Shown here piece by piece: positions 1 through 64,000 of a DNA stretch of 64,000 bases. The position numbers were made by a program, and so were the translations under genes. Numbering within the stretch: position 1 is the first letter of the stretch; every line of letters starts with the position of its first letter. The DNA comes from Pseudobdellovibrionaceae bacterium (GTDB taxonomy: Bacteria > Bdellovibrionota > Bdellovibrionia > Bdellovibrionales > Bdellovibrionaceae): NCBI GenBank assembly GCA_019637955.1, contig JAHBUS010000001.1, forward strand, positions 186,001 through 250,000, in the 5' to 3' direction. Below the pieces are notes generated by a model. The model ran no database searches and was not told the origin of the DNA. It was given only the letters and a program-made list of their open reading frames with translations.

Positions 1-1
1 C

Positions 2-289
2 GAGCGCCGAGAGGCCGCTCGTCTTGAGAGGGTCCTCACTCCGGTGGTCACCAAGGCGGTTGAAGGCAGTCCGGACCCCAAACCCGAACTCGATTTTATT
101 GTCACCACCGAGAAGTCCATTCAGGTCGTACTTCGATGGAGCCAAAACCCCGAGGCCGTGATTAAAAATGACACGCGAGAGAGAGTGAGCACCTCGGTCC
201 GCCGAGAAATGGCGGCAGATCCAAAAGGCTGGGGCAAGTACATGTCGGTCATCTTTAGCGACGAAGTCGTCACTCAAGGTTGGAAGTGA
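2..289 (+). CDS. C-terminal fragment of an unrecognised protein (5' end outside window)
   Basis: The reading frame is open from base 2 and ends at TAA-less TGA near 289, giving about 95 visible residues. An internal GTG at 44 could serve as a start, but the coherent frame upstream suggests that the gene begins before the window. The visible part is charged and soluble, with no signal peptide or membrane segment. I recognise no family. It converges on the frameshifted lipoprotein gene at 339-658. Confidence 0.5.
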   Translation, partial: ERREAARLERVLTPVVTKAVEGSPDPKPELDFIVTTEKSIQVVLRWSQNPEAVIKNDTRERVSTSVRREMAADPKGWGKYMSVIFSDEVVTQGWK

Positions 290-338
290 TTGGGCTGCCG
301 ACCGTTGGTCCGATCGACGCTCCCAACACGCAAATTGA

Positions 339-658
339 TCAATAAAAGTCCAGGCCGGCGGTGCCGCGAATGTCGGTTTGGCCTTCGTTTGAGAACTCGA
401 CGTCGTAGTGGCAAGTGGTCCCGTGTTGTTTCACGAACTGTGAGCGAACTCCCAAGAACCCACCGTTTTTGGTTGCCATCACTTTTTCTCGCTCCACTCC
501 CCGGCTTTGGAGCCCAAAGGCAGATGGCTTTCTTTCCTCGACGCCTCTACCCACTCATGCGGCGAGCTGTAAGTTGCCGCTTTGTAACCCGACGCGCACC
601 CTGCGGTCATGGACGTCGCGACGATTGTTAATAAGACTCGATTTGCTTGCTTCATCAT
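339..658 (-). pseudogene. Small lipoprotein gene with a -1 frameshift in an A5 run
   Basis: On the minus strand a good ribosome site (AAGAGG, 9 bases before ATGATG at 658) opens a lipoprotein signal peptide: a hydrophobic stretch ending M-T-A-G-C-A-S. The frame closes at TGA 479-481 directly after a run of five A (plus-strand T 483-487). Adding one A to this run joins it to a second frame ending at 339, giving a plausible lipoprotein of about 105 residues. The rejoined tail (V-M-A-T-K-N-G-G, later C-H-Y-D-V-E-F) reads like a compact secreted domain. Either the gene is broken or one base was lost in sequencing; slippage during expression is a further possibility. The family is unknown. Confidence 0.55.
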
Positions 659-865
659 TGCTGATAACCTCTTTTTTGTTTTCAAAGATGGCACCAAGGC
701 AACGATAATTGCCTTCTTATAGACAATTATGAGGTAAATACGCCGAACATCAACTGTCTCAGTTTACTACTAAACGGCGTTTTATATTAAAATAGTCTAA
801 TTTTAGTTATTAAGGTTTTCGGGAGTCATGTCGATGAAGGTCCTGCTCAATAAGAGGGGGTTTTC

Positions 866-1798
866 ATGGCTCGCGAGACTAAGCAAGACCGTATCGTTCG
901 TGGAATTTTTGATCAAGTGACTGAACACCTTCATCAGCTGAAGAGTCTCGAGTCCAATCCCAATGTCAAAGAAGCCGACGTCGAACACTGGGGCCAAAGT
1001 TTTCTGCGAAACTGCATGGGCTTCTCCGCCGTCTCCGGCTATTCGATACGCTCTCAAGAATCCAAAGGCAAGATGCGTCCTGACCTTATCGTCCTTAGAG
1101 GCGAGAAACCCGTCTTCGTCGTTGAGGTCAAGAAACTCGGGTTTGACCTCGATAAATCAGATTTTCGCTCCGGAAAAATTCAACTCAACGAGTACTTGAA
1201 TCTTATTGGCGACGTGCGCTGGGGCGTTCTTACTAATGGGTATGAATGGCGACTCTTCGACTTTTCTCAGCTTGGCTACAGCGGTATCGAGATCTATTCA
1301 TTTGATCTTCGCTCAGATGACGACACCATTGAATTCGGGAAGAAACTTATAGAAGAGCAGTGCTACGAGTTCCTCGATATGCATGAAAATTCATTTTGCT
1401 CAGACGCTTGGGAAGAACTCTCTCGCGAAGCGATGGCCTTCTCACCCGAATCGCTCGCCAAAGCAATCTTGTCTCAAGAAGTCATGAAGCACATCTCTCG
1501 TTCGATCCGCGGAGAACATGACTACAAAGCCGATTTTGAAGTCCTCACAGATCGTGTGTACCGCCTTTTGGAACAGGGCTTGAACGATGAAATCAAAGGA
1601 TGGAACGATACCAAGCAGGCCGAGTTTCACAAATTCATCAAGTCACAGAAACGCGCTTCCCGACGGGTTAAACGCGCCCGTGCGAAGACCGCAGAGACCG
1701 CGCTGGCAAGCACTGCTTCATCGGCTCCTGCTTCAGACCTTGCCGTAGCCGTCACGACGTCGCCAGATGCGGGAGACAAATCGAAGGTCGCTTCTTAA
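866..1798 (+). CDS. Orphan HsdR_N-like PD-(D/E)xK nuclease-fold protein
   Basis: A 310-residue soluble protein. The core reads P72-D73 ... E87-V-K89-K90 on adjacent predicted strands, the arrangement of the type I restriction R-subunit N-terminal domain (HSDR_N class of PD-(D/E)xK nucleases). It is followed by the family pattern of a G-V-L-T-N-G strand and W-R-L-F-D-F. The C-terminal 60 residues are Lys/Arg then Ala/Ser/Thr rich, probably a disordered nucleic-acid-binding tail. No helicase motor, HsdM or HsdS is nearby, so it is not a complete restriction system. The start is ATG 866 after AAGAGGGGG. The family is seen in lone proteins of unknown role. Catalytic residues appear intact, so nuclease activity is plausible but unproven. 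Confidence 0.7.
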   Translation: MARETKQDRIVRGIFDQVTEHLHQLKSLESNPNVKEADVEHWGQSFLRNCMGFSAVSGYSIRSQESKGKMRPDLIVLRGEKPVFVVEVKKLGFDLDKSDFRSGKIQLNEYLNLIGDVRWGVLTNGYEWRLFDFSQLGYSGIEIYSFDLRSDDDTIEFGKKLIEEQCYEFLDMHENSFCSDAWEELSREAMAFSPESLAKAILSQEVMKHISRSIRGEHDYKADFEVLTDRVYRLLEQGLNDEIKGWNDTKQAEFHKFIKSQKRASRRVKRARAKTAETALASTASSAPASDLAVAVTTSPDAGDKSKVAS

Positions 1799-1856
1799 CG
1801 GAGTTGGAAACTCTGGGGATGCTGACAAATCAGGAGTGCTAAAGGGTGGGTTTGAG

Positions 1857-1933
1857 TGGGGCGACCGACGGGGCTTGAACCCGCGACCCTGGGAATCACA
1901 ATCCCATGCTCTACCAACTGAGCTACGGCCGCC
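1857..1933 (-). tRNA. tRNA-His (GTG)
   Basis: Full cloverleaf on the minus strand. The acceptor GCGGCCG pairs with CGGTCGC, the D arm is G-C-T-C-A-G..G-A-G-C, and the anticodon loop TTGTGAT carries GTG in a TGGGA/TCCCA stem. The T loop is GGTTCAA-type. The tRNA-His identity marks are present: an extra G at -1 and C as discriminator. The 3' CCA is encoded (plus-strand TGG 1857-1859). Confidence 0.95.
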
Positions 1934-2088
1934 ACAGAAAGAAGCCGAAGTTATAGCCGAGGCTTTTGAGTTCGACAAGTGAAAGACCGTGGTTTGCTTA
2001 AGAGGTTGGCAGTTTTCGCAACTTGTTGAAACTTTTGGGCTTTTAGAGGCTGCCTTGACTCCTCCCGCGGGCGTTGTTCCCATCAGAT

Positions 2089-2775
2089 ATGGCCCGATCA
2101 CTCGTGTTCTTCTTGCTTCTCCTCATTGCGACCCCCGCTGGGGCGGCCTGTTCGGTCGCCTCCGAGCTTTGCGCTCCCCGGAGCAATCTCGTGTACCAGT
2201 GGGAGTACAACCTCTTTCCCGAGCTGGAGAAAACATGCGGATTCAGGCCCGATCTTAAAGTCGATTGGTCCTCACTCAGGCCCAGCTTCAAAGAGCTTCA
2301 GAGCAACGCCAGCGCAAGTCCCTGCGAGGCTCCTGGCAAAGTTTTGCTCGAGCTCTGCAAAGACCGCAAAGGCCTCAGCCAAATCAAAACGATCGCCTGC
2401 GGCTACGGCGTCGAACGCAAGTTCAGTTATAAAAATGGCACCCTCACCTTTTTGTTCAATCCGGACTCTCGCGCCATGAACAAGCAGCAAGGCTCCGACA
2501 CCGACCTGATCAAGGCGGAGCTGAACAAACTCTTTCCGGCACCGACACCCTCGCCCACCCCGACGCCAGCACCCGCGGCGCCCACGCCGGTGGCCAGCCC
2601 CACGCCGAACGCGGCGCAAATGCAAAAGCAAATCAATGAGGCCACTGTTTGGTTTCAGACCGAGATGGCCAAAATTCAAGCCAGCACCGAGCCGCCCACG
2701 CAGAAAGCCGAAAAGATGCAAAAGCTCTCCGAAGAGTTTCAGGCACGGATGAAAAAAGCGCAGGAGGCCAAATGA
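2089..2775 (+). CDS. Secreted protein with Pro/Thr/Ala-rich linker and helical tail
   Basis: About 228 residues from ATG 2089; a TTG five codons upstream is possible but unlikely. The N-terminus is a Sec signal peptide with a Phe/Leu core ending A-G-A-A-C. A cysteine-containing globular part follows (to about residue 150), then a linker of repeated P-T-P-S-P and A-P-A-A-P units, then a charged amphipathic helix rich in K/E/Q. This resembles a periplasmic or surface protein on a flexible stalk. The stop overlaps the next gene start (ATGA), so the two are translationally coupled. The family was not recognised. Confidence 0.6.
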   Translation: MARSLVFFLLLLIATPAGAACSVASELCAPRSNLVYQWEYNLFPELEKTCGFRPDLKVDWSSLRPSFKELQSNASASPCEAPGKVLLELCKDRKGLSQIKTIACGYGVERKFSYKNGTLTFLFNPDSRAMNKQQGSDTDLIKAELNKLFPAPTPSPTPTPAPAAPTPVASPTPNAAQMQKQINEATVWFQTEMAKIQASTEPPTQKAEKMQKLSEEFQARMKKAQEAK

Positions 2776-3944
2776 GACCTCTTTTCTTGATGCTCGCCCT
2801 CACATTCGGGCCGACACCCTCGTTTGCCGCCGACGGGATTGGATTTGAGCAGTGCGCGGTCGACAAACCCTGCCTCGACAAAACGTCGCCCACCAAAGAT
2901 GGAACCGAAAAATGCCGCGCGATCGACAACAAAGACATCGTGCTTCGACAAAGCGAGTGGCGCGACGGCAAATTGAACGGATCTTTGATCTGCCGCTCGT
3001 TCACCGGCCAGATCGTGATGGAAGCCCAGTACAAAAATGGCAAACTCGACGGCCTTGCGCGCGACTACTCGGATCATCGCAGCTTCGGCGACGTCAAGGA
3101 AGGCTGGCACGTACGCCATTTCAATGACGGCGTGCAAACCGGCGTGGAGTTTTTTGCCGACCAAAAAGACAAGGTTTTGCACATCATCCCCAACTGCTGG
3201 GTGCGCGACGGCTCGGGCAGCATGTACTGGGACGAGTGCAAGGCCATCAACTTCGGCGTTTATAACAGCCAAATCCAAGCGTTCATCGGCGCCGAAAACA
3301 AAAAAAGGTTGGCCCAGGCCAACGGCCCCGTCTTGCACAAATACGAAAACGGCCAGACGCGATTTTCGGCAACGCTCAAAGACGGTCGTTACGAAGGCCC
3401 GGCCGTGCGCTATTGGAAAAACGGCAAAATCGCCGAGCGCAGCTTGTACAAAGCCGGCGAGATCTTGAGCCGCGAATCGTTCTTCGAATCCGGAAGCCCC
3501 GAAGGGATCGTCAAATTTGAAAAGGGTCAAGAGACTCTGACCACTCTCTTTTGGGAGAACGGCAAAAAACGCCAGGTCACCGAAACCAAATACGCGGGCC
3601 CATCGAGCCGGACCGAACACGTGACTGAGTATTACGACAATGGCCAAATGCTCAGCGACGTGATCGAGACGTACGCCGGGCCCTCCTCCTGGGGTGAGCG
3701 CACCGGCAAGGCCACCTCGTATCAACGTGATGGCACTTTGATCTTGGAAGAACTCTACGACAAGGGCCGTTTGCAAGGCGTTCGCAAAATTTGGAACCCC
3801 GAGCGAAACCGCTACTGGGAAGAGACTTACGACAAAGGCAAACTCACCGAGGTCCGAACGTTCGACGCCAAAACGAAGCGGCTTTTAGAGAAGGCCGAGT
3901 ACTTCGGCGACGGCTCGATCAAAAGTGAACAAAAATTTGATTGA
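2772..3944 (+). CDS. Secreted MORN-repeat (YwqK-like) protein
   Basis: 390 residues from ATG 2772, placed by AGGAGG just upstream and the ATGA overlap with the preceding gene. The signal peptide ends around P-S-F-A-A-D. The body has repeated units of the type Y-x-N-G-x-x-x-x-x-x-x-x-x-G-x-x-x-G, e.g. Y-E-N-G-Q, Y-W-K-N-G-K, F-W-E-N-G-K and Y-Y-D-N-G-Q, which is the MORN-variant repeat of YwqK-type proteins. Such repeats form beta-hairpin solenoids. In Bdellovibrio-like and Bacteroidetes genomes secreted versions are common and mostly uncharacterised. Despite the 'antitoxin' label sometimes used for YwqK, the signal peptide argues for an envelope role here. Confidence 0.75.
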   Translation: MRPLFLMLALTFGPTPSFAADGIGFEQCAVDKPCLDKTSPTKDGTEKCRAIDNKDIVLRQSEWRDGKLNGSLICRSFTGQIVMEAQYKNGKLDGLARDYSDHRSFGDVKEGWHVRHFNDGVQTGVEFFADQKDKVLHIIPNCWVRDGSGSMYWDECKAINFGVYNSQIQAFIGAENKKRLAQANGPVLHKYENGQTRFSATLKDGRYEGPAVRYWKNGKIAERSLYKAGEILSRESFFESGSPEGIVKFEKGQETLTTLFWENGKKRQVTETKYAGPSSRTEHVTEYYDNGQMLSDVIETYAGPSSWGERTGKATSYQRDGTLILEELYDKGRLQGVRKIWNPERNRYWEETYDKGKLTEVRTFDAKTKRLLEKAEYFGDGSIKSEQKFD

Positions 3945-3966
3945 ACGGCCTTACCGAAAGGCCGTT
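3944..3966. terminator. Hairpin between convergent genes
   Basis: AACGGCCTT (3944-3952) pairs perfectly with AAGGCCGTT (3958-3966). It overlaps the stop codons of both convergent genes at 3944 and 3951 and so may serve both directions. The T run is short, so the assignment is moderate. Confidence 0.5.
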
Positions 3967-5006
3967 TCGATCTCACTTCGAAGCCGCTGATCTTCAACGA
4001 CGGGCGCCGGCGCCACTCCCGTGAGAAGCAGCTCAACGGGTGTTCGAACCTCGAGAAGCGCGGCCCGCATCTCGGCGTAGATTCTCATTTTGTCGGCGTT
4101 TTGAGACGCCGCGGACATCTCGTCGACGTAGTGACGGCCTGATTTGTACTCGGCTTCGCCCACCAATTGCCCCCGAGCGCGCAGCGCGAGCAAAGCCAAG
4201 AGACCGATCTCGTAACCTTCTTTTTGGTAGCCGGTTTGGACGTACTGTTGCACAAACGCCCGTCGCACCTCGGGTGGCTGAGGTTGATCGACCAACGAAG
4301 GCACCTGCTCCAGCGCGCGCTTCATCAAGTCGCTCTCCGAGATCTCGCACCCGGCTTCGGCCAAAAGCGAACCGACAAGCTCGGCGTAATAAGCCGTGCC
4401 TTCCGTGATATCGCTCCACCGAGTCTCGGGAGCTTCGCCCGTTTTCTCCCAGCGCTGCCACCACGAGACCGCCTCGCCCCACCCCTGCTGCCCGAGCAGC
4501 GCTTTTTTCATCGCGTGGATGAGCATCTGCCGGGAGTAAAGAGCTTCGACACGATCAACATTCGGTTTTCGATCGGCGGAGACGAAGTAGGCCGCCCAGG
4601 GCGCCTTCATTTGATAGAGAAAGTGAAACCCCTCGTGGAAGGCGGTCTTAAATGCCGACATCGCGGCGCTCGCGCCGGCATTGGGACGCTCCATGTTCAC
4701 GGAGACTGCGCGATCTCCGCGAAAATTCGTGATGAAGTTGTACGACCCATCGGGCTGCACGGACTTTGCCTCTTCGCTCGAAAGGTCACGGAGGGCCTGT
4801 CCGGGCTCCCAGAACTGCCCCCGCTGCCGGGACGGCTGCATCAGAAGAATGCGATAAGAGTCCATCTGAAAGCCCGGCCAAATCCGCGCCGAGCATAGAC
4901 GCACCTGTTCCAAAGAGGCCGCAACCGAAAGCGCCGTTTCGGAGGCGGGCGTTCGCGTCTTGGGAGTCGACGCACAGCTGATTGCGCTGAGAGCGATCAC
5001 AAACAT
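3951..5006 (-). CDS. Lipoprotein with HEGFH zinc-protease-like motif
   Basis: About 351 residues from ATG 5006; a TTG at 5027 also gives a good signal peptide. The lipobox is A-I-S-C-A-S. In the middle third lies F-H-E-G-F-H-F-L-Y, an HExxH-type zinc site with flanking hydrophobics, followed about 80 residues later by I-T-E-G-T-A-Y-Y-A-E, which supplies the kind of downstream acidic ligand seen in gluzincins. A lipid-anchored metallopeptidase is therefore plausible; the exact family was not recognised. It starts a few bases after the end of the FecR-like gene and probably shares its transcript. Confidence 0.6.
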   Translation of the reverse strand: MFVIALSAISCASTPKTRTPASETALSVAASLEQVRLCSARIWPGFQMDSYRILLMQPSRQRGQFWEPGQALRDLSSEEAKSVQPDGSYNFITNFRGDRAVSVNMERPNAGASAAMSAFKTAFHEGFHFLYQMKAPWAAYFVSADRKPNVDRVEALYSRQMLIHAMKKALLGQQGWGEAVSWWQRWEKTGEAPETRWSDITEGTAYYAELVGSLLAEAGCEISESDLMKRALEQVPSLVDQPQPPEVRRAFVQQYVQTGYQKEGYEIGLLALLALRARGQLVGEAEYKSGRHYVDEMSAASQNADKMRIYAEMRAALLEVRTPVELLLTGVAPAPVVEDQRLRSEIETAFR

Positions 5007-5037
5007 CGCGCCTGCGACCAACGGCAAACAAGAACTT

Positions 5038-6063
5038 CTAGTAGTCACAGGCGGCCACCTTCGGCTGCACGCCGCAAGGGCTCTTTGACGGAATAATTTC
5101 GAGGCGGTCCGACCATTCACCGTTGGCATCGCATTTCATGCGCACGCATTTCACGTTGGCAAGCTCCAGACGGCAGGCCTTCTTTTCTTTTTTGGGATTG
5201 TTCTCGCAGACCCAAGCACACTCGTTCAAACGGGCCGAGGGACTTTTGCAGATCGCGCCCGCACGCGCCTTTTCTTTGAGACGAACGGCATCAGCGGCTT
5301 TTTCCTTGTGGGCGATCTTTTCAACCTCGGTCCACCACATCTGCGCGGGCGCGAGGTTCGACTTTTTCTTGGGCTCGACTTTTCCGCGCGCGACTTTACG
5401 CCCCTGCAAAAGGACGTCGAAGACGATCTCCCCACCTTCGATCACGCCTTGGAACGTCGCCTCTTCGCCGCGCTCCAGAGGTGTGAACTCCTCGTTCTCG
5501 AGACCTCGAAACGCCGTGCGGCCTTCCAGCACCGCCACGCGAAGACGCGCGGCCGCCGGGTCCAAGTCAAAGACCAGATCCGCCTCCGCGTAACTGTCGC
5601 GCGAAAGTGGCGTCACCACCAACCGTGGCGACGAGGTCAGGTTTTGTAGGCGCATGGTTCCTTTTTCGAGCTCGATGCGCTCCATGGCGCCGTCGTCCCA
5701 ACTGATCACCGGGATCGCGACCCGGCTATTGGGACCGACATAAAGCCTTTCGTTTTTGGCCAAAGCGACCTGCACGAGGGCGCTCGGACCCGTTTCAAAA
5801 ATCGCCTTCTCCCGCAAAAGCTGCTGGCGGGCCGGGGCTTTGGATTGTCCTCTGGAGTCGGTGAGCTGAACCTTTCCGGAGAAGGACATCACGTAAGGTT
5901 CTTTGAACTTCGTGACCGTGGCCTGCGCCCGCTCGTCCGCCGCCCGCGCCGGCACACTCATCGACACCGTCACGCGGCTCCCGAAAAAGGTGAAAAAGAT
6001 CAGGCCCACAGCCGTCAAAAGAAGGCTCACTTGCAGCGCGATCACGACGGGTTGTTTTGGCAT
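5038..6063 (-). CDS. FecR-like domain protein with N-terminal membrane anchor
   Basis: 341 residues. A single hydrophobic segment (about 8-28) is followed by a periplasmic part. Residues about 55-200 follow the FecR-domain pattern: K-V-Q-L-x-D, F-E-T-G-P-S-A-L-V-Q-V-A-L, N-S-R-V-A-I-P, a G-T-M-R-L-Q strand and then L-E-R-G-E-E-A. In unlinked contexts FecR domains are usually envelope or peptidoglycan-proximal scaffold proteins, not sigma regulators. The C-terminus is cysteine-rich (at least eight Cys), suggesting a disulfide-bonded module. Its start overlaps the glycosyltransferase stop by 22 bases. Confidence 0.7.
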   Translation of the reverse strand: MPKQPVVIALQVSLLLTAVGLIFFTFFGSRVTVSMSVPARAADERAQATVTKFKEPYVMSFSGKVQLTDSRGQSKAPARQQLLREKAIFETGPSALVQVALAKNERLYVGPNSRVAIPVISWDDGAMERIELEKGTMRLQNLTSSPRLVVTPLSRDSYAEADLVFDLDPAAARLRVAVLEGRTAFRGLENEEFTPLERGEEATFQGVIEGGEIVFDVLLQGRKVARGKVEPKKKSNLAPAQMWWTEVEKIAHKEKAADAVRLKEKARAGAICKSPSARLNECAWVCENNPKKEKKACRLELANVKCVRMKCDANGEWSDRLEIIPSKSPCGVQPKVAACDY

Positions 6064-6806
6064 TTCTTCGTCTCCCAGATTTTAGCCCACTTCAAAAACA
6101 CCGAATAAGCCGCGCCCACGGCGATGATAAAACCTGGAATGCCGTCCAGAAAGCCGCGCTTCCAAACGTAGCACTCGATGAATTTGCTCCAGGGCTTGAA
6201 TATCAACATCAACAGCGAAGCCTCGCGGCCGCCGTGCACCGCTTGCGCGGCCTGAAGGCTGGAGTAACGGTTGTTGGTGTCGATCTGATGATGAAGGTTG
6301 CGAAAAACCCAGTGCAAGAGCGGATGATTCAAACGTTCACGCCGGGCGCATTCTACCTTTTCGTGGATCGGGGCTTGATTCCACATGGAGTGGGCGCGGT
6401 TGAACAGCCGGAGCTGACGGTCGGGGTACCACCCACCGTGCAAAATCCAACGTCCCATGTGGAAGGACTTACGCGGCATTTCATACCCCGCCTTTGGATC
6501 GAGTGAAGAAAACTTCGCATGAATCTCGGCGGCCAGTTCGGGCGAAAGAGCCTCGTCGGAGTCCAGCGACAAGATCCAATCGTGCTGGGCCTCGCGGGCG
6601 CCGCGTGCTTTTTGCGCGCCAAAGCCCTCCCAGGAGGTTTCAAGGACGCGCGCTCCCGCTTTTTGGGCAATTTCGACGGTTTTGTCGCTGCTCCCGCTGT
6701 CAAGAACCAACATTTCCGAGACCAGGTTCTCGGCGGACTTGAGGCAGCGCTCGATGTTGAGCTCTTCATTCTTACTGATAACCACAAGACTGATCGGAAG
6801 CTTCAT
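6042..6806 (-). CDS. Family 2 glycosyltransferase, LPS-core beta-glucosyltransferase type
   Basis: 254 residues from ATG 6806, chosen because homologous sequence begins M-K-L-P-I-S-L-V-V-I-S-K-N-E. It has the GT-A landmarks of the WaaE/KdtX-like group: nucleotide-binding S-K-N-E-E-x-N-I, L-D-S-G-S-S-D-K-T, the metal-binding L-D-S-D-E-A, and the acceptor-side H-E-K-V. A hydrophobic C-terminal region would attach it to the inner membrane. It likely adds a hexose to lipopolysaccharide core or a similar envelope glycan. It is coupled to the FecR-like gene downstream, and diverges from the beta-barrel gene at 6925. Confidence 0.8.
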   Translation of the reverse strand: MKLPISLVVISKNEELNIERCLKSAENLVSEMLVLDSGSSDKTVEIAQKAGARVLETSWEGFGAQKARGAREAQHDWILSLDSDEALSPELAAEIHAKFSSLDPKAGYEMPRKSFHMGRWILHGGWYPDRQLRLFNRAHSMWNQAPIHEKVECARRERLNHPLLHWVFRNLHHQIDTNNRYSSLQAAQAVHGGREASLLMLIFKPWSKFIECYVWKRGFLDGIPGFIIAVGAAYSVFLKWAKIWETKKCQNNPS

Positions 6807-6924
6807 GAACTGCACACCCTGGCGCGCTTTAGCGCGCTCCTCTCCATTTTCGGTTGGTGCAATCCTGCTTGTCAAACCTTCCGCCGTGTCATTACCATAA
6901 CGTTGTAGCGAAAGGAGCCTTCGC

Positions 6925-7536
6925 ATGAAACGACTCTCACTCTCTGGACTTCTCCTCACCACACTCATGACGGCGCAAGCCTCGGCGTTTCTCTCGACGA
7001 GCGAAAGCGGCGAACTGACCCCGTCCGGAACCTTCCGCATCGGCGCCGAGCCTCAGCTCCGCATCAGTGACGGCAGCGGTGGCAACGTGGGCTTCTTCGT
7101 CGACTCGGGCCTCAATGACGAGTGGAGCTGGCGCGCGCAGCTCGGAACCGGCGATACCGAATTCTGGGGAACGGCTTCAGCCAAATGGGTCCCGATCCCC
7201 GACTTGGATTCGCAGCCCGCGATCGGCCTTCGTCCCGAGGTCACCTTTGGCCGCGACGAGAACGAATCGTTCAGCGTCTTTCGCGTGTCGCCCATCGTGA
7301 GCAAAAAGATCGACACCGAAATCGGCAAATTGACGCCCTACCTGGCGCTCCCGATCGGCGTCTTCGCTTGGCGCGGAAAATCCGACACCATCTCGCAGCT
7401 CGTGATTGGTTCGGAAGGCAAGTTTGAAGAGATGCCGACACTTTTGTTCACGGCCGAGCTCGGCATGAACATGAGCAAAACGTTCTCGTACGTCTCGGGT
7501 TCGATTTCGTTCTTCTTCGACGGCTCAACTCGCTAA
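6925..7536 (+). CDS. Small outer-membrane beta-barrel-like protein
   Basis: 203 residues with a strong GAAAGGAG site before ATG. The signal peptide ends A-S-A-F. The rest alternates hydrophobic and polar residues in many short strands (W-S-W-R-A-Q-L, V-T-F-G, F-S-Y-V-S-G-S-I-S-F-F-F) and closes near an aromatic residue, as in an eight-stranded-type barrel. No family recognised. It is transcribed just ahead of mreB, with a 21-base gap. Confidence 0.6.
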   Translation: MKRLSLSGLLLTTLMTAQASAFLSTSESGELTPSGTFRIGAEPQLRISDGSGGNVGFFVDSGLNDEWSWRAQLGTGDTEFWGTASAKWVPIPDLDSQPAIGLRPEVTFGRDENESFSVFRVSPIVSKKIDTEIGKLTPYLALPIGVFAWRGKSDTISQLVIGSEGKFEEMPTLLFTAELGMNMSKTFSYVSGSISFFFDGSTR

Positions 7537-7557
7537 GGTTGATTGGATAGGGGCACT

Positions 7558-8601
7558 ATGTTTTCGTTTTTGAATGATGACGGTGGTTTCGCGGCGGCCG
7601 ATTTTTACATCGACCTTGGCACCGCCAATACGCTGGTCGCGGCCCGGGGCAAGGGCGTGATCATCAACGAACCCACGCTGATCGCCTACTCGGAAATCCG
7701 CCCCGGCAAGCGCAAAGTGGTCGCCGTTGGCATTGAGGCCCGCGATAAAATCGCCGCGACTCCCGGCAACTTGATCGCCTACCGCCCCCTGAAAGACGGC
7801 GTGATCGCCGACTACGAAACCACCGAGGCCATGCTGCGCTCGTTTCTCTCGCGTCCCGGAATGAAATCCTTCTTTCGCAAACCCCGCATCGTGATCTCGC
7901 TCCCCTACGGCGTGACCGAGGTTGAAAAACGCGCGGCCATTGATGCCGGCATCTCGGCGGGAGCCAAAGACGTGTACCTCATTGACGAACCCATGGCCGC
8001 GGCCGTGGGCGCGGACCTTCCGATCAAAGAGGCCCGCGGCTCGATGATCATCGATATCGGCGGCGGAACGACCGAAGTTGCCGTCATCGCGCTGTCGGAC
8101 ATCGTCTATTGTGAGGCCGTTCGCTGCGCGGGGCACCGCTTCGACGAATGCATCGTCAATTACTTTAAGAATCGCAAGAGCCTGATCATCTCGGAAAAAC
8201 TGGCCGAAGAACTCAAAATTGAGATGGGAACCGCGGCCCCTAAAAAGAACATCCGCCTGCGCACCATCACCGGCCGCGACGCCGAGTCGGGACTTCAGCG
8301 CACGCTCGAGATCACGTCCGAAGACGTGGGTCTGGCGATGGATGAACCGATCAGTGAGATCATCACCGCGATTCACAAAGCGATCGAGAACACGCCCCCC
8401 GAACTCGTCAGCGATCTGATCGAGAGCGGCATCGTGCTGGCGGGCGGCGGCGCCTTGATCCGCGACCTCGACATTCGCATTCAAAACGAAGTGCGCCTCC
8501 CGGTGCGCATCGCCCCCGACCCTCTCACCGCGATCGCACGCGGCGGCGAAAAGGTCTTGAACGACCCCGAGCTTCTCGAAAAAATCCAAATTCAGATGTG
8601 A
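7558..8601 (+). CDS. mreB: MreB-family actin-like cytoskeletal protein
   Basis: 347 residues from ATG 7558 (GATAGGGG upstream). Actin-fold landmarks are complete: phosphate 1 loop I-D-L-G-T-A-N-T, V-I-S-L-P-Y-G-V-T-E-V-E, L-I-D-E-P-M-A-A-A-V-G, phosphate 2 loop D-I-G-G-G-T-T-E, and adenosine motif L-A-G-G-G-A-L-I. MreB polymerises under the inner membrane and guides lateral wall synthesis. No mreC, mreD, rodA or pbp gene is adjacent, so this is probably a second, stand-alone paralogue, as known in Bdellovibrio, which has two mreB genes. The last ten bases overlap the convergent aminotransferase gene. Confidence 0.93.
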   Translation: MFSFLNDDGGFAAADFYIDLGTANTLVAARGKGVIINEPTLIAYSEIRPGKRKVVAVGIEARDKIAATPGNLIAYRPLKDGVIADYETTEAMLRSFLSRPGMKSFFRKPRIVISLPYGVTEVEKRAAIDAGISAGAKDVYLIDEPMAAAVGADLPIKEARGSMIIDIGGGTTEVAVIALSDIVYCEAVRCAGHRFDECIVNYFKNRKSLIISEKLAEELKIEMGTAAPKKNIRLRTITGRDAESGLQRTLEITSEDVGLAMDEPISEIITAIHKAIENTPPELVSDLIESGIVLAGGGALIRDLDIRIQNEVRLPVRIAPDPLTAIARGGEKVLNDPELLEKIQIQM

Positions 8602-9533
8602 GCGCTCGCCGATTGATCGTCTTGAATCAAGGCCCTCAGACGGGCCGCGAGCGGATGCAGGGGGTAGGCCTTGCCTTCGTACTCGCGCACGGGTAGCACG
8701 TCGAGCGTGGTGCCCACCATCAAGAGGGCCTGGGCTTTCAAAACATCGGCTTCACGGATCACGGCTTCGCGCTCGGTCGGCACGATTCCCGCTTTTTCAA
8801 CCAACTCGAAAAGCCGCATCATCGTGCATCCGCGCAGAATTCCCGCCAACGGGGGATGGCACAGGACCCCATCTTGGCGCAGGACCACGATGTTCTCGGT
8901 CGACGACTCGGCCAACCCTCCTTGCGAGTCAAAGTTGACCGTGAAATCAAGCCCGCGCTCCAAGCTCTCGGCTTTCATCAAAACGTTGGGAAGGTAGTTC
9001 AAAGACTTGGTGATCGCAAAAATGCCGCTCTTCACGGGCACCGCGCTTTTGCCGATGCGAACACCTTGCGCGTATTTGTCGGGAGCGGGCGCCGCGAACG
9101 GCGAAATCACGATGAACAGATGCGACCCCAAACACTCGCGCGGGCTTGTTGAAAACCCTCCCGCCCCGCGGGTGACGTAAAGACGAACGAGCGTGTGTTC
9201 GTTCGGAAACTTTTCAAGACCTTGCTGAAGGATGTTTTCTAAGTCGTTGATATCCTCAGGAATCTCAAGCGCGATCCGCTGCGCCGACAACTTCAGACGT
9301 TCGAGGTGCGCACGGAGCAGGTAGGGCTTTCGCTTCACGCCTCGAAGCGCTTCAAAGACGCCATCGCCGCGGTGAAACCCGTGATCGTCGATCCCGACAA
9401 GACCGCCCAGAACATGATCGGTCCACCCGCCGGCCTGCGACGAATAAACAAACAGAGGGCCCTGGACCCGGGGCCGGGCTTTGAGTTTTTCAATGATTTC
9501 ACTTTCGGAAAGCCATGTTACGCTTTTGGGCAT
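8592..9533 (-). CDS. PLP-dependent class IV aminotransferase
   Basis: 313 residues, fold-type IV. The N-terminal G-D-G-V-F-E-A-L-R motif, the PLP-lysine region T-K-S-L-N-Y (Lys about 173), the E-S-S-T-E-N-I pattern and P-L-A-G-I-L-R-G-C-T are all present. These are shared by branched-chain aminotransferase, D-amino-acid transaminase and aminodeoxychorismate lyase, and sequence alone does not separate them here. No ilv, pab or D-amino-acid genes flank it. The start has no obvious Shine-Dalgarno sequence. Its 3' end overlaps mreB. Confidence 0.85.
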   Translation of the reverse strand: MPKSVTWLSESEIIEKLKARPRVQGPLFVYSSQAGGWTDHVLGGLVGIDDHGFHRGDGVFEALRGVKRKPYLLRAHLERLKLSAQRIALEIPEDINDLENILQQGLEKFPNEHTLVRLYVTRGAGGFSTSPRECLGSHLFIVISPFAAPAPDKYAQGVRIGKSAVPVKSGIFAITKSLNYLPNVLMKAESLERGLDFTVNFDSQGGLAESSTENIVVLRQDGVLCHPPLAGILRGCTMMRLFELVEKAGIVPTEREAVIREADVLKAQALLMVGTTLDVLPVREYEGKAYPLHPLAARLRALIQDDQSASAHI

Positions 9534-9575
9534 ATTGATCCACGTTTTGAAAATGTCTTACCAAGGATGGTCCCA

Positions 9576-10655
9576 ATGAATTCGGCGCTCTTCAAGATGA
9601 TCTTGCTCTCGATGATCTTCGCCAACGTTTCTTGCGCGCTGAAGACCAAGACCCGCGAGCGCCCGGCCATCCCGACCCAGACCTCCGAAATGAACGAGCA
9701 CACGGGTCCCGCCGATAAAGTCGCCGCGACGACCGAACCCGCCGCCGCCAGCACAGAGCCGGTGGCGACCGAAACGCCCGCGGCTCCGGCCGCTGAGCCC
9801 GCCCCCGTCGATGTCGCTGTCGCCGCGCCGACCGAACCGATCCCGGTCGAGACGTCGTCTTCGAACTTGGACGAGGGCCCCTCGATTCAATTGAAGAAAA
9901 TCGACACGTCGACCAAGTCCACGCCGGCCCCCGCCAAAGGCAAAGCGATCCTAATTGGCGGCGCCACAACCGCGACGGCGGAGCCCGCGAAAGTGGATGA
10001 CAACTCCGCGGCCGTGGCCGCCGCGATCGAGGCCGCCACCTCGGCCCGCCCCCGCGTGAGCAATGTCGAGCCGCAAAAGGTTCTGAAATGGCTGCAGAAC
10101 GGAAACCGCCGCTTCGTGAAAGGGTTTTTGCGCAAAGACGGACAGGCCGCCGCCGACCGCAAACGCACCGCGACCGCGGCCAAACCTCACGCGGTTGTTT
10201 TTGCGAGCAGCGATTCGCGTGTTCCGCCCGAACTCGTTTTTGATCAAAAACTGGGCGAGATCACGGTCATCCGCACGCAAGGTCTGTCGCTGGATGCCGC
10301 GGCCCTTGGCTCGATCGAAACCGCCGCCGAAGACCAAGGCGTGCGCCTGATCGTGGTTTTGGGAAACACGTTTTCGGACGCCGTTCGCTCGGCGATGTCG
10401 CAGGCTCCCGATCATGACTACGGCAGCCCCTCGATGAATCACGTGATGTCCGACGTGCGCGAGCGCCTGGCCGATGTGGTCGGCACAAAACCCAGCTCCA
10501 AAGACATGGCCCTGGAATCGTGGCTCAACACCCGCCGTGCCGCGAGTGACCTTGTGAAGCGCTCGGCCATGCTGGAAACCAGCGCCAAGAGCGGCCAAGT
10601 GGTCATCCGCAGCGCCATGTACCATGCCGAAACCGGCACCGTTGAGTTCGAATAA
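9576..10655 (+). CDS. Lipoprotein with zinc-less beta-carbonic-anhydrase domain
   Basis: 359 residues from ATG 9576 (AAGGA upstream). The lipobox is A-N-V-S-C20. Residues 25-160 are a low-complexity Ala/Pro/Thr/Glu linker, long enough to span periplasm. Residues about 165-359 match the beta-carbonic-anhydrase fold: W-L-x-x-G-N-R-R-F, S-S-D-S-R-V-P-P-E-L-V-F-D-Q-x-L-G-E, V-I-R-T-Q-G and I-V-V-L-G-N. However, all three zinc ligands of the family are replaced: C to Ser211 in C-S-D-S-R, H to Asn264 and C to Ser267 in G-H-x-x-C-G-A-V. The Asp-Arg dyad (D213, R215) remains. It cannot bind zinc in the usual way, so a structural or binding role is inferred. It lies 48 bases before metG. Confidence 0.8.
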   Translation: MNSALFKMILLSMIFANVSCALKTKTRERPAIPTQTSEMNEHTGPADKVAATTEPAAASTEPVATETPAAPAAEPAPVDVAVAAPTEPIPVETSSSNLDEGPSIQLKKIDTSTKSTPAPAKGKAILIGGATTATAEPAKVDDNSAAVAAAIEAATSARPRVSNVEPQKVLKWLQNGNRRFVKGFLRKDGQAAADRKRTATAAKPHAVVFASSDSRVPPELVFDQKLGEITVIRTQGLSLDAAALGSIETAAEDQGVRLIVVLGNTFSDAVRSAMSQAPDHDYGSPSMNHVMSDVRERLADVVGTKPSSKDMALESWLNTRRAASDLVKRSAMLETSAKSGQVVIRSAMYHAETGTVEFE

Positions 10656-10703
10656 TCCTCTCGAGAATTGCCTTTAGACCGGGTTTGGATGACACTGGGA
10701 CGC

Positions 10704-12800
10704 ATGTCCACACCCCGTCAAATCCTGGTCACGACCGCGCTCCCCTACGCCAACGGCCCTCTGCATTTGGGCCATATGTTCGAAGGCCTTTACGCCGATT
10801 TTTGGGTGCGCTTCCAAAAAATGCGGGGCCATCAAGTTCTCTTCATCTGCGCCGATGACACGCACGGCACGCCCATCATGGTCGAAGCCCGCAAGCGCCA
10901 AATCACACCCGAGCAGTTGATCGATGAGGCGTGGAAAGATCACGTCAAAGATTTTAAAGCCTTTTCCATCGAGCACAGCCATTATTCGTCGACCAATTCG
11001 CCGGCGAACAAAGAGCTCTGCGAGCACTTCTTTGCCAAGATGAAAGAAAAAGGCAGCCTGGGCGCGAAGACCATCCAGCAGCTGTACTGCGAGCACGACA
11101 AAATGTTTTTGCCCGACCGGTTCGTCAAAGGCACCTGCCCCAAGTGCGGCGCTTTGGACCAGTACGGCGATTCGTGCGACGTTTGCGGCGCGACCTACGG
11201 GCCTTCGGATCTCAAAGATTCGTACTGCGCCGTTTGCGGCAACCCGCCGGTGAAAAAGCCTTCGGAGCAAATTCTTTTTAAGCTCAACGATTACCGCGAA
11301 TACCTGCAAGGCTGGCTCCCCAAGCACACCGCCAAAGAGACCGCCAACAAGATGCTCGAGTGGTTCGGCGAGGAGCTGCGCGAGTGGGACATCTCGCGGA
11401 ATGCCCCCTACTTCGGCTTTCAGATCCCGGGTCATCCCGACAAGTACTTCTACGTCTGGGTGGACGCGCCGATGGGCTACGTTTCATCAACCAAAGAGTA
11501 CTGCGAGAAGAACAAACTTTCGTTCGACGATTATTGGAAAAGCGACGCCAAAACCGAAGTCTACCACTTGATCGGAAAAGACATCGTTTACTTTCACACG
11601 CTGTTCTGGCCCGCGCTTTTAAAGGCCGCCGATTTCCGCTCGCCCTCGGCGGTGTGGGTGCACGGACACGTCATGGTCAACGGCGAGAAGATGAGCAAAT
11701 CCAAAGGCACCTTCTTGTCGGCCAAGGTTTACACCGATCATTTGGACCCGATGTACCTGCGTTATTACTTCGCGAGCAAATTCTCGAGCGGCGTTGACGA
11801 TGTCGACTTTAATCTTGAGGACTTCGCCCAGCGCACGAATTCGGATTTGATCGGCAAGATCACCAATCTCGCCTCGCGCGGCGCGACCATGCTGGGGGCC
11901 AAACTTGACGGCGTCATGAGTGAGCCCGATGCCGAAGGCACCGAGCTCTTAAAGCGCGCAGTCGCCAAATCTGAAGAGATCGCCCGCCACTTTGAGGAGC
12001 GCGAGTTCGTCAAAGCCATCAACGAAATCCGCGCGCTGGCTGATGAGGCCAACCGCTACTTCGACGAAAAAGCGCCCTGGAAAACGGTGGAGTCTGATCC
12101 CAAGGGCACCAAACAGGTGCTCACGACCACGCTCAACTTGTTCCGCAAATTGGCGATTTTCTTAAAACCCGTTTTGCCCGAGTACACCGCCAAGGTCGAA
12201 AAAATGTTCGGCGAAGCGCCTTACACTTGGGCCTCGAGCGAGCAGACCTTGACCGGCAAAGCCGTCGGCAAATACGAGCACCTCGCCACGCGCATTGACC
12301 CGGCCAAAATCAAGTCGATGATGGACGCCAACAAGCAAGAGCTCGCCGAGCGCGCCGAGCGCGATAAAAAATCAGGATTTGCCACCAAAGCCAAAACAGG
12401 AGCCCCCGTGAGCACAACGACCGACGCCAAACCCGCTGCCGCCCCTGCGGGACGTGATGGGGGCCTTGCGCCCGAGATCGAAATCGACAGCTTTAGCAAA
12501 GTTGATTTGCGCGTGGCTCAAATCGTCGACGCCGAGGAGATCAAAGAGGCCGACAAGCTTTTGCGCTTGAAAGTGTCGCTCGGCCCTTTGGGCGAGCGCC
12601 AAATCATCGCCGGCATTAAGAGCGCCTACTCGGCCGAGCAGCTCAAAGGGCGCTTGGTCGTGATCGTCGCCAACCTCAAGCCGCGCAAGATGAAGTTCGG
12701 CATGAGCGAAGGCATGGCGCTGGCTGCGGGCCAAGGCGGATCGGATCTGTTCTTGCTTTCACCCGACTCGGGCGCCAAACCCGGAGACCCGGTGAAGTGA
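10704..12800 (+). CDS. metG: Methionyl-tRNA synthetase with C-terminal tRNA-binding domain
   Basis: 698 residues from ATG 10704, which opens directly into the Rossmann fold (I-L-V-T-T-A-L-P-Y-A-N-G). Class I signatures are H-L-G-H near residue 22 and K-M-S-K-S-K-G. The connective insert carries two zinc knuckles of C-x-x-C type (C-P-K-C, C-D-V-C, C-A-V-C). The C-terminal 110 residues, after an Ala/Pro linker, form a Trbp111/EMAPII-type OB fold (D-L-R-V-A-Q-I-V ... G-x-R-Q-I-I-A-G-I) that drives dimerisation and tRNA binding. Charges tRNA-Met in the cytoplasm. Its stop overlaps the SpoU methylase start, a coupled translation-related operon. Confidence 0.97.
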   Translation: MSTPRQILVTTALPYANGPLHLGHMFEGLYADFWVRFQKMRGHQVLFICADDTHGTPIMVEARKRQITPEQLIDEAWKDHVKDFKAFSIEHSHYSSTNSPANKELCEHFFAKMKEKGSLGAKTIQQLYCEHDKMFLPDRFVKGTCPKCGALDQYGDSCDVCGATYGPSDLKDSYCAVCGNPPVKKPSEQILFKLNDYREYLQGWLPKHTAKETANKMLEWFGEELREWDISRNAPYFGFQIPGHPDKYFYVWVDAPMGYVSSTKEYCEKNKLSFDDYWKSDAKTEVYHLIGKDIVYFHTLFWPALLKAADFRSPSAVWVHGHVMVNGEKMSKSKGTFLSAKVYTDHLDPMYLRYYFASKFSSGVDDVDFNLEDFAQRTNSDLIGKITNLASRGATMLGAKLDGVMSEPDAEGTELLKRAVAKSEEIARHFEEREFVKAINEIRALADEANRYFDEKAPWKTVESDPKGTKQVLTTTLNLFRKLAIFLKPVLPEYTAKVEKMFGEAPYTWASSEQTLTGKAVGKYEHLATRIDPAKIKSMMDANKQELAERAERDKKSGFATKAKTGAPVSTTTDAKPAAAPAGRDGGLAPEIEIDSFSKVDLRVAQIVDAEEIKEADKLLRLKVSLGPLGERQIIAGIKSAYSAEQLKGRLVVIVANLKPRKMKFGMSEGMALAAGQGGSDLFLLSPDSGAKPGDPVK

Positions 12801-13585
12801 AGACGCCCCTGACGCATTCGGAAACCCGGTTGCTGAAGCGGATTCTCGACAAGGCCCGCGTGATCGAAAACGAACTCGCGCGCGGCCTCCCCGTTCCGGA
12901 AGCGGCGTTTTTCGAAATGAAAGTGATGTTCGGCGAACTTGCGCACTCGGGCAACCCTGACATCTCACGTTTGCAGGACAGCGCCGATCATTTTATGCCG
13001 GACATGTCGCTGCGGCATTTTTTGAACTTCTTGATTCCCGTCGAGCGCCTGCTCGACCGCAACATTAAAGACAACGATTTTCTCGTCACCAGCAAGGACG
13101 ACAAGACCAAGCCCGTAGAAAAACGCCCCTTGGTGTTTGTTCTGCACAACCTGCGCTCGGCCTTTAATGTCGGCTCTTTGTTTCGCATCGCCGAGACTCT
13201 GGCCGCGAGTCAAATCCACCTCGTCGGCTACACCGCGGGACCCGAATCCGATGGCGTTCAAAAAACTGCCATGGGCACCGATGAGCTTGTGCCTTCAGAG
13301 CGTTTTGAATCGATTGACCATTCGCTGGCGGTTCTTCGCGAACAGGGCTACCGCCTGATCGCGCTCGAGACCGCGCCCGCCAGTCTTTCGCTGTACGAAG
13401 GCCGGCTCGAATCGAAAGTGGCCTTCGTTTTGGGGAATGAGCGCTTCGGCCTGGATCATCATGTGCTGCGCCTTTGCGATGAAGTCCGGCACATCCCGCT
13501 CATGGGGCAGAAGAACTCACTCAATGTCGCAAATGCTTTGTCGGCGGCCGCCTTCGAGTGGCACCGCCAGCAACTGGAGGGTTGA
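12797..13585 (+). CDS. SpoU/TrmH-family RNA 2'-O-methyltransferase
   Basis: 262 residues starting at GTG 12797 inside a GTGA overlap with metG. The three SPOUT motifs are visible: N-L-R-S-A-F-N-V-G-S-L-F-R (motif 1), F-V-L-G-N-E-R-F-G-L (motif 2) and L-N-V-A-N-A-L-S-A-A-A-F-E (motif 3), which form the knotted SAM site. About 110 residues of helical N-terminal extension precede the catalytic domain. It methylates a ribose in tRNA or rRNA; the target nucleotide cannot be told from sequence. It sits between metG and trmO, two other tRNA genes. Confidence 0.9.
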   Translation: MKTPLTHSETRLLKRILDKARVIENELARGLPVPEAAFFEMKVMFGELAHSGNPDISRLQDSADHFMPDMSLRHFLNFLIPVERLLDRNIKDNDFLVTSKDDKTKPVEKRPLVFVLHNLRSAFNVGSLFRIAETLAASQIHLVGYTAGPESDGVQKTAMGTDELVPSERFESIDHSLAVLREQGYRLIALETAPASLSLYEGRLESKVAFVLGNERFGLDHHVLRLCDEVRHIPLMGQKNSLNVANALSAAAFEWHRQQLEG

Positions 13586-14391
13586 TGTCCGACGAGGAAA
13601 AAAAGAACGACCCGCTCGTCTTAAATCCGATCGGCTATTTCTCATGCGAAAAGAGAAACCCGTACGAGGCCGCCTCGCAAGGTTCGCTGGATCTCTCGGG
13701 GGACCGCGGGCTCATTGAGCTGCTCCCCGGGCACAACTTTGAACAGGCCGTTCGGGGACTTGGGAACATGAGCCACCTTTGGGTGTTCTTTTGGTTTCAC
13801 AACAACGAAAACTGGAAACCCTTGGTGATGGTTCCCCGCGGCTCGATCGAAAAGCAGGGCGTCTTTTCCACGCGCAGCCCTTACCGTCCCAACCCCATCG
13901 GACTTTCACTCGTCAAGATCGACCAGGTCGATCAGCGTAAAATTTGGGTGCGCGACTTTGATCTCTTGGACGGAACGCCGATCTTGGATTTAAAGCCCTA
14001 CCACCCCGAAGCCGATGTGGCCGTAAACCCCAAGCTCGGCTGGATGGAAAAACTGGGCGAACAGGAGTATGCGGTGACCACCACGGATCAGTTCGACCGC
14101 AAAGCGCAGTTTCTGCACCTGCGCGGAATCAAGCAGCTGGTGCCGTTCTGCGGTCAGCAGCTGCGCTTTGACCCCTTCAATCAAGAAAAAAAGCGCGTGA
14201 GCTTCACCTCCGAAAACGACGGCGTGCTCGCGTACCGCACCTGGCGCATTCATTTTTACACCAAAGACTTGATGATCCGCTTAGAAACGATCCGCTCGGG
14301 CTACTCCGATCGGGATCTGGCCAACAAGGCCGACGACAAATGGAAAGACAAAGACATCCACCGCGAATTTATCGCGGCGTTCGGACGGTGA
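13585..14391 (+). CDS. trmO: TrmO-like tRNA N6-methyltransferase (TsaA/YaeB fold)
   Basis: 268 residues; ATG shares its A with the preceding TGA. The signature G-V-F-S-T-R-S-P-Y-R-P-N-P-I-G-L-S is nearly identical to the TsaA/TrmO beta-barrel SAM-binding motif. Also present are the I-G-Y-F start and L-D-L-K-P-Y. TrmO methylates N6 of t6A37 in tRNAs reading ACY codons. The C-terminal third (after about residue 165) is longer than in E. coli and probably corresponds to the substrate-recognition lobe. Its 3' end overlaps the convergent MFS gene by 23 bases. Confidence 0.88.
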   Translation: MSDEEKKNDPLVLNPIGYFSCEKRNPYEAASQGSLDLSGDRGLIELLPGHNFEQAVRGLGNMSHLWVFFWFHNNENWKPLVMVPRGSIEKQGVFSTRSPYRPNPIGLSLVKIDQVDQRKIWVRDFDLLDGTPILDLKPYHPEADVAVNPKLGWMEKLGEQEYAVTTTDQFDRKAQFLHLRGIKQLVPFCGQQLRFDPFNQEKKRVSFTSENDGVLAYRTWRIHFYTKDLMIRLETIRSGYSDRDLANKADDKWKDKDIHREFIAAFGR

Positions 14392-15688
14392 TCAAAGACC
14401 CCGGCTCATCTTCGGGCGCGGGTTTGGGCGTGCCGCCCGTTTTGTTTGGACGGTTCGCCAAGACAAAGAGCGTTCGCAGCATCGCGCCCAAAACGAAAAT
14501 CAAGTAGTACCCGGCCGCCGTTTCGTCATACGAGGACAGCAGCTGCCCGCCGATAACGGTGCCGATCAAGATCGCCGTGGTCTGAAAGAAGTTGTTCCAG
14601 ATCAAAAGCTGAATTTTGTCTTTGTTCGGAAGCTCGGAAAACATCACCAAGCCCCAGGCCACTTCAAAAAGACCCCAGAAAAATCCCGAGATGCCTTGCA
14701 GAAGCACGGACTCCAGCGTGCGCGAAACAAAAAACCACAAAGCCGGGAGCGGCGACATCCCGAGCGCCCCGATAAAGAGAATGCGGCGCACGCCGAACTT
14801 CTCGATCCATTTGCGAGCCATCAAGAGTGCGAAGATCTTGCCAAAGAACAGGGCCATTTGCGTGGCCATAAAACTCAGGTAATCGAACTTGAGTTTGACG
14901 AGCAAAAATGGCGTGACGAACGAGCTTGAAATGTAAATCGCGCAGTTGAACAAAAACATGAAGGTCAGATCGCGGCGCGCCTGCGCGTTGTCTTTAAAGA
15001 CGCCCCAGGTTTTTTTTAAGAACGTGAGCCCGCGCATAACGTCGAACGGATTGCGCCGCCCCTCGCCGATGGCAGCGTTCTGGACCAGCTGCTCTTGATA
15101 CTCAATCGCCTTGTGCGCGCCCAGAAGGTACACCGACAAACAGCGCGCCAAGAACGCGACTAAAAATGGAAGCGCGTAAGCCGCGGGTCCCACGTTTCGC
15201 GACTCCACGTTGTGAAGCAAAACACCCGCGAGCAAAAGGCCCATGATCGTTCCGTACTGCGTGATCTGGCCGCGAAACGCGAAAAAGCCGGGGCGCTCTT
15301 CGTTGGGAACCAAAAAGCCCATCCAGTAGTTCCACACCGCGCCGCCCGAGTACGAGCAGGCCCAATAACACCCGATCAAAGCAAAAATGGTGATCGGCCC
15401 GGCCTTGTTGGTCATGGCGGTGATCATCAGTGCGAACAAAATCAAAGATTGCAGGGAGCAGACCAACAGCACCCAGCGTTTGGGCCGTGGCCACCTCGAA
15501 AACAGAAAGGGAGTTGCCGTTTGCAGAGCGGCGCCCATCATCATCGGCAGACCCACGACAAGGCCCGCGACGACTTCGCCCATGCCTTTGGAGATGGCGT
15601 AGGCCGCAAAAAAAGATTCTCCAGCCCCGATCATGAGGCTGGAGAAATAGGCTTCGATATAACTGATTTTTGGGGACTTAGTTCTCAC
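14369..15688 (-). CDS. MFS-family transporter
   Basis: 439 residues, GTG start within a GTGA overlap with hppA. There are about 12 hydrophobic segments in two groups of six with a cytoplasmic loop around 215-240. The N-half has the M-G-A-G-E-S-F entry and a short basic loop [10 protein letters not shown]. No substrate-specific motif was recognised. A similar permease type (DUF-like MFS with S-Y-I-E-A-Y-F at the N-terminus) occurs in Bdellovibrio-like bacteria. Translational coupling to hppA suggests that transport is driven by, or balanced against, the ion gradient made by the pyrophosphatase. Confidence 0.8.
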
Positions 15689-17751
15689 CCACCGATAGTC
15701 GCGATCAATTGCGCGATCAGCAGAGAAACGACCGACATCACTTTGATCAAGATGGCGATACCAGGACCCGAGGTGTCTTTGAACGGATCGCCCACGGTGT
15801 CACCGATAACGGCCGCTTTGTGAACTTCGGAACCTTTTTTGTGACCGGGGATGCCACCTTTTTCGATGAATTTCTTGGCGTTATCCCAAGCACCACCCGC
15901 GTTGGCCATGAAGAGCGACATGGTCGCGCCGACAGCCAAAGCTCCGGCGAGCATCCCCGCCAAGGCTTGAGGGCCCATCACGAAACCAACGACCACGGGC
16001 GAAACCACCGCGATCAAACCAGGCAGAATCATTTCGGTCAAAGCCGCTTTGGTCGCGATGTCCACGATCTTTGCGGGCTGGGGCTCGGCTTTCGACTCGA
16101 GCAAACCGGGGATCTCGCGGAACTGGCGCGCGATCTCTTGAACGATTTTTTGAGCCGCGCGGCCGACCGCCATCATCGTGGTCGAACCGACCAAGAACGG
16201 CAGAACCGAACCGATCAGAATCCCGATCAAAACGCCCGAAGACGTCAGTTCGAGAGACATTTTTGCCAGACCTTTGATCTCACGGACGTGATTCACTTCC
16301 ATGTTAAAGGCCGAGAACAAAGCCAAAACCGTGAGGATCGCCGAACCGATCGCAAAACCTTTGCCGATCGCCGCTGTTGTGTTTCCAACCGCATCGAGTT
16401 CATCGGTGATGTCGCGAACGTCTTTACCAAGACCGCTCATTTCCGAAATCCCGCCCGCGTTGTCGGCGATGGGGCCGTAAGCATCAACGGTCATGACAAC
16501 CGCGGTGCCCGCGAGCATCCCGACGGCCGAGAGGGCAATGCCGTAAAGACCCAAAGCACGGTCCGCGATGTAGGCCGCGATCACAACGATCGCGATCGGA
16601 ATCGCGGTGGATTCCATACCGACAGCCAAACCGCGGATCACGCCGGTCGCAGCGCCCGTGATGTTGGCTTCAGCCACTTGGCGGATGGGTTTCATCGCCG
16701 TGTAGTACTCGGTGATCAAACCGATCAAAGCACCGCCGAACGCGCCCGCCGCCAAAGCGACCGTCACGGACTGCGAAACGTCCCAGAGCGGGAGCAAGAC
16801 AGCCGCCGCGATGGTCAAAAGAATGGGAGGCAAGATGAGAGCATTACGCAAAACAACCGAAGGCGACATGTTGGAAACCAAACGCGCCAAGAAGATCACC
16901 ACGATCGAGATGATCATGCCCAAACCCGAGAGGAGCAGGGGCAAAGCCACCGCGGTCAAACGCGTGGTCGCTTCGTCGCCGCCGGTCACCAGACCCGAGA
17001 AGGCTTGAATGTTGACGGTCAAAGCAATCGCCATCGCCGAAACGATCGCGGCCACCATCGACTCGTAGATGTCAGCGCCCATACCGGCCACGTCACCGAC
17101 GTTGTCACCAACGTTGTCGGCGATCACGCCCGGATTGCGCGGATCATCTTCGGGAATGCCTTGAACGACTTTACCGGCAATGTCGGCACCGACGTCAGCG
17201 GCTTTGGTGTAGATCCCGCCACCGATCCGCGCGAAGAGCGCGATCGAGCTTGCGCCCACGGCGAACGAGTGAAGAATGGTCGAGATTTGATTCGACTCGC
17301 GGAAGGCCACATAAAGAGCGCCCAAACCGACGAGACCCAAGCCCGCCACCGAGAAGCCCATCACGCCGCCGCCATCAAGGGCGACGAGCAGCGATTTTGC
17401 GCGCGAGCCGGTGAACGCGGCCTGCGTGGTGCGAACGTTGGCGTAAGTCGCCGCTTTCATGCCGAAGAAACCGGCCAAGAGGCTCAAGATCGCGCCGAGC
17501 AAGAAGCAGAGCGCCGCCGTCAAACCGAGCGCGAAGAACAGCGCCACGCCCACAACGACCGAGTAGATCGCCAAGACTTTATATTCACGAACCAAGAAAG
17601 CCATCGCGCCTTCGCGGATGTAGCCGCCAATGCGGTTCATGGTTTCGTTACCGGTGGGCTGAGCTTTTACGCGCAGGTAAAGTCCAAGGGCCACGATCAA
17701 ACCGATGATTCCGGCCAAAACCGGGGTCATGAGAAGCGTCTCTGTCGTCAT
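15685..17751 (-). CDS. hppA: K+-dependent membrane pyrophosphatase
   Basis: 688 residues from ATG 17751, with about 16 membrane helices. Pyrophosphate-site motifs are intact: [45 protein letters not shown], and the C-terminal [10 protein letters not shown] plus [12 protein letters not shown]. The residue after G-N-T-T is Ala (G-N-T-T-A-A), as in the K+-dependent subfamily; K+-independent pumps have Lys there. It couples PPi hydrolysis to H+ or Na+ export; which ion is not decided here. The start region is covered by the structured leader at 17752-17834. Confidence 0.95.
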
Positions 17752-17834
17752 ATGTCTGTGAACTCCACGGGATGAGTACATCCCTCTAAGGTTTTGCGCA
17801 CCTTCGGTGCGACTAACTTAAAGAGTTCACAGAC
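17752..17834 (-). promoter_or_regulatory. Structured 5' leader of hppA (candidate three-way-junction RNA)
   Basis: In the hppA mRNA sense a perfect 12-bp outer stem joins GTCTGTGAACTC (from 17823-17834) to GAGTTCACAGAC (from 17754-17765). The stem ends two bases before the ATG, and its 3' arm includes the GAG of the only Shine-Dalgarno-like GTGGAG. Enclosed are two hairpins: CGCACC-GAA-GGTGCG (17797-17811) and GGGATG-TACT-CATCCC (17769-17784). A competing pairing of CTCTTTAAG (17817-17825) with CTTAGAG (17784-17790) would open the outer stem end. The architecture is that of a translational switch; no known riboswitch class was recognised. Confidence 0.55.
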
Positions 17835-17873
17835 TTACGAGAAACGATGGGGGCTGTCAATGAACCAGAGAGG

Positions 17874-18854
17874 CTACAGAAACAGGTTTCGGATGCGGTT
17901 GGCCAAAGAGGGCTCGATGATCTTCTCTTCGTGCAGTTGGAAGAAGAGCGTTTCGAGCTGTCTGCGTAAAGAATCAGCAGAATCACCATGGTTGCGAACC
18001 ACGTGATCGAGCTCATCGGCCACGCGCACGATCTGAGCAAATTCATTGATGTCAAAACCGCGCAGACCCGCCGGGTAGCCAAACCCATTAAACTGCTCGT
18101 GGTGCTGGGTGATGATCGATTTGACGATCTCCGACACGACGATGCTTTTTTCATCCAAGATCTCGAGGCCCTTTTGACCATGATCATAAAGGAGCTGGCG
18201 GTCGGCCGGATTCAAGGCCAACGGGTCATGAGCCGAGGCGCTCACCCGGGCCGGAAGCCGCGCCAAGCCGATATCATGCAGCAAGGCGCCCATCGCCACT
18301 TCGGTCAGGATCTTGTTGGTCGAATAGCCGATGCCGAATGAGATCAACACCGCGAGGCTGCTGACGTTGACGGGGTGCTTGTGAAAGTCGGTGCCTTTGT
18401 CCGAAAATTCCATCAGGCGGCGGAACGCCTTTTTGCGGATGGGTGAAATGTTCTCGAGCACCGAATCGATCAAAACGATCGTGATCTCGTTCAAATTTCC
18501 CATCAAGGCTTTGACCATCGCCGAGTCGTTGGCTTGAAAGGTGCTGGTCAAAATGGCTTTGGCCGAAACCACGGCCATGTTTTTTTGCGTGACGGGATCG
18601 GGGTGCTCCACCAGCGCCTGCAGCCGCTTGGCGACGTACATAACGAAGGCTTTGTAGTCCTCTTTGCGGATCCAAAAGTTGGTGACGTTGCCGTCCAAGA
18701 GCTGAGCCAGACGCTGGCTTTCGAGCGTGCCGCCTTTTTTGCGGTAACGGATGACTTTTTTATTGAGCGGCAGATTCAGGTAGAGATCAAAAGTGATGGC
18801 CCGCTCGGCCTCCAGATCCAGACTTTGAATGGGAACGTAATTTTGCAGTTCCAT
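17874..18854 (-). CDS. HD-GYP domain phosphodiesterase-like protein
   Basis: 326 residues, soluble. The first 150 are an unrecognised sensor-like domain. From about 155 the HD-GYP core follows: H160-P-V, L-L-H193-D194-I-G-L, H251-H252-E253 and G-F-G-Y-P-A-G-L-R-G with D280 after it. The usual Lys in HD-I-G-K is Leu, but metal ligands and GYP are complete, so cyclic-di-GMP hydrolysis is plausible. It starts 16 bases after the LysM gene ends and precedes hppA on the same strand. If co-transcribed, the hppA leader would be an intergenic element. Confidence 0.88.
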   Translation of the reverse strand: MELQNYVPIQSLDLEAERAITFDLYLNLPLNKKVIRYRKKGGTLESQRLAQLLDGNVTNFWIRKEDYKAFVMYVAKRLQALVEHPDPVTQKNMAVVSAKAILTSTFQANDSAMVKALMGNLNEITIVLIDSVLENISPIRKKAFRRLMEFSDKGTDFHKHPVNVSSLAVLISFGIGYSTNKILTEVAMGALLHDIGLARLPARVSASAHDPLALNPADRQLLYDHGQKGLEILDEKSIVVSEIVKSIITQHHEQFNGFGYPAGLRGFDINEFAQIVRVADELDHVVRNHGDSADSLRRQLETLFFQLHEEKIIEPSLANRIRNLFL

Positions 18855-18870
18855 TCGAACCTACTCTTCT

Positions 18871-19350
18871 TTATTTCCCGCCGATTTCAGCTTTGGCCTT
18901 TTCGTCGGTGGGAGTTTTGGTGTCGTAAACTTCGGTCCACGGCAGACCCGAAGGGATGCCGGGACGGTATTTGGGAATGACAACGGTTTTCGCCGGCTCT
19001 TTCGCCATCACGGTGGTGGCGGCCGAGTCGCTGGCGATCAAGCGTTTGGCGAGATTGCGCGCGCGCACTTCGCGCAGGTGCGTGAGACGGGCTTGAAATC
19101 CGGGTTGATCGGGCGTGAACAAAGGTGAGGAGATTTGCAGCCATTGCCCGTCACGAACCGCTCCGGGAGACTTGAGCTTGTTGTCTTCGAGGATGCGCGT
19201 GTACTGACTGCCATCGCCGTAGTAAATTTGCGCGAGGAACCAGAGCGTGTCGCCCTCTTTGAACTCGTGCTTGTGCGCGCCAGCCCATGCAAAACTCGCT
19301 GAGAAACAAGATGCGGACAAAATCAGCGCGAACAAAAGGCGGCTTTTCAC
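18871..19350 (-). CDS. Secreted LysM-domain protein
   Basis: 159 residues from GTG 19350, preceded by CGGAGG at good spacing. The signal peptide ends A-W-A-G-A. One LysM domain follows: H-E-F-K-E-G-D-T-L-W-F-L-A-Q-I-Y-Y-G-D-G with an L-K-S-P-G ... W-L-Q-I-S-S-P end. It would bind peptidoglycan in the periplasm. The C-terminal 70 residues are charged and have no recognisable catalytic domain. The HD-GYP gene follows closely. Confidence 0.82.
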   Translation of the reverse strand: MKSRLLFALILSASCFSASFAWAGAHKHEFKEGDTLWFLAQIYYGDGSQYTRILEDNKLKSPGAVRDGQWLQISSPLFTPDQPGFQARLTHLREVRARNLAKRLIASDSAATTVMAKEPAKTVVIPKYRPGIPSGLPWTEVYDTKTPTDEKAKAEIGGK

Positions 19351-19456
19351 TTTCAACCTCCGAATGCTTTTTCTAAGGGGCTTATCGTCTGATTGTCTCA
19401 CTTTCTTAAAGATCCCATCAAGACAGGAGCAGACAAATGCCCAGTCCTGTGCCATC

Positions 19457-20107
19457 ATGATTCGCATGCATCGACTCTTTCTCGTCCGTCACGGCGAAAC
19501 CGACTGGAACCGTCTAAGAAAACTACAGGGCCATACGGACATCGAGCTCAACTCTCGAGGGATTTTGCAGGCCCAAGGTCTGCGTGAACTTCTCAAACAT
19601 CACCGCCCCACCCGCCTTCTTTCGAGCGACCTTAAGCGCGCGCAGCGCACGGCCCAGGAGGCTTTTCCGGGAGGCGCGCTCTCGCTCTCTCCGCTTTTGC
19701 GCGAGATTCATCTGGGCGGCGCCGAGGGCAAGTCGCGCGAGCAGGTGCAGCTCGACTTTGGCGATCAAGTTTGGAACGACTGGAGCGATGGACAATTTCC
19801 GAAGTACGCGACCCGCTTTCCGCAGGGCGAGAGCCGCCGCGAAGGACTGGAGCGTTTGTTTCAACTGCTGAAAACTTTTGGCGCCTCGAAATCGCCCGAG
19901 GTGATTTTCGGTTTCACGCACGGGCTTTTGCTTCGCAGCTTCGCGCAGTGGACCGAAAATCTTGAAGACGCCAAATTCACGACGCCCAACTGCTGCGTTT
20001 ACGAGTGGGACCTGCACCATCTTGATCTGGATTTCGATTCCGACCCCAAGCTGCGTCCGCGCCTGCGGCAAATTCTGCTCTTACCCGATGAGAGCCTCAG
20101 TCTTTAA
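19457..20107 (+). CDS. Histidine phosphatase superfamily protein
   Basis: 216 residues from ATG 19457. The phosphate-pocket motif L-V-R-H-G-E-T-D-W-N at the N-terminus supplies the nucleophilic His and Arg. L-S-S-D-L-K-R-A-Q-R-T-A supplies the second Arg, R-E-I-H-L-G the Glu region, and F-T-H-G the second catalytic His. This is the CobC/GpmB/phosphoglycerate-mutase-like branch. No cobalamin gene is near, so the substrate is open. Upstream Shine-Dalgarno is weak. It diverges from the LysM gene. Confidence 0.87.
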   Translation: MIRMHRLFLVRHGETDWNRLRKLQGHTDIELNSRGILQAQGLRELLKHHRPTRLLSSDLKRAQRTAQEAFPGGALSLSPLLREIHLGGAEGKSREQVQLDFGDQVWNDWSDGQFPKYATRFPQGESRREGLERLFQLLKTFGASKSPEVIFGFTHGLLLRSFAQWTENLEDAKFTTPNCCVYEWDLHHLDLDFDSDPKLRPRLRQILLLPDESLSL

Positions 20108-20138
20108 AGACGGACGTCTTTGTCCTATCAGTTTGCAG

Positions 20139-21893
20139 TTATTTTGAGTCAAATCGATACCTCGTTTTGAAAATATCAACTTCTGGATATGGTATCCCGT
20201 CGACATCAACCAAGCTGAAACGCTCGAACCTTTTTGAACCTGACGGAATAAGCGAAGGTGCAATCGGTTCATAAGGAGACCGATAAGCGTAGAGAAAAAT
20301 GGGACCTAGTTTCTCTACAGGCTGACTGTTGGCCATGTGCAAAAATGAAAGAAATGATTCCGCTCTTTTTTGAGCAAGTTCGTCGTCAGGCAAAAGTTGC
20401 AAATTGTTAGACGTTTTATATCTGGTCGTATCGTATCCCCACTCCGTGACCCACCAGCTCTTCGCGGGAAGACCGAAATCACTTGCATTTTTTTCGAGCA
20501 CTGACCGTCCCCCGCTCAAATCATAAGCATCAGTGTAAACATGGGTCCCAAGACCATCCGCGAGCATCAAAAAATCAAACCCTTCTATGTTTTCCAAACG
20601 CCTCAAAAACGCACCTGGGTCTGGGATGTGAGCTCGGGATACGTGGACTATGTTTGCCATTCCAAAAGTCACAATTTTAGCCGTTGGAAAATTAGCGGGG
20701 CTGTGGATGACCGTAGCCGCATTGAGCAAGAAAAACGCGTAAGCCTTGGCTGCGGCCTGAAGTTCCAATTCACTGGGCATCCGGTCTAGGGGCAAGTCTC
20801 CATTGAAGCAAACCCAATCAACTTCGTTTCCAATTTCAAAAGCCTCAATCTCGAGTCCAGCAGCCTTCACCGCCGCGATTTGGCCCTGAAGACGAGCTCT
20901 AAATTTGGAGTAGTTAATCTCACTGTACTTAGGGATTCCTCCCATCCATCCGCACAGACTTTGAAAGTCTGCACTATCATGATAGGCGGCAACGTACCCG
21001 CTATCAAAATCGTGAATTGTCGGGGTTACGAGCGCGAGCATTTTCATCCCGTTGGCATTTGCCAACCGAACGATCTCAACGAAATCTGAGACGCCGTTTA
21101 GGGGGCGGTCAAAGCCGTCACGAAACCACTTCGCCCCGGTCTGGGCGGCGCCTAAAATTTGTCGTATCCGATCTTGCTGACTGGCCCAGACCAGGCCTGA
21201 CCGAATCATTCCGAGTTCAGGACGGTTCTCATCGGCAGTCAACTTCAAGTCGGAGAGAACTAAAATCGGACTTTCCGAAGTCGCACTTTGTTTCTGAACC
21301 TGCAGAGCAACAACGAGGTTGGACCGCATTGCCCAAAGTCCAAGAGGAAAGCTCACACTCTCCTCGACGCCCGCAGCAATCGTCCATGTCTTCAGAATTT
21401 CCCAAGCCTTTTCTCCGATAATTTGATCGTTACTAGAAACAACCAACTTCAGAACTAAAGGCGCTGTCGGCGAACCCAGATTTGCGATGCCCGCCTTGAA
21501 ATTGATGTTCCAAGTCTTCTGCGGTGCCATGCGAACTATCGGAAAAATAACTTTTGAAAAATCATTCCTATCTACGGGAGGAGCAATGAGAAGACCTTGT
21601 GATTCGACAGTCTTGTTGCCACCGTAAGAATATCCCGCAGGAGCCGAACCCACCGCGCCGGATGCAGGAGGTGTCAATTCTCCCCCAAAATCAGTTTGAA
21701 TTTTTTGGTAACTCAAATTGATTGCATTCGGACTGCGCGCAAAGAGCACAGGCAAATTGATGGGCTCCAATTCGTTTTGACCGGATGAACTCTCCTGAGC
21801 AGAAGTTGAAAAAGGCTGAATACACCCAGATAGAAATAAACCCACGCCAACAAGCAGGTAGACGCTTCTAAACTTGTCTTTAATAACTTTCAC
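20139..21893 (-). CDS. Lipoprotein with clan GH-A glycoside-hydrolase domain
   Basis: 584 residues. The lipobox is L-F-L-S-G-C24. Residues 40-225 look like a beta-sandwich accessory domain. From about 228 a TIM-barrel hydrolase follows: acid/base F-E-I-G-N356-E357-V-D-W and nucleophile W-W-V-T-E484-W-G-Y, both at strand ends as in clan GH-A (GH5, GH39 and relatives). W-A-S-Q-Q and L-G-T-H-V-Y-T-D fit substrate-cleft strands. The family number and substrate are undetermined. The coding sequence is visibly more AT-rich than its neighbours, suggesting acquisition by transfer. It stands alone, with no sugar transporter nearby. Confidence 0.75.
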   Translation of the reverse strand: MKVIKDKFRSVYLLVGVGLFLSGCIQPFSTSAQESSSGQNELEPINLPVLFARSPNAINLSYQKIQTDFGGELTPPASGAVGSAPAGYSYGGNKTVESQGLLIAPPVDRNDFSKVIFPIVRMAPQKTWNINFKAGIANLGSPTAPLVLKLVVSSNDQIIGEKAWEILKTWTIAAGVEESVSFPLGLWAMRSNLVVALQVQKQSATSESPILVLSDLKLTADENRPELGMIRSGLVWASQQDRIRQILGAAQTGAKWFRDGFDRPLNGVSDFVEIVRLANANGMKMLALVTPTIHDFDSGYVAAYHDSADFQSLCGWMGGIPKYSEINYSKFRARLQGQIAAVKAAGLEIEAFEIGNEVDWVCFNGDLPLDRMPSELELQAAAKAYAFFLLNAATVIHSPANFPTAKIVTFGMANIVHVSRAHIPDPGAFLRRLENIEGFDFLMLADGLGTHVYTDAYDLSGGRSVLEKNASDFGLPAKSWWVTEWGYDTTRYKTSNNLQLLPDDELAQKRAESFLSFLHMANSQPVEKLGPIFLYAYRSPYEPIAPSLIPSGSKRFERFSLVDVDGIPYPEVDIFKTRYRFDSK

Positions 21894-22205
21894 GATCCCG
21901 CCTCTCTATGTCTCAAAAACCTATCGGCGCCTTACGTGTCTGAAGTTATCAAGGCTCGCCAGAATATGATCCGGGATCCAATTGGATCGGAAAAATCCAA
22001 ATGACATAAATAAATTTAACAACCGAAAGAGGCTTGGGCGGCGAGTGCCATCAACGTAGAAGCAATTATGTGGAACTAAGTCGATTTCAGCTTGAACGTC
22101 TCATATGGAGATAATTTCATATGCCATTTCGCGCCTATTGATTTTGAGAATGAAAGCGGCGAATGACAAATGGATGTGCGCGAAATTCGAACGTACATTC
22201 ATCTC
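21894..22205. other. AT-rich intergenic region with a 14-bp palindrome
   Basis: No convincing gene. It separates the divergent glycoside hydrolase and receiver genes. It contains a perfect palindrome GATCCAATTGGATC at 21975-21988 and two TCATATG copies near 22101-22126. These could be operators, but nothing ties them to a regulator. Confidence 0.4.
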
Positions 22206-22628
22206 ATGAAAGCGAAAGTCTTGATCATCACCGCCGACACCGAATTCCGCGAAAGCGTCATGCGCGAACTCTATCTCGCTCACCTCGAGGGACTCACCGT
22301 CCGCAGCGGTGTTGAGGCCATTCGCGTCCTCAAAACCGAAGACATCTCTTTCGTGATTTGCGACAATGACTTGATTGGGATGGATGCCATGCAGTTCTTA
22401 TGCGTGGCGAATATTTTACTCCGAAGCCGCCCGCCCGTGGTGGTCTGCTCGAGCCGCCACCGCTATTCGCCCGAAGAGTTCCGTCACAACGGGGCATCCG
22501 AGGTTTTCTCCAAACCGTTCTACGCCCAACACCTGCGCGCCTTCCTCCGACGGATGGAGGAGTTAAGAGGACATGGGTCCGCCTCACCGCGAGAATTGAG
22601 CCCCCTGGCTCTTGCCATCGACCTTTAG
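22206..22628 (+). CDS. Single-domain response-regulator receiver
   Basis: 140 residues from ATG 22206. The receiver fold is readable: strand one K-V-L-I-I-T-A-D, phospho-acceptor strand F-V-I-C-D-N-D-L-I-G-M-D-A, V-V-V-C-S-S-R (switch Ser) and V-F-S-K-P-F (conserved Lys-Pro). The acidic pair after strand one is reduced to one Asp. There is no output domain; the last 25 residues are short and unstructured. It would act as a diffusible phospho-relay or protein-interaction partner. No kinase is adjacent. Confidence 0.8.
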   Translation: MKAKVLIITADTEFRESVMRELYLAHLEGLTVRSGVEAIRVLKTEDISFVICDNDLIGMDAMQFLCVANILLRSRPPVVVCSSRHRYSPEEFRHNGASEVFSKPFYAQHLRAFLRRMEELRGHGSASPRELSPLALAIDL

Positions 22629-22677
22629 AAATCATCTCCATTAAAATCTTTTACTTTGTGTGGGATTTTCTCCTTAA

Positions 22678-22699
22678 GGCCCCGCCCCGAGCGGGGGCC
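22678..22699 (+). terminator. GC-rich hairpin after the receiver gene
   Basis: GGCCCCGC (22678-22685) pairs with GCGGGGGCC (22691-22699, one bulged G) about 50 bases past the stop of the receiver gene. No U tract follows, so factor-independent termination is doubtful. Confidence 0.35.
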
Positions 22700-22874
22700 C
22701 TCTCAAACCCTGAATAACAGGGCCTTTCCTCGGTTCTTTCGAGCTTAAACTCTCTTTATTTAACCTCTTTTTGAGACGTCAAAGTGGACCCTATTCCATT
22801 TGCTCAATGGCGCACTCCCGGCGAAAATGAATGAAGAGGTTTGGTTTAACCGATCCCAACGAAGTGAGGTGCGT

Positions 22875-23156
22875 ATGTCAGAAAAGATAGGCGCGATGGT
22901 TCGTGAAGCCCGATTAAAAAAGGACATGACCCAGGGCCAAGTGGCTCAATTGCTCGGCTTCCAAAACGCGCAGTTTGTTTACATGATCGAGCGCAATATC
23001 GCCAAGGTTCCCCTCGATGTGGTGGGAAAATTGATCGTGCTGCTCGATCTCAACGAGTCCGTGATTATGGATTTGCTGTTCTCCGAGTTCCGCGACAAAG
23101 CCGTGCGCGAAGTGAAAGAAGGCAAAAAAGCAGTGTCGGCGAAAAAACGCCGCTAA
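22875..23156 (+). CDS. Small XRE-type helix-turn-helix regulator
   Basis: 93 residues from ATG 22875. The HTH covers residues about 4-60: I-G-A-M-V-R-E-A-R, D-M-T-Q-G-Q-V-A-Q-L-L-G, N-A-Q-F-V-Y-M-I-E-R (recognition helix area) and L-I-V-L-L-D-L-N. The C-terminus is Lys-rich. Similar small proteins with F-S-E-F-R at the end of the HTH are frequent in Bdellovibrio-like genomes. Its stop overlaps by four bases the end of the convergent 71-residue gene. Confidence 0.82.
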   Translation: MSEKIGAMVREARLKKDMTQGQVAQLLGFQNAQFVYMIERNIAKVPLDVVGKLIVLLDLNESVIMDLLFSEFRDKAVREVKEGKKAVSAKKRR

Positions 23157-23368
23157 ACCGCAAAGGGCAAGAGCCTGTGCTTGGTGAGAAACGCTTCAAA
23201 GTATTTAAAATCTTTGACCGTGAGGCGCGCCAAGTCCCCACCTGAACCCTCGGGCAATGGCGCCGACTCTTCAGGGGTGAACAGGCTCATTTGATCTGGA
23301 TGAAGGCCATGGACCTCATTGACGAGGTCCTGATTGCTGTCGATCTCCAACTCTTTAAAAAATCCCAT
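23153..23368 (-). CDS. Small acidic protein of unknown function
   Basis: 71 residues. ATG 23368 follows a good CAGGAG site. The protein is acidic in the middle (E-E-S-A-P-L-P-E-G) and ends with an aromatic-rich helix. No signal peptide and no known family. It is the second gene after the 20-residue peptide gene at 23405-23467 (37-base gap), on the same strand, so the two probably share a transcript. Confidence 0.6.
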   Translation of the reverse strand: MGFFKELEIDSNQDLVNEVHGLHPDQMSLFTPEESAPLPEGSGGDLARLTVKDFKYFEAFLTKHRLLPFAV

Positions 23369-23404
23369 GCATTTCTCCTGATTGGGGTGGTGAAGGTCGC
23401 GGGC

Positions 23405-23467
23405 CTAAATCATCACGTTCAGAACAAAAAGAGACAGAACGATCAGAACGAATGTTGTCGAATTCAT
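23405..23467 (-). CDS. 20-residue hydrophobic membrane peptide
   Basis: ATG 23467 is preceded at six bases by a near-perfect AGAGGAGG. The 21-codon frame encodes M-N-S-T-T then an uninterrupted Val/Leu/Ile/Phe segment ending N-V-M-I and TAG. It is long enough for one membrane helix and nothing else. Such peptides usually modulate a larger membrane protein. A start site this strong argues against chance. An AT-rich upstream region contains ATATGTAA twice, one helical turn apart. Confidence 0.6.
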   Translation of the reverse strand: MNSTTFVLIVLSLFVLNVMI

Positions 23468-23766
23468 GCAGGCCTCCTCTTTGGCGCTTTTGACTTACAT
23501 ATAATTTACATATTCTATTCAAAGGCGCAATCGTTTCTTCTTTATGACGCTCAATCCTGGATCTTGGATGAGCCCCTGGGGGGTATCTTTCGGCCCTACT
23601 TCGCGGTAAGATCGTTTGATGACTTCTTTCGGGATGGCCCTGAAATTCATTTTCCGCCGCGGCTGAGCGCTCCTCGCTCACCGCTGACGCCCGTCCTTTT
23701 CTGATTCACGCCCCAACAACTGACTGAAAAACCCCTTGAAACTGAACGAACGCAAAGGAGACTCCT
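23468..23766. other. Intergenic region with tandem octamers
   Basis: Between the micropeptide gene (minus) and rnk (plus). It holds the octamer TTACATAT at 23495-23502 and 23506-23513, spaced 11 bases, within an AT-rich patch about 30 bases upstream of the micropeptide start; this is likely promoter or operator sequence. No gene is supported in the remaining 250 bases. Confidence 0.4.
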
Positions 23767-24135
23767 ATGCAATCCCCGACCCTCTTTATGACCCAATCCG
23801 ACGTGCAAAAAATCTCGTCCCTCCTGCCGGCCGCGAGCCCCGAGATCCGCGAGCTCTTGACCGAAGAAATCGCCCGCGCCGAAGTCGTCCCCGAAGACCA
23901 ACTCCCGCCGGGCGTCGCGACGATGAACTCGGAGATTCGCTTTGTCGACCTCGACACTCATCAAGAGCGAACCGTGACCCTGGTTTACCCGGCGGATGCC
24001 AGCGCCCAATTGGGACGCATTTCGATTTTTGCCCCCATCGGCGCCGCGCTGATCGGACTTTCCGAAGGCCAGAGCATCGATTGGCCCTTGGAGAGTGGCG
24101 TCACCAAACATCTGCGCGTCCTCAGCGTGAGGTGA
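23767..24135 (+). CDS. rnk: Rnk-like nucleoside diphosphate kinase regulator (GreA/B C-terminal fold)
   Basis: 122 residues. Residues about 48-120 match Rnk/GreA C-terminal FKBP-like domain: V-A-T-M-N-S-E-I-R-F-V-D-L-D-T, T-L-V-Y-P-A-D-A, I-F-A-P-I-G-A-A-L-I-G-L and I-D-W-P-L. The short N-terminal helix replaces the GreA coiled coil, so it lacks the acidic tip needed for transcript cleavage. Rnk binds RNA polymerase and was named for an effect on Ndk levels. The CAAAGGAG site upstream supports the start. Confidence 0.9.
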   Translation: MQSPTLFMTQSDVQKISSLLPAASPEIRELLTEEIARAEVVPEDQLPPGVATMNSEIRFVDLDTHQERTVTLVYPADASAQLGRISIFAPIGAALIGLSEGQSIDWPLESGVTKHLRVLSVR

Positions 24136-24238
24136 TTTGACCCCACACCTTGGAGTTCTTACTCAAAAGGCCGCGGCCAACTTGTCAGCGGCCTGGTTTT
24201 CCACTAACAAAGCCTCACCAACCTCAGGAGGCTTTTCC

Positions 24239-24625
24239 ATGAAATCATTCGTGCTGTTTTTCGCTTTGACTCTCGGCCTGATGTCTTCGGCCCAGGCTTC
24301 GATCCCCGCTTGCACCGCCGCCAACGAAGGCCAAACTTTGCTGCTCGAAGATGGCAACGGCCCCGCGCAAGTCTACGTTTGCCAAAACGGCGACTGGATC
24401 CCCGCCTCGGCTGCACGCAAAATCTCGGCGTTCGCCGCTTTTGCGGATCTGAACGAAGTGTGCCTGGACCGCGCGACTCAAGTTTACGGCCTGCCCCGCA
24501 ACTTGGCTTACAACGCCTGCTTCGTCGAAGTGAAAATGCCCTACGCTTCTTGCGTCAACCGCTTGAGCGCGCCTCCGTACAATTTGTCGAACGGCGCCGC
24601 CGCGGCTCTTTGCTCGAAAAACTAA
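24239..24625 (+). CDS. Small cysteine-containing secreted protein
   Basis: 128 residues from ATG 24239 with CAGGAGG upstream. The signal peptide ends S-A-Q-A-S. The mature protein has six cysteines and a C-Q-N-G-D-W element like those in short surface modules, then a helical end with C-V-N-R-L. The family was not recognised. It lies between rnk and another small secreted protein on the same strand. Confidence 0.65.
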   Translation: MKSFVLFFALTLGLMSSAQASIPACTAANEGQTLLLEDGNGPAQVYVCQNGDWIPASAARKISAFAAFADLNEVCLDRATQVYGLPRNLAYNACFVEVKMPYASCVNRLSAPPYNLSNGAAAALCSKN

Positions 24626-24653
24626 AACACTTCGGAATGAAACGGGAGATTTC

Positions 24654-25031
24654 ATGAAGACTCTTTTTATGGTTTTGATTCTTGGCTTTGCCAGCGCCGC
24701 CATGGCGCAAGAAATTCCGGCCCTGACGTGCACGGGCATCTGGGCCGCCCGTGCGGCTTCGATGAAAGCTGACCTGGCGATCTCGAGCCCCGCGCAAAAG
24801 CCCATCAACGTGAACATCACGCTCGAAAACGGAGTTGAGCTCGCAGGTACCGCCAACTACTCGCGCGGCGCCTACGCCTACCTGGTCCGCACCGCTTCGG
24901 GCGCGGTGACCGTCGAGGGCACTCTGCGCCTGCGCACGCAAGACGCCGCGACTCACGCTCACGCCTACAGCGTGCAGCTCACAGGATCGTCGGATACGAC
25001 GGGCCTCTTTGTTTGTGATCCTCAAAATTAA
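24654..25031 (+). CDS. Small secreted protein of unknown function
   Basis: 125 residues, GGGAG before ATG. The signal peptide ends A-M-A-Q-E. Two cysteines near the ends (L-T-C-T-G and F-V-C-D) probably form one disulfide around a beta-rich domain. It starts 28 bases after the preceding secreted-protein gene and ends at a strong terminator. No family recognised. Confidence 0.65.
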   Translation: MKTLFMVLILGFASAAMAQEIPALTCTGIWAARAASMKADLAISSPAQKPINVNITLENGVELAGTANYSRGAYAYLVRTASGAVTVEGTLRLRTQDAATHAHAYSVQLTGSSDTTGLFVCDPQN

Positions 25032-25054
25032 GAGCTTTTCGATTTTTTTGAATA

Positions 25055-25082
25055 AAAAAGGCCTCGGTCCGAGGCTTTTTTT
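25055..25082. terminator. Strong bidirectional intrinsic terminator
   Basis: A6 run, then GCCTCGG/CCGAGGC stem (25061-25075), then T7. It works in both directions and ends both the plus-strand secreted-protein gene and the minus-strand SMR gene that stops at 25086. Confidence 0.9.
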
Positions 25083-25085
25083 ATT

Positions 25086-25421
25086 TCAAGCCGCGCTCGA
25101 CGTGAGCTTGAGGCCGATGATCGAGATGAGCAGCAGGCCCAAAAAAACCAAGCGCGGAAGACTGACGGTCTCTTGGAATAAAAAAAACCCCAAAATCGCC
25201 GCACCCAAAGCGCCAATCCCCACCCAAACCGCGTAGGCCGTTCCAATCGGGAGCACCGACGCCGCTTTGGCGAGCAGAAACATGCTGATAAAAAGCGCGA
25301 CGGCGGTCAACGCGGTCGGCAGCGGTTTGGTGAGACCTTCGGTGTATTTGAGTCCAATAGCCCAACCGACCTCAAAGAGACCAGCCACAACCAATAAAAT
25401 CCAAGCGAGTGATGACGACAT
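25086..25421 (-). CDS. Small multidrug resistance exporter, SugE/Gdx type
   Basis: 111 residues from ATG 25421 (TTGGAG upstream); four membrane helices. The first helix has the essential Glu in F-E-V-G-W-A. G-L-K-Y-T-E-G and A-Y-A-V-W-V-G-I-G-A-L-G match the SugE/Gdx branch, which exports guanidinium and related cations. No guanidine riboswitch is visible in the 55-base gap to the divergent AraC regulator, which is the likely controller. Confidence 0.88.
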   Translation of the reverse strand: MSSSLAWILLVVAGLFEVGWAIGLKYTEGLTKPLPTALTAVALFISMFLLAKAASVLPIGTAYAVWVGIGALGAAILGFFLFQETVSLPRLVFLGLLLISIIGLKLTSSAA

Positions 25422-25476
25422 GGCGCCCACTCCAACAAATGATACCTCTTTGGTCAAGCCGGGAGCATGATGGGGC

Positions 25477-26325
25477 ATGCCTCAAAAGCGCCACGCGATT
25501 GGCACCCTGGGTGTCGAAGCAATTTCAAAAGGCGGCATCCGCGTTGAACGGCTCGAAGACCGCGTGAAACCTCGCGTGCCCTTTCCGCACCGTCACGACT
25601 TTTACCAAATCCTGCTGATGAAGACCGGTGCGGGTTCGCACGCGATCGATTTTAAAACCTACAAGGTCGCCGCCCGCCAAATTTTTTGCCTCAAGCCGGG
25701 CCAAGTGCACGCCTGGAATCTCAGCGCCAAAGCCGTGGGTCTCTTGATCGAGTTCACGCCTGAGTCGTTCTTAACGCCCTCACGCGGATTGAACTTCGGC
25801 GCACTGACCGACGCTCTTCCGGATTGCTTCCGCGTGATCAAAGCCGACGATTACCGCGAGCTTTGGCGGACGGCCAACAAGATGGCCTCGGAGTTTAAAG
25901 AGAAAAACCCCCTCTTTGAAGAGGCGCTGAGAAGTTCGCTCGAGAATTTGCTGATTCACTTGAGCCGTCACGCCTCGATCAAGGCGGCGCCCGCCCCAGG
26001 CCCTTCGAAGGCGCAAGATTTCACGGCATTGGTGGACTCCAACTACGCGCGAAAGCACCAGGTCTCCGACTATGCACAGATGCTCGGCGTTTCGGCCAAG
26101 GCGCTGAACATGCAGGTGCAGCGGCTCTACGGACGCGCCCCGCGCGAGATCTTGCATGAACGCCTGCTGCTGGAGGCGCGGCGTTTACTGGCCTACTCGA
26201 CTTTGAATGTGTCCGAGATCTCGTACGAGATCGGCTACGATGACCCCAACTACTTCACGCGTTTTTTCCGGCAAATGACCGGGCAGAATCCGTTGGAGTT
26301 TCGAAAGAAGCAACGGACCTCTTAA
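25477..26325 (+). CDS. AraC-family transcription regulator
   Basis: 282 residues. The N-terminal cupin-like sensor contains P-F-P-H-R-H-D-F-Y-Q-I-L and L-K-P-G-Q-V-H. The C-terminal pair of HTH motifs reads S-D-Y-A-Q-M-L-G-V-S-A-K-A-L-N and V-S-E-I-S-Y-E-I-G-Y-D-D-P-N-Y-F-T-R-F-F. It diverges from the SMR exporter with a 55-base shared promoter region, the usual layout for a regulator and its target. Confidence 0.92.
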   Translation: MPQKRHAIGTLGVEAISKGGIRVERLEDRVKPRVPFPHRHDFYQILLMKTGAGSHAIDFKTYKVAARQIFCLKPGQVHAWNLSAKAVGLLIEFTPESFLTPSRGLNFGALTDALPDCFRVIKADDYRELWRTANKMASEFKEKNPLFEEALRSSLENLLIHLSRHASIKAAPAPGPSKAQDFTALVDSNYARKHQVSDYAQMLGVSAKALNMQVQRLYGRAPREILHERLLLEARRLLAYSTLNVSEISYEIGYDDPNYFTRFFRQMTGQNPLEFRKKQRTS

Positions 26326-26573
26326 AGGCCGTCTTTCTGAGAGCCCGAGGGGCGGCTTTTTTCCTTCGAGCCCGTTGGGCGATTGTTCTCATTGAAGGCG
26401 AAGTTGTCCTGAACCTCGGTGCCATCTTTGTGACTGGCCTCATTTTCCAAAGCGACCTTGCCGGTGATGCCCACCCATTCGGGAAAGAACACCATCAGGA
26501 TGACGTAAACGAACGATGCGCCCGCAAAGATCGCAACGATGCCGATGATCATGGCCATGCTTGAATTGTCCAT
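26322..26573 (-). CDS. Small single-span membrane protein
   Basis: 83 residues; CGGAGG precedes ATG 26573. One hydrophobic helix spans about residues 6-32 (A-M-I-I-G-I-V-A-I-F-A-G), and a polar, charged cytoplasmic or periplasmic tail follows with repeated S-G-S/P-S-G-S-Q elements. Stop codons of this gene and the AraC gene overlap by four bases. The function is unknown. Confidence 0.65.
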   Translation of the reverse strand: MDNSSMAMIIGIVAIFAGASFVYVILMVFFPEWVGITGKVALENEASHKDGTEVQDNFAFNENNRPTGSKEKSRPSGSQKDGL

Positions 26574-26656
26574 CTGGGGCCTCCGGGTTTAGATTAACAA
26601 AGAACCAAAGAGAGCGCTAGGGACCGGTTTCCCATAAAATAGCACACAATCCACAT

Positions 26657-27103
26657 TTAAAGGCGCGCCCGTTTCATCGCATCTTCGAAGCGGGCCTCCC
26701 GCGTTTCCACAGGGCGCGCGTCCAAAGCACGCTCGACCAGAGCCCCTTCGTCGACGCTCTCGCCGCAGGCATAAAGGCGAAACAGATCGTAAATTGAATC
26801 GAACGCGGCCGCCACGTCGACCGGAAAGGCAAGACCCCCCGCCCGCAGCGCTGCGATCGGCCCCTCATAGCGCCGCTTCACGGCCGCCGAGTCCCCGCCG
26901 GTGCTCGCGGTGGCGTACGCATCGGGAGGCAAATGCAGATCCAAGGAGTGCGCGGCGCCATCGGTGCCTTGGTATTCAAAGAGCTTGACCGCCTCGGCGT
27001 ACTCACGCCAGCGCGCCAGCGCCTCGCCAACAAGGGCAAACAACACCACCCGCCGCTGCGGAGCTGAAAGGGATCGAAATGAATCTGAGAATGAAGGGTT
27101 CAA
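26657..27103 (-). CDS. Hypothetical soluble protein
   Basis: 148 residues from TTG 27103, justified by AAGGAG five bases upstream. Mostly helical, Ala- and Arg-rich, with no signal peptide. Nothing in it matches a family I know. It stands alone on the minus strand upstream of the small membrane protein at 26573 (83-base gap). Confidence 0.55.
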   Translation of the reverse strand: MNPSFSDSFRSLSAPQRRVVLFALVGEALARWREYAEAVKLFEYQGTDGAAHSLDLHLPPDAYATASTGGDSAAVKRRYEGPIAALRAGGLAFPVDVAAAFDSIYDLFRLYACGESVDEGALVERALDARPVETREARFEDAMKRARL

Positions 27104-27196
27104 GAGGCTCCTTAAATCATGTCAAAAAGCAGAACTTGCATGGTGGACTCTCACGTGGGGCTTCGTAAAATCGAAGGGTCACGTTGGGAGGCGAAC

Positions 27197-27580
27197 ATGG
27201 CGCAAAAACTGATGCCCGCCCTCCTGCTCGCACTGTCCGTGGGCGTGCTGAGTGGATGTAACGGCGGTCCGTTCAAAAAGCAAAAAGAACGTCATCTGGA
27301 ATCAGTGCGGATTGACCAAAATGAAGTCCCCATCACCGCGCAGGACATTCACCTGACGATTGACGAACCTGCCCAGCAACTGAGCTTAAGCTGGCCCGCA
27401 AAAGCCGATGTCAAGGCCGCGCACTACGATGCTCAAGGCGAGTTCAAAAAAGTCTCGACCTCGAATGAACTGCGCATCGCCTGCCCCGCGGGCACGTCGA
27501 TCATGGTCGCCATGATCAGCCCGCAAGACCCGCAGTCGATCGCCTACGCCGAAACGCTCGACTGCCCCGAGAACAATTAG
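27197..27580 (+). CDS. Small lipoprotein
   Basis: 127 residues from ATG 27197 (GGGAGG upstream). The lipobox is V-L-S-G-C-N with Gly at +3, which gives no inner-membrane retention signal, so outer-membrane location is likely. The mature part is one beta-rich domain with two cysteines near the end. No family recognised. It converges with the secreted-protein gene at 27577. Confidence 0.65.
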   Translation: MAQKLMPALLLALSVGVLSGCNGGPFKKQKERHLESVRIDQNEVPITAQDIHLTIDEPAQQLSLSWPAKADVKAAHYDAQGEFKKVSTSNELRIACPAGTSIMVAMISPQDPQSIAYAETLDCPENN

Positions 27581-28032
27581 GGACGAGGACGGAAGAAGTT
27601 GTCTGAAGACGGATCGGTCACCAGATCCGGCTCTTGCAACTTGTTGAGATTCAGATTGCACACGACATTCACCTGAACGTCGCGGCCACTGCCACGCGCC
27701 TGGAGGGTGCCGGGGTAAGTGCCGTTCGAAGCTTCAAAGCGCGCATCGACATTCCCGTGTCCATCGGCGTTTTCACCCGAAAAACGGATGTGATTACCGG
27801 CACGGATCGAGCTCGAAGTCGGCGCGAGGCGGCCGCTTTGATTGACCCCGCCGCCCTTGGCTTCGACGGTGATGTCACCGCGAACGGCGGTGTTGGACGA
27901 GTTCAAGTTGGCGCGGACCGTGAAATTCACGAATCCCATGTAACGACCGCTACACACCACTTGCGACGCCTGGGCACTGACTGCCGAGAGAACGGTTGCC
28001 GTCAAGGCCACCGCGATCATCTTGAAATTCAC
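27577..28032 (-). CDS. Secreted protein of unknown function
   Basis: 151 residues with AAGGAGG upstream of ATG 28032. The signal peptide ends A-Q-A-S. The mature chain has a cysteine near each end (V-V-C-S-G and V-V-C-N-L) and many short Gly/Ser/Asn-rich strands, like the 125-residue protein at 24654. This may be the same loose fold class: a signal peptide plus a single disulfide closing a beta domain. Confidence 0.65.
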   Translation of the reverse strand: MNFKMIAVALTATVLSAVSAQASQVVCSGRYMGFVNFTVRANLNSSNTAVRGDITVEAKGGGVNQSGRLAPTSSSIRAGNHIRFSGENADGHGNVDARFEASNGTYPGTLQARGSGRDVQVNVVCNLNLNKLQEPDLVTDPSSDNFFRPRP

Positions 28033-28155
28033 GAAAACCTCCTTGATGTAAACACGTTACTTTGTATGTCCTCCATGTCAACTCCCTGGACAGTTGCGCG
28101 CGGCCCCGTCCGCGCGGTATGTTCGGGCGCTTGAAAAGCGAAATCGGGAGGTTTC

Positions 28156-28653
28156 ATGAAACGCCATCTGCTGCTTCTGCCATTGACCGTCGCGGTCCTG
28201 ACTCTGGCCGCCTGTTCGGACTCGAACAAAGACAAAAAGAAGGCGACTCCAGAAACTGTCGAGGTGAAACAAGGCTCGGGCGCCGTTTGCCCCATCCCTA
28301 AAAAGGCTTACAGCTGTCAAATCACCGTGAACGACAAAAGCGGCAACGAATCCAAGTTCGACATGGATCTGCGCTCCCTGGAAAACAACAGCCGTCAACA
28401 AATCTTGAGCGTTGAAGGTTTCGAGTACTTGGCCGACGGCCGCATTCATCAGGCCACCAACAGCGAAGGCGTGCAGATCCGCTACGCCGTGAACTGCACC
28501 GCGACGTTTGCCGAACTGGCGGTCAACTCAACAAACTCCTCCAACGCCATGAGACTGCGCATCCTGCCGCAGACCAACCGCGAACTGCAGCTTGAAGTTT
28601 ACGTGCAAAACGCCGACGGAAATTACGCTCAAGGCACCGGCCTCTGCCGGTAA
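28156..28653 (+). CDS. Small lipoprotein
   Basis: 165 residues; GGGAGG before ATG. The lipobox is L-A-A-C19-S-D. A Lys-rich stretch (residues 24-30) precedes a beta-rich domain with disulfide-capable cysteines (V-C-P, S-C-Q, N-C-T, L-C-R at the C-terminus). Ser-Asp after the lipid Cys is ambiguous for sorting. No family recognised. Confidence 0.65.
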   Translation: MKRHLLLLPLTVAVLTLAACSDSNKDKKKATPETVEVKQGSGAVCPIPKKAYSCQITVNDKSGNESKFDMDLRSLENNSRQQILSVEGFEYLADGRIHQATNSEGVQIRYAVNCTATFAELAVNSTNSSNAMRLRILPQTNRELQLEVYVQNADGNYAQGTGLCR

Positions 28654-28752
28654 CGTTCACGAAAAACCACAGATTCCCGAACTGAGACGCGAAAGCCTGT
28701 GTCTTTTTTTCTTTACTCCAGCGTGGCACGGACGCGGGCGTAAAATAAGGGC

Positions 28753-29499
28753 ATGAGACTCGCACTCCTGATCGTCTTTTTGACCGCCGCTGTTCTGGGC
28801 CCCTGGGCCGCCGATGCGCAAAGCAAGGGCTCTCAGAAAACCCAAAGCAAAGAGGGCAGCCGTTGGACTTTGCAAGAATGGCTCGCGCAAAAAGACCGCA
28901 ACATGATGATGGATCTGTGGCTCGGGATGTACGCCCCCTCGCCTTACGAGTTCTTCGTGTCGGGCTCTTATCTCAGCTACGACACCAAAGTTTCGACCCA
29001 ACCCACGCAGAGCGCCGAGACCAGCGACTTGCACGCCGCCGGAAAAGCCTCGGTCGGTGCCTATGCGCTGATCATGGGCCTTCAGGGCGAATACGAAAAC
29101 AACTCTCAAGAGAAATTCAACGATGCCGCCGGCTCGCTCAATTTACGCGTCATTGGAAACGCCGTTCAGGGAACGCACTTGATTCTTCACTATGGCCTAC
29201 GCACCCGAACGATGGAGGGCGCCGAAACCTTGCGCCAACAGTTTGCGGGCGCCGACTTGAATCTTTACCTCACGAAATTGTTCGGCCTGCAAGGCCTTTA
29301 CCGCATCTACCTTCCGACCCATAACGGCGATCTTGGCGACGTCAGCGCCACGCGCGCCGAGGCCGGATTGTTTATCGACTTCGGCCCCTTACGCGTCTTT
29401 GGTAACGGGTTCTCCGAAACCCAGACCAGCGAGAAGAACCAGATCAAGACCCTTGTCGACCGCACGGGCATCCAGAGCGGCTTGCAATTCTTTTTTTAA
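28753..29499 (+). CDS. Secreted, probably outer-membrane beta-barrel protein
   Basis: 248 residues. The signal peptide ends A-D-A-Q-S, followed by a Ser/Lys-rich linker. From residue about 70 there are alternating amphipathic strands (Y-E-F-F-V-S-G-S-Y-L-S-Y, L-I-L-H-Y-G-L-R-T-R, L-F-I-D-F-G-P-L-R-V-F-G) and a terminal L-Q-F-F-F, the C-terminal aromatic signature read by the BAM complex. A barrel of about 10 strands is inferred. No close family recognised. Confidence 0.62.
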   Translation: MRLALLIVFLTAAVLGPWAADAQSKGSQKTQSKEGSRWTLQEWLAQKDRNMMMDLWLGMYAPSPYEFFVSGSYLSYDTKVSTQPTQSAETSDLHAAGKASVGAYALIMGLQGEYENNSQEKFNDAAGSLNLRVIGNAVQGTHLILHYGLRTRTMEGAETLRQQFAGADLNLYLTKLFGLQGLYRIYLPTHNGDLGDVSATRAEAGLFIDFGPLRVFGNGFSETQTSEKNQIKTLVDRTGIQSGLQFFF

Positions 29500-29517
29500 G
29501 CCTCTACGCTTTGAGGG

Positions 29518-30384
29518 ATGAAGCCAAAAGCCGAAAAGATGCACATCGGTCTGATCACGACCGACAAAACCCACGAGAGCGAGCTTAAAAAAACTCTCGA
29601 AGAGATGGGCGGCGGTTACGTGCACACCGGCAAGTCCCTGCTCGAGATGCACCAAAAAATGGGAATGCAAAAGGTCCACTTGATCGTGGCGGTCTCGAGC
29701 GATTCGGACCTGGGCCAAGAGTCGCAGGCCTTGATCAACTTCTTTCGCTCCAAGCGCGAGCATACCAAGACCCCAATCTGCGTGCTCACGCCCAAAGATC
29801 AGATGCTTTTTAAAGTCTTGCTGCTCGATCCACGCGTGCGCTGCTTTCCGCTGAATGGCGGCATGTTTATCCCACTCGTGACCATGCTCCCGCTGGCGCA
29901 GTCGCCCGACTTGGAAACCATTGTCGAGCCGCTCGCCACCGCTTGGGTGCAGCACGAGTTCGAAACTTCGGCGAAAGACAAACTCGGACAGGGATTGAAC
30001 TTCAGCGCCAGCGCCTCGACCGACGATGACGTGCGCGCCGCCTTCATCGCGCAGAGCGCGGGTGAAGTCCGCAGCCATCTGGGCTGGTTCAAGTTTTCGG
30101 TGCGCATCTTGGATGAAAACCAAAGTTCGCTCAGCAAGATCTTAGGCACGGGTTCGCACGACGACCTCGAGCGCATCGGCCAGACGCTGCTCGAACACAT
30201 CATGTTCGATTTTAACGACAAGGTGACCAAAGAGCTGCACACGCGCGGCGCCTTTTTCTATCCCGAGATGGACCAACTGTCCGCACCTGACCGCAAAACG
30301 TTGTATGGCCGTTCAAAAACGACGGGCCTTACGTTCCGCTCCGAGAACATTTCTCTCGTGCTGCAGATCACGCAGTACATTTGA
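29518..30384 (+). CDS. Receiver-like two-domain signalling protein
   Basis: 288 residues from ATG 29518; M8 is an alternative. The first 125 resemble a pseudo-receiver: M-H-I-G-L-I-T-T-D, V-H-L-I-V-A-V-S-S-D-S-D at the phospho-acceptor strand, P-I-C-V-L-T-P-K-D and F-P-L-N-G. The usual Asp and Lys are not clearly placed. The second half is an unrecognised alpha/beta domain ending T-F-R-S-E-N-I-S-L-V-L-Q-I, vaguely like CheC/CheX-type ends. No signal peptide. It starts 18 bases after the barrel gene and ends 15 before the next. Confidence 0.5.
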   Translation: MKPKAEKMHIGLITTDKTHESELKKTLEEMGGGYVHTGKSLLEMHQKMGMQKVHLIVAVSSDSDLGQESQALINFFRSKREHTKTPICVLTPKDQMLFKVLLLDPRVRCFPLNGGMFIPLVTMLPLAQSPDLETIVEPLATAWVQHEFETSAKDKLGQGLNFSASASTDDDVRAAFIAQSAGEVRSHLGWFKFSVRILDENQSSLSKILGTGSHDDLERIGQTLLEHIMFDFNDKVTKELHTRGAFFYPEMDQLSAPDRKTLYGRSKTTGLTFRSENISLVLQITQYI

Positions 30385-30399
30385 CCTGCCGGAGGCTTG

Positions 30400-31332
30400 A
30401 TGCTCCCGCTTCTCATTTCCCTGTTTTTAAGTGTTTCAACCGCGCACGCGGTTGAAAAACCGCCCCTTCTCTTGCGCCCCCTCGAAAAATCCATCTACAA
30501 AGCGGGCGAAAAGATGCAGGTCCGGTGGACCGCGCCCTCCCCCGACGAGCCTCTGAGCGTGGGTCTTTTTTTGGAATCACTCGACGTCCCGCCCTCCGGC
30601 TTCCAAGGACCTCTGATGAAGCGCACGCAGCGTCTGACCTCGGCAGGTCAGTTCACGTGGACGCCCTCAGAGCCTGGTCGCTACCGAATTCGCGCGTTCG
30701 TTTATAAAAACCAAGATCTGCCGCTCGGCCCCGAGCCCCGCGGCGAAAAACTTTTCGACATTTACGAAGCGCTCACCCGCGATTTTGAAGTGACCGCCGA
30801 AATCAGTGCCGAGCAGGCGGCTCGCAAGTTTCGTGCAGCCGCCGTTGACCGCCTGATCCAAGACTTTGAAGTCTACGATTTCGCGGGCGCAGCCATCGCC
30901 GATCGCTATCTCGACATCGCAACACCCGAAAAAGCAGCGGCCGGCCCACCCACGACTTGGTGTTCTCGGATCGAAGCCCGCCTCCCCTTTGCGGGGTCCT
31001 GGCGAGCCTGCCTCCCGCCCTCCGCCGCAACCCCAACACTGTCGGGTGCCGTCACCTTTGCCAAGGGGGTGCCGACCTACAAAGAGGCCCGCCTTCGAGC
31101 CGAGCAACTGCTCGAGTCCAAGCACCCCAAGTCTGAACATCCCTTAACAAATTGGGTTTACAAATCCTTGGCGCGGACAAAAAAGCCACACTGGGGATTT
31201 TTGTTTTACGTGCGAAGCGCGAAAGTCCCGATCTTTGTTCGGGTGTACGAGAAAGGCGCGCCGTCCCTTGAAGAGCTTCCCTTGATTCCGGGCACGACTG
31301 AGACCAGCATTGATATCTGGAGGCACGAATGA
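30400..31332 (+). CDS. Secreted hypothetical protein
   Basis: 310 residues from ATG 30400, four bases after GGAGG. The signal peptide ends A-H-A-V. The first half looks like an Ig-like beta-sandwich (Y-K-A-G-E-K-M-Q-V-R-W-T and W-T-P-S-E-P-G-R-Y-R-I-R). The second half is alpha/beta with two cysteines. Periplasmic location is expected. Its stop overlaps the thiolase start (ATGA), an odd pairing for a fatty-acid enzyme. Confidence 0.6.
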   Translation: MLPLLISLFLSVSTAHAVEKPPLLLRPLEKSIYKAGEKMQVRWTAPSPDEPLSVGLFLESLDVPPSGFQGPLMKRTQRLTSAGQFTWTPSEPGRYRIRAFVYKNQDLPLGPEPRGEKLFDIYEALTRDFEVTAEISAEQAARKFRAAAVDRLIQDFEVYDFAGAAIADRYLDIATPEKAAAGPPTTWCSRIEARLPFAGSWRACLPPSAATPTLSGAVTFAKGVPTYKEARLRAEQLLESKHPKSEHPLTNWVYKSLARTKKPHWGFLFYVRSAKVPIFVRVYEKGAPSLEELPLIPGTTETSIDIWRHE

Positions 31333-32603
31333 AATCACTCAAACCTGTTTATGTTATCGCCGGCAAAAGAACCCCTTTCGCCAAGAGCGGAACCGTTTAC
31401 GCAAAAACCAAAATCAACGATTTGATGGGCCACTCCTTGAACGCGCTCGTCGAGTCGCAAGGTCTGAAAGGCAAGACCGTCGGCGACGTGGCCTTCGGCG
31501 CCGTCATGAACAGCTCTTTGAACTGGCCGATGCCCCGCGAAGTCGTGTTGGGTTCGGGTCTTCACCCCTACACTCCCGCGTATTACATTCAGCGCGCTTG
31601 CGGCACCGGTCTTGAAGCGACTTGGAACTTAGCGCTGAAGATTGGCGCCGGCCAAATCCCCGACGCGATTGCGGGCGGCGTGGACACGAACAGCGATGTT
31701 CCGATCGAAGTGAATCAGGGTTATCGCGACTGGCTCTTAAAGCTGAACGCCGCGCGCACCATGGGTGAACGCTTGGGCCTGTTGGCGCAAGTCCGTCCGT
31801 CGTTTTTGGCGCCCAAGTTTCCGCAAGTCGCCGAGGCCCGAACCGGCATGTCGATGGGTGAACACTGCGAACTGATGGTGAAGGAGTGGAAGATCTCGCG
31901 CGAAGCGCAAGACGAGCTCGCCTACCGCAGCCACAAAAACGGAGCGAAGGCTTACGATGAGGGCTTTTTCAAAGACATGGTTGTTCCCTTCGGCAAGGTC
32001 GATCGCGACGCCACCCTGCGTGGCGACACGACTTTGGAAAAACTCGCCAAACTCAAACCCGCGTTCGACAAATCACCCGCCGGGACCTTGACCGCCGGAA
32101 ACTCAAGCCCGATGACCGACGGCTCCAGCTGCGTTTTGATCGCGGGCGAAGAGTCGATGAAACAAAATCACTGGATGCCGATGGCACGGCTGGTGGATTT
32201 CGAATCGGCGGCGGTCGACTTCGTTCACGGGGACGGTCTCTTGATGGCTCCCACCGTCGCGGTGTCGCGTCTCTTGGACCGCAACAATTTGAAACTGCAA
32301 GATTTTGATTACTACGAGATCCACGAAGCCTTCGCGGGCCAAGTTCTCTGCACGCTCAAAGCGTGGGAGTCGGCGGAGTACTGCAAGAAGTATATGGGAA
32401 AAGCGATGCCCCTCGGCTCGATCGACATCACCAAAATGAATGTCGTCGGCAGCAGCGTCGCGGTCGGCCACCCGTTTTCGGCGACCGGCGCGCGCCTCGT
32501 GATGACTCTGGCGAAACTGCTGACCAAGAAAAAAGGCCGTGGCCTGATTTCGATCTGCACCGCCGGCGGCATGGGCGTTGCCGCCATTCTCGAGTCCGTC
32601 TAA
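31329..32603 (+). CDS. Acetyl-CoA acyltransferase (thiolase)
   Basis: 424 residues. The thiolase active-site set is complete: nucleophile R-A-C91-G-T-G, I-H-E-A-F-A, G-H381-P-F-S-A-T-G-A-R and the second Cys in I-C410-T-A-G-G-M-G. The length and the S-L-N-W-P loop fit the FadI/trifunctional-type rather than short PhaA enzymes. It cleaves or condenses 3-ketoacyl-CoA in the cytoplasm. No fadJ/fadB partner is in the window. It is translationally coupled to the secreted gene upstream. Confidence 0.92.
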   Translation: MKSLKPVYVIAGKRTPFAKSGTVYAKTKINDLMGHSLNALVESQGLKGKTVGDVAFGAVMNSSLNWPMPREVVLGSGLHPYTPAYYIQRACGTGLEATWNLALKIGAGQIPDAIAGGVDTNSDVPIEVNQGYRDWLLKLNAARTMGERLGLLAQVRPSFLAPKFPQVAEARTGMSMGEHCELMVKEWKISREAQDELAYRSHKNGAKAYDEGFFKDMVVPFGKVDRDATLRGDTTLEKLAKLKPAFDKSPAGTLTAGNSSPMTDGSSCVLIAGEESMKQNHWMPMARLVDFESAAVDFVHGDGLLMAPTVAVSRLLDRNNLKLQDFDYYEIHEAFAGQVLCTLKAWESAEYCKKYMGKAMPLGSIDITKMNVVGSSVAVGHPFSATGARLVMTLAKLLTKKKGRGLISICTAGGMGVAAILESV

Positions 32604-32610
32604 TCGCGAA

Positions 32611-33282
32611 TCACTTTTGACGGCACGTCCACTCGTGGACGTAGCCGCCACCGAATTCGTACTTCGCGAACAATCCGCCTTTAGGCTGACCGCACTGAAC
32701 CACGAGATTGATTCGGATCTTTGATCCGACTTGAGTGTACGCGTTGTAGACGTTGAAGCTGCAAGGATCCGGGCACGCCGCGTACAAGCGTTCACCGTCA
32801 CGGTTTTCACCGCGCAGAGCCTGCTCGACGAAGCTTTTCGCGGCCTGCTCACTCGCGAACTCGCCGCGCACCGTTTCGGTGGGACGGCCATCGCAGGTGC
32901 GGTTGTAAGACGGCGCCTTGGGACGCGAGGTCGTCAGCGGACTGACGACATTGACTTGTTCACAAGAACCGCAGCGAGATTGATCCTTTAAGGCTGGCTC
33001 GGCCTCTGCTTTCACCGCGGTCTGAATTTGCATCAGAATTCCTTCGGCCGAAAGAAGGCTTCCCTCTTGGATCTTTGCCAGTCGCTGCGTGCGGATTCCC
33101 GCGGCTGGACAGCTCTGATCTTGCGGTCCATTCTTCGAGTGGTCAGCGACATTGGCTTCGACTCGCTTGAGCCCGGCCTGATACTGGCAGGCGCGATCGC
33201 ATTGTTGTTGTGAAGCTCCTTCGGCGAAACGAACGCCTAAGAGCAGACTCCAAAAGACAAATAAGCTTGTCGTGATTTTCAT
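32611..33282 (-). CDS. Cysteine-rich secreted protein
   Basis: 223 residues from ATG 33282 (GAGGGGG upstream). The signal peptide ends A-E-G-A-S. About eleven cysteines are spread along the chain, including C-D-R-A-C, C-G-S-C and C-P-D-P-C pairs, so an extensive disulfide network is likely. A helical region carries Q-A-A-K-S-F-V-E-Q-A. No family recognised. It converges with the thiolase (7-base gap) and diverges from the M14 peptidase. Confidence 0.65.
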   Translation of the reverse strand: MKITTSLFVFWSLLLGVRFAEGASQQQCDRACQYQAGLKRVEANVADHSKNGPQDQSCPAAGIRTQRLAKIQEGSLLSAEGILMQIQTAVKAEAEPALKDQSRCGSCEQVNVVSPLTTSRPKAPSYNRTCDGRPTETVRGEFASEQAAKSFVEQALRGENRDGERLYAACPDPCSFNVYNAYTQVGSKIRINLVVQCGQPKGGLFAKYEFGGGYVHEWTCRQK

Positions 33283-33465
33283 TTTTGAACCCCCCTCGGT
33301 CAAAAAGTCACTGGCCTTCACTTGTGCGAAAGCAGGGCCATTGGGTTTGAGGCCGAAATGACTCCGAACTTGCGCGAACTCCATTAAACCGCACTTTGGT
33401 CCAGTTTCAACCTGGAACCGGGGCCGTTTTTTGACACACTCAGAGAAGGAGACAAGGCTGACGTC

Positions 33466-34335
33466 ATGCTTGAAACAATATTATCCCTGTTCTTCTTCGC
33501 GTCGGCGCCCACGGCGACCGACAATTACACCGCCATCACCGATACGCTCACCCAAATTGCGAGCCGATACCCCCAGAACAGCCGCGTTTTTCAACTCGGC
33601 ATGTCTGATTCGGGAAAACCGATTCTCGGTTTGCAAGTGGGATCCGGCGGCGTTCCGGTTTTGATCGTCGGCACTCACCACGGTAATGAGTACGGTTCAA
33701 CCGCGGTGGCGATGGGCGCGGCCGAAGCTTTTGCCGCCGACCCTCTTAAGAACCGAACGGTTTTCATCGTCCCGGTGCTCAACGTTTCGGGCTACAACAG
33801 CCGTTCGCGTTTTGAACGCACAAGCCGCGGATCGATCGACCCCAATCGCGACTACCCCGGACCGTGCGCGACCGAAGGGCCTTTTTACTCGAAGGCGACC
33901 AAGGCGCTCGCCGATTTCGTCGCGGTTCAAGGCATTGTGAGCTCGGCAACGCTGCACACCTACTCCCCCGCCGTGCTGTACCCGTGGGGACTTTCGACGC
34001 GTGACATTTCAACGGCTTACGATTCGCTCTTCATCAATTTGGCGAAGTCGGCGGCCGTCGAAAGCCGTTACGACGTGGGAAACTCGAAAGCTCTTTTGTA
34101 CGCCGCCGATGGCACGTTTGAGGACTACGCGTTTTGGAAACATGGCGTGTGGTCTTTGCTTTTCGAAATGGGCTTCTCGCATTCGCCGAATCAAAATGCG
34201 GTGAAAGAAATGATCCAAGTGAACGTTCCGGGCCTCCGCCGGTTTTTAGAAACGGCGCCTGACACCCGCGCCAGCGACCACGAATTCCGCGGCGTCTGCG
34301 ACATGAGTCAGCCCAAACGTCTGCGCCTCGAATAG
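33466..34335 (+). CDS. M14-family zinc carboxypeptidase
   Basis: 289 residues with a short signal-like N-terminus (F-F-F-A-S-A). Zinc ligands: H72-G-N-E75 and H164 in A-T-L-H-T-Y-S-P. Substrate Arg/Asn: D-P-N-R-D-Y-P. General base: Glu234 in L-L-F-E-M-G-F-S. All catalytic positions of the MpaA/zinc carboxypeptidase group are present. Likely trims peptides, possibly peptidoglycan-derived, outside the cytoplasm. The compact length lacks a propeptide. Confidence 0.88.
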   Translation: MLETILSLFFFASAPTATDNYTAITDTLTQIASRYPQNSRVFQLGMSDSGKPILGLQVGSGGVPVLIVGTHHGNEYGSTAVAMGAAEAFAADPLKNRTVFIVPVLNVSGYNSRSRFERTSRGSIDPNRDYPGPCATEGPFYSKATKALADFVAVQGIVSSATLHTYSPAVLYPWGLSTRDISTAYDSLFINLAKSAAVESRYDVGNSKALLYAADGTFEDYAFWKHGVWSLLFEMGFSHSPNQNAVKEMIQVNVPGLRRFLETAPDTRASDHEFRGVCDMSQPKRLRLE

Positions 34336-34487
34336 CCCTCGATTTGAAAACCAGTTGAGTTTACGCCCCGACGCTTGGGGCGTATTTCCCTTCTCCGGCC
34401 CGCCAAACCTCTCTATTTGCAGCTCGTCTTGAATTTTTCGTGTCCGCTTTGTGCATGAGCGGACGTTGAAACAACAAGGAGCTTCGC

Positions 34488-34958
34488 ATGACTAAAAAAA
34501 TCGCCACCCAAGCCAATTTGTCCGAGGAATCGACCCTCTTGAAAGTCGTTCTCGCCGACACGTTCGTGCTTTACATGAAAACTTACGCCGTTCACTGGAA
34601 CTATAAGGGCGCGAAGTTCTTCTCGGTTCACCGCTTGACCGAAGAGCACTACAAAGCCCTCGCCGACGCGATCGATGAGATCGCCGAACGCATCCGCGCG
34701 AAAGGCGATGAAGCCCCCTTCTCGCTCAAAGACATCATGGGATCGGCCGATCTCAATGAGATCAAAGAGAGCGACGTGGGCACCGACCAGGCTCTGCGCG
34801 ATCTCATCAAGAGCCACGAGATGCTGTCTCAGAAAGCCCGCGAGGCTTCGATCGCACTCGATGAAGTCGATGACGTCTACAGCGCCGACATGATGACCCG
34901 CCGGGTGGGCGATCATGACAAGGCGGCGTGGATGCTGAAGAGCTTTCTTCAGCAGTGA
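34488..34958 (+). CDS. dps: Dps-family ferritin-like DNA-protection protein
   Basis: 156 residues, CAAGGAG before ATG. Four-helix ferritin fold with the Dps inter-subunit ferroxidase site: V-H-W-N-Y-K-G (His), then H-Y-K-A-L-A-D-A-I-D-E-I-A-E-R-I-R (His, Asp, Glu). A short Lys-containing N-terminus may touch DNA. It would assemble as a dodecamer storing iron and quenching peroxide. Monocistronic, followed by hairpins at 34977. Confidence 0.93.
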   Translation: MTKKIATQANLSEESTLLKVVLADTFVLYMKTYAVHWNYKGAKFFSVHRLTEEHYKALADAIDEIAERIRAKGDEAPFSLKDIMGSADLNEIKESDVGTDQALRDLIKSHEMLSQKAREASIALDEVDDVYSADMMTRRVGDHDKAAWMLKSFLQQ

Positions 34959-35262
34959 TGATCAAGAGAGCGTTAAGGCCTGACCAAGGCGAGCTTCAGG
35001 GCCGCCTTGGGGCCTATTGCGCTGCTTCAGCAGTGCCTTCATCCTTTCTGTTTCACGGCAACAATTCTATGTTTGAACGCAAGAAAACCTGCTCAGATCC
35101 TCGACATTCCGATGTTGTCAATTCGCCATTCTATACTATTTTAATTTATTTTTAACATTTCGCTTTTTGACTCGGGATGAGAAGCCTCTGCTGTTTCGGA
35201 AAGGCCCAGTCGAAACGATCTTTTGGTGACACCCTCTCGAGAACTTCAGTAGAACAAGAAGA
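34959..35262. other. Intergenic region after dps
   Basis: No gene is supported. Besides the hairpin at 34977-35014 it has a second smaller one, GCGCTGC-TTCA-GCAGTGC, just downstream (about 35020-35037). The remaining 200 bases are AT-rich, suitable for the promoter of the kinase gene at 35263. Confidence 0.4.
34977..35014 (+). terminator. Stem-loop downstream of dps
   Basis: CCAAGGCG (34984-34991) pairs with CGCCTTGG (35003-35010), extended by GGCC/GGCC across a 3-base bulge. It sits 19 bases after the dps stop. No U tract follows, so it may be a processing or stability hairpin. Confidence 0.45.
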
Positions 35263-37314
35263 ATGTTCTCCAGCTCTGAACCGACCTCACTTTATTTTTT
35301 CGATCTGGCGTCGCCGACGGCGGCCAGGGCTCGCGAAAAAGATTGGTCGAAGGACGGCTTGGGCCCGCCGGAGCAATGGCCGACGTGCCTGAAACACTCC
35401 CTTTCTCTTCTGTACCGCCAGCCCGTCCCCGCCGCCCTATTCTGGGGCCCCGAGAACCAATGTTTTTACAACGATGCGTTCTCGGATTTGCTTGAGCCCG
35501 CGTGCCGCTCGGCTCAGCCCGGCGCGCCGGCGTCCACCGTTTGCGGCGCTCTCTGGACCGAGCTCGCACCCAAGATCCGGGCCGCCATGACCAAAGGGGC
35601 GGCGGAGAAGCAGCGCCTTCAGGCGGGTTCCTCCAACCCGGTTTCAACCTACGAGTCGATCCACCTGCCCGTTTACGATGAGCACGGCTTCGCGGTGGGC
35701 GTGTATTCGACTTGGATCGAAATCACCCAGCAGCTCCAGAGCGAGGATCAGTACCGCGCGATCACGGAACTTTCGCCTCAGTTTGTTTGGAAAGCCGATC
35801 TCCATGGCAAGATCACGTACTCCAATCAGTCCAATTTGGACTTCTTGGGCCGCACGTCCGAGCACGTCTCGGGCGATGCCTGGCTTGATTTGGTCCATCC
35901 TGATGACCGCGCCCGCACCGCGCGCATCTGGCAAGAGGCCGCCGAAAAACAAACCCGCTACAGCGCCGAATTTCGCGTGCGCCGGGCCGATGGTGAATTT
36001 CGTTGACTCTTGGCGCTGGCGCGCCCCCTGTTTCGTAAAGATGGTGTCATGGAGGGCTGGTTGGGCGTGTCGTTCGACATTCACGACCGCAAAATCGTCG
36101 AACAAGAACTTCAACGAGCCAAAGAAGAGGCCGAACGCGCCAATCAACTGAAGAGCACGTTCTTGGCGAACATGAGCCACGAGATCCGCACCCCCCTGGG
36201 GGCCATGCTCGGTTTCGCCGACATTCTCAAAGATCCCACGCTCCCCGCCGATGACCGGCGCCACTATCTCGACATCCTCACCCGCAATGGTGAGCAGCTC
36301 TCGTCGATCATCAACGACATTTTGGATTTGTCCAAAGTCGAAGCCGGCTTTTTGAACTTCGAGCACCGCGAAACCAACCCACTGCAAATCGCCTTCGACA
36401 CCGCGTCCCTGCTCGACGTCAAGGCCCAAGAAAAAGGCATCACGCTCGAGGTTCACTCTCTACCGGGCGCGCCCGAGACGATCGTTTCGGATCCGATCCG
36501 ACTCAAACAAATTCTTCTCAACATTGTCGGCAACGCGATCAAATTCACGTCCACCGGGGGCGTGAGCCTCTTTTTATCGGGCTACACCGGCTCGCAAGGC
36601 CGGCCGGGCGTGCGCTTTGAAGTGAAAGACACCGGCGTCGGCCTCGCGCCCGAAGCCGCGGCCGATTTGTTTCAGCTCTTTCATCAGGCCGACGCGTCGA
36701 CGAGCCGTAAATTTGGCGGCACCGGCCTGGGTCTCGCCCTGTCGCGCCGGCTGGCGCGCGGCTTGGGCGGCGACGTGACTTTGCTCGAGTCGCGCGCAGG
36801 TCAAGGCAGCACCTTCATGATCGAGGTGCAATCCTTCGCCGACGAGGCGCCGCGCACGACCGACGCCGAAACTCCGGCGCCAAAAGCCCTGTCCGACGGA
36901 AAACCACTGATCGGAAAACGCGTTTTGGTCGTTGAGGACTCGCCGGACAATCAAAAATTGATTCAGCATCTGCTCGTGCGCCGAGGCGCCACGGTGGACG
37001 CGGCCAGTGATGGCCAGCAAGGCGTGAACCTGGCTCTCAACGGCCGCTACCACGTCGTCTTGATGGACATTCAAATGCCGGTGATGGACGGCTACACGGC
37101 GACGCGCCGACTTCGCGACTTGGGTTACCCCGGGGCGATCATCGCGCTGACCGCCCACGCCATGAGCGAAGTGCGCCTTCGCGCGCTGGGCGCCGGCTAC
37201 ACCGACCATCTTCCCAAGCCGATTCACGCCCCGGAGCTGATCGCCGCCGTTCTCAAGCACTCGAACACGGTGCTCACGACCTTGGCGAAGCCGCCCGCCG
37301 ATCAAAGTCTTTAA
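35263..37314 (+). pseudogene. Hybrid sensor histidine kinase split by an in-frame TGA
   Basis: One continuous frame of 683 codons with a single TGA at 36004-36006. Order: PAS-like input (to about 155), a second PAS (about 160-275), HisKA with N-M-S-H-E-I-R-T-P-L, HATPase with N-A-I-K-F-T, D-T-G-V-G-L and G-T-G-L-G-L-A-L-S, then a receiver with V-V-E-D, L-M-D-I-Q-M-P-V-M-D-G and L-P-K-P. The TGA falls in G-E-F-R-[stop]-L-L-A-L at the tryptophan of the PAS/PAC consensus R-W, so TGG to TGA is the simplest history. Either the gene is nonsense-mutated, or a base was misread, or the back half is translated separately. All other genes here use TGA as stop, so recoding is not general. Confidence 0.8.
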
Positions 37315-37316
37315 TT

Positions 37317-38156
37317 TTAAATGCCGGCTTTTTCAACGTAGCGGACCAAGCTCTTGGTCGCCGGCCAGGTGCGCGCTTCGGCGCGGTAGACCAAGCAAAG
37401 CCGGTCATGAAAAATCGGCGCGTCTTTTGAAAAGCGAACCACGTCTTTATTGTCGAAGCCCACCACGCGCTGCGGGAGCACGCCGATGCCCGCGCCCGAC
37501 TCGACCAGTGAGCGGATCACCTCAAGGTTTCCCGAGACGATTTTACGTTTGAAATGAGCGCCTTTGAACTTGCGCAAAACCTCTTCGGTCTGCTTCATCT
37601 CGTCGTTTAAAATCAGAACGTCGTCGTTCTTACACTTGCGGCCCTTCCAAATCGTGACCTCGTCTTTGGCGATTTCTTTGATGATCAAATCCGGGTGCGA
37701 GACGGGATTGATCACCAAGCCCCAATCGAGCTCCTTCGAAATCACGCCCTCCGCCACCCGGCGGGACATGTCGTGAAAGAGCTGAATTTCAAGTTCGGGC
37801 TCTTCACGCAGCCATTCGGCCATAAAAAGCGGAAGACTGTAGAGACCGACTGACGGGTGCACACCCAACCGGTAGACGCCCTTGATTTTTTGCGATTCGT
37901 CGCGGACTTCGGTGATGAGGTTTTCCCAGCCGCGCAAAAACTCGCGGGCTTTGAGCGAGAGCCGCTCGCCCGCGCGGGTGAGCGTGACTCCCTTGCGCGT
38001 GCGTTCAAAAAGCGGCGTCTTGAGTTGGTCTTCCAAACGGCGCAAGGCCGCGGTCATCGAGGGCTGGGTCAAACCCAAGCGCTCCGCCGCTCGCGACAGG
38101 TTTTGGGTTTCGACCACCACCATGAAGTACTCGAGATCGCGAGAATGTAAGTCCAT
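37317..38156 (-). CDS. LysR-family transcription regulator
   Basis: 279 residues. The N-terminal winged HTH reads L-E-Y-F-M-V-V-V-E-T-Q-N-L-S-R-A-A-E-R-L-G-L-T-Q-P-S-M (split here by function: scaffold helix, then recognition helix). The C-terminal effector domain follows, with S-G-A-G-I-G-V-L-P. It diverges from the antiporter gene with a 62-base gap, so it probably controls that gene. It converges on the kinase gene with two bases between stops. Confidence 0.92.
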   Translation of the reverse strand: MDLHSRDLEYFMVVVETQNLSRAAERLGLTQPSMTAALRRLEDQLKTPLFERTRKGVTLTRAGERLSLKAREFLRGWENLITEVRDESQKIKGVYRLGVHPSVGLYSLPLFMAEWLREEPELEIQLFHDMSRRVAEGVISKELDWGLVINPVSHPDLIIKEIAKDEVTIWKGRKCKNDDVLILNDEMKQTEEVLRKFKGAHFKRKIVSGNLEVIRSLVESGAGIGVLPQRVVGFDNKDVVRFSKDAPIFHDRLCLVYRAEARTWPATKSLVRYVEKAGI

Positions 38157-38218
38157 GTCCAGAAGCGTCTCATAGCGCTCGACAGCGGGTCAACGGCCAC
38201 GCTACACTCCAAGACCGG

Positions 38219-40483
38219 ATGATACATCTGGCTCCTCTCATTCGCGATCTTGCGTTTCTTCTTCTCACCGCTGCGTCCACCACTTTGATCTTTCGCTGGC
38301 TGCGGCTGCCGATGGTGGTTGGTTATCTCGTGGCCGGGATCTTCTTGGGGCCGCATTTTCCCTGGACGCCCAACCTCGTCGATCTGCACAGCCTCGAAGT
38401 CTGGGCCGAAATCGGCGTGATCTTTCTTTTGTTTGGGCTCGGGCTCGAGTTCAGCTACCGCCGCCTTCGCAGCGTGGGGCGAGGTGCGTTTATCACCGGT
38501 TCGTTTGAGATGATTTTAATGTTCAGCATCGGCTACTTGACCGGCCGCTTGCTGGGTTTTCAAGGTTTGGAAAGTCTTTTCTTGGGCGGCGCGATGGCCA
38601 TCTCGTCCAGCTCCATCGTCGTGCGCAGCGTTTCGGAACTGAAGCTCAAAGGGCGCAGGTTCGTGCACCTGGTTTACGGAGTTTTGATCGTCGAGGATTT
38701 GGTGGCGATCATCCTCTTGGTCTTGCTCGGCGCCCTCGCGCAGAGCGACTCATTGGCGGGCTCGCAAATCGTGATGACTTTTTTGCGGCTGGTGTTTTTC
38801 TTGGTCGCTTGGTTCGTCGCCGGAACGTACCTGATCCCGATCGTCTTGCGCAAATTGCGCCCGCTTCTCACCGGGGAGACCACGCTGATCGTTTCGGTGG
38901 GCCTTTGCTTGATGATGGTCTATGCGGCCACCGAAGCAGGCTTCTCTTCGGCCTTGGGCGCCTTTTTGATGGGATCCATCTTGGCCGGAACGCCAGAAGG
39001 CCATCAAATCGAAGAAAAGATTTCGTCCTTGAAGGATCTGTTCTCGTCGATTTTCTTCGTTTCGATCGGCATGCTCATCGATCTCAGCCAGCTCTGGAGC
39101 AATTTCGGCACGGTCGTGGCCGTGACGCTCACGCTCATCATCGGTAAATTCATCGCGGTGGGCCTCGGCTCGCTCCTCGCCGGTCAGTCTTACCGGCACT
39201 CGGTGCAAACGGCGACCGCCATGGCGCAAATTGGAGAGTTCTCGTTTTTGATGGCCAAGCTCGGCCAGAACTACGGCGTGCTCTCGGACCAGTTCTTTCC
39301 GCTCGTGGTTTTGGTGTCGGCTCTCTCGAGTTTCGTCACGCCCTTCTTGCTCAAGAGCTCGGATCAAATTGTCACCTTCAGCGAACCGCGCCTTCCGGCC
39401 GGCCTGAAGAACGCCCTGCTCGCGTACCAGCGAAGCTTGCAATCGGTCTCCACCAAGGGCGGGCTTCGCCTGATCTGGCAGTTCTACGGGATGAAGATGA
39501 TGATCAACACGGTGGTCATCGTGGGCATCACGATTTTGATGAGACGCGTGGTTCATCCTCTCGTCCTGAACTCCGAGCTCCTCCCCCTTTACGGCACGCA
39601 AGTCTTCATGGTGTCGGCAACGCTGCTTCTCTGCCTGCCTTTCTTTTGGGCCATGGTGCTCGGAAAGCCCGGCGCCCTCGCCGAGGCCGATGCGCTCACC
39701 CGGCAAAAGCTCAAGTCCCTGAACGTGGGTCTTTTTCTTTTTCGCTCGGCGCTCACGCTCTTTTTGCTGATTTTCTTGGTCAATCAATTCCTCAGCTCGC
39801 GTTCGGTCACGTGGATGCTTTTGGGCCTGACGATCGCGATGAGCCTGATGAAGTCGCGCATCGAAAAGGCGTACCGCCGCATCGAAGCGCAGTTCTTGGA
39901 CCACCTCAACGAGCGTGAGCTCAAAGAGATGACGTCGCACGCGGCGGGCCCGGCGCTCGCGCCTTGGGACGCCCAGCTAGTCGAGATCAAAATCTCGGCC
40001 GATGCCCCCGTGATCGGCCACACGTTGATGGAATCCAAACTCAAAGAGGATTTCGGAATCACCATCGCGCTCATCGAGCGCGGCGGAAAGAAAATCTTGG
40101 CTCCGCAGCGCGAAGAGCGCCTGTACCCGTCGGATAAACTCTTTGTCATCGGCAACGAGGATCAAGTTTTAAAAGCCCGCGCCTATCTCGAGGCCGTCAT
40201 CTCGCCCGTGCAGGGCGACCTGCTGATGGAGTTCGGGTTGGACTCGTTTCAACTGTCACCGGTTTCGAAGGCCGTCGGTAAAAACATTCGCGAGTGCGGG
40301 CTGCGCGAAGACCTTGAAGCCTTGATCGTGGGGATTGAGCGCTCGGGACAACGGATTCTCAATCCCGATTCGGGTTTGATTCTGCAAGCTTTCGATATCG
40401 TCTGGGTGGTCGGTTCACGGCAGAAGGTGAAAAACTACAAGTTCTTCGAAGAGACCCGGCTCACCACCAAATTGATGACGTGA
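38219..40483 (+). CDS. CPA2 cation:proton antiporter with two TrkA-C domains
   Basis: 754 residues. The first 390 form the Kef-type antiporter: about 12 helices, with V-G-Y-L-V-A-G-I-F-L-G-P-H, F-L-L-F-G-L-G-L-E-F and the paired S-S-S-I-V-V. Helices around 430-560 are an extra membrane region. The C-terminus has two TrkA-C (RCK-C) regulatory modules, about 580-655 (I-G-H-T-L-M ... V-I-G-N-E-D) and 665-745. A nucleotide-binding TrkA-N domain is absent. It likely exchanges K+ or Na+ for H+. The divergent LysR gene is the probable regulator. Confidence 0.9.
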   Translation: MIHLAPLIRDLAFLLLTAASTTLIFRWLRLPMVVGYLVAGIFLGPHFPWTPNLVDLHSLEVWAEIGVIFLLFGLGLEFSYRRLRSVGRGAFITGSFEMILMFSIGYLTGRLLGFQGLESLFLGGAMAISSSSIVVRSVSELKLKGRRFVHLVYGVLIVEDLVAIILLVLLGALAQSDSLAGSQIVMTFLRLVFFLVAWFVAGTYLIPIVLRKLRPLLTGETTLIVSVGLCLMMVYAATEAGFSSALGAFLMGSILAGTPEGHQIEEKISSLKDLFSSIFFVSIGMLIDLSQLWSNFGTVVAVTLTLIIGKFIAVGLGSLLAGQSYRHSVQTATAMAQIGEFSFLMAKLGQNYGVLSDQFFPLVVLVSALSSFVTPFLLKSSDQIVTFSEPRLPAGLKNALLAYQRSLQSVSTKGGLRLIWQFYGMKMMINTVVIVGITILMRRVVHPLVLNSELLPLYGTQVFMVSATLLLCLPFFWAMVLGKPGALAEADALTRQKLKSLNVGLFLFRSALTLFLLIFLVNQFLSSRSVTWMLLGLTIAMSLMKSRIEKAYRRIEAQFLDHLNERELKEMTSHAAGPALAPWDAQLVEIKISADAPVIGHTLMESKLKEDFGITIALIERGGKKILAPQREERLYPSDKLFVIGNEDQVLKARAYLEAVISPVQGDLLMEFGLDSFQLSPVSKAVGKNIRECGLREDLEALIVGIERSGQRILNPDSGLILQAFDIVWVVGSRQKVKNYKFFEETRLTTKLMT

Positions 40484-41071
40484 TCACCACCAGTGCGGAC
40501 CTCTTAAAAGCGGCCCGTTGTCGCGGTGATTTTCGAAAAGCTCCCGGTAGCGTTCGACCGGAATTTTAATTTTCTCATGCGGGATTTCGAGCAGGTAACG
40601 TTCGACTTTCCAAACATTGCGTTTGGAGCCGCGCCAATCGGCCTGAGCATCGTCGAGATTTGCGATTTGAAACGCGGTGACCTTACCGGTGTCGTCCACG
40701 TAGGGATCGTAATAGCTTTCGGCGAGGGCGCGCAGGGTCTTAAACTTGGGCGCGCGTCCGTGCAGACCCTCTTCACGGCTGCGCGAGATAGCTCCCCAAA
40801 GACCGCGCCGTTTGAACACGTACACGACGTGGTCCAAACCATCTTGCGACTCCAGGCTCATCACTTGGGGAGGATCTCCGTGTTTTTCGAGAATCGCGGC
40901 CGCGATGAACGAGGCCTCCAGGCAGTGGCAAGTGCCCGCGCGCAGCGCCTGTTCCGCCGATCTTAAAGTCGCTCCCCGCTTTTCTTGATTGTAGGGGAGC
41001 TCACGTAAAAAACGCTGCACCTCATCGGGGGTTCGGAGCTTTTCAGCCCAGAAATCGATTTTGGAAGCCAT
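40484..41071 (-). CDS. Transglutaminase-like cysteine-fold protein
   Basis: 195 residues, soluble. G-T-C-H-C-L-E-A-S-F-I-A-A-A-I-L is the helix-borne nucleophile pattern of transglutaminase-like proteins. About 25 residues later L-D-H-V-V-Y-V-F offers the His strand, and Y-Y-D-P-Y-V-D may hold the Asp. These make a papain-like triad plausible. Its stop directly abuts the antiporter stop (convergent, zero gap). The substrate is unknown. Confidence 0.6.
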   Translation of the reverse strand: MASKIDFWAEKLRTPDEVQRFLRELPYNQEKRGATLRSAEQALRAGTCHCLEASFIAAAILEKHGDPPQVMSLESQDGLDHVVYVFKRRGLWGAISRSREEGLHGRAPKFKTLRALAESYYDPYVDDTGKVTAFQIANLDDAQADWRGSKRNVWKVERYLLEIPHEKIKIPVERYRELFENHRDNGPLLRGPHWW

Positions 41072-41234
41072 AGATCCATGGTGCCTTTGCCGGGCAAATC
41101 TGGGTAGACCCCTTTTTCCCTTTTTTCAGGGGGCCGACCCAATTTGTCGTTTTACGCCCTATTTTCGAGATGATCTCAAATCTAGCGGTTCTGGACTGGC
41201 CCAAGACCTGCCTTGTTCTCCAAAACCGGCGTCA

Positions 41235-42410
41235 ATGACGATCCCGGCGATTCTTCAAGGAGCGGTTCTGAAAACGTCGATCTTCGTTCTTTCGCTGCTG
41301 ATGTGCCTCGGGTGTTCGAAGAACACCTTTGAAGTCATGCCTGCAGTGGCCACCGCGCAGGAGAACGAACCGCTCGAGCGGCGCCGCGTGCAAGTCCCGC
41401 GTTCGCCTTCGCCCTCACCTTCACCGACACCGGCCGCTCAACCCTCGGCCCCGAGCGCACCTCAAGCCGCGCAAACCGCACCGGCCGATGAACCGACGAC
41501 ACCCCGTGTGCCTCCCAGCGCGCCGGCTGAATTCAAACCCTCGACATCTCCCACGCCCCAAGGCCCCGCAATGACGGCGCCGAACCTGCCGCAAATGCCT
41601 TCGCCCAATTTGGTGCCCAATCAGACGGCGGCCGAAGAGAGCGAACTCGACATCGCGCCCAATACCGATTTTGACAAGCGCCCGGCGGCGAAAGAGTTTT
41701 TTGCCAGTGGCAAACCCAAATTCTCGTACAGCGAACGCCTCAAAAAACGCTTCGCCAACGTTTTGAACAAAGCCAAGCCTCTGGCGTCGATGGACCGCAA
41801 AGAGCAAGACAAATGGACGAAGGTTTTCGCCGAGATCCAAAAGGTCGCCAACGTGAATGCCGGCGTCGAGCGCCGCCTCCTGTTCGTCGACAAGAAGGAC
41901 GCGCTCGAGTGGTCCAAGCGTTTTGAAAATGACCGCGTGTCGCCCAGCGAAGGCGCGCACACCGTCGCGGTCGAAGCCACGGCTCCCCGCCACGGTTTTG
42001 GCAACCGCCCCTGCGCCGAATTTATGTCCGAGATCATCCGCCAGGCCTACAAGCGCGCGGAGATTTCGCTCAAAGAAGATTTCAACACGCAAGACGGCAA
42101 CGAGCTGATCTGGAGCGAGACGGCGTCGGTCGAAGGACTGCGCGGAGCCCTGCTCAAAGCCGGATGGACGATGTGGGACACCACCGAATACAAGCCCCTG
42201 GTGGGCGCGGTGATGATGCACCAAGTGGGCGATACGCCCGGCCACACGTACATGTCCGGATCTGAAAATGGAATGATCGTGATCGATAATGGTTCTCCGC
42301 GTGGACGCGACCTGCGAAAATCCACGCAGAAGATCATCCGCTTCATGTATCACGGCGGTTTGTTTTTGCTTCCGCCCGGAATCACCCCGACGAAATGGAG
42401 TTCGCAATGA
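41235..42410 (+). CDS. Lipoprotein with papain-like (NlpC/CHAP-type) C-terminal domain
   Basis: 391 residues from ATG 41235; a CTG at 41268 has the better Shine-Dalgarno (AAGGAG) and could be the true start. The lipobox is M-C-L-G-C-S. A long Pro/Ser/Ala/Thr linker (S-P-S-P-S-P-T-P type) spans about residues 55-135. The C-terminal 130 residues hold R-P-C-A-E-F-M-S-E-I-I, G-W-T-M-W-D and P-G-H-T-Y-M-S with V-I-D-N-G-S-P, the Cys-then-His order of NlpC/CHAP peptidoglycan amidases. It is coupled by ATGA to a lytic transglycosylase gene, which supports a cell-wall role. Confidence 0.68.
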   Translation: MTIPAILQGAVLKTSIFVLSLLMCLGCSKNTFEVMPAVATAQENEPLERRRVQVPRSPSPSPSPTPAAQPSAPSAPQAAQTAPADEPTTPRVPPSAPAEFKPSTSPTPQGPAMTAPNLPQMPSPNLVPNQTAAEESELDIAPNTDFDKRPAAKEFFASGKPKFSYSERLKKRFANVLNKAKPLASMDRKEQDKWTKVFAEIQKVANVNAGVERRLLFVDKKDALEWSKRFENDRVSPSEGAHTVAVEATAPRHGFGNRPCAEFMSEIIRQAYKRAEISLKEDFNTQDGNELIWSETASVEGLRGALLKAGWTMWDTTEYKPLVGAVMMHQVGDTPGHTYMSGSENGMIVIDNGSPRGRDLRKSTQKIIRFMYHGGLFLLPPGITPTKWSSQ

Positions 42411-43219
42411 AACGAAATAGGCCCCGAAAAGTGACACAGACGTCACTTCGCGACGATTTGATCAATATCTGCCTGGCCACCGCCGCCGCCCTCTTCTTGC
42501 TGGTTTTTGTTTCAAAAGCCCACGCGGCCGGCTCGCCGTCTTCGGACCCGGTTAAGGTTTGCGGCTCGTCGAAACTTCGCAACCCCAAGTGGAACGCGGC
42601 CTGGACCGACATTTTGAAGACCGAGCTCAAAGAGAATCGCGTGTCGGAAATCGATCTCTTGCGCACCGAAATGCTGTGCACGAACTACCGCCGTTTGGAC
42701 AAAACCGACCGCGAAAAAGTTTGGACCGTGATCATGACCCAACTCGCCGAATTCGAGAGCAGTTACGACCCCAATGTGAAGTACGTCGAAAATTTTCGCA
42801 ACTCGGCGGGCGAGCGCGTGGTGAGCCGCGGCCTGTACCAGATCTCAAAAGAGAGCAGCGACCTTTACGATTGCGGTTTCGACAATGCCTGCCAAATTCA
42901 CGACCCCAAGAAAAACATCGCCTGCGCGGTGAAAATTTTGGTGAGCAACATGAAACGCCAAGGCATCGCCTTCGGCATGTGCCCCCGCAATAGCCAGAGC
43001 CGCTTTTGCGGCGCGAGTGCTTACTGGGGACCGTTTCGTAACATGAAAAAATTGATCGCGTTTCAGGCGGTCGTTTCGAAGAAGCTTCAGCCTCTTTGCG
43101 GCGCCAATCACGCGTCGCGACTGGCGGGCGTCGTTCCTGGACAGAGCCAGCGCCGCTCATCGAATGCCCAACCGGCCAATCCCTTTGCTTGGATGACCGA
43201 AAATACGGGTGGAAACTAA
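42407..43219 (+). CDS. SLT-like lytic transglycosylase, membrane-anchored or secreted
   Basis: 270 residues from ATG 42407 in an ATGA overlap (ATG 42395 is possible). The hydrophobic helix at about 20-42 ends S-K-A-H-A-A-G, so it is a signal peptide with a long basic leader. The catalytic domain has L-A-E-F-E-S-S-Y-D (catalytic Glu), S-R-G-L-Y-Q-I-S and N-I-A-C-A-V-K-I-L, the three SLT motifs. It cleaves glycan strands. It pairs with the papain-like lipoprotein gene just upstream, a likely two-enzyme wall-remodelling unit. Confidence 0.85.
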   Translation: MKRNRPRKVTQTSLRDDLINICLATAAALFLLVFVSKAHAAGSPSSDPVKVCGSSKLRNPKWNAAWTDILKTELKENRVSEIDLLRTEMLCTNYRRLDKTDREKVWTVIMTQLAEFESSYDPNVKYVENFRNSAGERVVSRGLYQISKESSDLYDCGFDNACQIHDPKKNIACAVKILVSNMKRQGIAFGMCPRNSQSRFCGASAYWGPFRNMKKLIAFQAVVSKKLQPLCGANHASRLAGVVPGQSQRRSSNAQPANPFAWMTENTGGN

Positions 43220-44235
43220 AGCCCTTGAATCCGATTGATCATGCCCATCAAGGCGCGCATCTGCGCGCCTTTTTTATTGGCGTAATCAGGTCCCGTGAAG
43301 CCAAACCAATCCCAGCATGAATAAGGATTCACCGTGCCGAGCTTCGCGGACTGCGGATAGAGAACCACAATCTGATTGGTCTCGGCCCATTCGTTGTAAC
43401 CCGCCAGGCGCGCGAACTTGTCTTGAATCCAGTTCGGATTCATCTGGCAGCCATGAAGCGCGACGTGCAGGCGGCAGGTGGCGCCCCGCTCGCAGGCTTC
43501 GGGAACATACACCCACCCATTCGAAAAGAGCGGCGTGCTCTCCGTCCCAAAATCCATTTGCGAAAAGGGGCGAAGACGCGAGGGGTCCGCGGTGCCGCGG
43601 GCTTTGAGCGGGCCGTACATTTTTTCGAGGATCTTTCCGGCCGTGTCGAAACCGCAATCCAGCAGCCAGGGTAAAAGACCGCGCGTGCAAGGCGCCCCTT
43701 GATCCAATGTCGGAAAGCCGTGCGCCGACTCCAGAGTGCTGTCGTGCTGCACGCCCGCGATGTTGAAGGCTTGGTAGAACTCGGCCAATTTCTCGCTGTT
43801 TTCAGCCTTGATGATCGAATCTTTGGGACTCGAGAAAAGATAAACTTGATGGCGCGCCAAATTCGATGTCGGGTCGATGAGACCATGGGCAGCGAACGCC
43901 CGCGCGTTTTGAACCTGATCGGCCACGCGAATTTTTTCGGGATGCACGGTGCACTCATCTTGCGCCCGGCCCGCATCCGCCTCGGCACATCCGTAAACGC
44001 CGCCCGCGACGCTGGCCGCGCCCTTGAAAATCGAGGAGAAGGCGACCTGCATCTGCACGGCCATATAGGCACCTGACGAAACCCCCGAGATCGTGAGGCT
44101 CTGCGGGTCCAGGCGGTAACTGGGAAGCGCGGGGGCCGCGGGGACGGGACGCTGCTCAGATTCGCCGGGAGCCTGCGCGTGGACGGCGGCATTCAAAGCA
44201 GTGAGTAAAAATCCCAAAATCCAGGTGCGTTTCAT
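43216..44235 (-). CDS. Secreted PHB-depolymerase-like esterase
   Basis: 339 residues, AAGGAGGAG before ATG 44235. The signal peptide ends V-H-A-Q-A. The alpha/beta-hydrolase nucleophile is G-V-S-S-G-A-Y-M, the Asp lies in S-S-P-K-D-S-I-I, and H-G-C and C-W-D-W-F-G-F-T-G are hallmarks of the extracellular PHB depolymerase/feruloyl-esterase-like group. Cysteine pairs suggest disulfides. The substrate may be polyhydroxybutyrate or another ester. The 3' end contains the terminator of the opposite gene. Confidence 0.85.
   Translation of the reverse strand: MKRTWILGFLLTALNAAVHAQAPGESEQRPVPAAPALPSYRLDPQSLTISGVSSGAYMAVQMQVAFSSIFKGAASVAGGVYGCAEADAGRAQDECTVHPEKIRVADQVQNARAFAAHGLIDPTSNLARHQVYLFSSPKDSIIKAENSEKLAEFYQAFNIAGVQHDSTLESAHGFPTLDQGAPCTRGLLPWLLDCGFDTAGKILEKMYGPLKARGTADPSRLRPFSQMDFGTESTPLFSNGWVYVPEACERGATCRLHVALHGCQMNPNWIQDKFARLAGYNEWAETNQIVVLYPQSAKLGTVNPYSCWDWFGFTGPDYANKKGAQMRALMGMINRIQGL
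43252..43275 (+). terminator. Intrinsic terminator inside the opposite gene's coding end
   Basis: GGCGCGC-ATCT-GCGCGCC followed by six T, 33 bases past the lytic transglycosylase stop. The same bases code for K-K-G-A-Q-M-R-A in the minus-strand esterase, so one sequence does both jobs. Confidence 0.88.
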
Positions 44236-44359
44236 GCGCCCTCCTCCTTCAATTTGCTCGACACGAGGGGGCCTTGCAACCCCTCTGCTGTGGGGTCGAA
44301 AAATCTTGACACACCGAGCGCCCAGGCCGACAAACGGGCCTTCTTGGAGGAGATCTCAA

Positions 44360-44893
44360 ATGGTGAAAATCATGCCTTTCTTGACCGCGATGATGATGTC
44401 GTTCGGTGCCTGGGCGCAGAGCCCGCTCGAAGGCGAATGGACGAACGTGGATGGGACTAAGACCGTTCGTTTCAACGAGTTCAACGGCAAACTCACTCTC
44501 GCCCTCCGCGCTTATTACTCGGATGGCTCTCCTTCGGATTATTTTTTTGAATTCAAACTTCCCAAAGCGGGAGTCAAAGCCGATGAGGTCGTCAAGGGCC
44601 GCATGCGCAGCGTGGACGGCTACTACGGCTGCCTGTTTGATGAACCCGCCGAGATCATGCTAACCGCCAAGGGACAGCTCAAGGTGCATCACACCCTTTT
44701 GACGTTCCACACCCGCACGACATCGGTCCGCGATCGCGACCGCGAGGGCTGGGGTTACCAGCGCCGCGTGGATTGGACCGATTGGGGTTGGGTTGAGACC
44801 GTGCACTCGTTCCCCATTGAACGCTGGCGCGTGACCAATGTCGAATGCGTCATCGACCAGCGCAACTGGGTGACTCACGTTCTGGAACGCTAG
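44360..44893 (+). CDS. Secreted protein, lipocalin-like or DUF2147-like beta protein
   Basis: 177 residues from ATG 44360 (GGAGGAG upstream). The signal peptide ends A-W-A-Q-S. The mature protein begins L-E-G-E-W-T-N-V-D-G-T-K-T-V-R-F, reminiscent of small periplasmic beta-barrel domains such as DUF2147, and ends with several W-containing strands. Two cysteines. The family assignment is tentative. It converges on the NTF2-like gene. Confidence 0.6.
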   Translation: MVKIMPFLTAMMMSFGAWAQSPLEGEWTNVDGTKTVRFNEFNGKLTLALRAYYSDGSPSDYFFEFKLPKAGVKADEVVKGRMRSVDGYYGCLFDEPAEIMLTAKGQLKVHHTLLTFHTRTTSVRDRDREGWGYQRRVDWTDWGWVETVHSFPIERWRVTNVECVIDQRNWVTHVLER

Positions 44894-44896
44894 GAC

Positions 44897-45361
44897 TTAG
44901 TGGCTCGTGGCTTCGATCTCGCCGTGCATGACCACCGCCTGAACCTTGAAGTCGCCCGCATCATCGCGGCGAAGGGTGTAGGTCGAGGACTCGGAGCCCC
45001 GCTCGTGCCCGTCTTGATCCAGATAAGGCCAGCGCACTTCCACCATGACAATTTTGTCGGTCAACCAATCCAGGTGTTGAACTTCGGGACGCGAGCCCAC
45101 GATGCCGCGTTCGTTGTACTGTTCGTTCGAGTTGGCAAAAAACGCGGAGACACTTTCGCTCGTGCGCACGGCACGAACCATGTCATCGCTCATCACCAAC
45201 GCGGGCACCGCCCACAACGCCGCCATCGCCTCGCCGTCACCGGAGGTCATGGCCTCGTTGAACTTGTTAAAAAACACAGAGATTTCGTCCTCCGCGAGCG
45301 GCTCTTTTTGCAGATCATTGACGCCGGGACGGGACGAACGCACCATTTTGGACAATTCCAT
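44897..45361 (-). CDS. NTF2/SnoaL-like protein
   Basis: 154 residues from ATG 45361 with GAAGGAGG. After a polar 25-residue leader the NTF2-like cone fold is readable: F-N-K-F-N-E-A-M-T-S-G-D-G-E-A-M-A-A-L-W, then strands M-V-E-V-R-W-P-Y and S-T-Y-T-L-R-R and F-K-V-Q-A-V-V-M-H. Such proteins are small-molecule enzymes or binding scaffolds; no catalytic His-Asp set is obvious. It follows the permease gene on the same strand. Confidence 0.7.
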   Translation of the reverse strand: MELSKMVRSSRPGVNDLQKEPLAEDEISVFFNKFNEAMTSGDGEAMAALWAVPALVMSDDMVRAVRTSESVSAFFANSNEQYNERGIVGSRPEVQHLDWLTDKIVMVEVRWPYLDQDGHERGSESSTYTLRRDDAGDFKVQAVVMHGEIEATSH

Positions 45362-45477
45362 TTTGCCTCCTTCGAAGGTGTTTTCGAAAGAAGCTGCAGA
45401 CTCCGCGCCAAACTCCATGCGAAGGCATGCGGCGCTCGCCCGAGCGGCGAGGCATTCCGCCCCTCATCAAATTGAAA

Positions 45478-46785
45478 TTAGAGATCCATGCTCTGAATGG
45501 ATTGATCCGAAGGCTTCACCACGAAATACAACAGCACGATGAGGGCAATAATGCCGCCCGCGATCATCAGCTCCGCGCCCGCGACCTGCGTGAGCATCGC
45601 CAAGCACACCAGTAAACCCATGGCCGGGATCACCGGGTGCACTTCGAACTTTCCTTCGTGCTTGTCTTGGCGCTGCAAGATGATCAGACCCAAGTTCACG
45701 AAAGAAAAACACATGAGCAGCAGAACGCTCGTGGCCTTGGCGAGCGCCGAGATGTCGCCGCTGAGCGCGAGCACCAAAAGGATCACCAGCAGCACCGCGA
45801 TGGCCCGGTGGGGCGTCGCCCGGCGGGCGTGAACCTGTCCTAAGAATTTGGGCATCAGCCCTTGGTGGGACATCCCGTACAGCAACCGCGAGCCCATGAC
45901 GAAATTCAGAAGCGCGGTGTTCGAGACCGCGAGCAGTGAAATCACGCTGTACACGGGCGTGGGGAACCACGGCGCCGCCTTGGCGATCACATCCACCAAA
46001 GGCTGAGTGGAGCCCGAGAGCTCGCCCGCAGGAATCACCGACACGGCAATCAAGCTGATCAGCATGTAGATCAGCGATGAAAAGCCAACGGCCATCAAGA
46101 GCCCACGCGGAATCGTTTTCGATGGATCCTTCACCTCTTCGCTCACGTTGAGAATATCTTCAAAGCCGATGAAGGAATAAAAAGTCAGCACCGCGCCGCC
46201 CAACAGCAGCGGCATGGTCATCAACCCGTCAGGATTGGCCGGCGTGGTGACATCGAAATAATTCACGCTGCCAATAAACTTCGCGCCCAGGGCGATGATA
46301 AAGATCAAACCCGAGATTTCGATCACCGCGAGAATGTTGTTCACCCAAAGGGTTTCACGGATCCCGATAAAAATAATGGCCGCCAAGATCACGCCGAACG
46401 CGATCACGACGACCGTCATCGGAACGGCCGGAAAGAGACCCGAAAAATACCCCGCGAAGGCCCGGCTCGCGGTCGCCATTGAGGTGAGTCCCGACGAGAG
46501 AACCGCCAGCCCGATCACGTAGGCCAAAAAGCCGCTCTTGTACGCCTTGTGCACAACGAACGAGGCCCCGCCCGCGCGCGGGTAACGCGACCCGAGTGAC
46601 GCGTAAGAGAGTCCCGTAAAGCCGGCGGCGATCATGCTGACCAAAAAAGCCATCCAAACGCCATTTCCCATCAGGCCCGCGGCCTTCCCGACCAGACCGT
46701 AAATTCCGGCGCCGAGGATGTCGCCCATCCCGTAAAGAACCAAGGGCCAAAGAGTTATGTGCCGCTGCAGTTGTGCTTTCGTCAT
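45478..46785 (-). CDS. APC-superfamily amino-acid permease
   Basis: 435 residues from ATG 46785; a start 13 codons upstream is also open. Twelve membrane helices. The first has the unwound substrate-binding motif G-M-G-D-I-L-G-A-G-I-Y-G-L-V-G. S-F-I-G-F-E-D-I-L-N in helix 6 and P-R-G-L-L-M after it are typical of APC members. It imports an amino acid or amine with protons or by exchange. It diverges from the GNAT/amine-oxidase pair, hinting at a shared amine or amino-acid pathway. Confidence 0.9.
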   Translation of the reverse strand: MTKAQLQRHITLWPLVLYGMGDILGAGIYGLVGKAAGLMGNGVWMAFLVSMIAAGFTGLSYASLGSRYPRAGGASFVVHKAYKSGFLAYVIGLAVLSSGLTSMATASRAFAGYFSGLFPAVPMTVVVIAFGVILAAIIFIGIRETLWVNNILAVIEISGLIFIIALGAKFIGSVNYFDVTTPANPDGLMTMPLLLGGAVLTFYSFIGFEDILNVSEEVKDPSKTIPRGLLMAVGFSSLIYMLISLIAVSVIPAGELSGSTQPLVDVIAKAAPWFPTPVYSVISLLAVSNTALLNFVMGSRLLYGMSHQGLMPKFLGQVHARRATPHRAIAVLLVILLVLALSGDISALAKATSVLLLMCFSFVNLGLIILQRQDKHEGKFEVHPVIPAMGLLVCLAMLTQVAGAELMIAGGIIALIVLLYFVVKPSDQSIQSMDL

Positions 46786-46877
46786 CAGGCCATCTTGAGC
46801 CAGCCAGGCCTTAAAAGAAAGCACTTGTGGCGCGTCAAAGCCTGCCTCCCGGCCCGCTCTTGTGAGATGTTAGCTCC

Positions 46878-47444
46878 GTGCAAATACGTCCCCTGAAACT
46901 GGAAGACCTTCCGCTCGTCAAGACGTTCACCGACCGCGCGATCGGGCTGAATTACTTTTCTCAAGAGGAGCTCAAAGAGTCCTTCGCGAAGTCTTCACTG
47001 AACGGCGTGATGTGCTCGTTCGTTCTTGTCGATGACGGCGGCACCATTCAAGGATTTCGTCTCGCCTACCCGCCCACCACGTGGTCGAAAGGCAAAGGCT
47101 CCAGACTGCGTTCGGATCTTTGGCCGGTGCCTCTTGAAAGCGCCGCTTATTTTCAAAGTCTTTTCTTGTCGGACGACGTTCAAGGCCAGGGCTGGGGTCC
47201 CCAACTGTCCGAGGCTTCGGTGCAGGCGTTTCTTCAGCTCGGCGCGCGTGCGATCATCACCCACGCCTGGAAAGAGTCGCCCAACAACTCCTCGATTCGC
47301 TACCTCACCAAATTTGGTTTTAAACCCGTGGCGGAGCATCCCGAATACTGGGTGGACGTCGACTACGAATGCGTGCGCGACGGCAAACCGTGCCGGTGCA
47401 CCGCCGTTGAAATGATCAAACTTCTCTCGAAGGAGCAAGCATGA
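46878..47444 (+). CDS. GNAT-family N-acetyltransferase
   Basis: 188 residues from GTG 46878. Acetyl-CoA motif: F-L-S-D-D-V-Q-G-Q-G-W-G-P-Q-L-S (Q/R-x-x-G-x-G/A pattern), preceded by strands F-V-L-V-D-D-G-G-T-I-Q-G-F. S-I-R-Y-L-T-K-F-G-F-K is the motif B end. A C-R-C-T tail is unusual. It overlaps the FAD oxidase start (ATGA), so the two act together, perhaps in amine acetylation and oxidation. Confidence 0.83.
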   Translation: MQIRPLKLEDLPLVKTFTDRAIGLNYFSQEELKESFAKSSLNGVMCSFVLVDDGGTIQGFRLAYPPTTWSKGKGSRLRSDLWPVPLESAAYFQSLFLSDDVQGQGWGPQLSEASVQAFLQLGARAIITHAWKESPNNSSIRYLTKFGFKPVAEHPEYWVDVDYECVRDGKPCRCTAVEMIKLLSKEQA

Positions 47445-48616
47445 CGATTTCTCGCTGGCTTGATCAATCCGATTCCCACAACCGGCACTTCGATGCCGTG
47501 ATTGTCGGCGCGGGCATCGCGGGGCTCTCGACCGCCTACTGGCTCGAACGGCAACAACCCGGAATCAAAATCGCCCTGATCGAAAAAAACCGCGTGGGCT
47601 TTGGCGCTTCGGGCCGCAATGCCGGGTTCGTCACCTGCGGTTCGACCGAACATTTCATAAAACTCCAAGAAGACTTCGGTCTCGACGAGGCCGTTCAAAT
47701 TTGGAAATTCTCGGAAGAGAATCACCGCCTGCTTGCCGAACACGTCATCCAAGACGAGGGCGCCTCACTGGACTACCGCAAAACCGGCTCGTGCACCGTT
47801 GCCCCGAGCGAAGAGCGCTGGCAAGTCTACCGCGAAACCGCCAAGGTCATGCGCGCGCAGGGTCTCGACGTCACCGAGGTGACGCCGAAACAAATGCAAG
47901 ACGATTACGGCGTCACCGGTTTTCAAGGTGGCATTCAGTATTCGGGTGATGGCTTTATCCACCCGATCAAGCTCCTGGGCCGCCTGCAGAGCCAACTGAA
48001 AGCGCAAATTTTCGAAGGCACCGAGGTCTACAAAATCGCCAACGATGGCGGCTCCGTCCGCCTCGTCACGGATCGGGGCGTGTTCTTTGCGGGCCAGGCC
48101 TTTCTGACGCTCAATGCGTATTTGCCTTTGGTGATGAGGTCGTTCGAATCGTGGGTCACCCCCGGCCGCGGGCAGATCCTGATGACCGAACCGCTCCCCG
48201 ATTTTGTCAAAGGCCCCTGTTATTTGACCAAGCATCTTTGTTATTTCCGTCAGTTGCCGACGGGCCATCTCTTGATCGGGGGATTTCGCAATTTGGACCG
48301 CGAGGTCGAAAACACCTACGCCGACCAAACCACCGACGTGATTCAAAACGCGCTTTTTGATTTTGTGAAGAGCCACTTCAAACACGGGCCTCAAGCGAAA
48401 ATCGCGTATCAATGGTCGGGACTCATGGGATTTTCAACCGACGGGCAGATGATCTTGGGACCGGCAAAAGGCTTTGAGAATGTGCACGTGATGGCCGGCT
48501 GTAGCGGGCACGGGATGGGCCTCAGCTTTCATGCCGCCAAGACCCTGGTGGAAGGCACCGCGAACCCCGAGAAGATTCCGCCGCGCCTGCGGCTTTCGAG
48601 ACTCGAAAAAAATTAA
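47441..48616 (+). CDS. FAD-dependent amine/amino-acid oxidoreductase (DAO family)
   Basis: 391 residues. The dinucleotide fold is V-I-V-G-A-G-I-A-G-L-S-T-A with an acidic end at L-I-E-K. G-F-G-A-S-G-R-N-A-G-F-V is typical of DadA/glycine oxidase and especially gamma-glutamylputrescine oxidase (PuuB-like). C-terminal: W-S-G-L-M-G-F-S-T-D-G-Q-M and A-G-C-S-G-H-G-M-G. Likely oxidises a secondary amine or amino acid. It is coupled to the GNAT gene and near a divergent permease. Confidence 0.87.
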   Translation: MTISRWLDQSDSHNRHFDAVIVGAGIAGLSTAYWLERQQPGIKIALIEKNRVGFGASGRNAGFVTCGSTEHFIKLQEDFGLDEAVQIWKFSEENHRLLAEHVIQDEGASLDYRKTGSCTVAPSEERWQVYRETAKVMRAQGLDVTEVTPKQMQDDYGVTGFQGGIQYSGDGFIHPIKLLGRLQSQLKAQIFEGTEVYKIANDGGSVRLVTDRGVFFAGQAFLTLNAYLPLVMRSFESWVTPGRGQILMTEPLPDFVKGPCYLTKHLCYFRQLPTGHLLIGGFRNLDREVENTYADQTTDVIQNALFDFVKSHFKHGPQAKIAYQWSGLMGFSTDGQMILGPAKGFENVHVMAGCSGHGMGLSFHAAKTLVEGTANPEKIPPRLRLSRLEKN

Positions 48617-49140
48617 CGCTTGCGTGGCTGCTTCGAGCGGCCGACGGGGTTTTGGTAGGCGAACTCGCCGAAGTGTTTTTCGGCGGCTTTGTTGTAGGCC
48701 AGGGCCGCCTCGTCTTTATTTTTAAAGTTGCCGAGATTGATCGACTTGCCGTCGACTTCGATCCCCGCGCGCCAGCTCTTGTCGGCGCGGCTGTAGGAAA
48801 CTCCGCGGTACTCCGATGACGATTGCGTGCGCTTCTTTGGTAAAAGACGTTGACGTTCGCTGAGCGTGCAGACGATCAGGTTCTCTTTGCGGTAATCCAG
48901 GCCTTCATTGAAGCGCCGGGGGTAGACTTGTTTGCCCTTGGGCGGATTCATCAAGAACGCGCCGAGAGTCAGGTTGCGCGCGCCCGCCTTGGTGCGGATC
49001 GAGGTGATCACGCGCAAACGGCCGGTCGAGCCTTTGGTCACGCGCCAGCTGTGCTTATTGATGCGCTCGAGATCCTCGCGATCGACCTTCACCTTGTACT
49101 TGTCCTGCAATTCCAAATAAACCCAGTTCTTGTCCGACAT
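48613..49140 (-). CDS. AP2-domain protein with inactivated HNH module
   Basis: 175 residues. Residues 108-163 form an AP2 DNA-binding domain: Y-R-G-V-S-Y, W-R-A-G-I, G-K-S-I-N-L-G-N-F, E-A-A-L-A-Y-N-K-A-A and F-G-E-F-A. Residues about 30-95 follow the HNH-AP2 homing-endonuclease layout (L-M-N-P-P-K-G-K, then G-L-D-Y-R-K-E-N-L-I-V-C-T), but the catalytic D-H-x-N stretch is replaced by Y-P-R-R-F-N. It should bind but not cut DNA, i.e. a domesticated regulator. Its end overlaps the oxidoreductase stop. Confidence 0.75.
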   Translation of the reverse strand: MSDKNWVYLELQDKYKVKVDREDLERINKHSWRVTKGSTGRLRVITSIRTKAGARNLTLGAFLMNPPKGKQVYPRRFNEGLDYRKENLIVCTLSERQRLLPKKRTQSSSEYRGVSYSRADKSWRAGIEVDGKSINLGNFKNKDEAALAYNKAAEKHFGEFAYQNPVGRSKQPRKR

Positions 49141-49322
49141 GAGGCCTCGCTTGAAAGGATGTCCTCATAGGTTAGCGAATGGCGATGAACCCTGTCCATC
49201 CCCGCCCCCACGGCAAAGACTTAAGGCGGGATTCCTGCCCCGGGGTCAAGGCTCAGATGCTCGGGGTCGATTCTTAAGCGTGGCACCCTCGTTGCTGTTT
49301 CAAGGGTCAATAGGAGGTCAAC

Positions 49323-49568
49323 ATGAAACCAGACATCAACCCGAGACCCTCAAAGCATCCCGCCCCCGAAAAAACGGACAGCGCCGTGGCCGCATCCGCG
49401 GGTATGGACTTGGAACAGAACATCGACTTTGAAACCGAAGCCGCGTCTGCGGAAATTGAAGACGAGCGCGCGCGGGCCGCTGATGACGAATTCGCCGAAG
49501 ACCTTTCGACCGACCTTCCCGACGAAGAAGAAGGACCGGCTCGAACTCGTGTCGATGCCCGGCACTGA
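49323..49568 (+). CDS. Small acidic disordered protein
   Basis: 81 residues after AGGAGG. It is very rich in Glu, Asp and Ala, with no hydrophobic core, signal peptide or known domain, and is expected to be disordered. Its stop is flush with the end of the minus-strand cluster at 49569. A role as a stress or DNA-mimic-like protein would be speculation. Confidence 0.6.
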   Translation: MKPDINPRPSKHPAPEKTDSAVAASAGMDLEQNIDFETEAASAEIEDERARAADDEFAEDLSTDLPDEEEGPARTRVDARH

Positions 49569-49859
49569 CTAAGGTTGAACCGATTTTTTATTCTGAGGTC
49601 TTGAATGCCGGCGCAGGGCTTCCTCCGCCGGCAAATCTTTTTGACCGTCGACTTTGACGGGATCATGCCCGCCCATTTTGCGCAAAAGATCCGAGGCCGG
49701 CGTGGAGGTCGGAGACGGTCGAACTTTCGCCGAGTCCAACACCTCACCGCCGATGATCTGCGTGTTCTGCTGCTGGGGGTGCGGGGCCTGCGCCCATGCC
49801 ATCACCAGGCCCGAAAACGCCGCGCAAAATAAGGCGGGTCCAAGCGGAACTCGATTCAT
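49569..49859 (-). CDS. Small secreted protein
   Basis: 96 residues; ATG 49859 sits in an ATGA overlap with the 47-residue gene. The signal peptide ends V-M-A-W-A-Q-A. The mature part is polar and Pro/Gln-rich (H-P-Q-Q-Q-N-T-Q) with no apparent fold. It is the third gene of a minus-strand cluster of tiny proteins. No family recognised. Confidence 0.6.
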   Translation of the reverse strand: MNRVPLGPALFCAAFSGLVMAWAQAPHPQQQNTQIIGGEVLDSAKVRPSPTSTPASDLLRKMGGHDPVKVDGQKDLPAEEALRRHSRPQNKKSVQP

Positions 49860-49999
49860 TTCGGGCCCTTTTGTCCCGGCTCCGAAGCGATGCGCTCCGG
49901 TTTGGCGGGAGTGGGCTCCTCGATCGGAGCAATCTTTTTACCGGGAACGATGTTTTCTTTGGGTTTCTCAGGCTTCGGATTTTGATCGTTGTTGTTCAC
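49856..49999 (-). CDS. 47-residue proline/lysine-rich protein
   Basis: GTG 49999 lies six bases after AAAGGA. The product begins M-N-N-N-D-Q-N-P-K and is almost all Pro, Lys, Glu and Asn, so it is disordered. The upstream frame to 50047 is a track extension overlapping the previous gene and lacks a ribosome site. It is coupled to the secreted protein downstream by ATGA. Confidence 0.55.
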   Translation of the reverse strand: MNNNDQNPKPEKPKENIVPGKKIAPIEEPTPAKPERIASEPGQKGPK

Positions 50000-50015
50000 T
50001 TGATGTCCTTTCAAT

Positions 50016-50174
50016 TTAGCGCGCAGGGGGATTGTTCTGTCCGGCATCGTGCTGCGGTCCGCGGAGATCTTCTTGAGTCGGCGGTGTTACCGACGTCTCC
50101 ACTTTGGGCGTCTGGATTTTTGGATTCTTGGTTTGGTCGTTCTTCACACTTGTTCTGGGTTCTTCACGCTTCAT
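50016..50174 (-). CDS. 52-residue proline/threonine/glutamine-rich protein
   Basis: ATG 50174 follows AAGGAGG at six bases. The frame of 53 codons begins M-K-R-E-E-P-R-T-S and ends N-P-P-A-R then TAA. It is polar throughout, without hydrophobic segments. It is the first gene of a three-gene run (50174 to 49569) with gaps of 16 and -4 bases. It shares composition with the next gene (N, Q, P, K), which suggests an old duplication, but no clear alignment. Confidence 0.6.
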   Translation of the reverse strand: MKREEPRTSVKNDQTKNPKIQTPKVETSVTPPTQEDLRGPQHDAGQNNPPAR

Positions 50175-50239
50175 TTGATCCTCCTTGTGGATATTGATGA
50201 ATGTGCGTTTTCTCAGTTTTCAATTGTGCAAAACGAAAA

Positions 50240-50284
50240 CCCCGCGGGCGCCGCCTAAAAGAGTTCTGGCCAGCGCCCGCGGGG
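50240..50284 (-). terminator. Long GC-rich terminator of the NmrA-like gene
   Basis: A perfect 12-bp inverted repeat, CCCCGCGGGCGC (50240-50251) with GCGCCCGCGGGG (50273-50284). In minus-strand sense it is followed by TTTTCGTTTTG. It separates the NmrA-like gene (ends 50323) from the tiny-protein cluster. Confidence 0.85.
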
Positions 50285-50322
50285 AGGATTTTCTCCTGAT
50301 GGGTCAATTTTCCTAGACCTGG

Positions 50323-51165
50323 TCAAATCCACGATGCGCGAAAATCCGCGGCATAGGTCTTAAGATCGCGCGGCTCGCGGCCCAGAAGATCTTTGACCGA
50401 GGTCGTGACGGGAGCCTGATAACCCTCGCGCAAGAAACCAAAGATGGCGAGTAGCACCTCGACGTAGTCGGCAGGAACACCCGCTTTGACAAACGCGGAT
50501 CTGAACGCCTCGGGAGTGATCTCCTGGTACACGATTTTGGCTCCACTGGCCCGGCTGATCTCGGCGGCAACGTCATCGTGATCGAGAGCTTGGGGCCCCG
50601 TTAAATCCAGCGCGCGCGGCGCGGTGGCGCCCATCAAGAGTTTCGCGGCGACTTCGGAAATGTCGCGCGCGTCGATGAAGCTGGTCTTCGCGGTGCCGGC
50701 AGGAACGAGGATCTTTCCCTGCTCACGCATTCCTTGAATCCAGAACGTGTTGAAGTTTTGAAAAAACCAGTTGGGACGGAGGATGTGAAAGTCCAAGCCC
50801 GAGGCCTCCAGCTCCAATTCGGCCCGTCGGAACGGATTCGCATCGTTCGCGTTGACCCCCATGGCCGTCATCAACACGACTTTTTTAAGGCCGTGCTTTT
50901 GCGCCTGCCGGATCAAGGGCGACAGAATTTTGTATTGGTCCGCGTATCCAGGGGGCGAGAGTAAAAAGGCCTTGGTGACGCCTTCAAACGCCTTCTCGAC
51001 GCCCGCGCCGGTCGAGAGGTCCACTCGAACCTTTTCGGTTTCGCCCGGCGCGATCTCCTGGCTTGTCGTGAGACGCACGCGCTCCCCTTGGGCTTTGAGT
51101 AAACGCGCCAATTCCGAACCAACGGTTCCTGAGGCGCCAACGATGAGTGTGAGATCTGCTTTCAT
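50323..51165 (-). CDS. NmrA-like NAD(P)H-binding oxidoreductase
   Basis: 280 residues. The N-terminal Rossmann motif L-I-V-G-A-S-G-T-V-G-S-E-L-A is followed by V-V-L-M-T-A-M-G-V-N, L-R-P-N-W-F-F-Q-N and F-I-D-A-R-D-I-S-E-V-A, the pattern of QorB/azoreductase-like atypical SDRs without the Tyr-Lys catalytic pair. It may reduce quinones or sense the NADP+/NADPH ratio. It diverges from a LysR gene (105-base gap), its likely regulator. Confidence 0.87.
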   Translation of the reverse strand: MKADLTLIVGASGTVGSELARLLKAQGERVRLTTSQEIAPGETEKVRVDLSTGAGVEKAFEGVTKAFLLSPPGYADQYKILSPLIRQAQKHGLKKVVLMTAMGVNANDANPFRRAELELEASGLDFHILRPNWFFQNFNTFWIQGMREQGKILVPAGTAKTSFIDARDISEVAAKLLMGATAPRALDLTGPQALDHDDVAAEISRASGAKIVYQEITPEAFRSAFVKAGVPADYVEVLLAIFGFLREGYQAPVTTSVKDLLGREPRDLKTYAADFRASWI

Positions 51166-51270
51166 GGTCTTCTCCTTTTGAAGATGAACGGATCAAAAGC
51201 AGTATCGCCCCTTTGAGGGCTGTTGATTAGATGCACAAATTGAACTACAATGTTTCTTAAAGGAAACAAT

Positions 51271-52170
51271 ATGGATTTGCAGTTGATCCGCATTTTCGTC
51301 AAAGTCGTGCAAAGTTCGAGCTTCACGTTGGCCGCCGCTCAACTGAAAATACCCAAATCCACCGTGAGCAAAGCAGTCTCCCGTCTTGAAGATACGGCCC
51401 GCACGAAACTGCTGATCCGAACCACCCGCTCCTTGCGGCTCACGCCCGCGGGGCAGGCATTTTTTGAACGGTGTCAAGGGCCGATCCAGACCCTCGAAGA
51501 GGCTCACAAAACCCTCGAGGGACAGGACCAAGCGCTGGCCGGGCACCTGCGCGTGACCGCGCCCGAGGATCTCGGCGCTCATGTGCTGGCACCCGCGTTC
51601 GGAGCGCTCACAAGGCGCCACTCTTTGCTGACGTTTGAAATGGTGATGACGGATGACGTTGTCGATTTGGTGAAAGATGGCTTCGACTTGGCCGTGCGGA
51701 TTGGCGCCTTGCGCGAGAGCCGTCTTCGCGCAAAAAAGGTGGGCGAAGTTCACCTCATCGCGGTGGCCACCCCCGGCTATCTCAAGGCGGTCCCCGCGCC
51801 GCGAAGACCTCAGGACTTGGCTCAGCATGATGTCCTCACCCTCAACAACCGGCGCCTTCGACATCAATGGGCCATGAAATCAAAAAAAGAAACGGTGACC
51901 GTGACCGTTCAACCCCGAATCACGTGCAACGACACCTCCAGCCTCTTGCGAGGCGCGCTCGCCGGAGCCGGGATCGCGCTCGTGCCCCACTACCTCTGCG
52001 AAGAGGATCTGTCGAAGGGGCGGCTGGTTCGCGTGCTTCCGGAGTGGTCCACGCCCGGGATGGCCGTGCACCTGTTGTCGCCACTGGCGTTCTCAAGCTC
52101 GGCGCGTCTGAGGACCGTGAGCGAACATGTGGCCTTGGCCTTGAGCGAGGCTCTGCGCTGGGAGTCTTAG
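51271..52170 (+). CDS. LysR-family transcription regulator
   Basis: 299 residues from ATG 51271 (AAAGGA upstream; an ATG seven codons earlier lacks a site). N-terminal HTH: S-S-S-F-T-L-A-A-A-Q-L-K-I-P-K-S-T-V-S-K. The effector domain contains G-A-G-I-A-L-V-P-H-Y-L. This subgroup (one-cysteine or AaeR/PgrR-like) commonly controls the divergent oxidoreductase gene, here the NmrA-like gene. It converges on the DUF1513-like gene with a four-base overlap. Confidence 0.92.
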   Translation: MDLQLIRIFVKVVQSSSFTLAAAQLKIPKSTVSKAVSRLEDTARTKLLIRTTRSLRLTPAGQAFFERCQGPIQTLEEAHKTLEGQDQALAGHLRVTAPEDLGAHVLAPAFGALTRRHSLLTFEMVMTDDVVDLVKDGFDLAVRIGALRESRLRAKKVGEVHLIAVATPGYLKAVPAPRRPQDLAQHDVLTLNNRRLRHQWAMKSKKETVTVTVQPRITCNDTSSLLRGALAGAGIALVPHYLCEEDLSKGRLVRVLPEWSTPGMAVHLLSPLAFSSSARLRTVSEHVALALSEALRWES

Positions 52171-53264
52171 ACCACGGGCTTAATCAAATTCACGTGGGCC
52201 GTGTTGCCGAACTCGGAGATCTGCGAAAAGTCGATCCAGCCTTTTTCTCGTCGCTTGAGCTTCGAGCAGGAGTCCGGAGCTAAGCACTGCGAGATGTACA
52301 GCTGCCCGGCATGCGTGAACGCGTGCCGAGAGCCCGGGAGCGGCATGACCGCCAAGATCTCGGGCTTGGCGCAGTCAACCTTCACGACGGCATTCCCCCC
52401 TTGCACCGCCACCCAAGCGATATCGGGATTCTTGGGGTCAAAGGCGGCGTTCAGGGTTTCGGGCGTTTCGTCGCCCGCGACCTCGCGCAGTTTTTTAATT
52501 TTCAGGTAGTTGTTTTTTTCGCCGGTGATGATGTCAACGGCGGGGATCTTCGACGATCCCAAAAGAAGAATGCGCTGGTCGTCGGCGCCGATAAACCGAA
52601 AATGAGCCGGGTGCTTGAATCCCGAAGCGACCTCTTTGATTTTCTTTTTCGCCTTCCAATCCACCCAGATCAAACTGCCGGGCGAATCCTGCCGTCCGGC
52701 CGCGACGAGAACGACATCTTTGTTGAGCGGAGAAAACCGGATCTCGTGCAAAATCGTGTCGCCCAGCTCGATGTGATCGACGGGCTTGGCGTCTTTAAAA
52801 AAGACCAATTCCCCGCGCTGGGTCTTGTCGTTGCGCATGGAAATGAGCGTGCGACCGTCCGGCAACGAGACGCCGTGACCGAAAAACCTCTTCCCTGCGG
52901 AGGGCTCCAACTTTTGGACGAACGCTTTTTTCTTGAGATCGACGATGCCGGCTTCGTCGCCCCACTTGGAAACGCCGTACACGAGTTGAGGATCTCTCTC
53001 ACTTTGCACGAAAGAATGCGCCATGAACGGCAGCGGGATCGACATCAAAGGAAGAAACTGAGGGTCGTAGACTTTCAGGACCGAGGGGCGGTTTTCACCG
53101 GATTTGTAGAGGCTCGCGCCGTTTTTGCTGCGATCGCCTTTGGCGATCAAAAGCCAGTGGTCTTCACTCGAGGACATCAGCCCCGCCGACCAGGCCCACG
53201 AAGGAATTTGCGTCAGCGCCGCGGCGGCCAAGGAGGCACCTAAAAACTCTCGCCTTTTGATCAT
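52167..53264 (-). CDS. Tat-exported DUF1513-like beta-propeller protein (copy 2)
   Basis: 365 residues. N-terminus: K-R-R-E-F-L-G-A-S twin-arginine signal, cleaved near A-W-S-A. The body is a repeat-built propeller: A-H-S-F-V-Q-S, V-Y-G-V-S-K-W-G-D-E-A-G-I-V-D-L-K, F-F-G-H-G-V-S-L-P-D-G-R, S-M-R-N-D and H-F-R-F-I-G-A-D-D-Q-R-I. This follows DUF1513, a periplasmic family sometimes found with iron-related exported proteins. It is a clear paralogue of the gene directly upstream (12-base gap). No iron genes are adjacent here. Confidence 0.8.
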   Translation of the reverse strand: MIKRREFLGASLAAAALTQIPSWAWSAGLMSSSEDHWLLIAKGDRSKNGASLYKSGENRPSVLKVYDPQFLPLMSIPLPFMAHSFVQSERDPQLVYGVSKWGDEAGIVDLKKKAFVQKLEPSAGKRFFGHGVSLPDGRTLISMRNDKTQRGELVFFKDAKPVDHIELGDTILHEIRFSPLNKDVVLVAAGRQDSPGSLIWVDWKAKKKIKEVASGFKHPAHFRFIGADDQRILLLGSSKIPAVDIITGEKNNYLKIKKLREVAGDETPETLNAAFDPKNPDIAWVAVQGGNAVVKVDCAKPEILAVMPLPGSRHAFTHAGQLYISQCLAPDSCSKLKRREKGWIDFSQISEFGNTAHVNLIKPVV

Positions 53265-53276
53265 GAAAAAGATCTC

Positions 53277-54356
53277 CTAAACGACCGGCTGAATCAAATC
53301 GACATGCGAACTGTTGCCAAAATCCTTGGGCGGCCTCGTGTCGCGCCAAAAGAAACCGAGACGCTGCAGGGTGGACACGCCATTTTCGTAACGTGAGATG
53401 TACAAGTCTTTGCCGTAGCGAAAGGCGTGGCGGGCGATCTTTTCTTGATGGCGGACATCGACGACTTTTTTCTTTTCGATATCCAACTTGAAAACGAGAT
53501 CCGTGGCGCTAATCGCAACCCAATAAATGTTGGGATCACTGGGATCCTGAGCCGCGTTCAGGGACTCGGGACCGTGCGCTCCGGGAGCCGGCGTGTACTT
53601 TCCTTCCCAGCGGATAAAGAACTCTTTCTCCCCGTCAATCACCTGCACGCTCGGCTTGTCGGCCGTTCCCAGAACGACGATGCGCTGATCCGAGTTGTTC
53701 ACAAAGCGAAAATGCGATGCGTACATAAACGCGGAGCGCATCTCGCGGGTGACCTTGCCGGTTTTCAAATCGATCCATTGCAGGCCCCGGCCACTGCCCC
53801 CCGTGGCCGCCACGATCTTGTCGGTGCTGCCGGGAAGAAACCGCAGTTCATGGGTGAAGCCGTCGCCGGTGGAGATGACCTCGCCCGTGGGCTTGGTGCC
53901 TTTGAAGTAGACCAGGCAGCCTTGCTTTTTTTTGTCATTTCGCATGGACACGAGCATACGGCCATCGGGCAATTGCAGACCGTGCCCGAAAAACCTCATC
54001 CCCTCAGGGCGCTCTAGATAACCGACAAATTTTTTCGTTTTCAGATCGACGACGCCCGCCTCGTTTCCCCACTTTGAGAAACCGTAGACGAGATTCGGCG
54101 AAGCTTCGTCTTGAACCCAAGAGTGGGCCGAGAAGTTCAGATCGACTTTGATGATTTGTTTGAAATTGCGGTCCAAGACTTTCAAGACCGACTTTACCGG
54201 CTCTCCAGCTTGCAGCAAAGTGGCCGTGAGATCTTTGGAACTGCGGCTCACCAAGATCCATCGATTCTCGGCAGGCTCCGCGCCCCAAGCCCAAATCGGA
54301 AGCTGAACGGCCGTCAAAGCCGTTAGCGACACCCCTAAAAATTCGCGTCGTTTCAT
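53277..54356 (-). CDS. Tat-exported DUF1513-like beta-propeller protein (copy 1)
   Basis: 359 residues from ATG 54356, in an ATGA overlap with the small secreted gene upstream. The Tat signal is K-R-R-E-F-L-G-V-S, followed by the same propeller landmarks as its neighbour: A-H-S-W-V-Q-D, V-Y-G-F-S-K-W-G-N-E-A-G-V-V-D-L, F-F-G-H-G-L-Q-L-P-D-G-R and H-F-R-F-V-N-N-S-D-Q-R-I. The two copies have drifted substantially, so the duplication is not recent. A signal through the Tat route implies folding, perhaps with a cofactor, before export. Confidence 0.8.
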   Translation of the reverse strand: MKRREFLGVSLTALTAVQLPIWAWGAEPAENRWILVSRSSKDLTATLLQAGEPVKSVLKVLDRNFKQIIKVDLNFSAHSWVQDEASPNLVYGFSKWGNEAGVVDLKTKKFVGYLERPEGMRFFGHGLQLPDGRMLVSMRNDKKKQGCLVYFKGTKPTGEVISTGDGFTHELRFLPGSTDKIVAATGGSGRGLQWIDLKTGKVTREMRSAFMYASHFRFVNNSDQRIVVLGTADKPSVQVIDGEKEFFIRWEGKYTPAPGAHGPESLNAAQDPSDPNIYWVAISATDLVFKLDIEKKKVVDVRHQEKIARHAFRYGKDLYISRYENGVSTLQRLGFFWRDTRPPKDFGNSSHVDLIQPVV

Positions 54357-54616
54357 GGCTCCAGTGTATCGGAGTGGATCCCCATATCGAAACAGCTTTT
54401 CACGAGGCAACCCATGTACAGACCTTGGCACCATCGAAGAGCGGACTCTTCGGCCTGTTTCTGCGTGGGCGCATAGTCACCTGAGACCTGACGGCGCTCG
54501 TGGGTTCTCGGATCTAGACCTTCTGCCGTGCAAAACCAGTTCGACGCCTGGGGCTCGACCTGAGCAGACCCCCAAAAAGGAAAGAAAATGAAAAGGCTGA
54601 CGATAAACAGTTTCAT
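54353..54616 (-). CDS. Small secreted cysteine-containing protein
   Basis: 87 residues, GAGGGAG before ATG 54616. The signal peptide ends W-G-S-A-Q. Four cysteines (W-F-C-T, W-C-Q-G, G-C-L-V, S-C-F-D). It is the first gene of a three-gene unit with the two DUF1513-like proteins, coupled by ATGA, so it may be a partner in the periplasm. The family is unknown. Confidence 0.62.
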   Translation of the reverse strand: MKLFIVSLFIFFPFWGSAQVEPQASNWFCTAEGLDPRTHERRQVSGDYAPTQKQAEESALRWCQGLYMGCLVKSCFDMGIHSDTLEP

Positions 54617-54760
54617 AGCGAACTCCCTCGACCGTGATCGAATCAGGATGACAATAGATCCGCGCGTAAATTTTGTAAACCCCTGCCCGCTGATTGCGCA
54701 GTTCTAAGCCAAGCATTCACAATCGTTTAGAAAACTAGGGACTTTTCTGGGCTCCAGCGT

Positions 54761-54790
54761 TTGACAACCTTTTCGCTTTATTTCCATAGT
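54761..54790 (+). promoter_or_regulatory. Sigma70-like promoter placing transcription start at the ATG
   Basis: TTGACA at 54761-54766, an 18-base spacer, then CATAGT at 54785-54790. The ATG at 54796 begins five bases later, where the transcript would start. No ribosome site is present, which agrees with a leaderless mRNA. Confidence 0.55.
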
Positions 54791-54795
54791 TTCGT

Positions 54796-55551
54796 ATGCA
54801 GAAAATACTCCTCATCGAAGACGCCCCCGAAGTTCCCTTTCTTCTCAAAAGCCTCTTGGCTGGTTCGGCCGAGGTTCATTGGGCCTCGACCTTGAGCGAC
54901 GGCCGCGGCCGTCTGAAACGCGAGTCCTTTGATCTCATCTTGCTCGATGTTTCGCTTCCCGATGGAGATGGATTCGAGTTCTTTCAAAACGCCCGCGAGG
55001 CTGGCGGAACTTTGCCCCCCGTTATTTTTCTCACGGCCCGGAGCGCGGTCGGGGCGATGGTTCATGGATTGAATCTGGGGGCCGAAGATTACATTCCCAA
55101 ATGCCTGGATATGCTCGAGATCAAGGCGCGCATTCAGGCCCGCCTACGCAAGCAGCGCGGCCTGCGTCCGGCGACAAAAGTGGAGCGCGTCGGAGCCCTC
55201 GAGATCAATCACGAATCGCTCGAGGCCTTTCATTGCCCCGACACCTCAAGCCGAAGCCCCCTTCAACTCACCAAGAGCGAATTTAAAATTTTGTGCCTGA
55301 TGATGGAAAAGCAAAATCAACTCACCTCGCGCGAAGATCTCGTCGATTGGGTCTGGGGACAAAACTTCCATGTCTACCCACGATCCGTCGACACGCACAT
55401 TTCCAATTTGCGCAAGAAACTGCCGACCGGCTACTCCATCCAAAATGTTCACGCACAGGGTTACCGCTTGGTGGTCGATCGACCGGGAACGCCGTCTTTA
55501 AGCGGCGACTTTGTAAAGCGTTCCGGAGCCTTGCCCGGCTCTCTGCAATGA
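54796..55551 (+). CDS. OmpR/PhoB-family response regulator
   Basis: 251 residues. Receiver (1-118): I-L-L-I-E-D, phospho-Asp in L-I-L-L-D-V-S-L-P-D-G-D-G, F-L-T-A-R and Y-I-P-K. The winged-helix output (about 135-235) has S-E-F-K-I-L-C-L-M-M, R-E-D-L-V-D-W-V-W-G, R-S-V-D-T-H-I-S-N-L-R-K-K-L and G-Y-R-L. The usual K-P after strand five is K-C. No kinase neighbours it. The last 54 bases overlap the convergent TPR gene. The promoter points to leaderless translation. Confidence 0.92.
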   Translation: MQKILLIEDAPEVPFLLKSLLAGSAEVHWASTLSDGRGRLKRESFDLILLDVSLPDGDGFEFFQNAREAGGTLPPVIFLTARSAVGAMVHGLNLGAEDYIPKCLDMLEIKARIQARLRKQRGLRPATKVERVGALEINHESLEAFHCPDTSSRSPLQLTKSEFKILCLMMEKQNQLTSREDLVDWVWGQNFHVYPRSVDTHISNLRKKLPTGYSIQNVHAQGYRLVVDRPGTPSLSGDFVKRSGALPGSLQ

Positions 55552-56952
55552 TCCGGCCTCAAGAGCCCGGGCCGCCCAACGTTTGAAGGAACTCACCGAG
55601 AGACCGAGCACCGCGGAGCCCTCTGCGGAGGTGAAGTATTGTCCCGCGGGCAATTTTTCACGCAGGGCGATCAAGCGGACTTGATCTGTTTTCGGTGACT
55701 GCGGATGCAAGGACAGGCGGAACGCAAAATCGCCCCTGATCTGGAGGCGGTAGTGACCCGCATCTTCGGTTAAATCAAAAGGCAAACTCTCCTGTTCGAT
55801 CCAGCGGCGCGTCCGCGCGAGCAGCTGATGAATCCGGTCCGGCGAGGAGTACGCATTGAAATGCTCTCCGGGAAAAAGCTCGTTGAAAAGCCCGCCCAGG
55901 CTGCTGGGCCGGTAAAGATCCCGCAGCAAAGCCGCGAGGACCTGATGAACCTTGTGCCCGCTTTTCAGCTCATTCACGTTCCCGTGCCCCGTCTCCAAAT
56001 CCAGCCGGGGCGCGTCCTCGGGCCCTAAAATCCAATCGGCCTTTGAGGGCCTTTGGCCGAGATACCGTTCGATGCGCTCACGGTACCCCGCAAAGGGAGT
56101 CCCGAAATAGAGGTGATGAAAACCGTCCCGGTCGAAACCCGCTTTCTGTGCGAACAGCGCCGCTTCGCGCGCCGTCTCCCAATCGCGGCGTTCGTTCGCC
56201 AAAGCCATCAGCGGACGCAGCAACGAGGGTTCTTGCGACTCCAGAGAATCGAGCACGGCTTTCCACTTAAAGGCGAAGAACGAGTCCAGACCGCCGACTC
56301 CTTTAAAAATCTCGAGAGATTGCGTGAGATCGGCCCTCGCTTTGAGAAAATGTCCGCGCGCCAGGTGAATCTGATTGCGCAGTTCAAAACAGTTTCCGCG
56401 AAGACGGTGATGGCCCATGTCGTGCGTGCTCTGCAGCGTTCTGGCGAGAAGATCTTCGGCCTCCTCGAGCCGGTGAACCACGATGAGAGCAGCCGCCAAG
56501 TTGACCTCGCCCACGAGCCGCGCGTACGGATCCAGCGAACTCTCGAGGTAGCGATGCAGAAGCGGCAGCGATGCCTCGTACTCCCACCGATTGAAATGGC
56601 AAAAAGCTTGAAGAAGCAAAGCCTGCGGCCATTGACGTTGATCAATGCTCTCCAAGAGGCGAAGCGCCTCGGGCACGGCGCCCGTGCGCTGCAGGAGCAC
56701 GGCGTACTCGGACTTTTCGGCGGCGGAGGGCGCGAGACCACGAAAGTCGCGGCTCTGGAGAACGACGGGGGCCAAAATTTTAAGGCCCACGTTAATCATG
56801 CTGAGGCGGCGGCAGAGATTGGCAAAACCCAACCGGAGCTCGCGCGGAATCTCGGCGCTGTCCAGACGGGACAGCTCACGCACGGCCCAAGAGTCTTCGC
56901 CCGTGCGAACTTTGTCTTCGCAAATCTGAAGCAAAGAGACGTGATCGATCAT
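55498..56952 (-). CDS. TPR-repeat protein with C-terminal HTH-like domain
   Basis: 484 residues, soluble. Residues about 60-270 are helical repeats (A-E-D-L-L-A-R-T-L, A-R-A-D-L-T-Q-S-L-E-I-F type) resembling tetratricopeptides. The middle 330-400 contains L-L-A-R-T-R-R-W-I-E-Q-E, similar to SARP/BTAD-type arrays. The final 60 residues (L-G-L-S-V-S-S-F-K-R-W-A-A-R-A-L-E) look like a helix-turn-helix. A regulator with a protein-binding repeat domain is inferred. Its start overlaps the FQNC lipoprotein stop (ATGA). Confidence 0.65.
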   Translation of the reverse strand: MIDHVSLLQICEDKVRTGEDSWAVRELSRLDSAEIPRELRLGFANLCRRLSMINVGLKILAPVVLQSRDFRGLAPSAAEKSEYAVLLQRTGAVPEALRLLESIDQRQWPQALLLQAFCHFNRWEYEASLPLLHRYLESSLDPYARLVGEVNLAAALIVVHRLEEAEDLLARTLQSTHDMGHHRLRGNCFELRNQIHLARGHFLKARADLTQSLEIFKGVGGLDSFFAFKWKAVLDSLESQEPSLLRPLMALANERRDWETAREAALFAQKAGFDRDGFHHLYFGTPFAGYRERIERYLGQRPSKADWILGPEDAPRLDLETGHGNVNELKSGHKVHQVLAALLRDLYRPSSLGGLFNELFPGEHFNAYSSPDRIHQLLARTRRWIEQESLPFDLTEDAGHYRLQIRGDFAFRLSLHPQSPKTDQVRLIALREKLPAGQYFTSAEGSAVLGLSVSSFKRWAARALEAGSLQRAGQGSGTLYKVAA

Positions 56953-57734
56953 TTGAAGAAACAGCCCATTTCCGAAACGTCCTGCGAACGCAAGGCGGGA
57001 GAACCGCTCCCGTTTCGCGGCGTCAAGGTCAAGCGGTAATCCACGGACGCCCCCGCGAGAGGATTCGCCAGCCAGAAACTCTCACCCGCTGGTAAGTTGA
57101 TGCCTTTGAGACTGCTGTCGGCGTTGATGGACGCGCTGAAAATCGAATTCGCCTCGACGACGCCCGCAACGGTGACCCCTTCGCGCACGTCAACCATTCG
57201 GCCCGTGCCCGCCGCGCGCACCAGGACATCGACCCGCATGGCCTCGGTGGCGGACATCAGGTAACCGCCCCGGCAGAATCCGATCACGTCCTGCCATCCG
57301 TTCACGGTCAGCAACTGTCCATTGTACACCAGGACTTCCCGGCTGATCGCGCTGTAGGCGACTTTCGAAAGGTCGAGGAGCAGCGCCGGCGACAGATCTT
57401 GGCAGTTGTTGCGAAGAAGTTCGATCTTGGAACCAAGGACCCGGATTTCCGTTTGGGCGCTTCCGTTGGCACAAGCTTCGGAGCTGAAGTAGCTCAACGA
57501 AGTGCCGGAACCATTCGGAGCGCTCGGATCCGTGTTCGCATCAGGAGCCAAAACATCGGGAGGCAAAACACCACCGTAGCCTTGACCGTTCTTAAAGCTG
57601 AGCGTCTCGCTCAGCTCAAAAGCACTCCCCTGTCCGCAGTTCTGAAACGCGATCGCCACGACCGCCGAAAAAGCCAACAGCGTGAGTTGCGTCCAGTGAC
57701 GGGCCGAATCGGTTTTGTCTTGGGGAGTTTTCAT
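56949..57734 (-). CDS. FQNC-type lipoprotein
   Basis: 261 residues. After a 16-residue polar leader, a hydrophobic helix ends A-I-A-F-Q-N-C-G, a lipobox variant typical of Bdellovibrio lipoproteins. The mature part is beta-rich with three further Cys. No catalytic motif. It is upstream of, and coupled to, the TPR gene, an unusual pairing of envelope and cytoplasmic proteins that may reflect a signalling unit. Confidence 0.68.
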   Translation of the reverse strand: MKTPQDKTDSARHWTQLTLLAFSAVVAIAFQNCGQGSAFELSETLSFKNGQGYGGVLPPDVLAPDANTDPSAPNGSGTSLSYFSSEACANGSAQTEIRVLGSKIELLRNNCQDLSPALLLDLSKVAYSAISREVLVYNGQLLTVNGWQDVIGFCRGGYLMSATEAMRVDVLVRAAGTGRMVDVREGVTVAGVVEANSIFSASINADSSLKGINLPAGESFWLANPLAGASVDYRLTLTPRNGSGSPALRSQDVSEMGCFFK

Positions 57735-57804
57735 TCCATCTCCATTTTGTCAGAGCGGCCCGCCTTCGACGAGCCCCTTTTTCTCTTTCCTATTGTCGGC
57801 AGAA

Positions 57805-57841
57805 AACGGCGCGCATTGGACTGATAAAAATGAGCGCCGTT
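57805..57841 (-). terminator. Hairpin after the larger FQNC lipoprotein gene
   Basis: AACGGCGC (57805-57812) pairs with GCGCCGTT (57834-57841) around a 21-base loop. In minus-strand sense TTTTC follows. It lies between the two lipoprotein genes and probably ends the upstream one. Confidence 0.5.
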
Positions 57842-57878
57842 GTCTCGAAGCGGAACGGACATCTCAGAACAAGACGTC

Positions 57879-58928
57879 TCAGTTTGTAGTCCAGACCGGA
57901 GCCAGGCAAGACGTGGCCTCGCTCAGCATCGTCACCAGCGCCGTCGTCTCGGTCAGAGCCGTGAATCCTTCGGCGGCATAACCGATCGGTCCACCGAGGC
58001 TGGAGCCGTCACTGAAGACGAGTCCGAGCGTCGCGGGCATCGAGTCGATGAGAATGCCATGTCCACTGGTCGTTCGCACCTGTGCGGCCGCCTTGTTGAG
58101 CTTCAAGGCACGCTCACCTCGAAAACTTGTTTCGCAGTTTTCGACGGCGTTGCCGCTGCTGTAGAAGCCAGACGCGAAAGCCTGATACTGGTCTTTAACG
58201 GGTTGATACTTGACGATCACCTGAATGCGGCGGAACTGAGCGCCAACCTGGAAAGTGCCGAATTCGCGAACGTACTCGATCGAAACCAGATTTTTCGCGA
58301 CCGGGACCGTGGTGCCGTCGATCATTTGTTGCAGGCGATCCAGGAACGCGCGCAGACCCGCGGTGCCTCCCTCTTGACGGTACAAATCGCGGGCGCCGCA
58401 AGGCGACCCCTCGCCCAACATGAAGTCTTCAGATCTGGTCACGAGCCGTGCGTAACCCTCTTGAAAAATCTCCGGGCAGGCGTAGTTGCCCGCATTGGGC
58501 GAAAGCGGAAAGTCCGTCAGGCGCGCGATGATGGATCCTTTCAAAATCGAGAGCAACTCTTGACGGAGGGAGGGATCAAGCTGCAAGACGGCTTGACCGG
58601 ACTCGTTCGAAATCACCGTCCCCGAGCGGATATTGAGATCGAATGCGAACTGATCTCGTCGAGCCACGGTCAACGAGGCCGGGTCGGCCGACATGGTGTG
58701 ATCCACCACGCCGATCCAAAGATCTTGGCCAAATTGAATCGAGACCGGCGAGACGGTCCGATCCGGAGCGACGAGCGAGCCGTTCTCGACAACCTTCATG
58801 TCGGTCACCACCGCCGTCGACAGGCCCTCGTCCTCGTTCAAAGCGGATTCAAAACCCGCTTTCGAACAGTTTTGAAAAGCGACCATTGTCAGAAGCAAAG
58901 ACCCCAGAACCAGTAGACGTTGTTTCAT
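57879..58928 (-). CDS. FQNC-type lipoprotein
   Basis: 349 residues from ATG 58928 (AAGGGGG upstream). The lipobox is M-V-A-F-Q-N-C-S, the same F-Q-N-C motif as the lipoprotein downstream. The mature chain has long beta-rich regions, two cysteine pairs and no recognisable enzyme motif. The C-terminal part reads like a periplasmic binding or adhesion domain. The two FQNC genes are in series but separated by a hairpin. Confidence 0.68.
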   Translation of the reverse strand: MKQRLLVLGSLLLTMVAFQNCSKAGFESALNEDEGLSTAVVTDMKVVENGSLVAPDRTVSPVSIQFGQDLWIGVVDHTMSADPASLTVARRDQFAFDLNIRSGTVISNESGQAVLQLDPSLRQELLSILKGSIIARLTDFPLSPNAGNYACPEIFQEGYARLVTRSEDFMLGEGSPCGARDLYRQEGGTAGLRAFLDRLQQMIDGTTVPVAKNLVSIEYVREFGTFQVGAQFRRIQVIVKYQPVKDQYQAFASGFYSSGNAVENCETSFRGERALKLNKAAAQVRTTSGHGILIDSMPATLGLVFSDGSSLGGPIGYAAEGFTALTETTALVTMLSEATSCLAPVWTTN

Positions 58929-59208
58929 TGAAACCCCCTTGATGAATTCAGTTTGCGGGATTTCGCGGGGTGTTCGAATTGACAAAAGTGAGCGAGGACG
59001 TCTCAGAATGCGGCAAAAAGCGCCGTCACTGCGGCGAAACGAGACAAAACCGCGTTGCCTCCCCTTGAACCGGGTGCTACTTTTTGAGGGTGAACGCGCT
59101 CTGATATAGGTTCAGGATTGGCTGAACGTCTCTACCGACTCCCCTGAAGTGTTGACTATCGGAATGCCGAACAATTGAAACAGACGACTGCTCAATTGAG
59201 GTATTTTG

Positions 59209-60186
59209 ATGCAAGCCCCGCAAGTGGCCCCCACAACTGACAACAATCACTTTGGCCTTGGTGTTCTCTTCGTCGCTCTCGGCTCGGCCAGCTACGGCAT
59301 GCTTTCGACCGTGGTGAAACTCGCCTACGAAAAAAACTTCACCACGGGTGAAGTGGTCACCTCGCAATTTCTTTGGGGTGTGCTTTGTCTCTGGGTTCTG
59401 AATCTGGTCTTTTCAAAACGAAGCGATCGGCCCACCCGGCGGGATGTCTGGAATCTCATGTGGGCCGGTGCCCCTTTGGGTTTGACCGGGATTTTCTATT
59501 ACTCGTGCGTGCGCGACATCAGCGCTTCGATCGGCGTCGTTTTGCTCATGCAATCGGTTTGGATGGGCGTGGTGGTCGAATCGGTACAGAGCCGGCGCCG
59601 GCCCGGCGCTCTTAAGATGATCGGCGTGATCTTGGTTCTCGCCGGGACGGTGCTGGCGACGGATGCCCTGAGCGGTGACCATCATCTCAGCGTCATGGGC
59701 GTGGTGTTCGGTCTTCTTTCGGCGGTGTCTTACACGTGGACGCTCTTTGCTTCGAGCAGCGTCGGGGCCCACCTCACCTCCTTGCAGCGAAGCCAGCACA
59801 TGGTCCGAGGCGGCGCCGTCTTGGCCCTGCTCTTTCTTTTTGTCTTTCAAGCCCTCCCCTACGCTTTGCAAACGCCCTCGCCCGTTGATGGATTGATTCC
59901 GAACCGGGTCTTCAGCTTTGACATTGTCTTCACCTATGGGCTCTTCGTGGCGCTCTTTGGAACCGTGATCCCGCCGCTCATGCTCAACCGGGGCTTTCCC
60001 GTCGTCGGTGTCGGCCTGGGGAGCATCATTTCTTCGATCGAACTTCCTTGCGCGGTTTTGATGGCCTACCTTCTTTTGGGTGAGACCGTAAACGCCCTTC
60101 AAGGCCTCGGCATCTTTTTAATTCTGGCCGCGATTTTCATTTTGAACTTCAAATTGATTGCTCCCCAAAAAAGGACCACCGCATGA
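59209..60186 (+). CDS. EamA/DMT-superfamily permease
   Basis: 325 residues from ATG 59209 (GAGG upstream). Ten membrane helices in two EamA repeats: repeat 1 has L-G-S-A-S-Y-G-M-L-S-T, G-A-P-L-G-L-T-G-I-F-Y-Y; repeat 2 has V-F-G-L-L-S-A-V-S-Y-T-W-T and L-P-C-A-V-L-M-A-Y-L-L-L-G-E. It exports or imports a small metabolite; substrates in this family are hard to predict. It overlaps the start of a decayed RibD-like gene by ATGA, so a riboflavin- or pteridine-like metabolite is a weak guess. Confidence 0.88.
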   Translation: MQAPQVAPTTDNNHFGLGVLFVALGSASYGMLSTVVKLAYEKNFTTGEVVTSQFLWGVLCLWVLNLVFSKRSDRPTRRDVWNLMWAGAPLGLTGIFYYSCVRDISASIGVVLLMQSVWMGVVVESVQSRRRPGALKMIGVILVLAGTVLATDALSGDHHLSVMGVVFGLLSAVSYTWTLFASSSVGAHLTSLQRSQHMVRGGAVLALLFLFVFQALPYALQTPSPVDGLIPNRVFSFDIVFTYGLFVALFGTVIPPLMLNRGFPVVGVGLGSIISSIELPCAVLMAYLLLGETVNALQGLGIFLILAAIFILNFKLIAPQKRTTA

Positions 60187-60789
60187 AGACCCATCAAAAG
60201 CCTTACGTCGTTTGCCATATGACCACCACGGTGGATGGCCGCATTCAGCCGCACGTCCATGGAGGGGTTCTCAAGCCCACGCCACAAGAACTTAGGCAAA
60301 GCAAAACCCACCATTAAAAAAGCCGACTACATTGCCGATCCTCTCGCCAAGCGCTTTGCCGTTGTCATCGACACCGCCGGAAAATGCCGTTGGGACACGA
60401 ACTCCATTTCGGGCGATCACATCGTCGAGATTCTCACCGAAAAAGTCTCGACCGCGTACCTGCAGCACTTGCAGGCCAAACGCGTGTCGTACATTTTTGC
60501 GGGCAAAAAAGACGTGAATCTTAAAATGGCGCTGGGAAAACTCTCGACGCTCTTTGGAATCAAGCGCCTCTTGCTCGAAGGCGGCGGCGTGATCAACGGC
60601 TCGTTCCTTAAAGAAGGCCTGATCGACGAGCTCAGCCAGCTTGTCATGCCGCTGGCCGATGGCACCACCGGTCTGCGCACGTTGTTTGAGATCGAAAACG
60701 CCCCGCGCTCGCGAAAGGCGGCATCGCTGAAGCTTCAATCGGTCAAAAAACTCAAAGGCGGCATCGTTTGGCTCCGCTACACGCTGTAA
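60183..60789 (+). pseudogene. RibD-C/dihydrofolate-reductase-like gene with internal deletion and frameshift
   Basis: ATG 60183 (ATGA overlap) opens P-Y-V-V-C-H-M-T-T-T-V-D-G-R-I, the standard N-terminus of RibD C-terminal-domain reductases. About 40 residues that normally follow are missing. The frame then runs to TAA 60315-60317, while the next frame carries R-T-S-M-E-G-F-S and the rest of the domain (F-A-V-V-I-D-T-A-G-K, L-L-E-G-G-G-V-I-N-G, L-V-M-P-L-A-D-G) to 60789. The short repeat GCCGCA occurs twice at the junction (near 60238 and 60248), a likely deletion scar. No intact reductase can be made without repair. Confidence 0.8.
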
Positions 60790-60808
60790 CGAGCGCCGGA
60801 AAATAAAA

Positions 60809-60830
60809 AACCCAACCGTGTGGTTGGGTT
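60809..60830. terminator. Intrinsic terminator after the RibD-like remnant
   Basis: AACCCAACC (60809-60817), GTGT loop, GGTTGGGTT (60822-60830), with an A6 run before and TTTC after. It separates the plus-strand pair from tRNA-Pro on the minus strand. Confidence 0.82.
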
Positions 60831-60852
60831 TCTCGGATTCCGTTTTAAAAGT

Positions 60853-60929
60853 TGGTCGGCGTGGCCGGATTTGAACCGACGACCCCTTGCACCCCAAGCA
60901 AGTGCTCTACCAAGCTGAGCCACACGCCG
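60853..60929 (-). tRNA. tRNA-Pro (GGG)
   Basis: Acceptor CGGCGTG/CACGCCG, the first base C typical of tRNA-Pro. The D arm is G-C-T-C-A-G..G-A-G-C, the anticodon loop TTGGGGT carries GGG in a CTTGC/GCAAG stem, and the T arm has GGTTCAAAT. The discriminator is A, and CCA is encoded (plus-strand TGG 60853-60855). It lies 42 bases after merR and may be cut from the pheT-ihfA-merR transcript. Confidence 0.95.
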
Positions 60930-60971
60930 ACTTATCCTCTAAAAGGAAGCCTGAACGTACAGAAAAAGGCG

Positions 60972-61472
60972 TCAGTTGAAAAGCATTTTTAGCTGGCGCA
61001 GATCCATCAAAAGGCCATCCACGCGCTCATTCAGGGTCTCGACGCGCTGGTTGAGGTGGCTCCAGTCCTTTTCTTTCTTCACGAAAGAGCGGACATCCTT
61101 CAAGGCGGCCCGGGCGCCCTCAATCGAGAAGCGATCCCGGTGCAGAAGCTTGCGGATGATGTAGGCATTTTCAACGTCTTTACGGGTGTAATAGCGCTGA
61201 TTGTTGGCGGCTTTTTTGGGCTTCAAGACGTCGAATTCCGACTCCCAATAACGAAGGACGTACTGCTTGACTCCCAGCATGTCGGCGACTTCGCCGATCT
61301 TAAAGCCCATTTTATCAGGGATCGAATTGATCTCCTCAAGAAGAGCCTCATCGCAGAGAGCGGCCGGTAGGGTCATGGCCCGGCTGTCCGGAAGGATCGA
61401 AGGGTGCACCATCGGGGCGCGTTCCGCGACGACCTTCTCGGCAAAAACATCGTCCAACGTCATCTCATTCAT
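60972..61472 (-). CDS. MerR-family transcription regulator
   Basis: 166 residues. After a 50-residue leader comes the MerR winged helix: [21 protein letters not shown] (residue range about 55-75), then R-Y-Y-T-R-K-D-V. A coiled-coil ([12 protein letters not shown]) ends the chain, without effector cysteines. This type follows ihfA in many Deltaproteobacteria and Bdellovibrio. It overlaps ihfA by four bases (ATGA). Confidence 0.92.
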
Positions 61473-61816
61473 TCTTCATCCTTACCGACGAGATGCTGAT
61501 AATCTTCGCCGTTGACCATGGCTTTTAAGACCTGGCTGGGACGGAAGGTGACCACACGGCGCGCGCTGATTTTGATCTGCTCGCCCGTCTGCGGATTGCG
61601 TCCGATACGCTCGTTTTTACCGCGCACGACGAAGTTGCCGAAGCCCGAGATTTTGACTTTCTCATTCTTGTGCAAAACGCCTTTGAGCGTTTCGAAAACG
61701 AGCTCGACAAGCTCCGAGGCTTCTTTTTTAGAGAACCCAATTTTCCCGTAGACCTTCTCGACGATGTCGGCCTTGGTCATTGTTGATCTTGTGATGTCGT
61801 CATCATTTTGGGCCAT
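61469..61816 (-). CDS. ihfA: Integration host factor alpha subunit (HU/IHF family)
   Basis: 115 residues from ATG 61816, with AAGAGG five bases upstream. The first 12 residues are an extra leader; the family start [10 protein letters not shown] follows. [12 protein letters not shown] and G-R-N-P-Q-T-G are the DNA-arm signatures that bend [12 protein letters not shown] completes it. It follows pheT by 49 bases, as in E. coli pheST-ihfA, which supports the IHF-alpha name over HU. Confidence 0.92.
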
Positions 61817-61865
61817 TTTCACCTCTTACCCCAACAGGCTAGCAAGTACTTAAAAACAATCAAGT

Positions 61866-64000
61866 TTATCGAGTCGTTAATCCCCATTTTTGCCCAACAG
61901 AGTCGAGAATGGCCTTCATCGCCCCTTGAACCACGTCATCCTGCAGCGTGCCATTGTCGTCCTGGAAGACCAAACGGAACGCCACCGAGCGCTGGCCGGC
62001 CGGAACCTTGTCGCCGATGTACTGGTCAAAGACCTGCACCTGCACCAATTTCGCTCCGCCCGCCTTCTTGATCTCGGCGGTCACATCGGCCACGGCGAGT
62101 GACTTGGGCATCAGCAGCGCCACATCACGCTCGATTTTCGGGAAGCGCGAGAAGTCCGAATACTTTTGTAAACGAGGTTGGCCTTTGAACAACGGCTCCA
62201 ACTCGATCTCGGCCAACGCGACTTGCGTGCGCACCTTTTCGTCATTGACGAGAACCGGGTGCAAGCTGCCGAGGAAACCGATTTTCGCGTTTTCTTTTTC
62301 GACCACGGCGAACTGTCCACGGTGCAAGAAGTCCGGCGTCTGACTGCGGTCCGTGAGCGGCGAAAACTTGAAGCTCGAAATTCCGAAGTGGGTCAGCACT
62401 TCTTGCAGAGCCGCTTTGAGTTCGAGAACGACGGCGTGAGTCGGGTTCTGAGTCCACAGACTGGTTTGAAAGCCCCACGCGATCAGCCCCAGGCGCCAAT
62501 GCTCGATGAAAGCGCCGTCTTTGAGTTCGAAGGTTTTGCCGATCTCGAAGAGGCGTCCCGTTTCGTTGCCTTGACGGTAATTGTCCAGGGCGTTTTTCCA
62601 GAGGCTCATCGACAGCGTCGAACGCATGACGTTGATGTCGTCGCTCAGCGGATTCAAAAGCTTGATCGGCTTTTCGGAAACGAGCAGTCCCGCGCCCGAA
62701 AGGTGGGTGAAGTTTTTAAGAAAATCTTTTTCGTTCTTCTCGCCGACGAACGCGTAGTTTTGCGCTTCGAAGTAACCTTCCGAACGCATCAATCGCGACA
62801 GCTTTTGGCGCAGACGGTAGTTCAGGTCATGCGCGGCCGGACGCTCGCTCGACACCGGGAGACTCTCCGGAATTTTGTCGTAGCCATTCAGGCGCGCGTA
62901 CTCTTCGACGAGATCCATTTCCATTTCAAGGTCGAAACGGAAGGTGGGCGGCAAGATTTGGTAAGCACCTTCGGCCTGCATCTTTTCGAGGCCGCAACCC
63001 AAACGGGTCATGTAGGTCTCGAACAGCTTGGCATCGGCCTGGTAGCCCAAACGCTGCGAAACGGTCGCGAGCTTGATCACGACCGGCGATTTCTTCACGG
63101 GTTTCGGGTAGAAATCGTGGGGCTGCGAGAACGCGGTCCCACCGGCCACCTTCAAAATGAGTTCGGCCGCACGGTCCATGGCGTTCAGGGTGCCATCGGG
63201 ATCCACGCCGCGGGTGAAGCGGTACGCCGAATCGGTTTGAATGCCGTGCAGGCGCGACGCTTTACGAACCGCCGAGGGTTCAAAGTACGCGGCTTCCAAG
63301 AAAATCTCAGTGGTCGATTCCGACACTCCCGAATTTTGTCCGCCCACCACGCCGGCCATCGCAACGTTGCGTTCCCCGTCTTGAATCATGAGCTCTTCGC
63401 CCGTGAGTTTCTTCTCGGTGCCGTCGAGGGTTTTAAAAATTTCGCCCGCTTTGCCTTTGGCCACAATGATTTGATTGCCGCGGACTTCGCGCGCGTCGAA
63501 CGCGTGCAAAGGCTGACCCAGCTCGAGCATCACGTAATTGGTGACGTCGACGACGTTGTTGATCGAATTCAGGCCCACGGCCTCAAGGCGCGAGGCGAGC
63601 CAAGCGGGACTGGGGCCGACTTTGACGCCCGAGATGAAGCGGCCGCAATACCGGGGACACGCCTCGGCATCTTGCACGCTGAGCTTCACCTGCTCTTTGG
63701 TGGAGCGCTCGCTTGTACCAAAATCGGGAATGTGTTTTTTCAAAGGACGGTCGAGCAAGCACGACACCTCGCGGGCAAGGCCGAAGTGGCTGAGGCAGTC
63801 CGCGCGGTTGGGGGTGACCTTGAGCTCAAACGTCACGTCGTCCAGGCCTTTGTACTCGGCGAAGGGTTTACCAATGGGAGCCTCGGCGGGAAGGATCTCG
63901 ATGCCGTCGGACTCTTTGGCCAAACCCAGTTCTTTGAGTGAGCAGAGCATGCCGCCCGACTCCACTCCTCGAACCACCGCCTTTTTTATCGCGAAGTTCC
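61866..64000 (-). CDS. pheT: Phenylalanyl-tRNA synthetase beta chain (5' end outside window)
   Basis: About 711 codons visible; the frame is open to the right edge, where V-R-G-V-E-S-G-G-M-L-C-S (end of the tRNA-binding OB domain) is preceded by further in-frame sequence. Then come the B3/B4 editing domain (L-K-V-T-P-N-R-A-D-C-L-S-H, R-G-V-D-P-D), B5 (L-G-Y), the class-II-like core (E-E-Y-A-R-L-N-G-Y-D-K-I-P) and the C-terminal FDX-anticodon domain (F-P-K-I-E-R-D-V-A-L, V-F-Q-D). With PheS (upstream, outside) it charges tRNA-Phe. Confidence 0.97.
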   Translation of the reverse strand, partial: NFAIKKAVVRGVESGGMLCSLKELGLAKESDGIEILPAEAPIGKPFAEYKGLDDVTFELKVTPNRADCLSHFGLAREVSCLLDRPLKKHIPDFGTSERSTKEQVKLSVQDAEACPRYCGRFISGVKVGPSPAWLASRLEAVGLNSINNVVDVTNYVMLELGQPLHAFDAREVRGNQIIVAKGKAGEIFKTLDGTEKKLTGEELMIQDGERNVAMAGVVGGQNSGVSESTTEIFLEAAYFEPSAVRKASRLHGIQTDSAYRFTRGVDPDGTLNAMDRAAELILKVAGGTAFSQPHDFYPKPVKKSPVVIKLATVSQRLGYQADAKLFETYMTRLGCGLEKMQAEGAYQILPPTFRFDLEMEMDLVEEYARLNGYDKIPESLPVSSERPAAHDLNYRLRQKLSRLMRSEGYFEAQNYAFVGEKNEKDFLKNFTHLSGAGLLVSEKPIKLLNPLSDDINVMRSTLSMSLWKNALDNYRQGNETGRLFEIGKTFELKDGAFIEHWRLGLIAWGFQTSLWTQNPTHAVVLELKAALQEVLTHFGISSFKFSPLTDRSQTPDFLHRGQFAVVEKENAKIGFLGSLHPVLVNDEKVRTQVALAEIELEPLFKGQPRLQKYSDFSRFPKIERDVALLMPKSLAVADVTAEIKKAGGAKLVQVQVFDQYIGDKVPAGQRSVAFRLVFQDDNGTLQDDVVQGAMKAILDSVGQKWGLTTR

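Follow-up and report, generated by a model that had tools for sequence, protein, structure and literature searches.

A stalked lipoprotein-type beta-carbonic anhydrase homologue without zinc ligands at the metG locus of Bdellovibrionaceae

The window, the whole 64,000-nucleotide stretch of Pseudobdellovibrionaceae DNA analysed here, encodes a predicted lipoprotein with a domain of the beta-carbonic anhydrase (beta-CA) family that has lost every zinc ligand. What is such a protein kept for, if it is being kept at all? No paper on this protein turned up in searches of the literature. An earlier note on the same DNA had seen in it a new non-enzymatic role in the envelope, as opposed to decay. The question is addressed below through the active site, the orthologues at the same locus, the selection acting on them and the other carbonic anhydrases of these genomes.

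The window protein and its active site

The gene (9576..10655, + strand, stop included) encodes 359 amino acids and is assigned as a pseudo-beta-CA lipoprotein by its Pro_CA match and its same-locus orthologues. A Shine-Dalgarno-like AAGGA (9563..9567, +) lies 8 nt 5′ of the ATG at 9576, and the coding signal is normal, with a GC3 of 0.78 and a frame free of stops. The signal peptide (9576..9635, +) ends in a lipobox-like FANVSC, in which Cys20 (9633-9635) is present and Asn at -3 is atypical; almost all same-locus orthologues carry a standard lipobox. A low-complexity stalk rich in Ala, Pro, Glu and Thr follows (9636..10052, +). The earlier note had likewise described a lipoprotein on a low-complexity stalk. 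Comparison of stalks across the family also brings out a short motif of the type h-x-h-K-[KDR], which is found in 28 of the 38 lipoprotein-type stalks (shuffled stalks would give 0.9), a count inflated by related sequences. The motif stands in otherwise variable stalks (L063, L065, L066, L068, L111, L112, L118 and others). It reads IQLKK in the window (residues 104-108; 9885..9899, +) and KVVLKDQQG...KEAP in Bdellovibrio, and its location within the stalk varies by genus.

Residues 206-356 (10191..10643, +) match the full PF00484 Pro_CA profile with 68.4 bits (E 1e-18; cut-off 25.7), and the closest solved relatives of the domain are PDB chains 2a5v and 1ym3 (E 7e-22, or about 1e-54 with a family profile). 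From this homology we infer a beta-CA fold. The scaffold motifs S-D-S-R-V-P-P-E-L and I-V-V-L-G are intact, and alignments to the PDB chains and to the family bear out the reported loss of Cys-His-Cys: Ser211 (AGC; 10206..10208, +) occupies the position of the first zinc-ligand Cys, Asn264 (AAC; 10365..10367, +) that of the His and Ser267 (TCG; 10374..10376, +) that of the second Cys, beside Asp268 in place of the usual Gly.

The damage extends to the substrate pocket, which in the pea enzyme includes Gln151, Phe179 and Tyr205 besides the zinc ligands (PMC5155245). Mapped through a 1ekj alignment of the same genome's own cytosolic-type beta-CA, these positions hold Ala202 (10179..10181, +), Thr230 (10263..10265, +) and Thr249 (10320..10322, +) in the window copy; Q, F and Y stand there in 38, 36 and 39 of 41 intact relatives. 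The active-site changes are Q202A, C211S, F230T, Y249T, H264N and C267S, and the only catalytic residues retained among those checked are the dyad, Asp213 and Arg215 (10212..10220, +; family alignment). The replacements cluster at the active site. Of 46 strongly conserved columns 39 are kept, and the 7 that differ include all three zinc ligands (p about 0.002 for a random set of 7). Between residues 160 and 233 (10053..10274, +), which make up the N-terminal arm and the first half of the domain, none of the 23 strongly conserved columns that lie outside the active site has changed.

Orthologues at the metG locus and repeated loss of the active site

Upstream of the gene lies a divergent class-IV aminotransferase (8592..9533, -; PF01063 and synteny), and downstream lies metG (10704..12800, +; PF09334, PF01588 and synteny). 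About 37 genomes of Bdellovibrionaceae, that of the window included, share the order aminotransferase, CA, metG, rlmB, trmO, some of them only in the part that their contigs cover. Within the window (5038-17781) the series runs glycosyltransferase, small exported protein, MreB-like, aminotransferase, CA, metG, rlmB, trmO, and its order is conserved across the family.

Most same-locus orthologues retain the C-D-R-H-C site: 24 of the roughly 37 genomes have a complete C-H-C set in a full-length domain, 3 have C-H-C with a deletion and 10, including the window's, have lost ligands. One copy (L096, G063) combines C-H-C with a change of the dyad Arg to Gln (CDQHC). The earlier note had proposed testing whether Ser/Asn/Ser is conserved among orthologues and had named orthologues with C-H-C as evidence against its reading; such orthologues form the majority, and the window's nearest relative, G014, is one of them. 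That Ser/Asn/Ser marks a conserved new family is not supported, and as a conserved new motif it was rejected, the ligand residues differing among orthologues. Nor do the anchor and stalk point to a new role. Nearly all same-locus orthologues, intact copies too, have both lipobox and stalk, which are therefore ancestral.

On a tree of MetG and the aminotransferase, ligand loss at the locus takes about 7 changes, at least 4 of them forced by well-supported branches, under the safe assumption of losses without regains. The intact G014 is sister to the window's genome on this tree with a branch support of 97/100. The ligand sets themselves are varied: S/N/S in the window, S/H/S in G003, G/H/S in G001, S/N/- in G060, C/S/C in G006, G033, G036 and G062, C/Y/C in G030 and P/T/C in G012. 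Outside the metG locus S/N/S recurs in G097, together with P/Q/S in G120 and T/R/P in G043. The G097 copy (L106) belongs to another family of the order, and its S/N/S set arose independently; its dyad Arg has also become Ser, and it lies in a different conserved neighbourhood where its orthologues are intact.

Loss of ligands is accompanied by truncation in several copies. One metG-locus group that has lost the site includes B. bacteriovorus, and its copies are missing a section of the domain as well as the His ligand. In all, six groups are without 30-50 residues after the H-x-x-C motif, with differing deletion end points: the B. bacteriovorus group, G060, G030, G012, G043 and the C-H-C-keeping G024/G061/G064. 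The idea that the degenerate forms all go back to one event was rejected on the species tree, the differing residues and the differing deletion ends. The domain tree alone joins some long branches, L004 with L102 and L089 with L113.

Selection, paralogues and the possible fates of the protein

Ratios of dN/dS (NG86) were taken where close relatives exist; the window copy has none. They are 0.03-0.07 for the degenerate copies of the B. bacteriovorus group, 0.02-0.05 for the truncated G024/G061/G064 and 0.02-0.11 for intact pairs. Purifying selection on broken copies with close relatives is as strong as on intact ones. By these ratios the copies of the B. bacteriovorus group and of G024/G061/G064 are functional proteins. 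The latter three (L122 in G061, L120 in G024, L119 in G064) keep C-H-C and D-R, have lost about 45 residues beside the site and are strongly constrained, and so resemble an intermediate stage. Degenerate orthologues included, the domain is almost invariant in its N-terminal half, whose arm and first strands are the best-conserved part in all degenerate copies. The branch of the window copy is 2.0 times that of its neighbour genes, compared with 0.5-1.1 times for long intact branches.

Two further beta-CAs of the window's genome have complete sites; C7:281377 is exported and C9:245894 is of cytosolic type. Of 13 genomes whose metG-locus copy is degraded, 8 carry a second exported beta-CA, as do 4 of the 26 in which that copy is intact (Fisher p 0.008, relatedness ignored). 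Once relatedness is handled the association is not significant; independent pairs point in the same direction and are too few. An intact exported paralogue occurs in G000, G001, G060 and others. In G030, G012 and three of the four genomes of the B. bacteriovorus group, the degenerate copy is the only exported beta-CA. Alpha-CAs were rejected as a replacement of the lost activity, none being found in the family's genomes.

The window protein probably has a non-enzymatic job in the cell envelope. The explanation that we consider reasonably likely is an envelope pseudoenzyme that has evolved repeatedly, formed in situ from a lipoprotein beta-CA and retained as a scaffold or binding protein on a stalk. 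The sequences show that genes at the metG locus typically encode a stalked lipoprotein whose C-D-R-H-C site is complete, that the window lineage has replaced all zinc ligands and the substrate pocket but kept the scaffold, and that the same took place several times at this locus in relatives. The resulting protein presumably neither binds catalytic zinc nor hydrates CO2, and the genome's two other beta-CAs, the intact exported paralogue and the one of cytosolic type, would take care of CO2/bicarbonate chemistry. In beta-CAs the N-terminal arm and first strands form the dimer. Together with the lipid anchor and the stalk, the conserved arm and sheet at the N-terminus may hold a dimeric platform in the periplasm, which could bind a putative partner and be retained for it. 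More tentatively, a second, non-catalytic function carried by the N-terminal arm and stalk may be older than the enzyme losses, and the degenerate forms, that of B. bacteriovorus among them, may constitute a beta-CA-derived envelope scaffold family. The active site could then have been discarded many times, and the protein kept, because of this older function.

Slow decay under relaxed constraint, with the intact exported paralogue having taken over and the window copy drifting towards loss, would account for the complete loss of the active site, the roughly two-fold faster evolution of the window copy than of its neighbours and the presence of the paralogue at C7:281377; the several independent losses also look like those of a dispensable activity. 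Decay is nonetheless unlikely, as the frame is open with normal codon composition, the changes are focused on the active site and not spread over the conserved columns, and other degenerate orthologues are under strong purifying selection. The earlier claim of a non-enzymatic role and not decay is the better reading on the strength of the purifying selection on degenerate orthologues and of the 23 of 23 N-terminal columns kept in the window copy, but it holds less firmly for the window copy itself, with its long branch and no close relative.

Improbable, too, and more so than decay, is a changed pocket in which the Asp-Arg dyad and the new Ser/Asn/Ser would bind an anion or small ligand, the protein serving as a sensor, a binding protein or another enzyme. 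CsoSCA offers a precedent, its defunct beta-CA site lying close to a site for a regulatory ligand (PMC11086599), and nearly all degenerate copies have retained Asp213 and Arg215. Moreover, S/N/S arose separately in G097, with Ser and Asn at the first two positions in G060. The other losses, however, produced G/H/S, P/Q/S, S/H/S, T/R/P, P/T/C, C/Y/C and C/S/C, and such differing sets therefore indicate no common new site; Ser and Asn are each one base change from Cys and His, and several copies lack the 30-50 residues beside the site. We regard as slimmer still the chance that the protein is a non-catalytic subunit in a mixed dimer with the intact exported paralogue, after the manner of the two halves of CsoSCA. 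The best-conserved part being the dimer-forming N-terminal one would suit this arrangement, as would the paralogues of G000, G001, G060 and others, but the partner is absent where a degenerate copy stands without another exported beta-CA, as in G030, in G012 and in all but one of the four genomes of the B. bacteriovorus group.

That an enzyme has repeatedly lost its active site at a single locus, while selection preserved the rest of the protein, amounts to a natural experiment that separates catalysis from a second role. This second function is directly testable, since intact and broken orthologues can be swapped. Some Bdellovibrio genes annotated as carbonic anhydrase, including those in the group of the model predator, are probably not enzymes.

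Comparison with known systems

With beta-class CAs (PF00484; 2a5v/1ym3; NCBIfam NF011765, or PRK15219) the window protein shares a full-length match, the D-S-R motif, the scaffold and the C-terminal Y-x-x-x-x-G-x-V strand. It differs in having neither the zinc ligands nor the Gln, Phe and Tyr of the substrate pocket, and it scores 78.7 bits against NF011765, far under the 221-bit cut-off. Animal CARPs are likewise carbonic anhydrase relatives that have no zinc and fill non-enzymatic roles, as proposed for the window protein, but they belong to the alpha class, whose fold is unrelated to that of beta-CAs.

Exported beta-CAs with signal peptides occur in Gram-negative bacteria (PMC5746736). The window protein shares their export signal and expected periplasmic site, and differs from them by its lipobox-type signal, its long stalk and the absence of an active site. 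The C-terminal pseudo-domain of CsoSCA is also derived from a beta-CA, has lost its zinc site and is kept for another role, in a regulatory domain (PMC11086599). In both cases a zinc site has been lost and another role is described or proposed; the CsoSCA pseudo-domain, however, forms one chain with an active domain and belongs to carboxysomes, whereas the pseudo-CA of the window is a separate, predicted lipid-anchored protein.

Follow-up and report, generated by a model that had tools for sequence, protein, structure and literature searches.

Within the window, i.e., the entire 64,000-nt stretch of DNA analysed, the membrane pyrophosphatase gene hppA lies downstream of a LysM-HD-GYP gene pair. 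The hppA product falls into the Pfam family H_PPase and exceeds the cut-offs of both NCBIfam NF001961 (sodium-translocating pyrophosphatase) and TIGR01104 (V_PPase); judged from its sequence, the identity of the gene is secure. Homologues align from residue 1 at the ATG at 17751-17749 (MTTETLL here vs. MFSESLL in relatives), which makes the in-frame ATG at 17781 an unlikely start. No terminator-like site was found between the HD-GYP-like gene and hppA, which makes read-through transcription into hppA plausible. The two neighbouring genes are as follows.

15685-17751, reverse strand: hppA, membrane pyrophosphatase (Pfam H_PPase, E 1.2e-239), with its ATG at 17751-17749
17874-18854, reverse strand: upstream gene with an HD domain (HD_5), HD-GYP-like, on the same strand as hppA

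The hppA leader carries a perfect 12-bp inverted repeat, GTCTGTGAACTC/GAGTTCACAGAC, with a spacer of 57 nt. As RNA, the repeat forms an outer stem closing a three-way junction, which holds two small hairpins and is made up of the following elements.

17754-17765, reverse strand: 3' arm of the outer stem, GAGUUCACAGAC, including three bases of the GGAG
17763-17766, reverse strand: Shine-Dalgarno-like (SD-like) GGAG, 11 nt before the hppA ATG
17769-17784, reverse strand: perfect 6-bp hairpin GGGAUG-UACU-CAUCCC
17785-17790, reverse strand: 3' side of the inner 6-bp helix, pairing with 17817-17822
17797-17811, reverse strand: perfect 6-bp hairpin CGCACC-GAA-GGUGCG
17817-17822, reverse strand: 5' side of the inner helix, UUUAAG, pairing with 17785-17790
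17823-17834, reverse strand: 5' arm of the outer stem, GUCUGUGAACUC, overlapping the -10 element and the predicted transcription start

A first-pass annotation of this DNA had described the perfect 12-bp outer stem (17754-17765 with 17823-17834) and two further perfect 6-bp hairpins (17769-17784 and 17797-17811), and all three proved to be present. Its statement that the 3' arm takes in the only SD-like bases has to be corrected: the GGAG stands 11 nt from the ATG, and a second SD-like string, AGAGGG at 17782-17787, adjoins the in-frame upstream ATG without a spacer. The pairing it had put forward as an alternative fold (17817-17822 with 17785-17790) also exists, but mostly as a part of the minimum-energy structure, and its competition with the outer stem covers only about 3 nt. 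The minimum free energy of the leader is from -40 to -45 kcal/mol, which none of 200 shuffled sequences reached, and the z-scores against shuffled controls are -6.4 for 17740-17850 and -6.75 for 17750-17836.

How unusual such a fold is in its own chromosome was judged against 423 leaders whose upstream intergenic DNA measured 60 nt or more, taken by rough gene calls from 800 kb of the same chromosome. The hppA leader ranked second by z (-6.85) and fifth by raw energy. It ranked first for the longest perfect stem joining the region from -130 to -35 with that from -25 to -1, with 12 bp, a length found in none of 2,115 shuffled controls, among which 11 bp occurred once. Of perfect 12-bp repeats whose arms stand 30-100 nt apart, the 800 kb contain four, and all but that of hppA are in coding DNA. 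A 12-bp stem by itself could thus arise by chance somewhere in the genome, the whole structure being less likely to do so; the hppA leader exceeds a typical leader, yet a single case singled out from a whole genome may still owe its stem to chance. The leader with the strongest fold among the 423 (z of -13.5; L234, G000:C1:665061-665145, in the same genome outside the window) belongs to a pyruvate phosphate dikinase-like gene, identified by eye from its translation. It contains a perfect 29-bp palindrome with a 3-nt loop and includes GTGCCTGGCAC, itself a palindrome, with 14 copies on both strands in the 800 kb.

Small GC-rich hairpins directly upstream of starts are common, with 28 in the 800 kb, and their density in noncoding DNA is twice that in coding DNA. 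The CGCACC-NNN-GGUGCG hairpin in particular has 10 occurrences in the genome, most of them just before genes in short leaders or intercistronic gaps, vs. 3 for a reversed control pattern. To judge from this recurrence, the CGCACC part of the fold, at least, seems to be an ordinary leader hairpin. Copies, with gene names taken from translations, lie between rpsL-like and rpsG-like genes in the same genome and, in two other genomes, between groES-like and groEL-like genes (L189, G058:C53:7067-7081) and before a sucB-like gene (L186, G044:C1:1008520-1008534), where the hairpin could serve in mRNA stabilisation or processing.

Conservation was followed through 66 genomes of the family, the source being the sole member of its genus among them. 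A copy of hppA is present in 61 of the 66, with at most 82% identity to that of the source. The 57 other family hppA leaders were collected and folded; neither the outer stem nor the hairpins were seen in any of them, and none had a z below -3.7. A covariance model built from the single sequence and run over the 66 family genomes plus 62 loci reached significance with the query alone; the remaining matches were weak (E 0.5-8), several of them being the CGCACC hairpin, besides the query's opposite strand. The check suggested by the first-pass annotation, a covariance search of hppA leaders for conserved stems, thus has as its outcome 0 of 57 folded leaders with the stems and only the query at significance. 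Homologous leaders without conserved stems, which the annotation regarded as speaking against its proposal, are what was found as far as the available relatives go. A homologue of the HD-GYP gene directly precedes hppA in only a few relatives (L004, L028 and L038), and the leaders of these three lack the stems. No second copy of the element was detected by DNA search in its own genome, 291 genomes of the phylum, plasmids and phages, the search returning short chance matches, some of which were again the CGCACC hairpin. The inverted repeat thus appears to be lineage-specific, with one genome as its only place of occurrence. Among the relatives, two members of genus g4 (hppA leaders L009 and L018) each carry an extra hairpin of their own (CCTTTTCCGACAAATCGGAAAGG and CTCCGGTGACCCCGGAG, respectively) between the conserved promoter and the SD; their sister genomes have none, indicating that hppA leaders gain hairpins lineage by lineage.

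The hppA leader matched no Rfam family at either gathering or relaxed thresholds, the best weak match being Acido-Lenti-1 on the other strand with 15.5 bits (cut-off 37), in agreement with the earlier impression that it resembles no recognised riboswitch class. No report of an hppA riboswitch was found in the literature searched. Elsewhere in the window, a purine riboswitch match at 59082-59178 on the forward strand scored 42.1 bits against the Rfam gathering score of 37 and precedes an EamA-like transporter gene at 59206-60186.

The relatives do share a promoter pattern. Of the 57 other family hppA leaders, 53 have TTGAC no more than 130 nt from the start, where composition would predict 6.6, and 45 of the 53 have TA 17 or 18 nt further on, mostly as TAnnnnT; the leaders compared are related, so these counts are not independent, and several genera share the pattern. 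The corresponding elements in the source are listed below.

17855-17860, reverse strand: -35 element TTGACA, its TTGAC being that of the 53 of 57 other family leaders
17831-17837, reverse strand: -10 element TAAGTCT, after a 17-nt spacer, fitting the TAnnnnT of the relatives
17822-17826, reverse strand: predicted transcription start zone, placed about 6-9 nt downstream of the -10 element

The -10 hexamer matches TATAAT at 2 of 6 positions and was not called by a plain consensus scan. Moreover, TTGAC was not enriched among crudely predicted leaders of the same genome (108 sites vs. 93 for the reverse complement), so the promoter argument is drawn entirely from the family comparison. Because of the conserved position of the -35 and -10 elements, transcription of hppA is predicted to start near 17825, either inside the 5' arm (17834-17823) or on its inner border. 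A transcription start inside the element was the other observation that the first-pass annotation held to speak against a switch, and the putative start near 17825, although deduced with a weak -10, corresponds to it.

The position of the 5' end has a sharp effect on the predicted fold. According to partition function calculations, RNAs beginning at or upstream of 17828 form the outer stem with at least 93% probability for nearly all its pairs, and the predicted unpaired probability of the SD region is 0.00-0.05, being about 0 when the RNA begins at 17830 or further upstream. With 5' ends at 17827 or later, the outer stem drops to at most 3% and the SD region is unpaired at about 0.66, both SD values being means over 17762-17765, which is shifted by one base relative to the GGAG (17763-17766). 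When shortened RNAs were folded directly, the stem was likewise present from 17830 and absent from 17827. In these models, the predicted start sits just on the open side of the threshold, and a 5' end 2-3 nt further upstream would bring the stem back. A general release of the SD upon shortening was not seen in the hppA leaders of relatives: the median gain in SD accessibility of family leaders shortened to their own start was 0.06, with the hppA leader described here sixth of 53.

A comparable arrangement is known from phage T4. In the leaders of gene e (lysozyme) and I-TevI, a late promoter lies inside the 5' strand of a stem that sequesters the ribosome-binding site; for gene e, the long early transcripts are silenced by the stem, and transcripts from the late promoter, which are devoid of its 5' portion, are translated well (PMC3014915). 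The hppA leader shares with gene e, by prediction, an SD hidden in long transcripts initiated upstream and an own promoter in the 5' strand giving short transcripts without the stem. It differs in belonging to a chromosomal housekeeping gene without sequence relation or homology to the phage gene. The T4 structure is a stem-loop with a measured effect, whereas that of hppA is a junction whose start and effect are predicted.

Applied to the present locus, the T4 gene e mechanism would be the simplest one that uses all parts. Both the putative promoter and the start region of hppA are overlapped by the inverted repeat. Messages reading through from the LysM-HD-GYP pair would carry both arms and fold the 12-bp stem, which would hide the SD bases and leave these messages poorly translated for hppA. 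In comparison, mRNA from the gene's own promoter would begin inside the 5' arm, form no stem and be translated. The analysis shows the stem, the match to the conserved promoter, the lack of an intrinsic terminator-like site and the predicted threshold of the fold, and from these we infer the exact start site, the occurrence of read-through and the difference in translation. Our preferred explanation, held tentatively and at somewhat less than even chances, is a lineage-specific arrangement like that of T4 gene e, which silences only the read-through mRNA from the upstream HD-GYP operon. Against it stand the occurrence in one genome only, with no relative keeping the stem even where the HD-GYP-hppA order is the same, the poor -10 and the lack of a general SD gain upon shortening in relatives. 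Of the translational switch proposed in the first-pass annotation, the SD-sequestering stem survives and is predicted to block initiation when the transcript has both arms. The ligand-sensing part is not supported: no homologous leader has the stems, Rfam gave no match and the conserved promoter predicts a start in the 5' arm.

The main rival, nearly as likely as the T4 gene e-like reading and a serious possibility in its own right, is a neutral or merely mRNA-stabilising inverted repeat combined with ordinary small leader hairpins and devoid of a regulatory role, with the repeat having arisen in this lineage by chance or local template switching. The restriction to a single genome, the four 12-bp repeats with 30-100 nt spacers per 800 kb, three of them in coding DNA, the abundance of small GC-rich hairpins before starts and the recurrence of the CGCACC hairpin in other leaders all agree with it; the precise coincidence of the arms with the -10/start zone and with the SD does not, nor does the first rank among 423 leaders for stems reaching the start region. 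An element acting on the level of DNA, with the arms as regulator binding sites overlapping the -10 and the start region, is unlikely. One arm does overlap the -10 and, as DNA, the repeat is perfect on either strand, but neither arm is a palindrome in itself, no other exact arm copy is present in the genome, and the count with one mismatch allowed is near that of the control (16 vs. 11). Very unlikely is a remnant of a small mobile element (MITE-like), for which the 12-bp terminal inverted repeats (16 of 18 when extended), the 81-bp unit and the TA-like flanks might be taken, since the unit is single-copy, with none further in the genome, the 291 phylum genomes, the plasmids or the phages.

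A translational riboswitch sensing PPi, K+, c-di-GMP or another ligand is highly improbable. With the translational riboswitches among the Rfam cis-regulatory RNAs the hppA leader does have in common a junction, here three-way, closed by an SD-containing stem; unlike them, it comes from a single genome, with neither a conserved aptamer among relatives nor an Rfam match. Moreover, the start is predicted inside the 5' arm, and a closing stem of the full 12 bp would be in the off state with no ligand present. The c-di-GMP riboswitch RNA of the related predator Bdellovibrio bacteriovorus, merRNA (PMC3627812), is likewise a structured RNA, but a stand-alone one rather than an hppA leader, and the Rfam c-di-GMP models do not match the hppA locus. 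Least probable of all is a ligand- or protein-sensing RNA limited to the genus of the source, acting through whatever junction remains once transcription begins within the 5' arm, or else as part of a longer, unmapped transcript.

Overall, a local block on read-through messages seems a better description of the hppA leader than a novel riboswitch sensing a ligand. Should the comparison with T4 gene e hold, the locus would represent a chromosomal, housekeeping case of start-site-dependent translational silencing, by which a gene is uncoupled from the preceding operon without a terminator. Before a strong fold in a leader, close to the start codon, is named a riboswitch, it should be compared with the position of the promoter.
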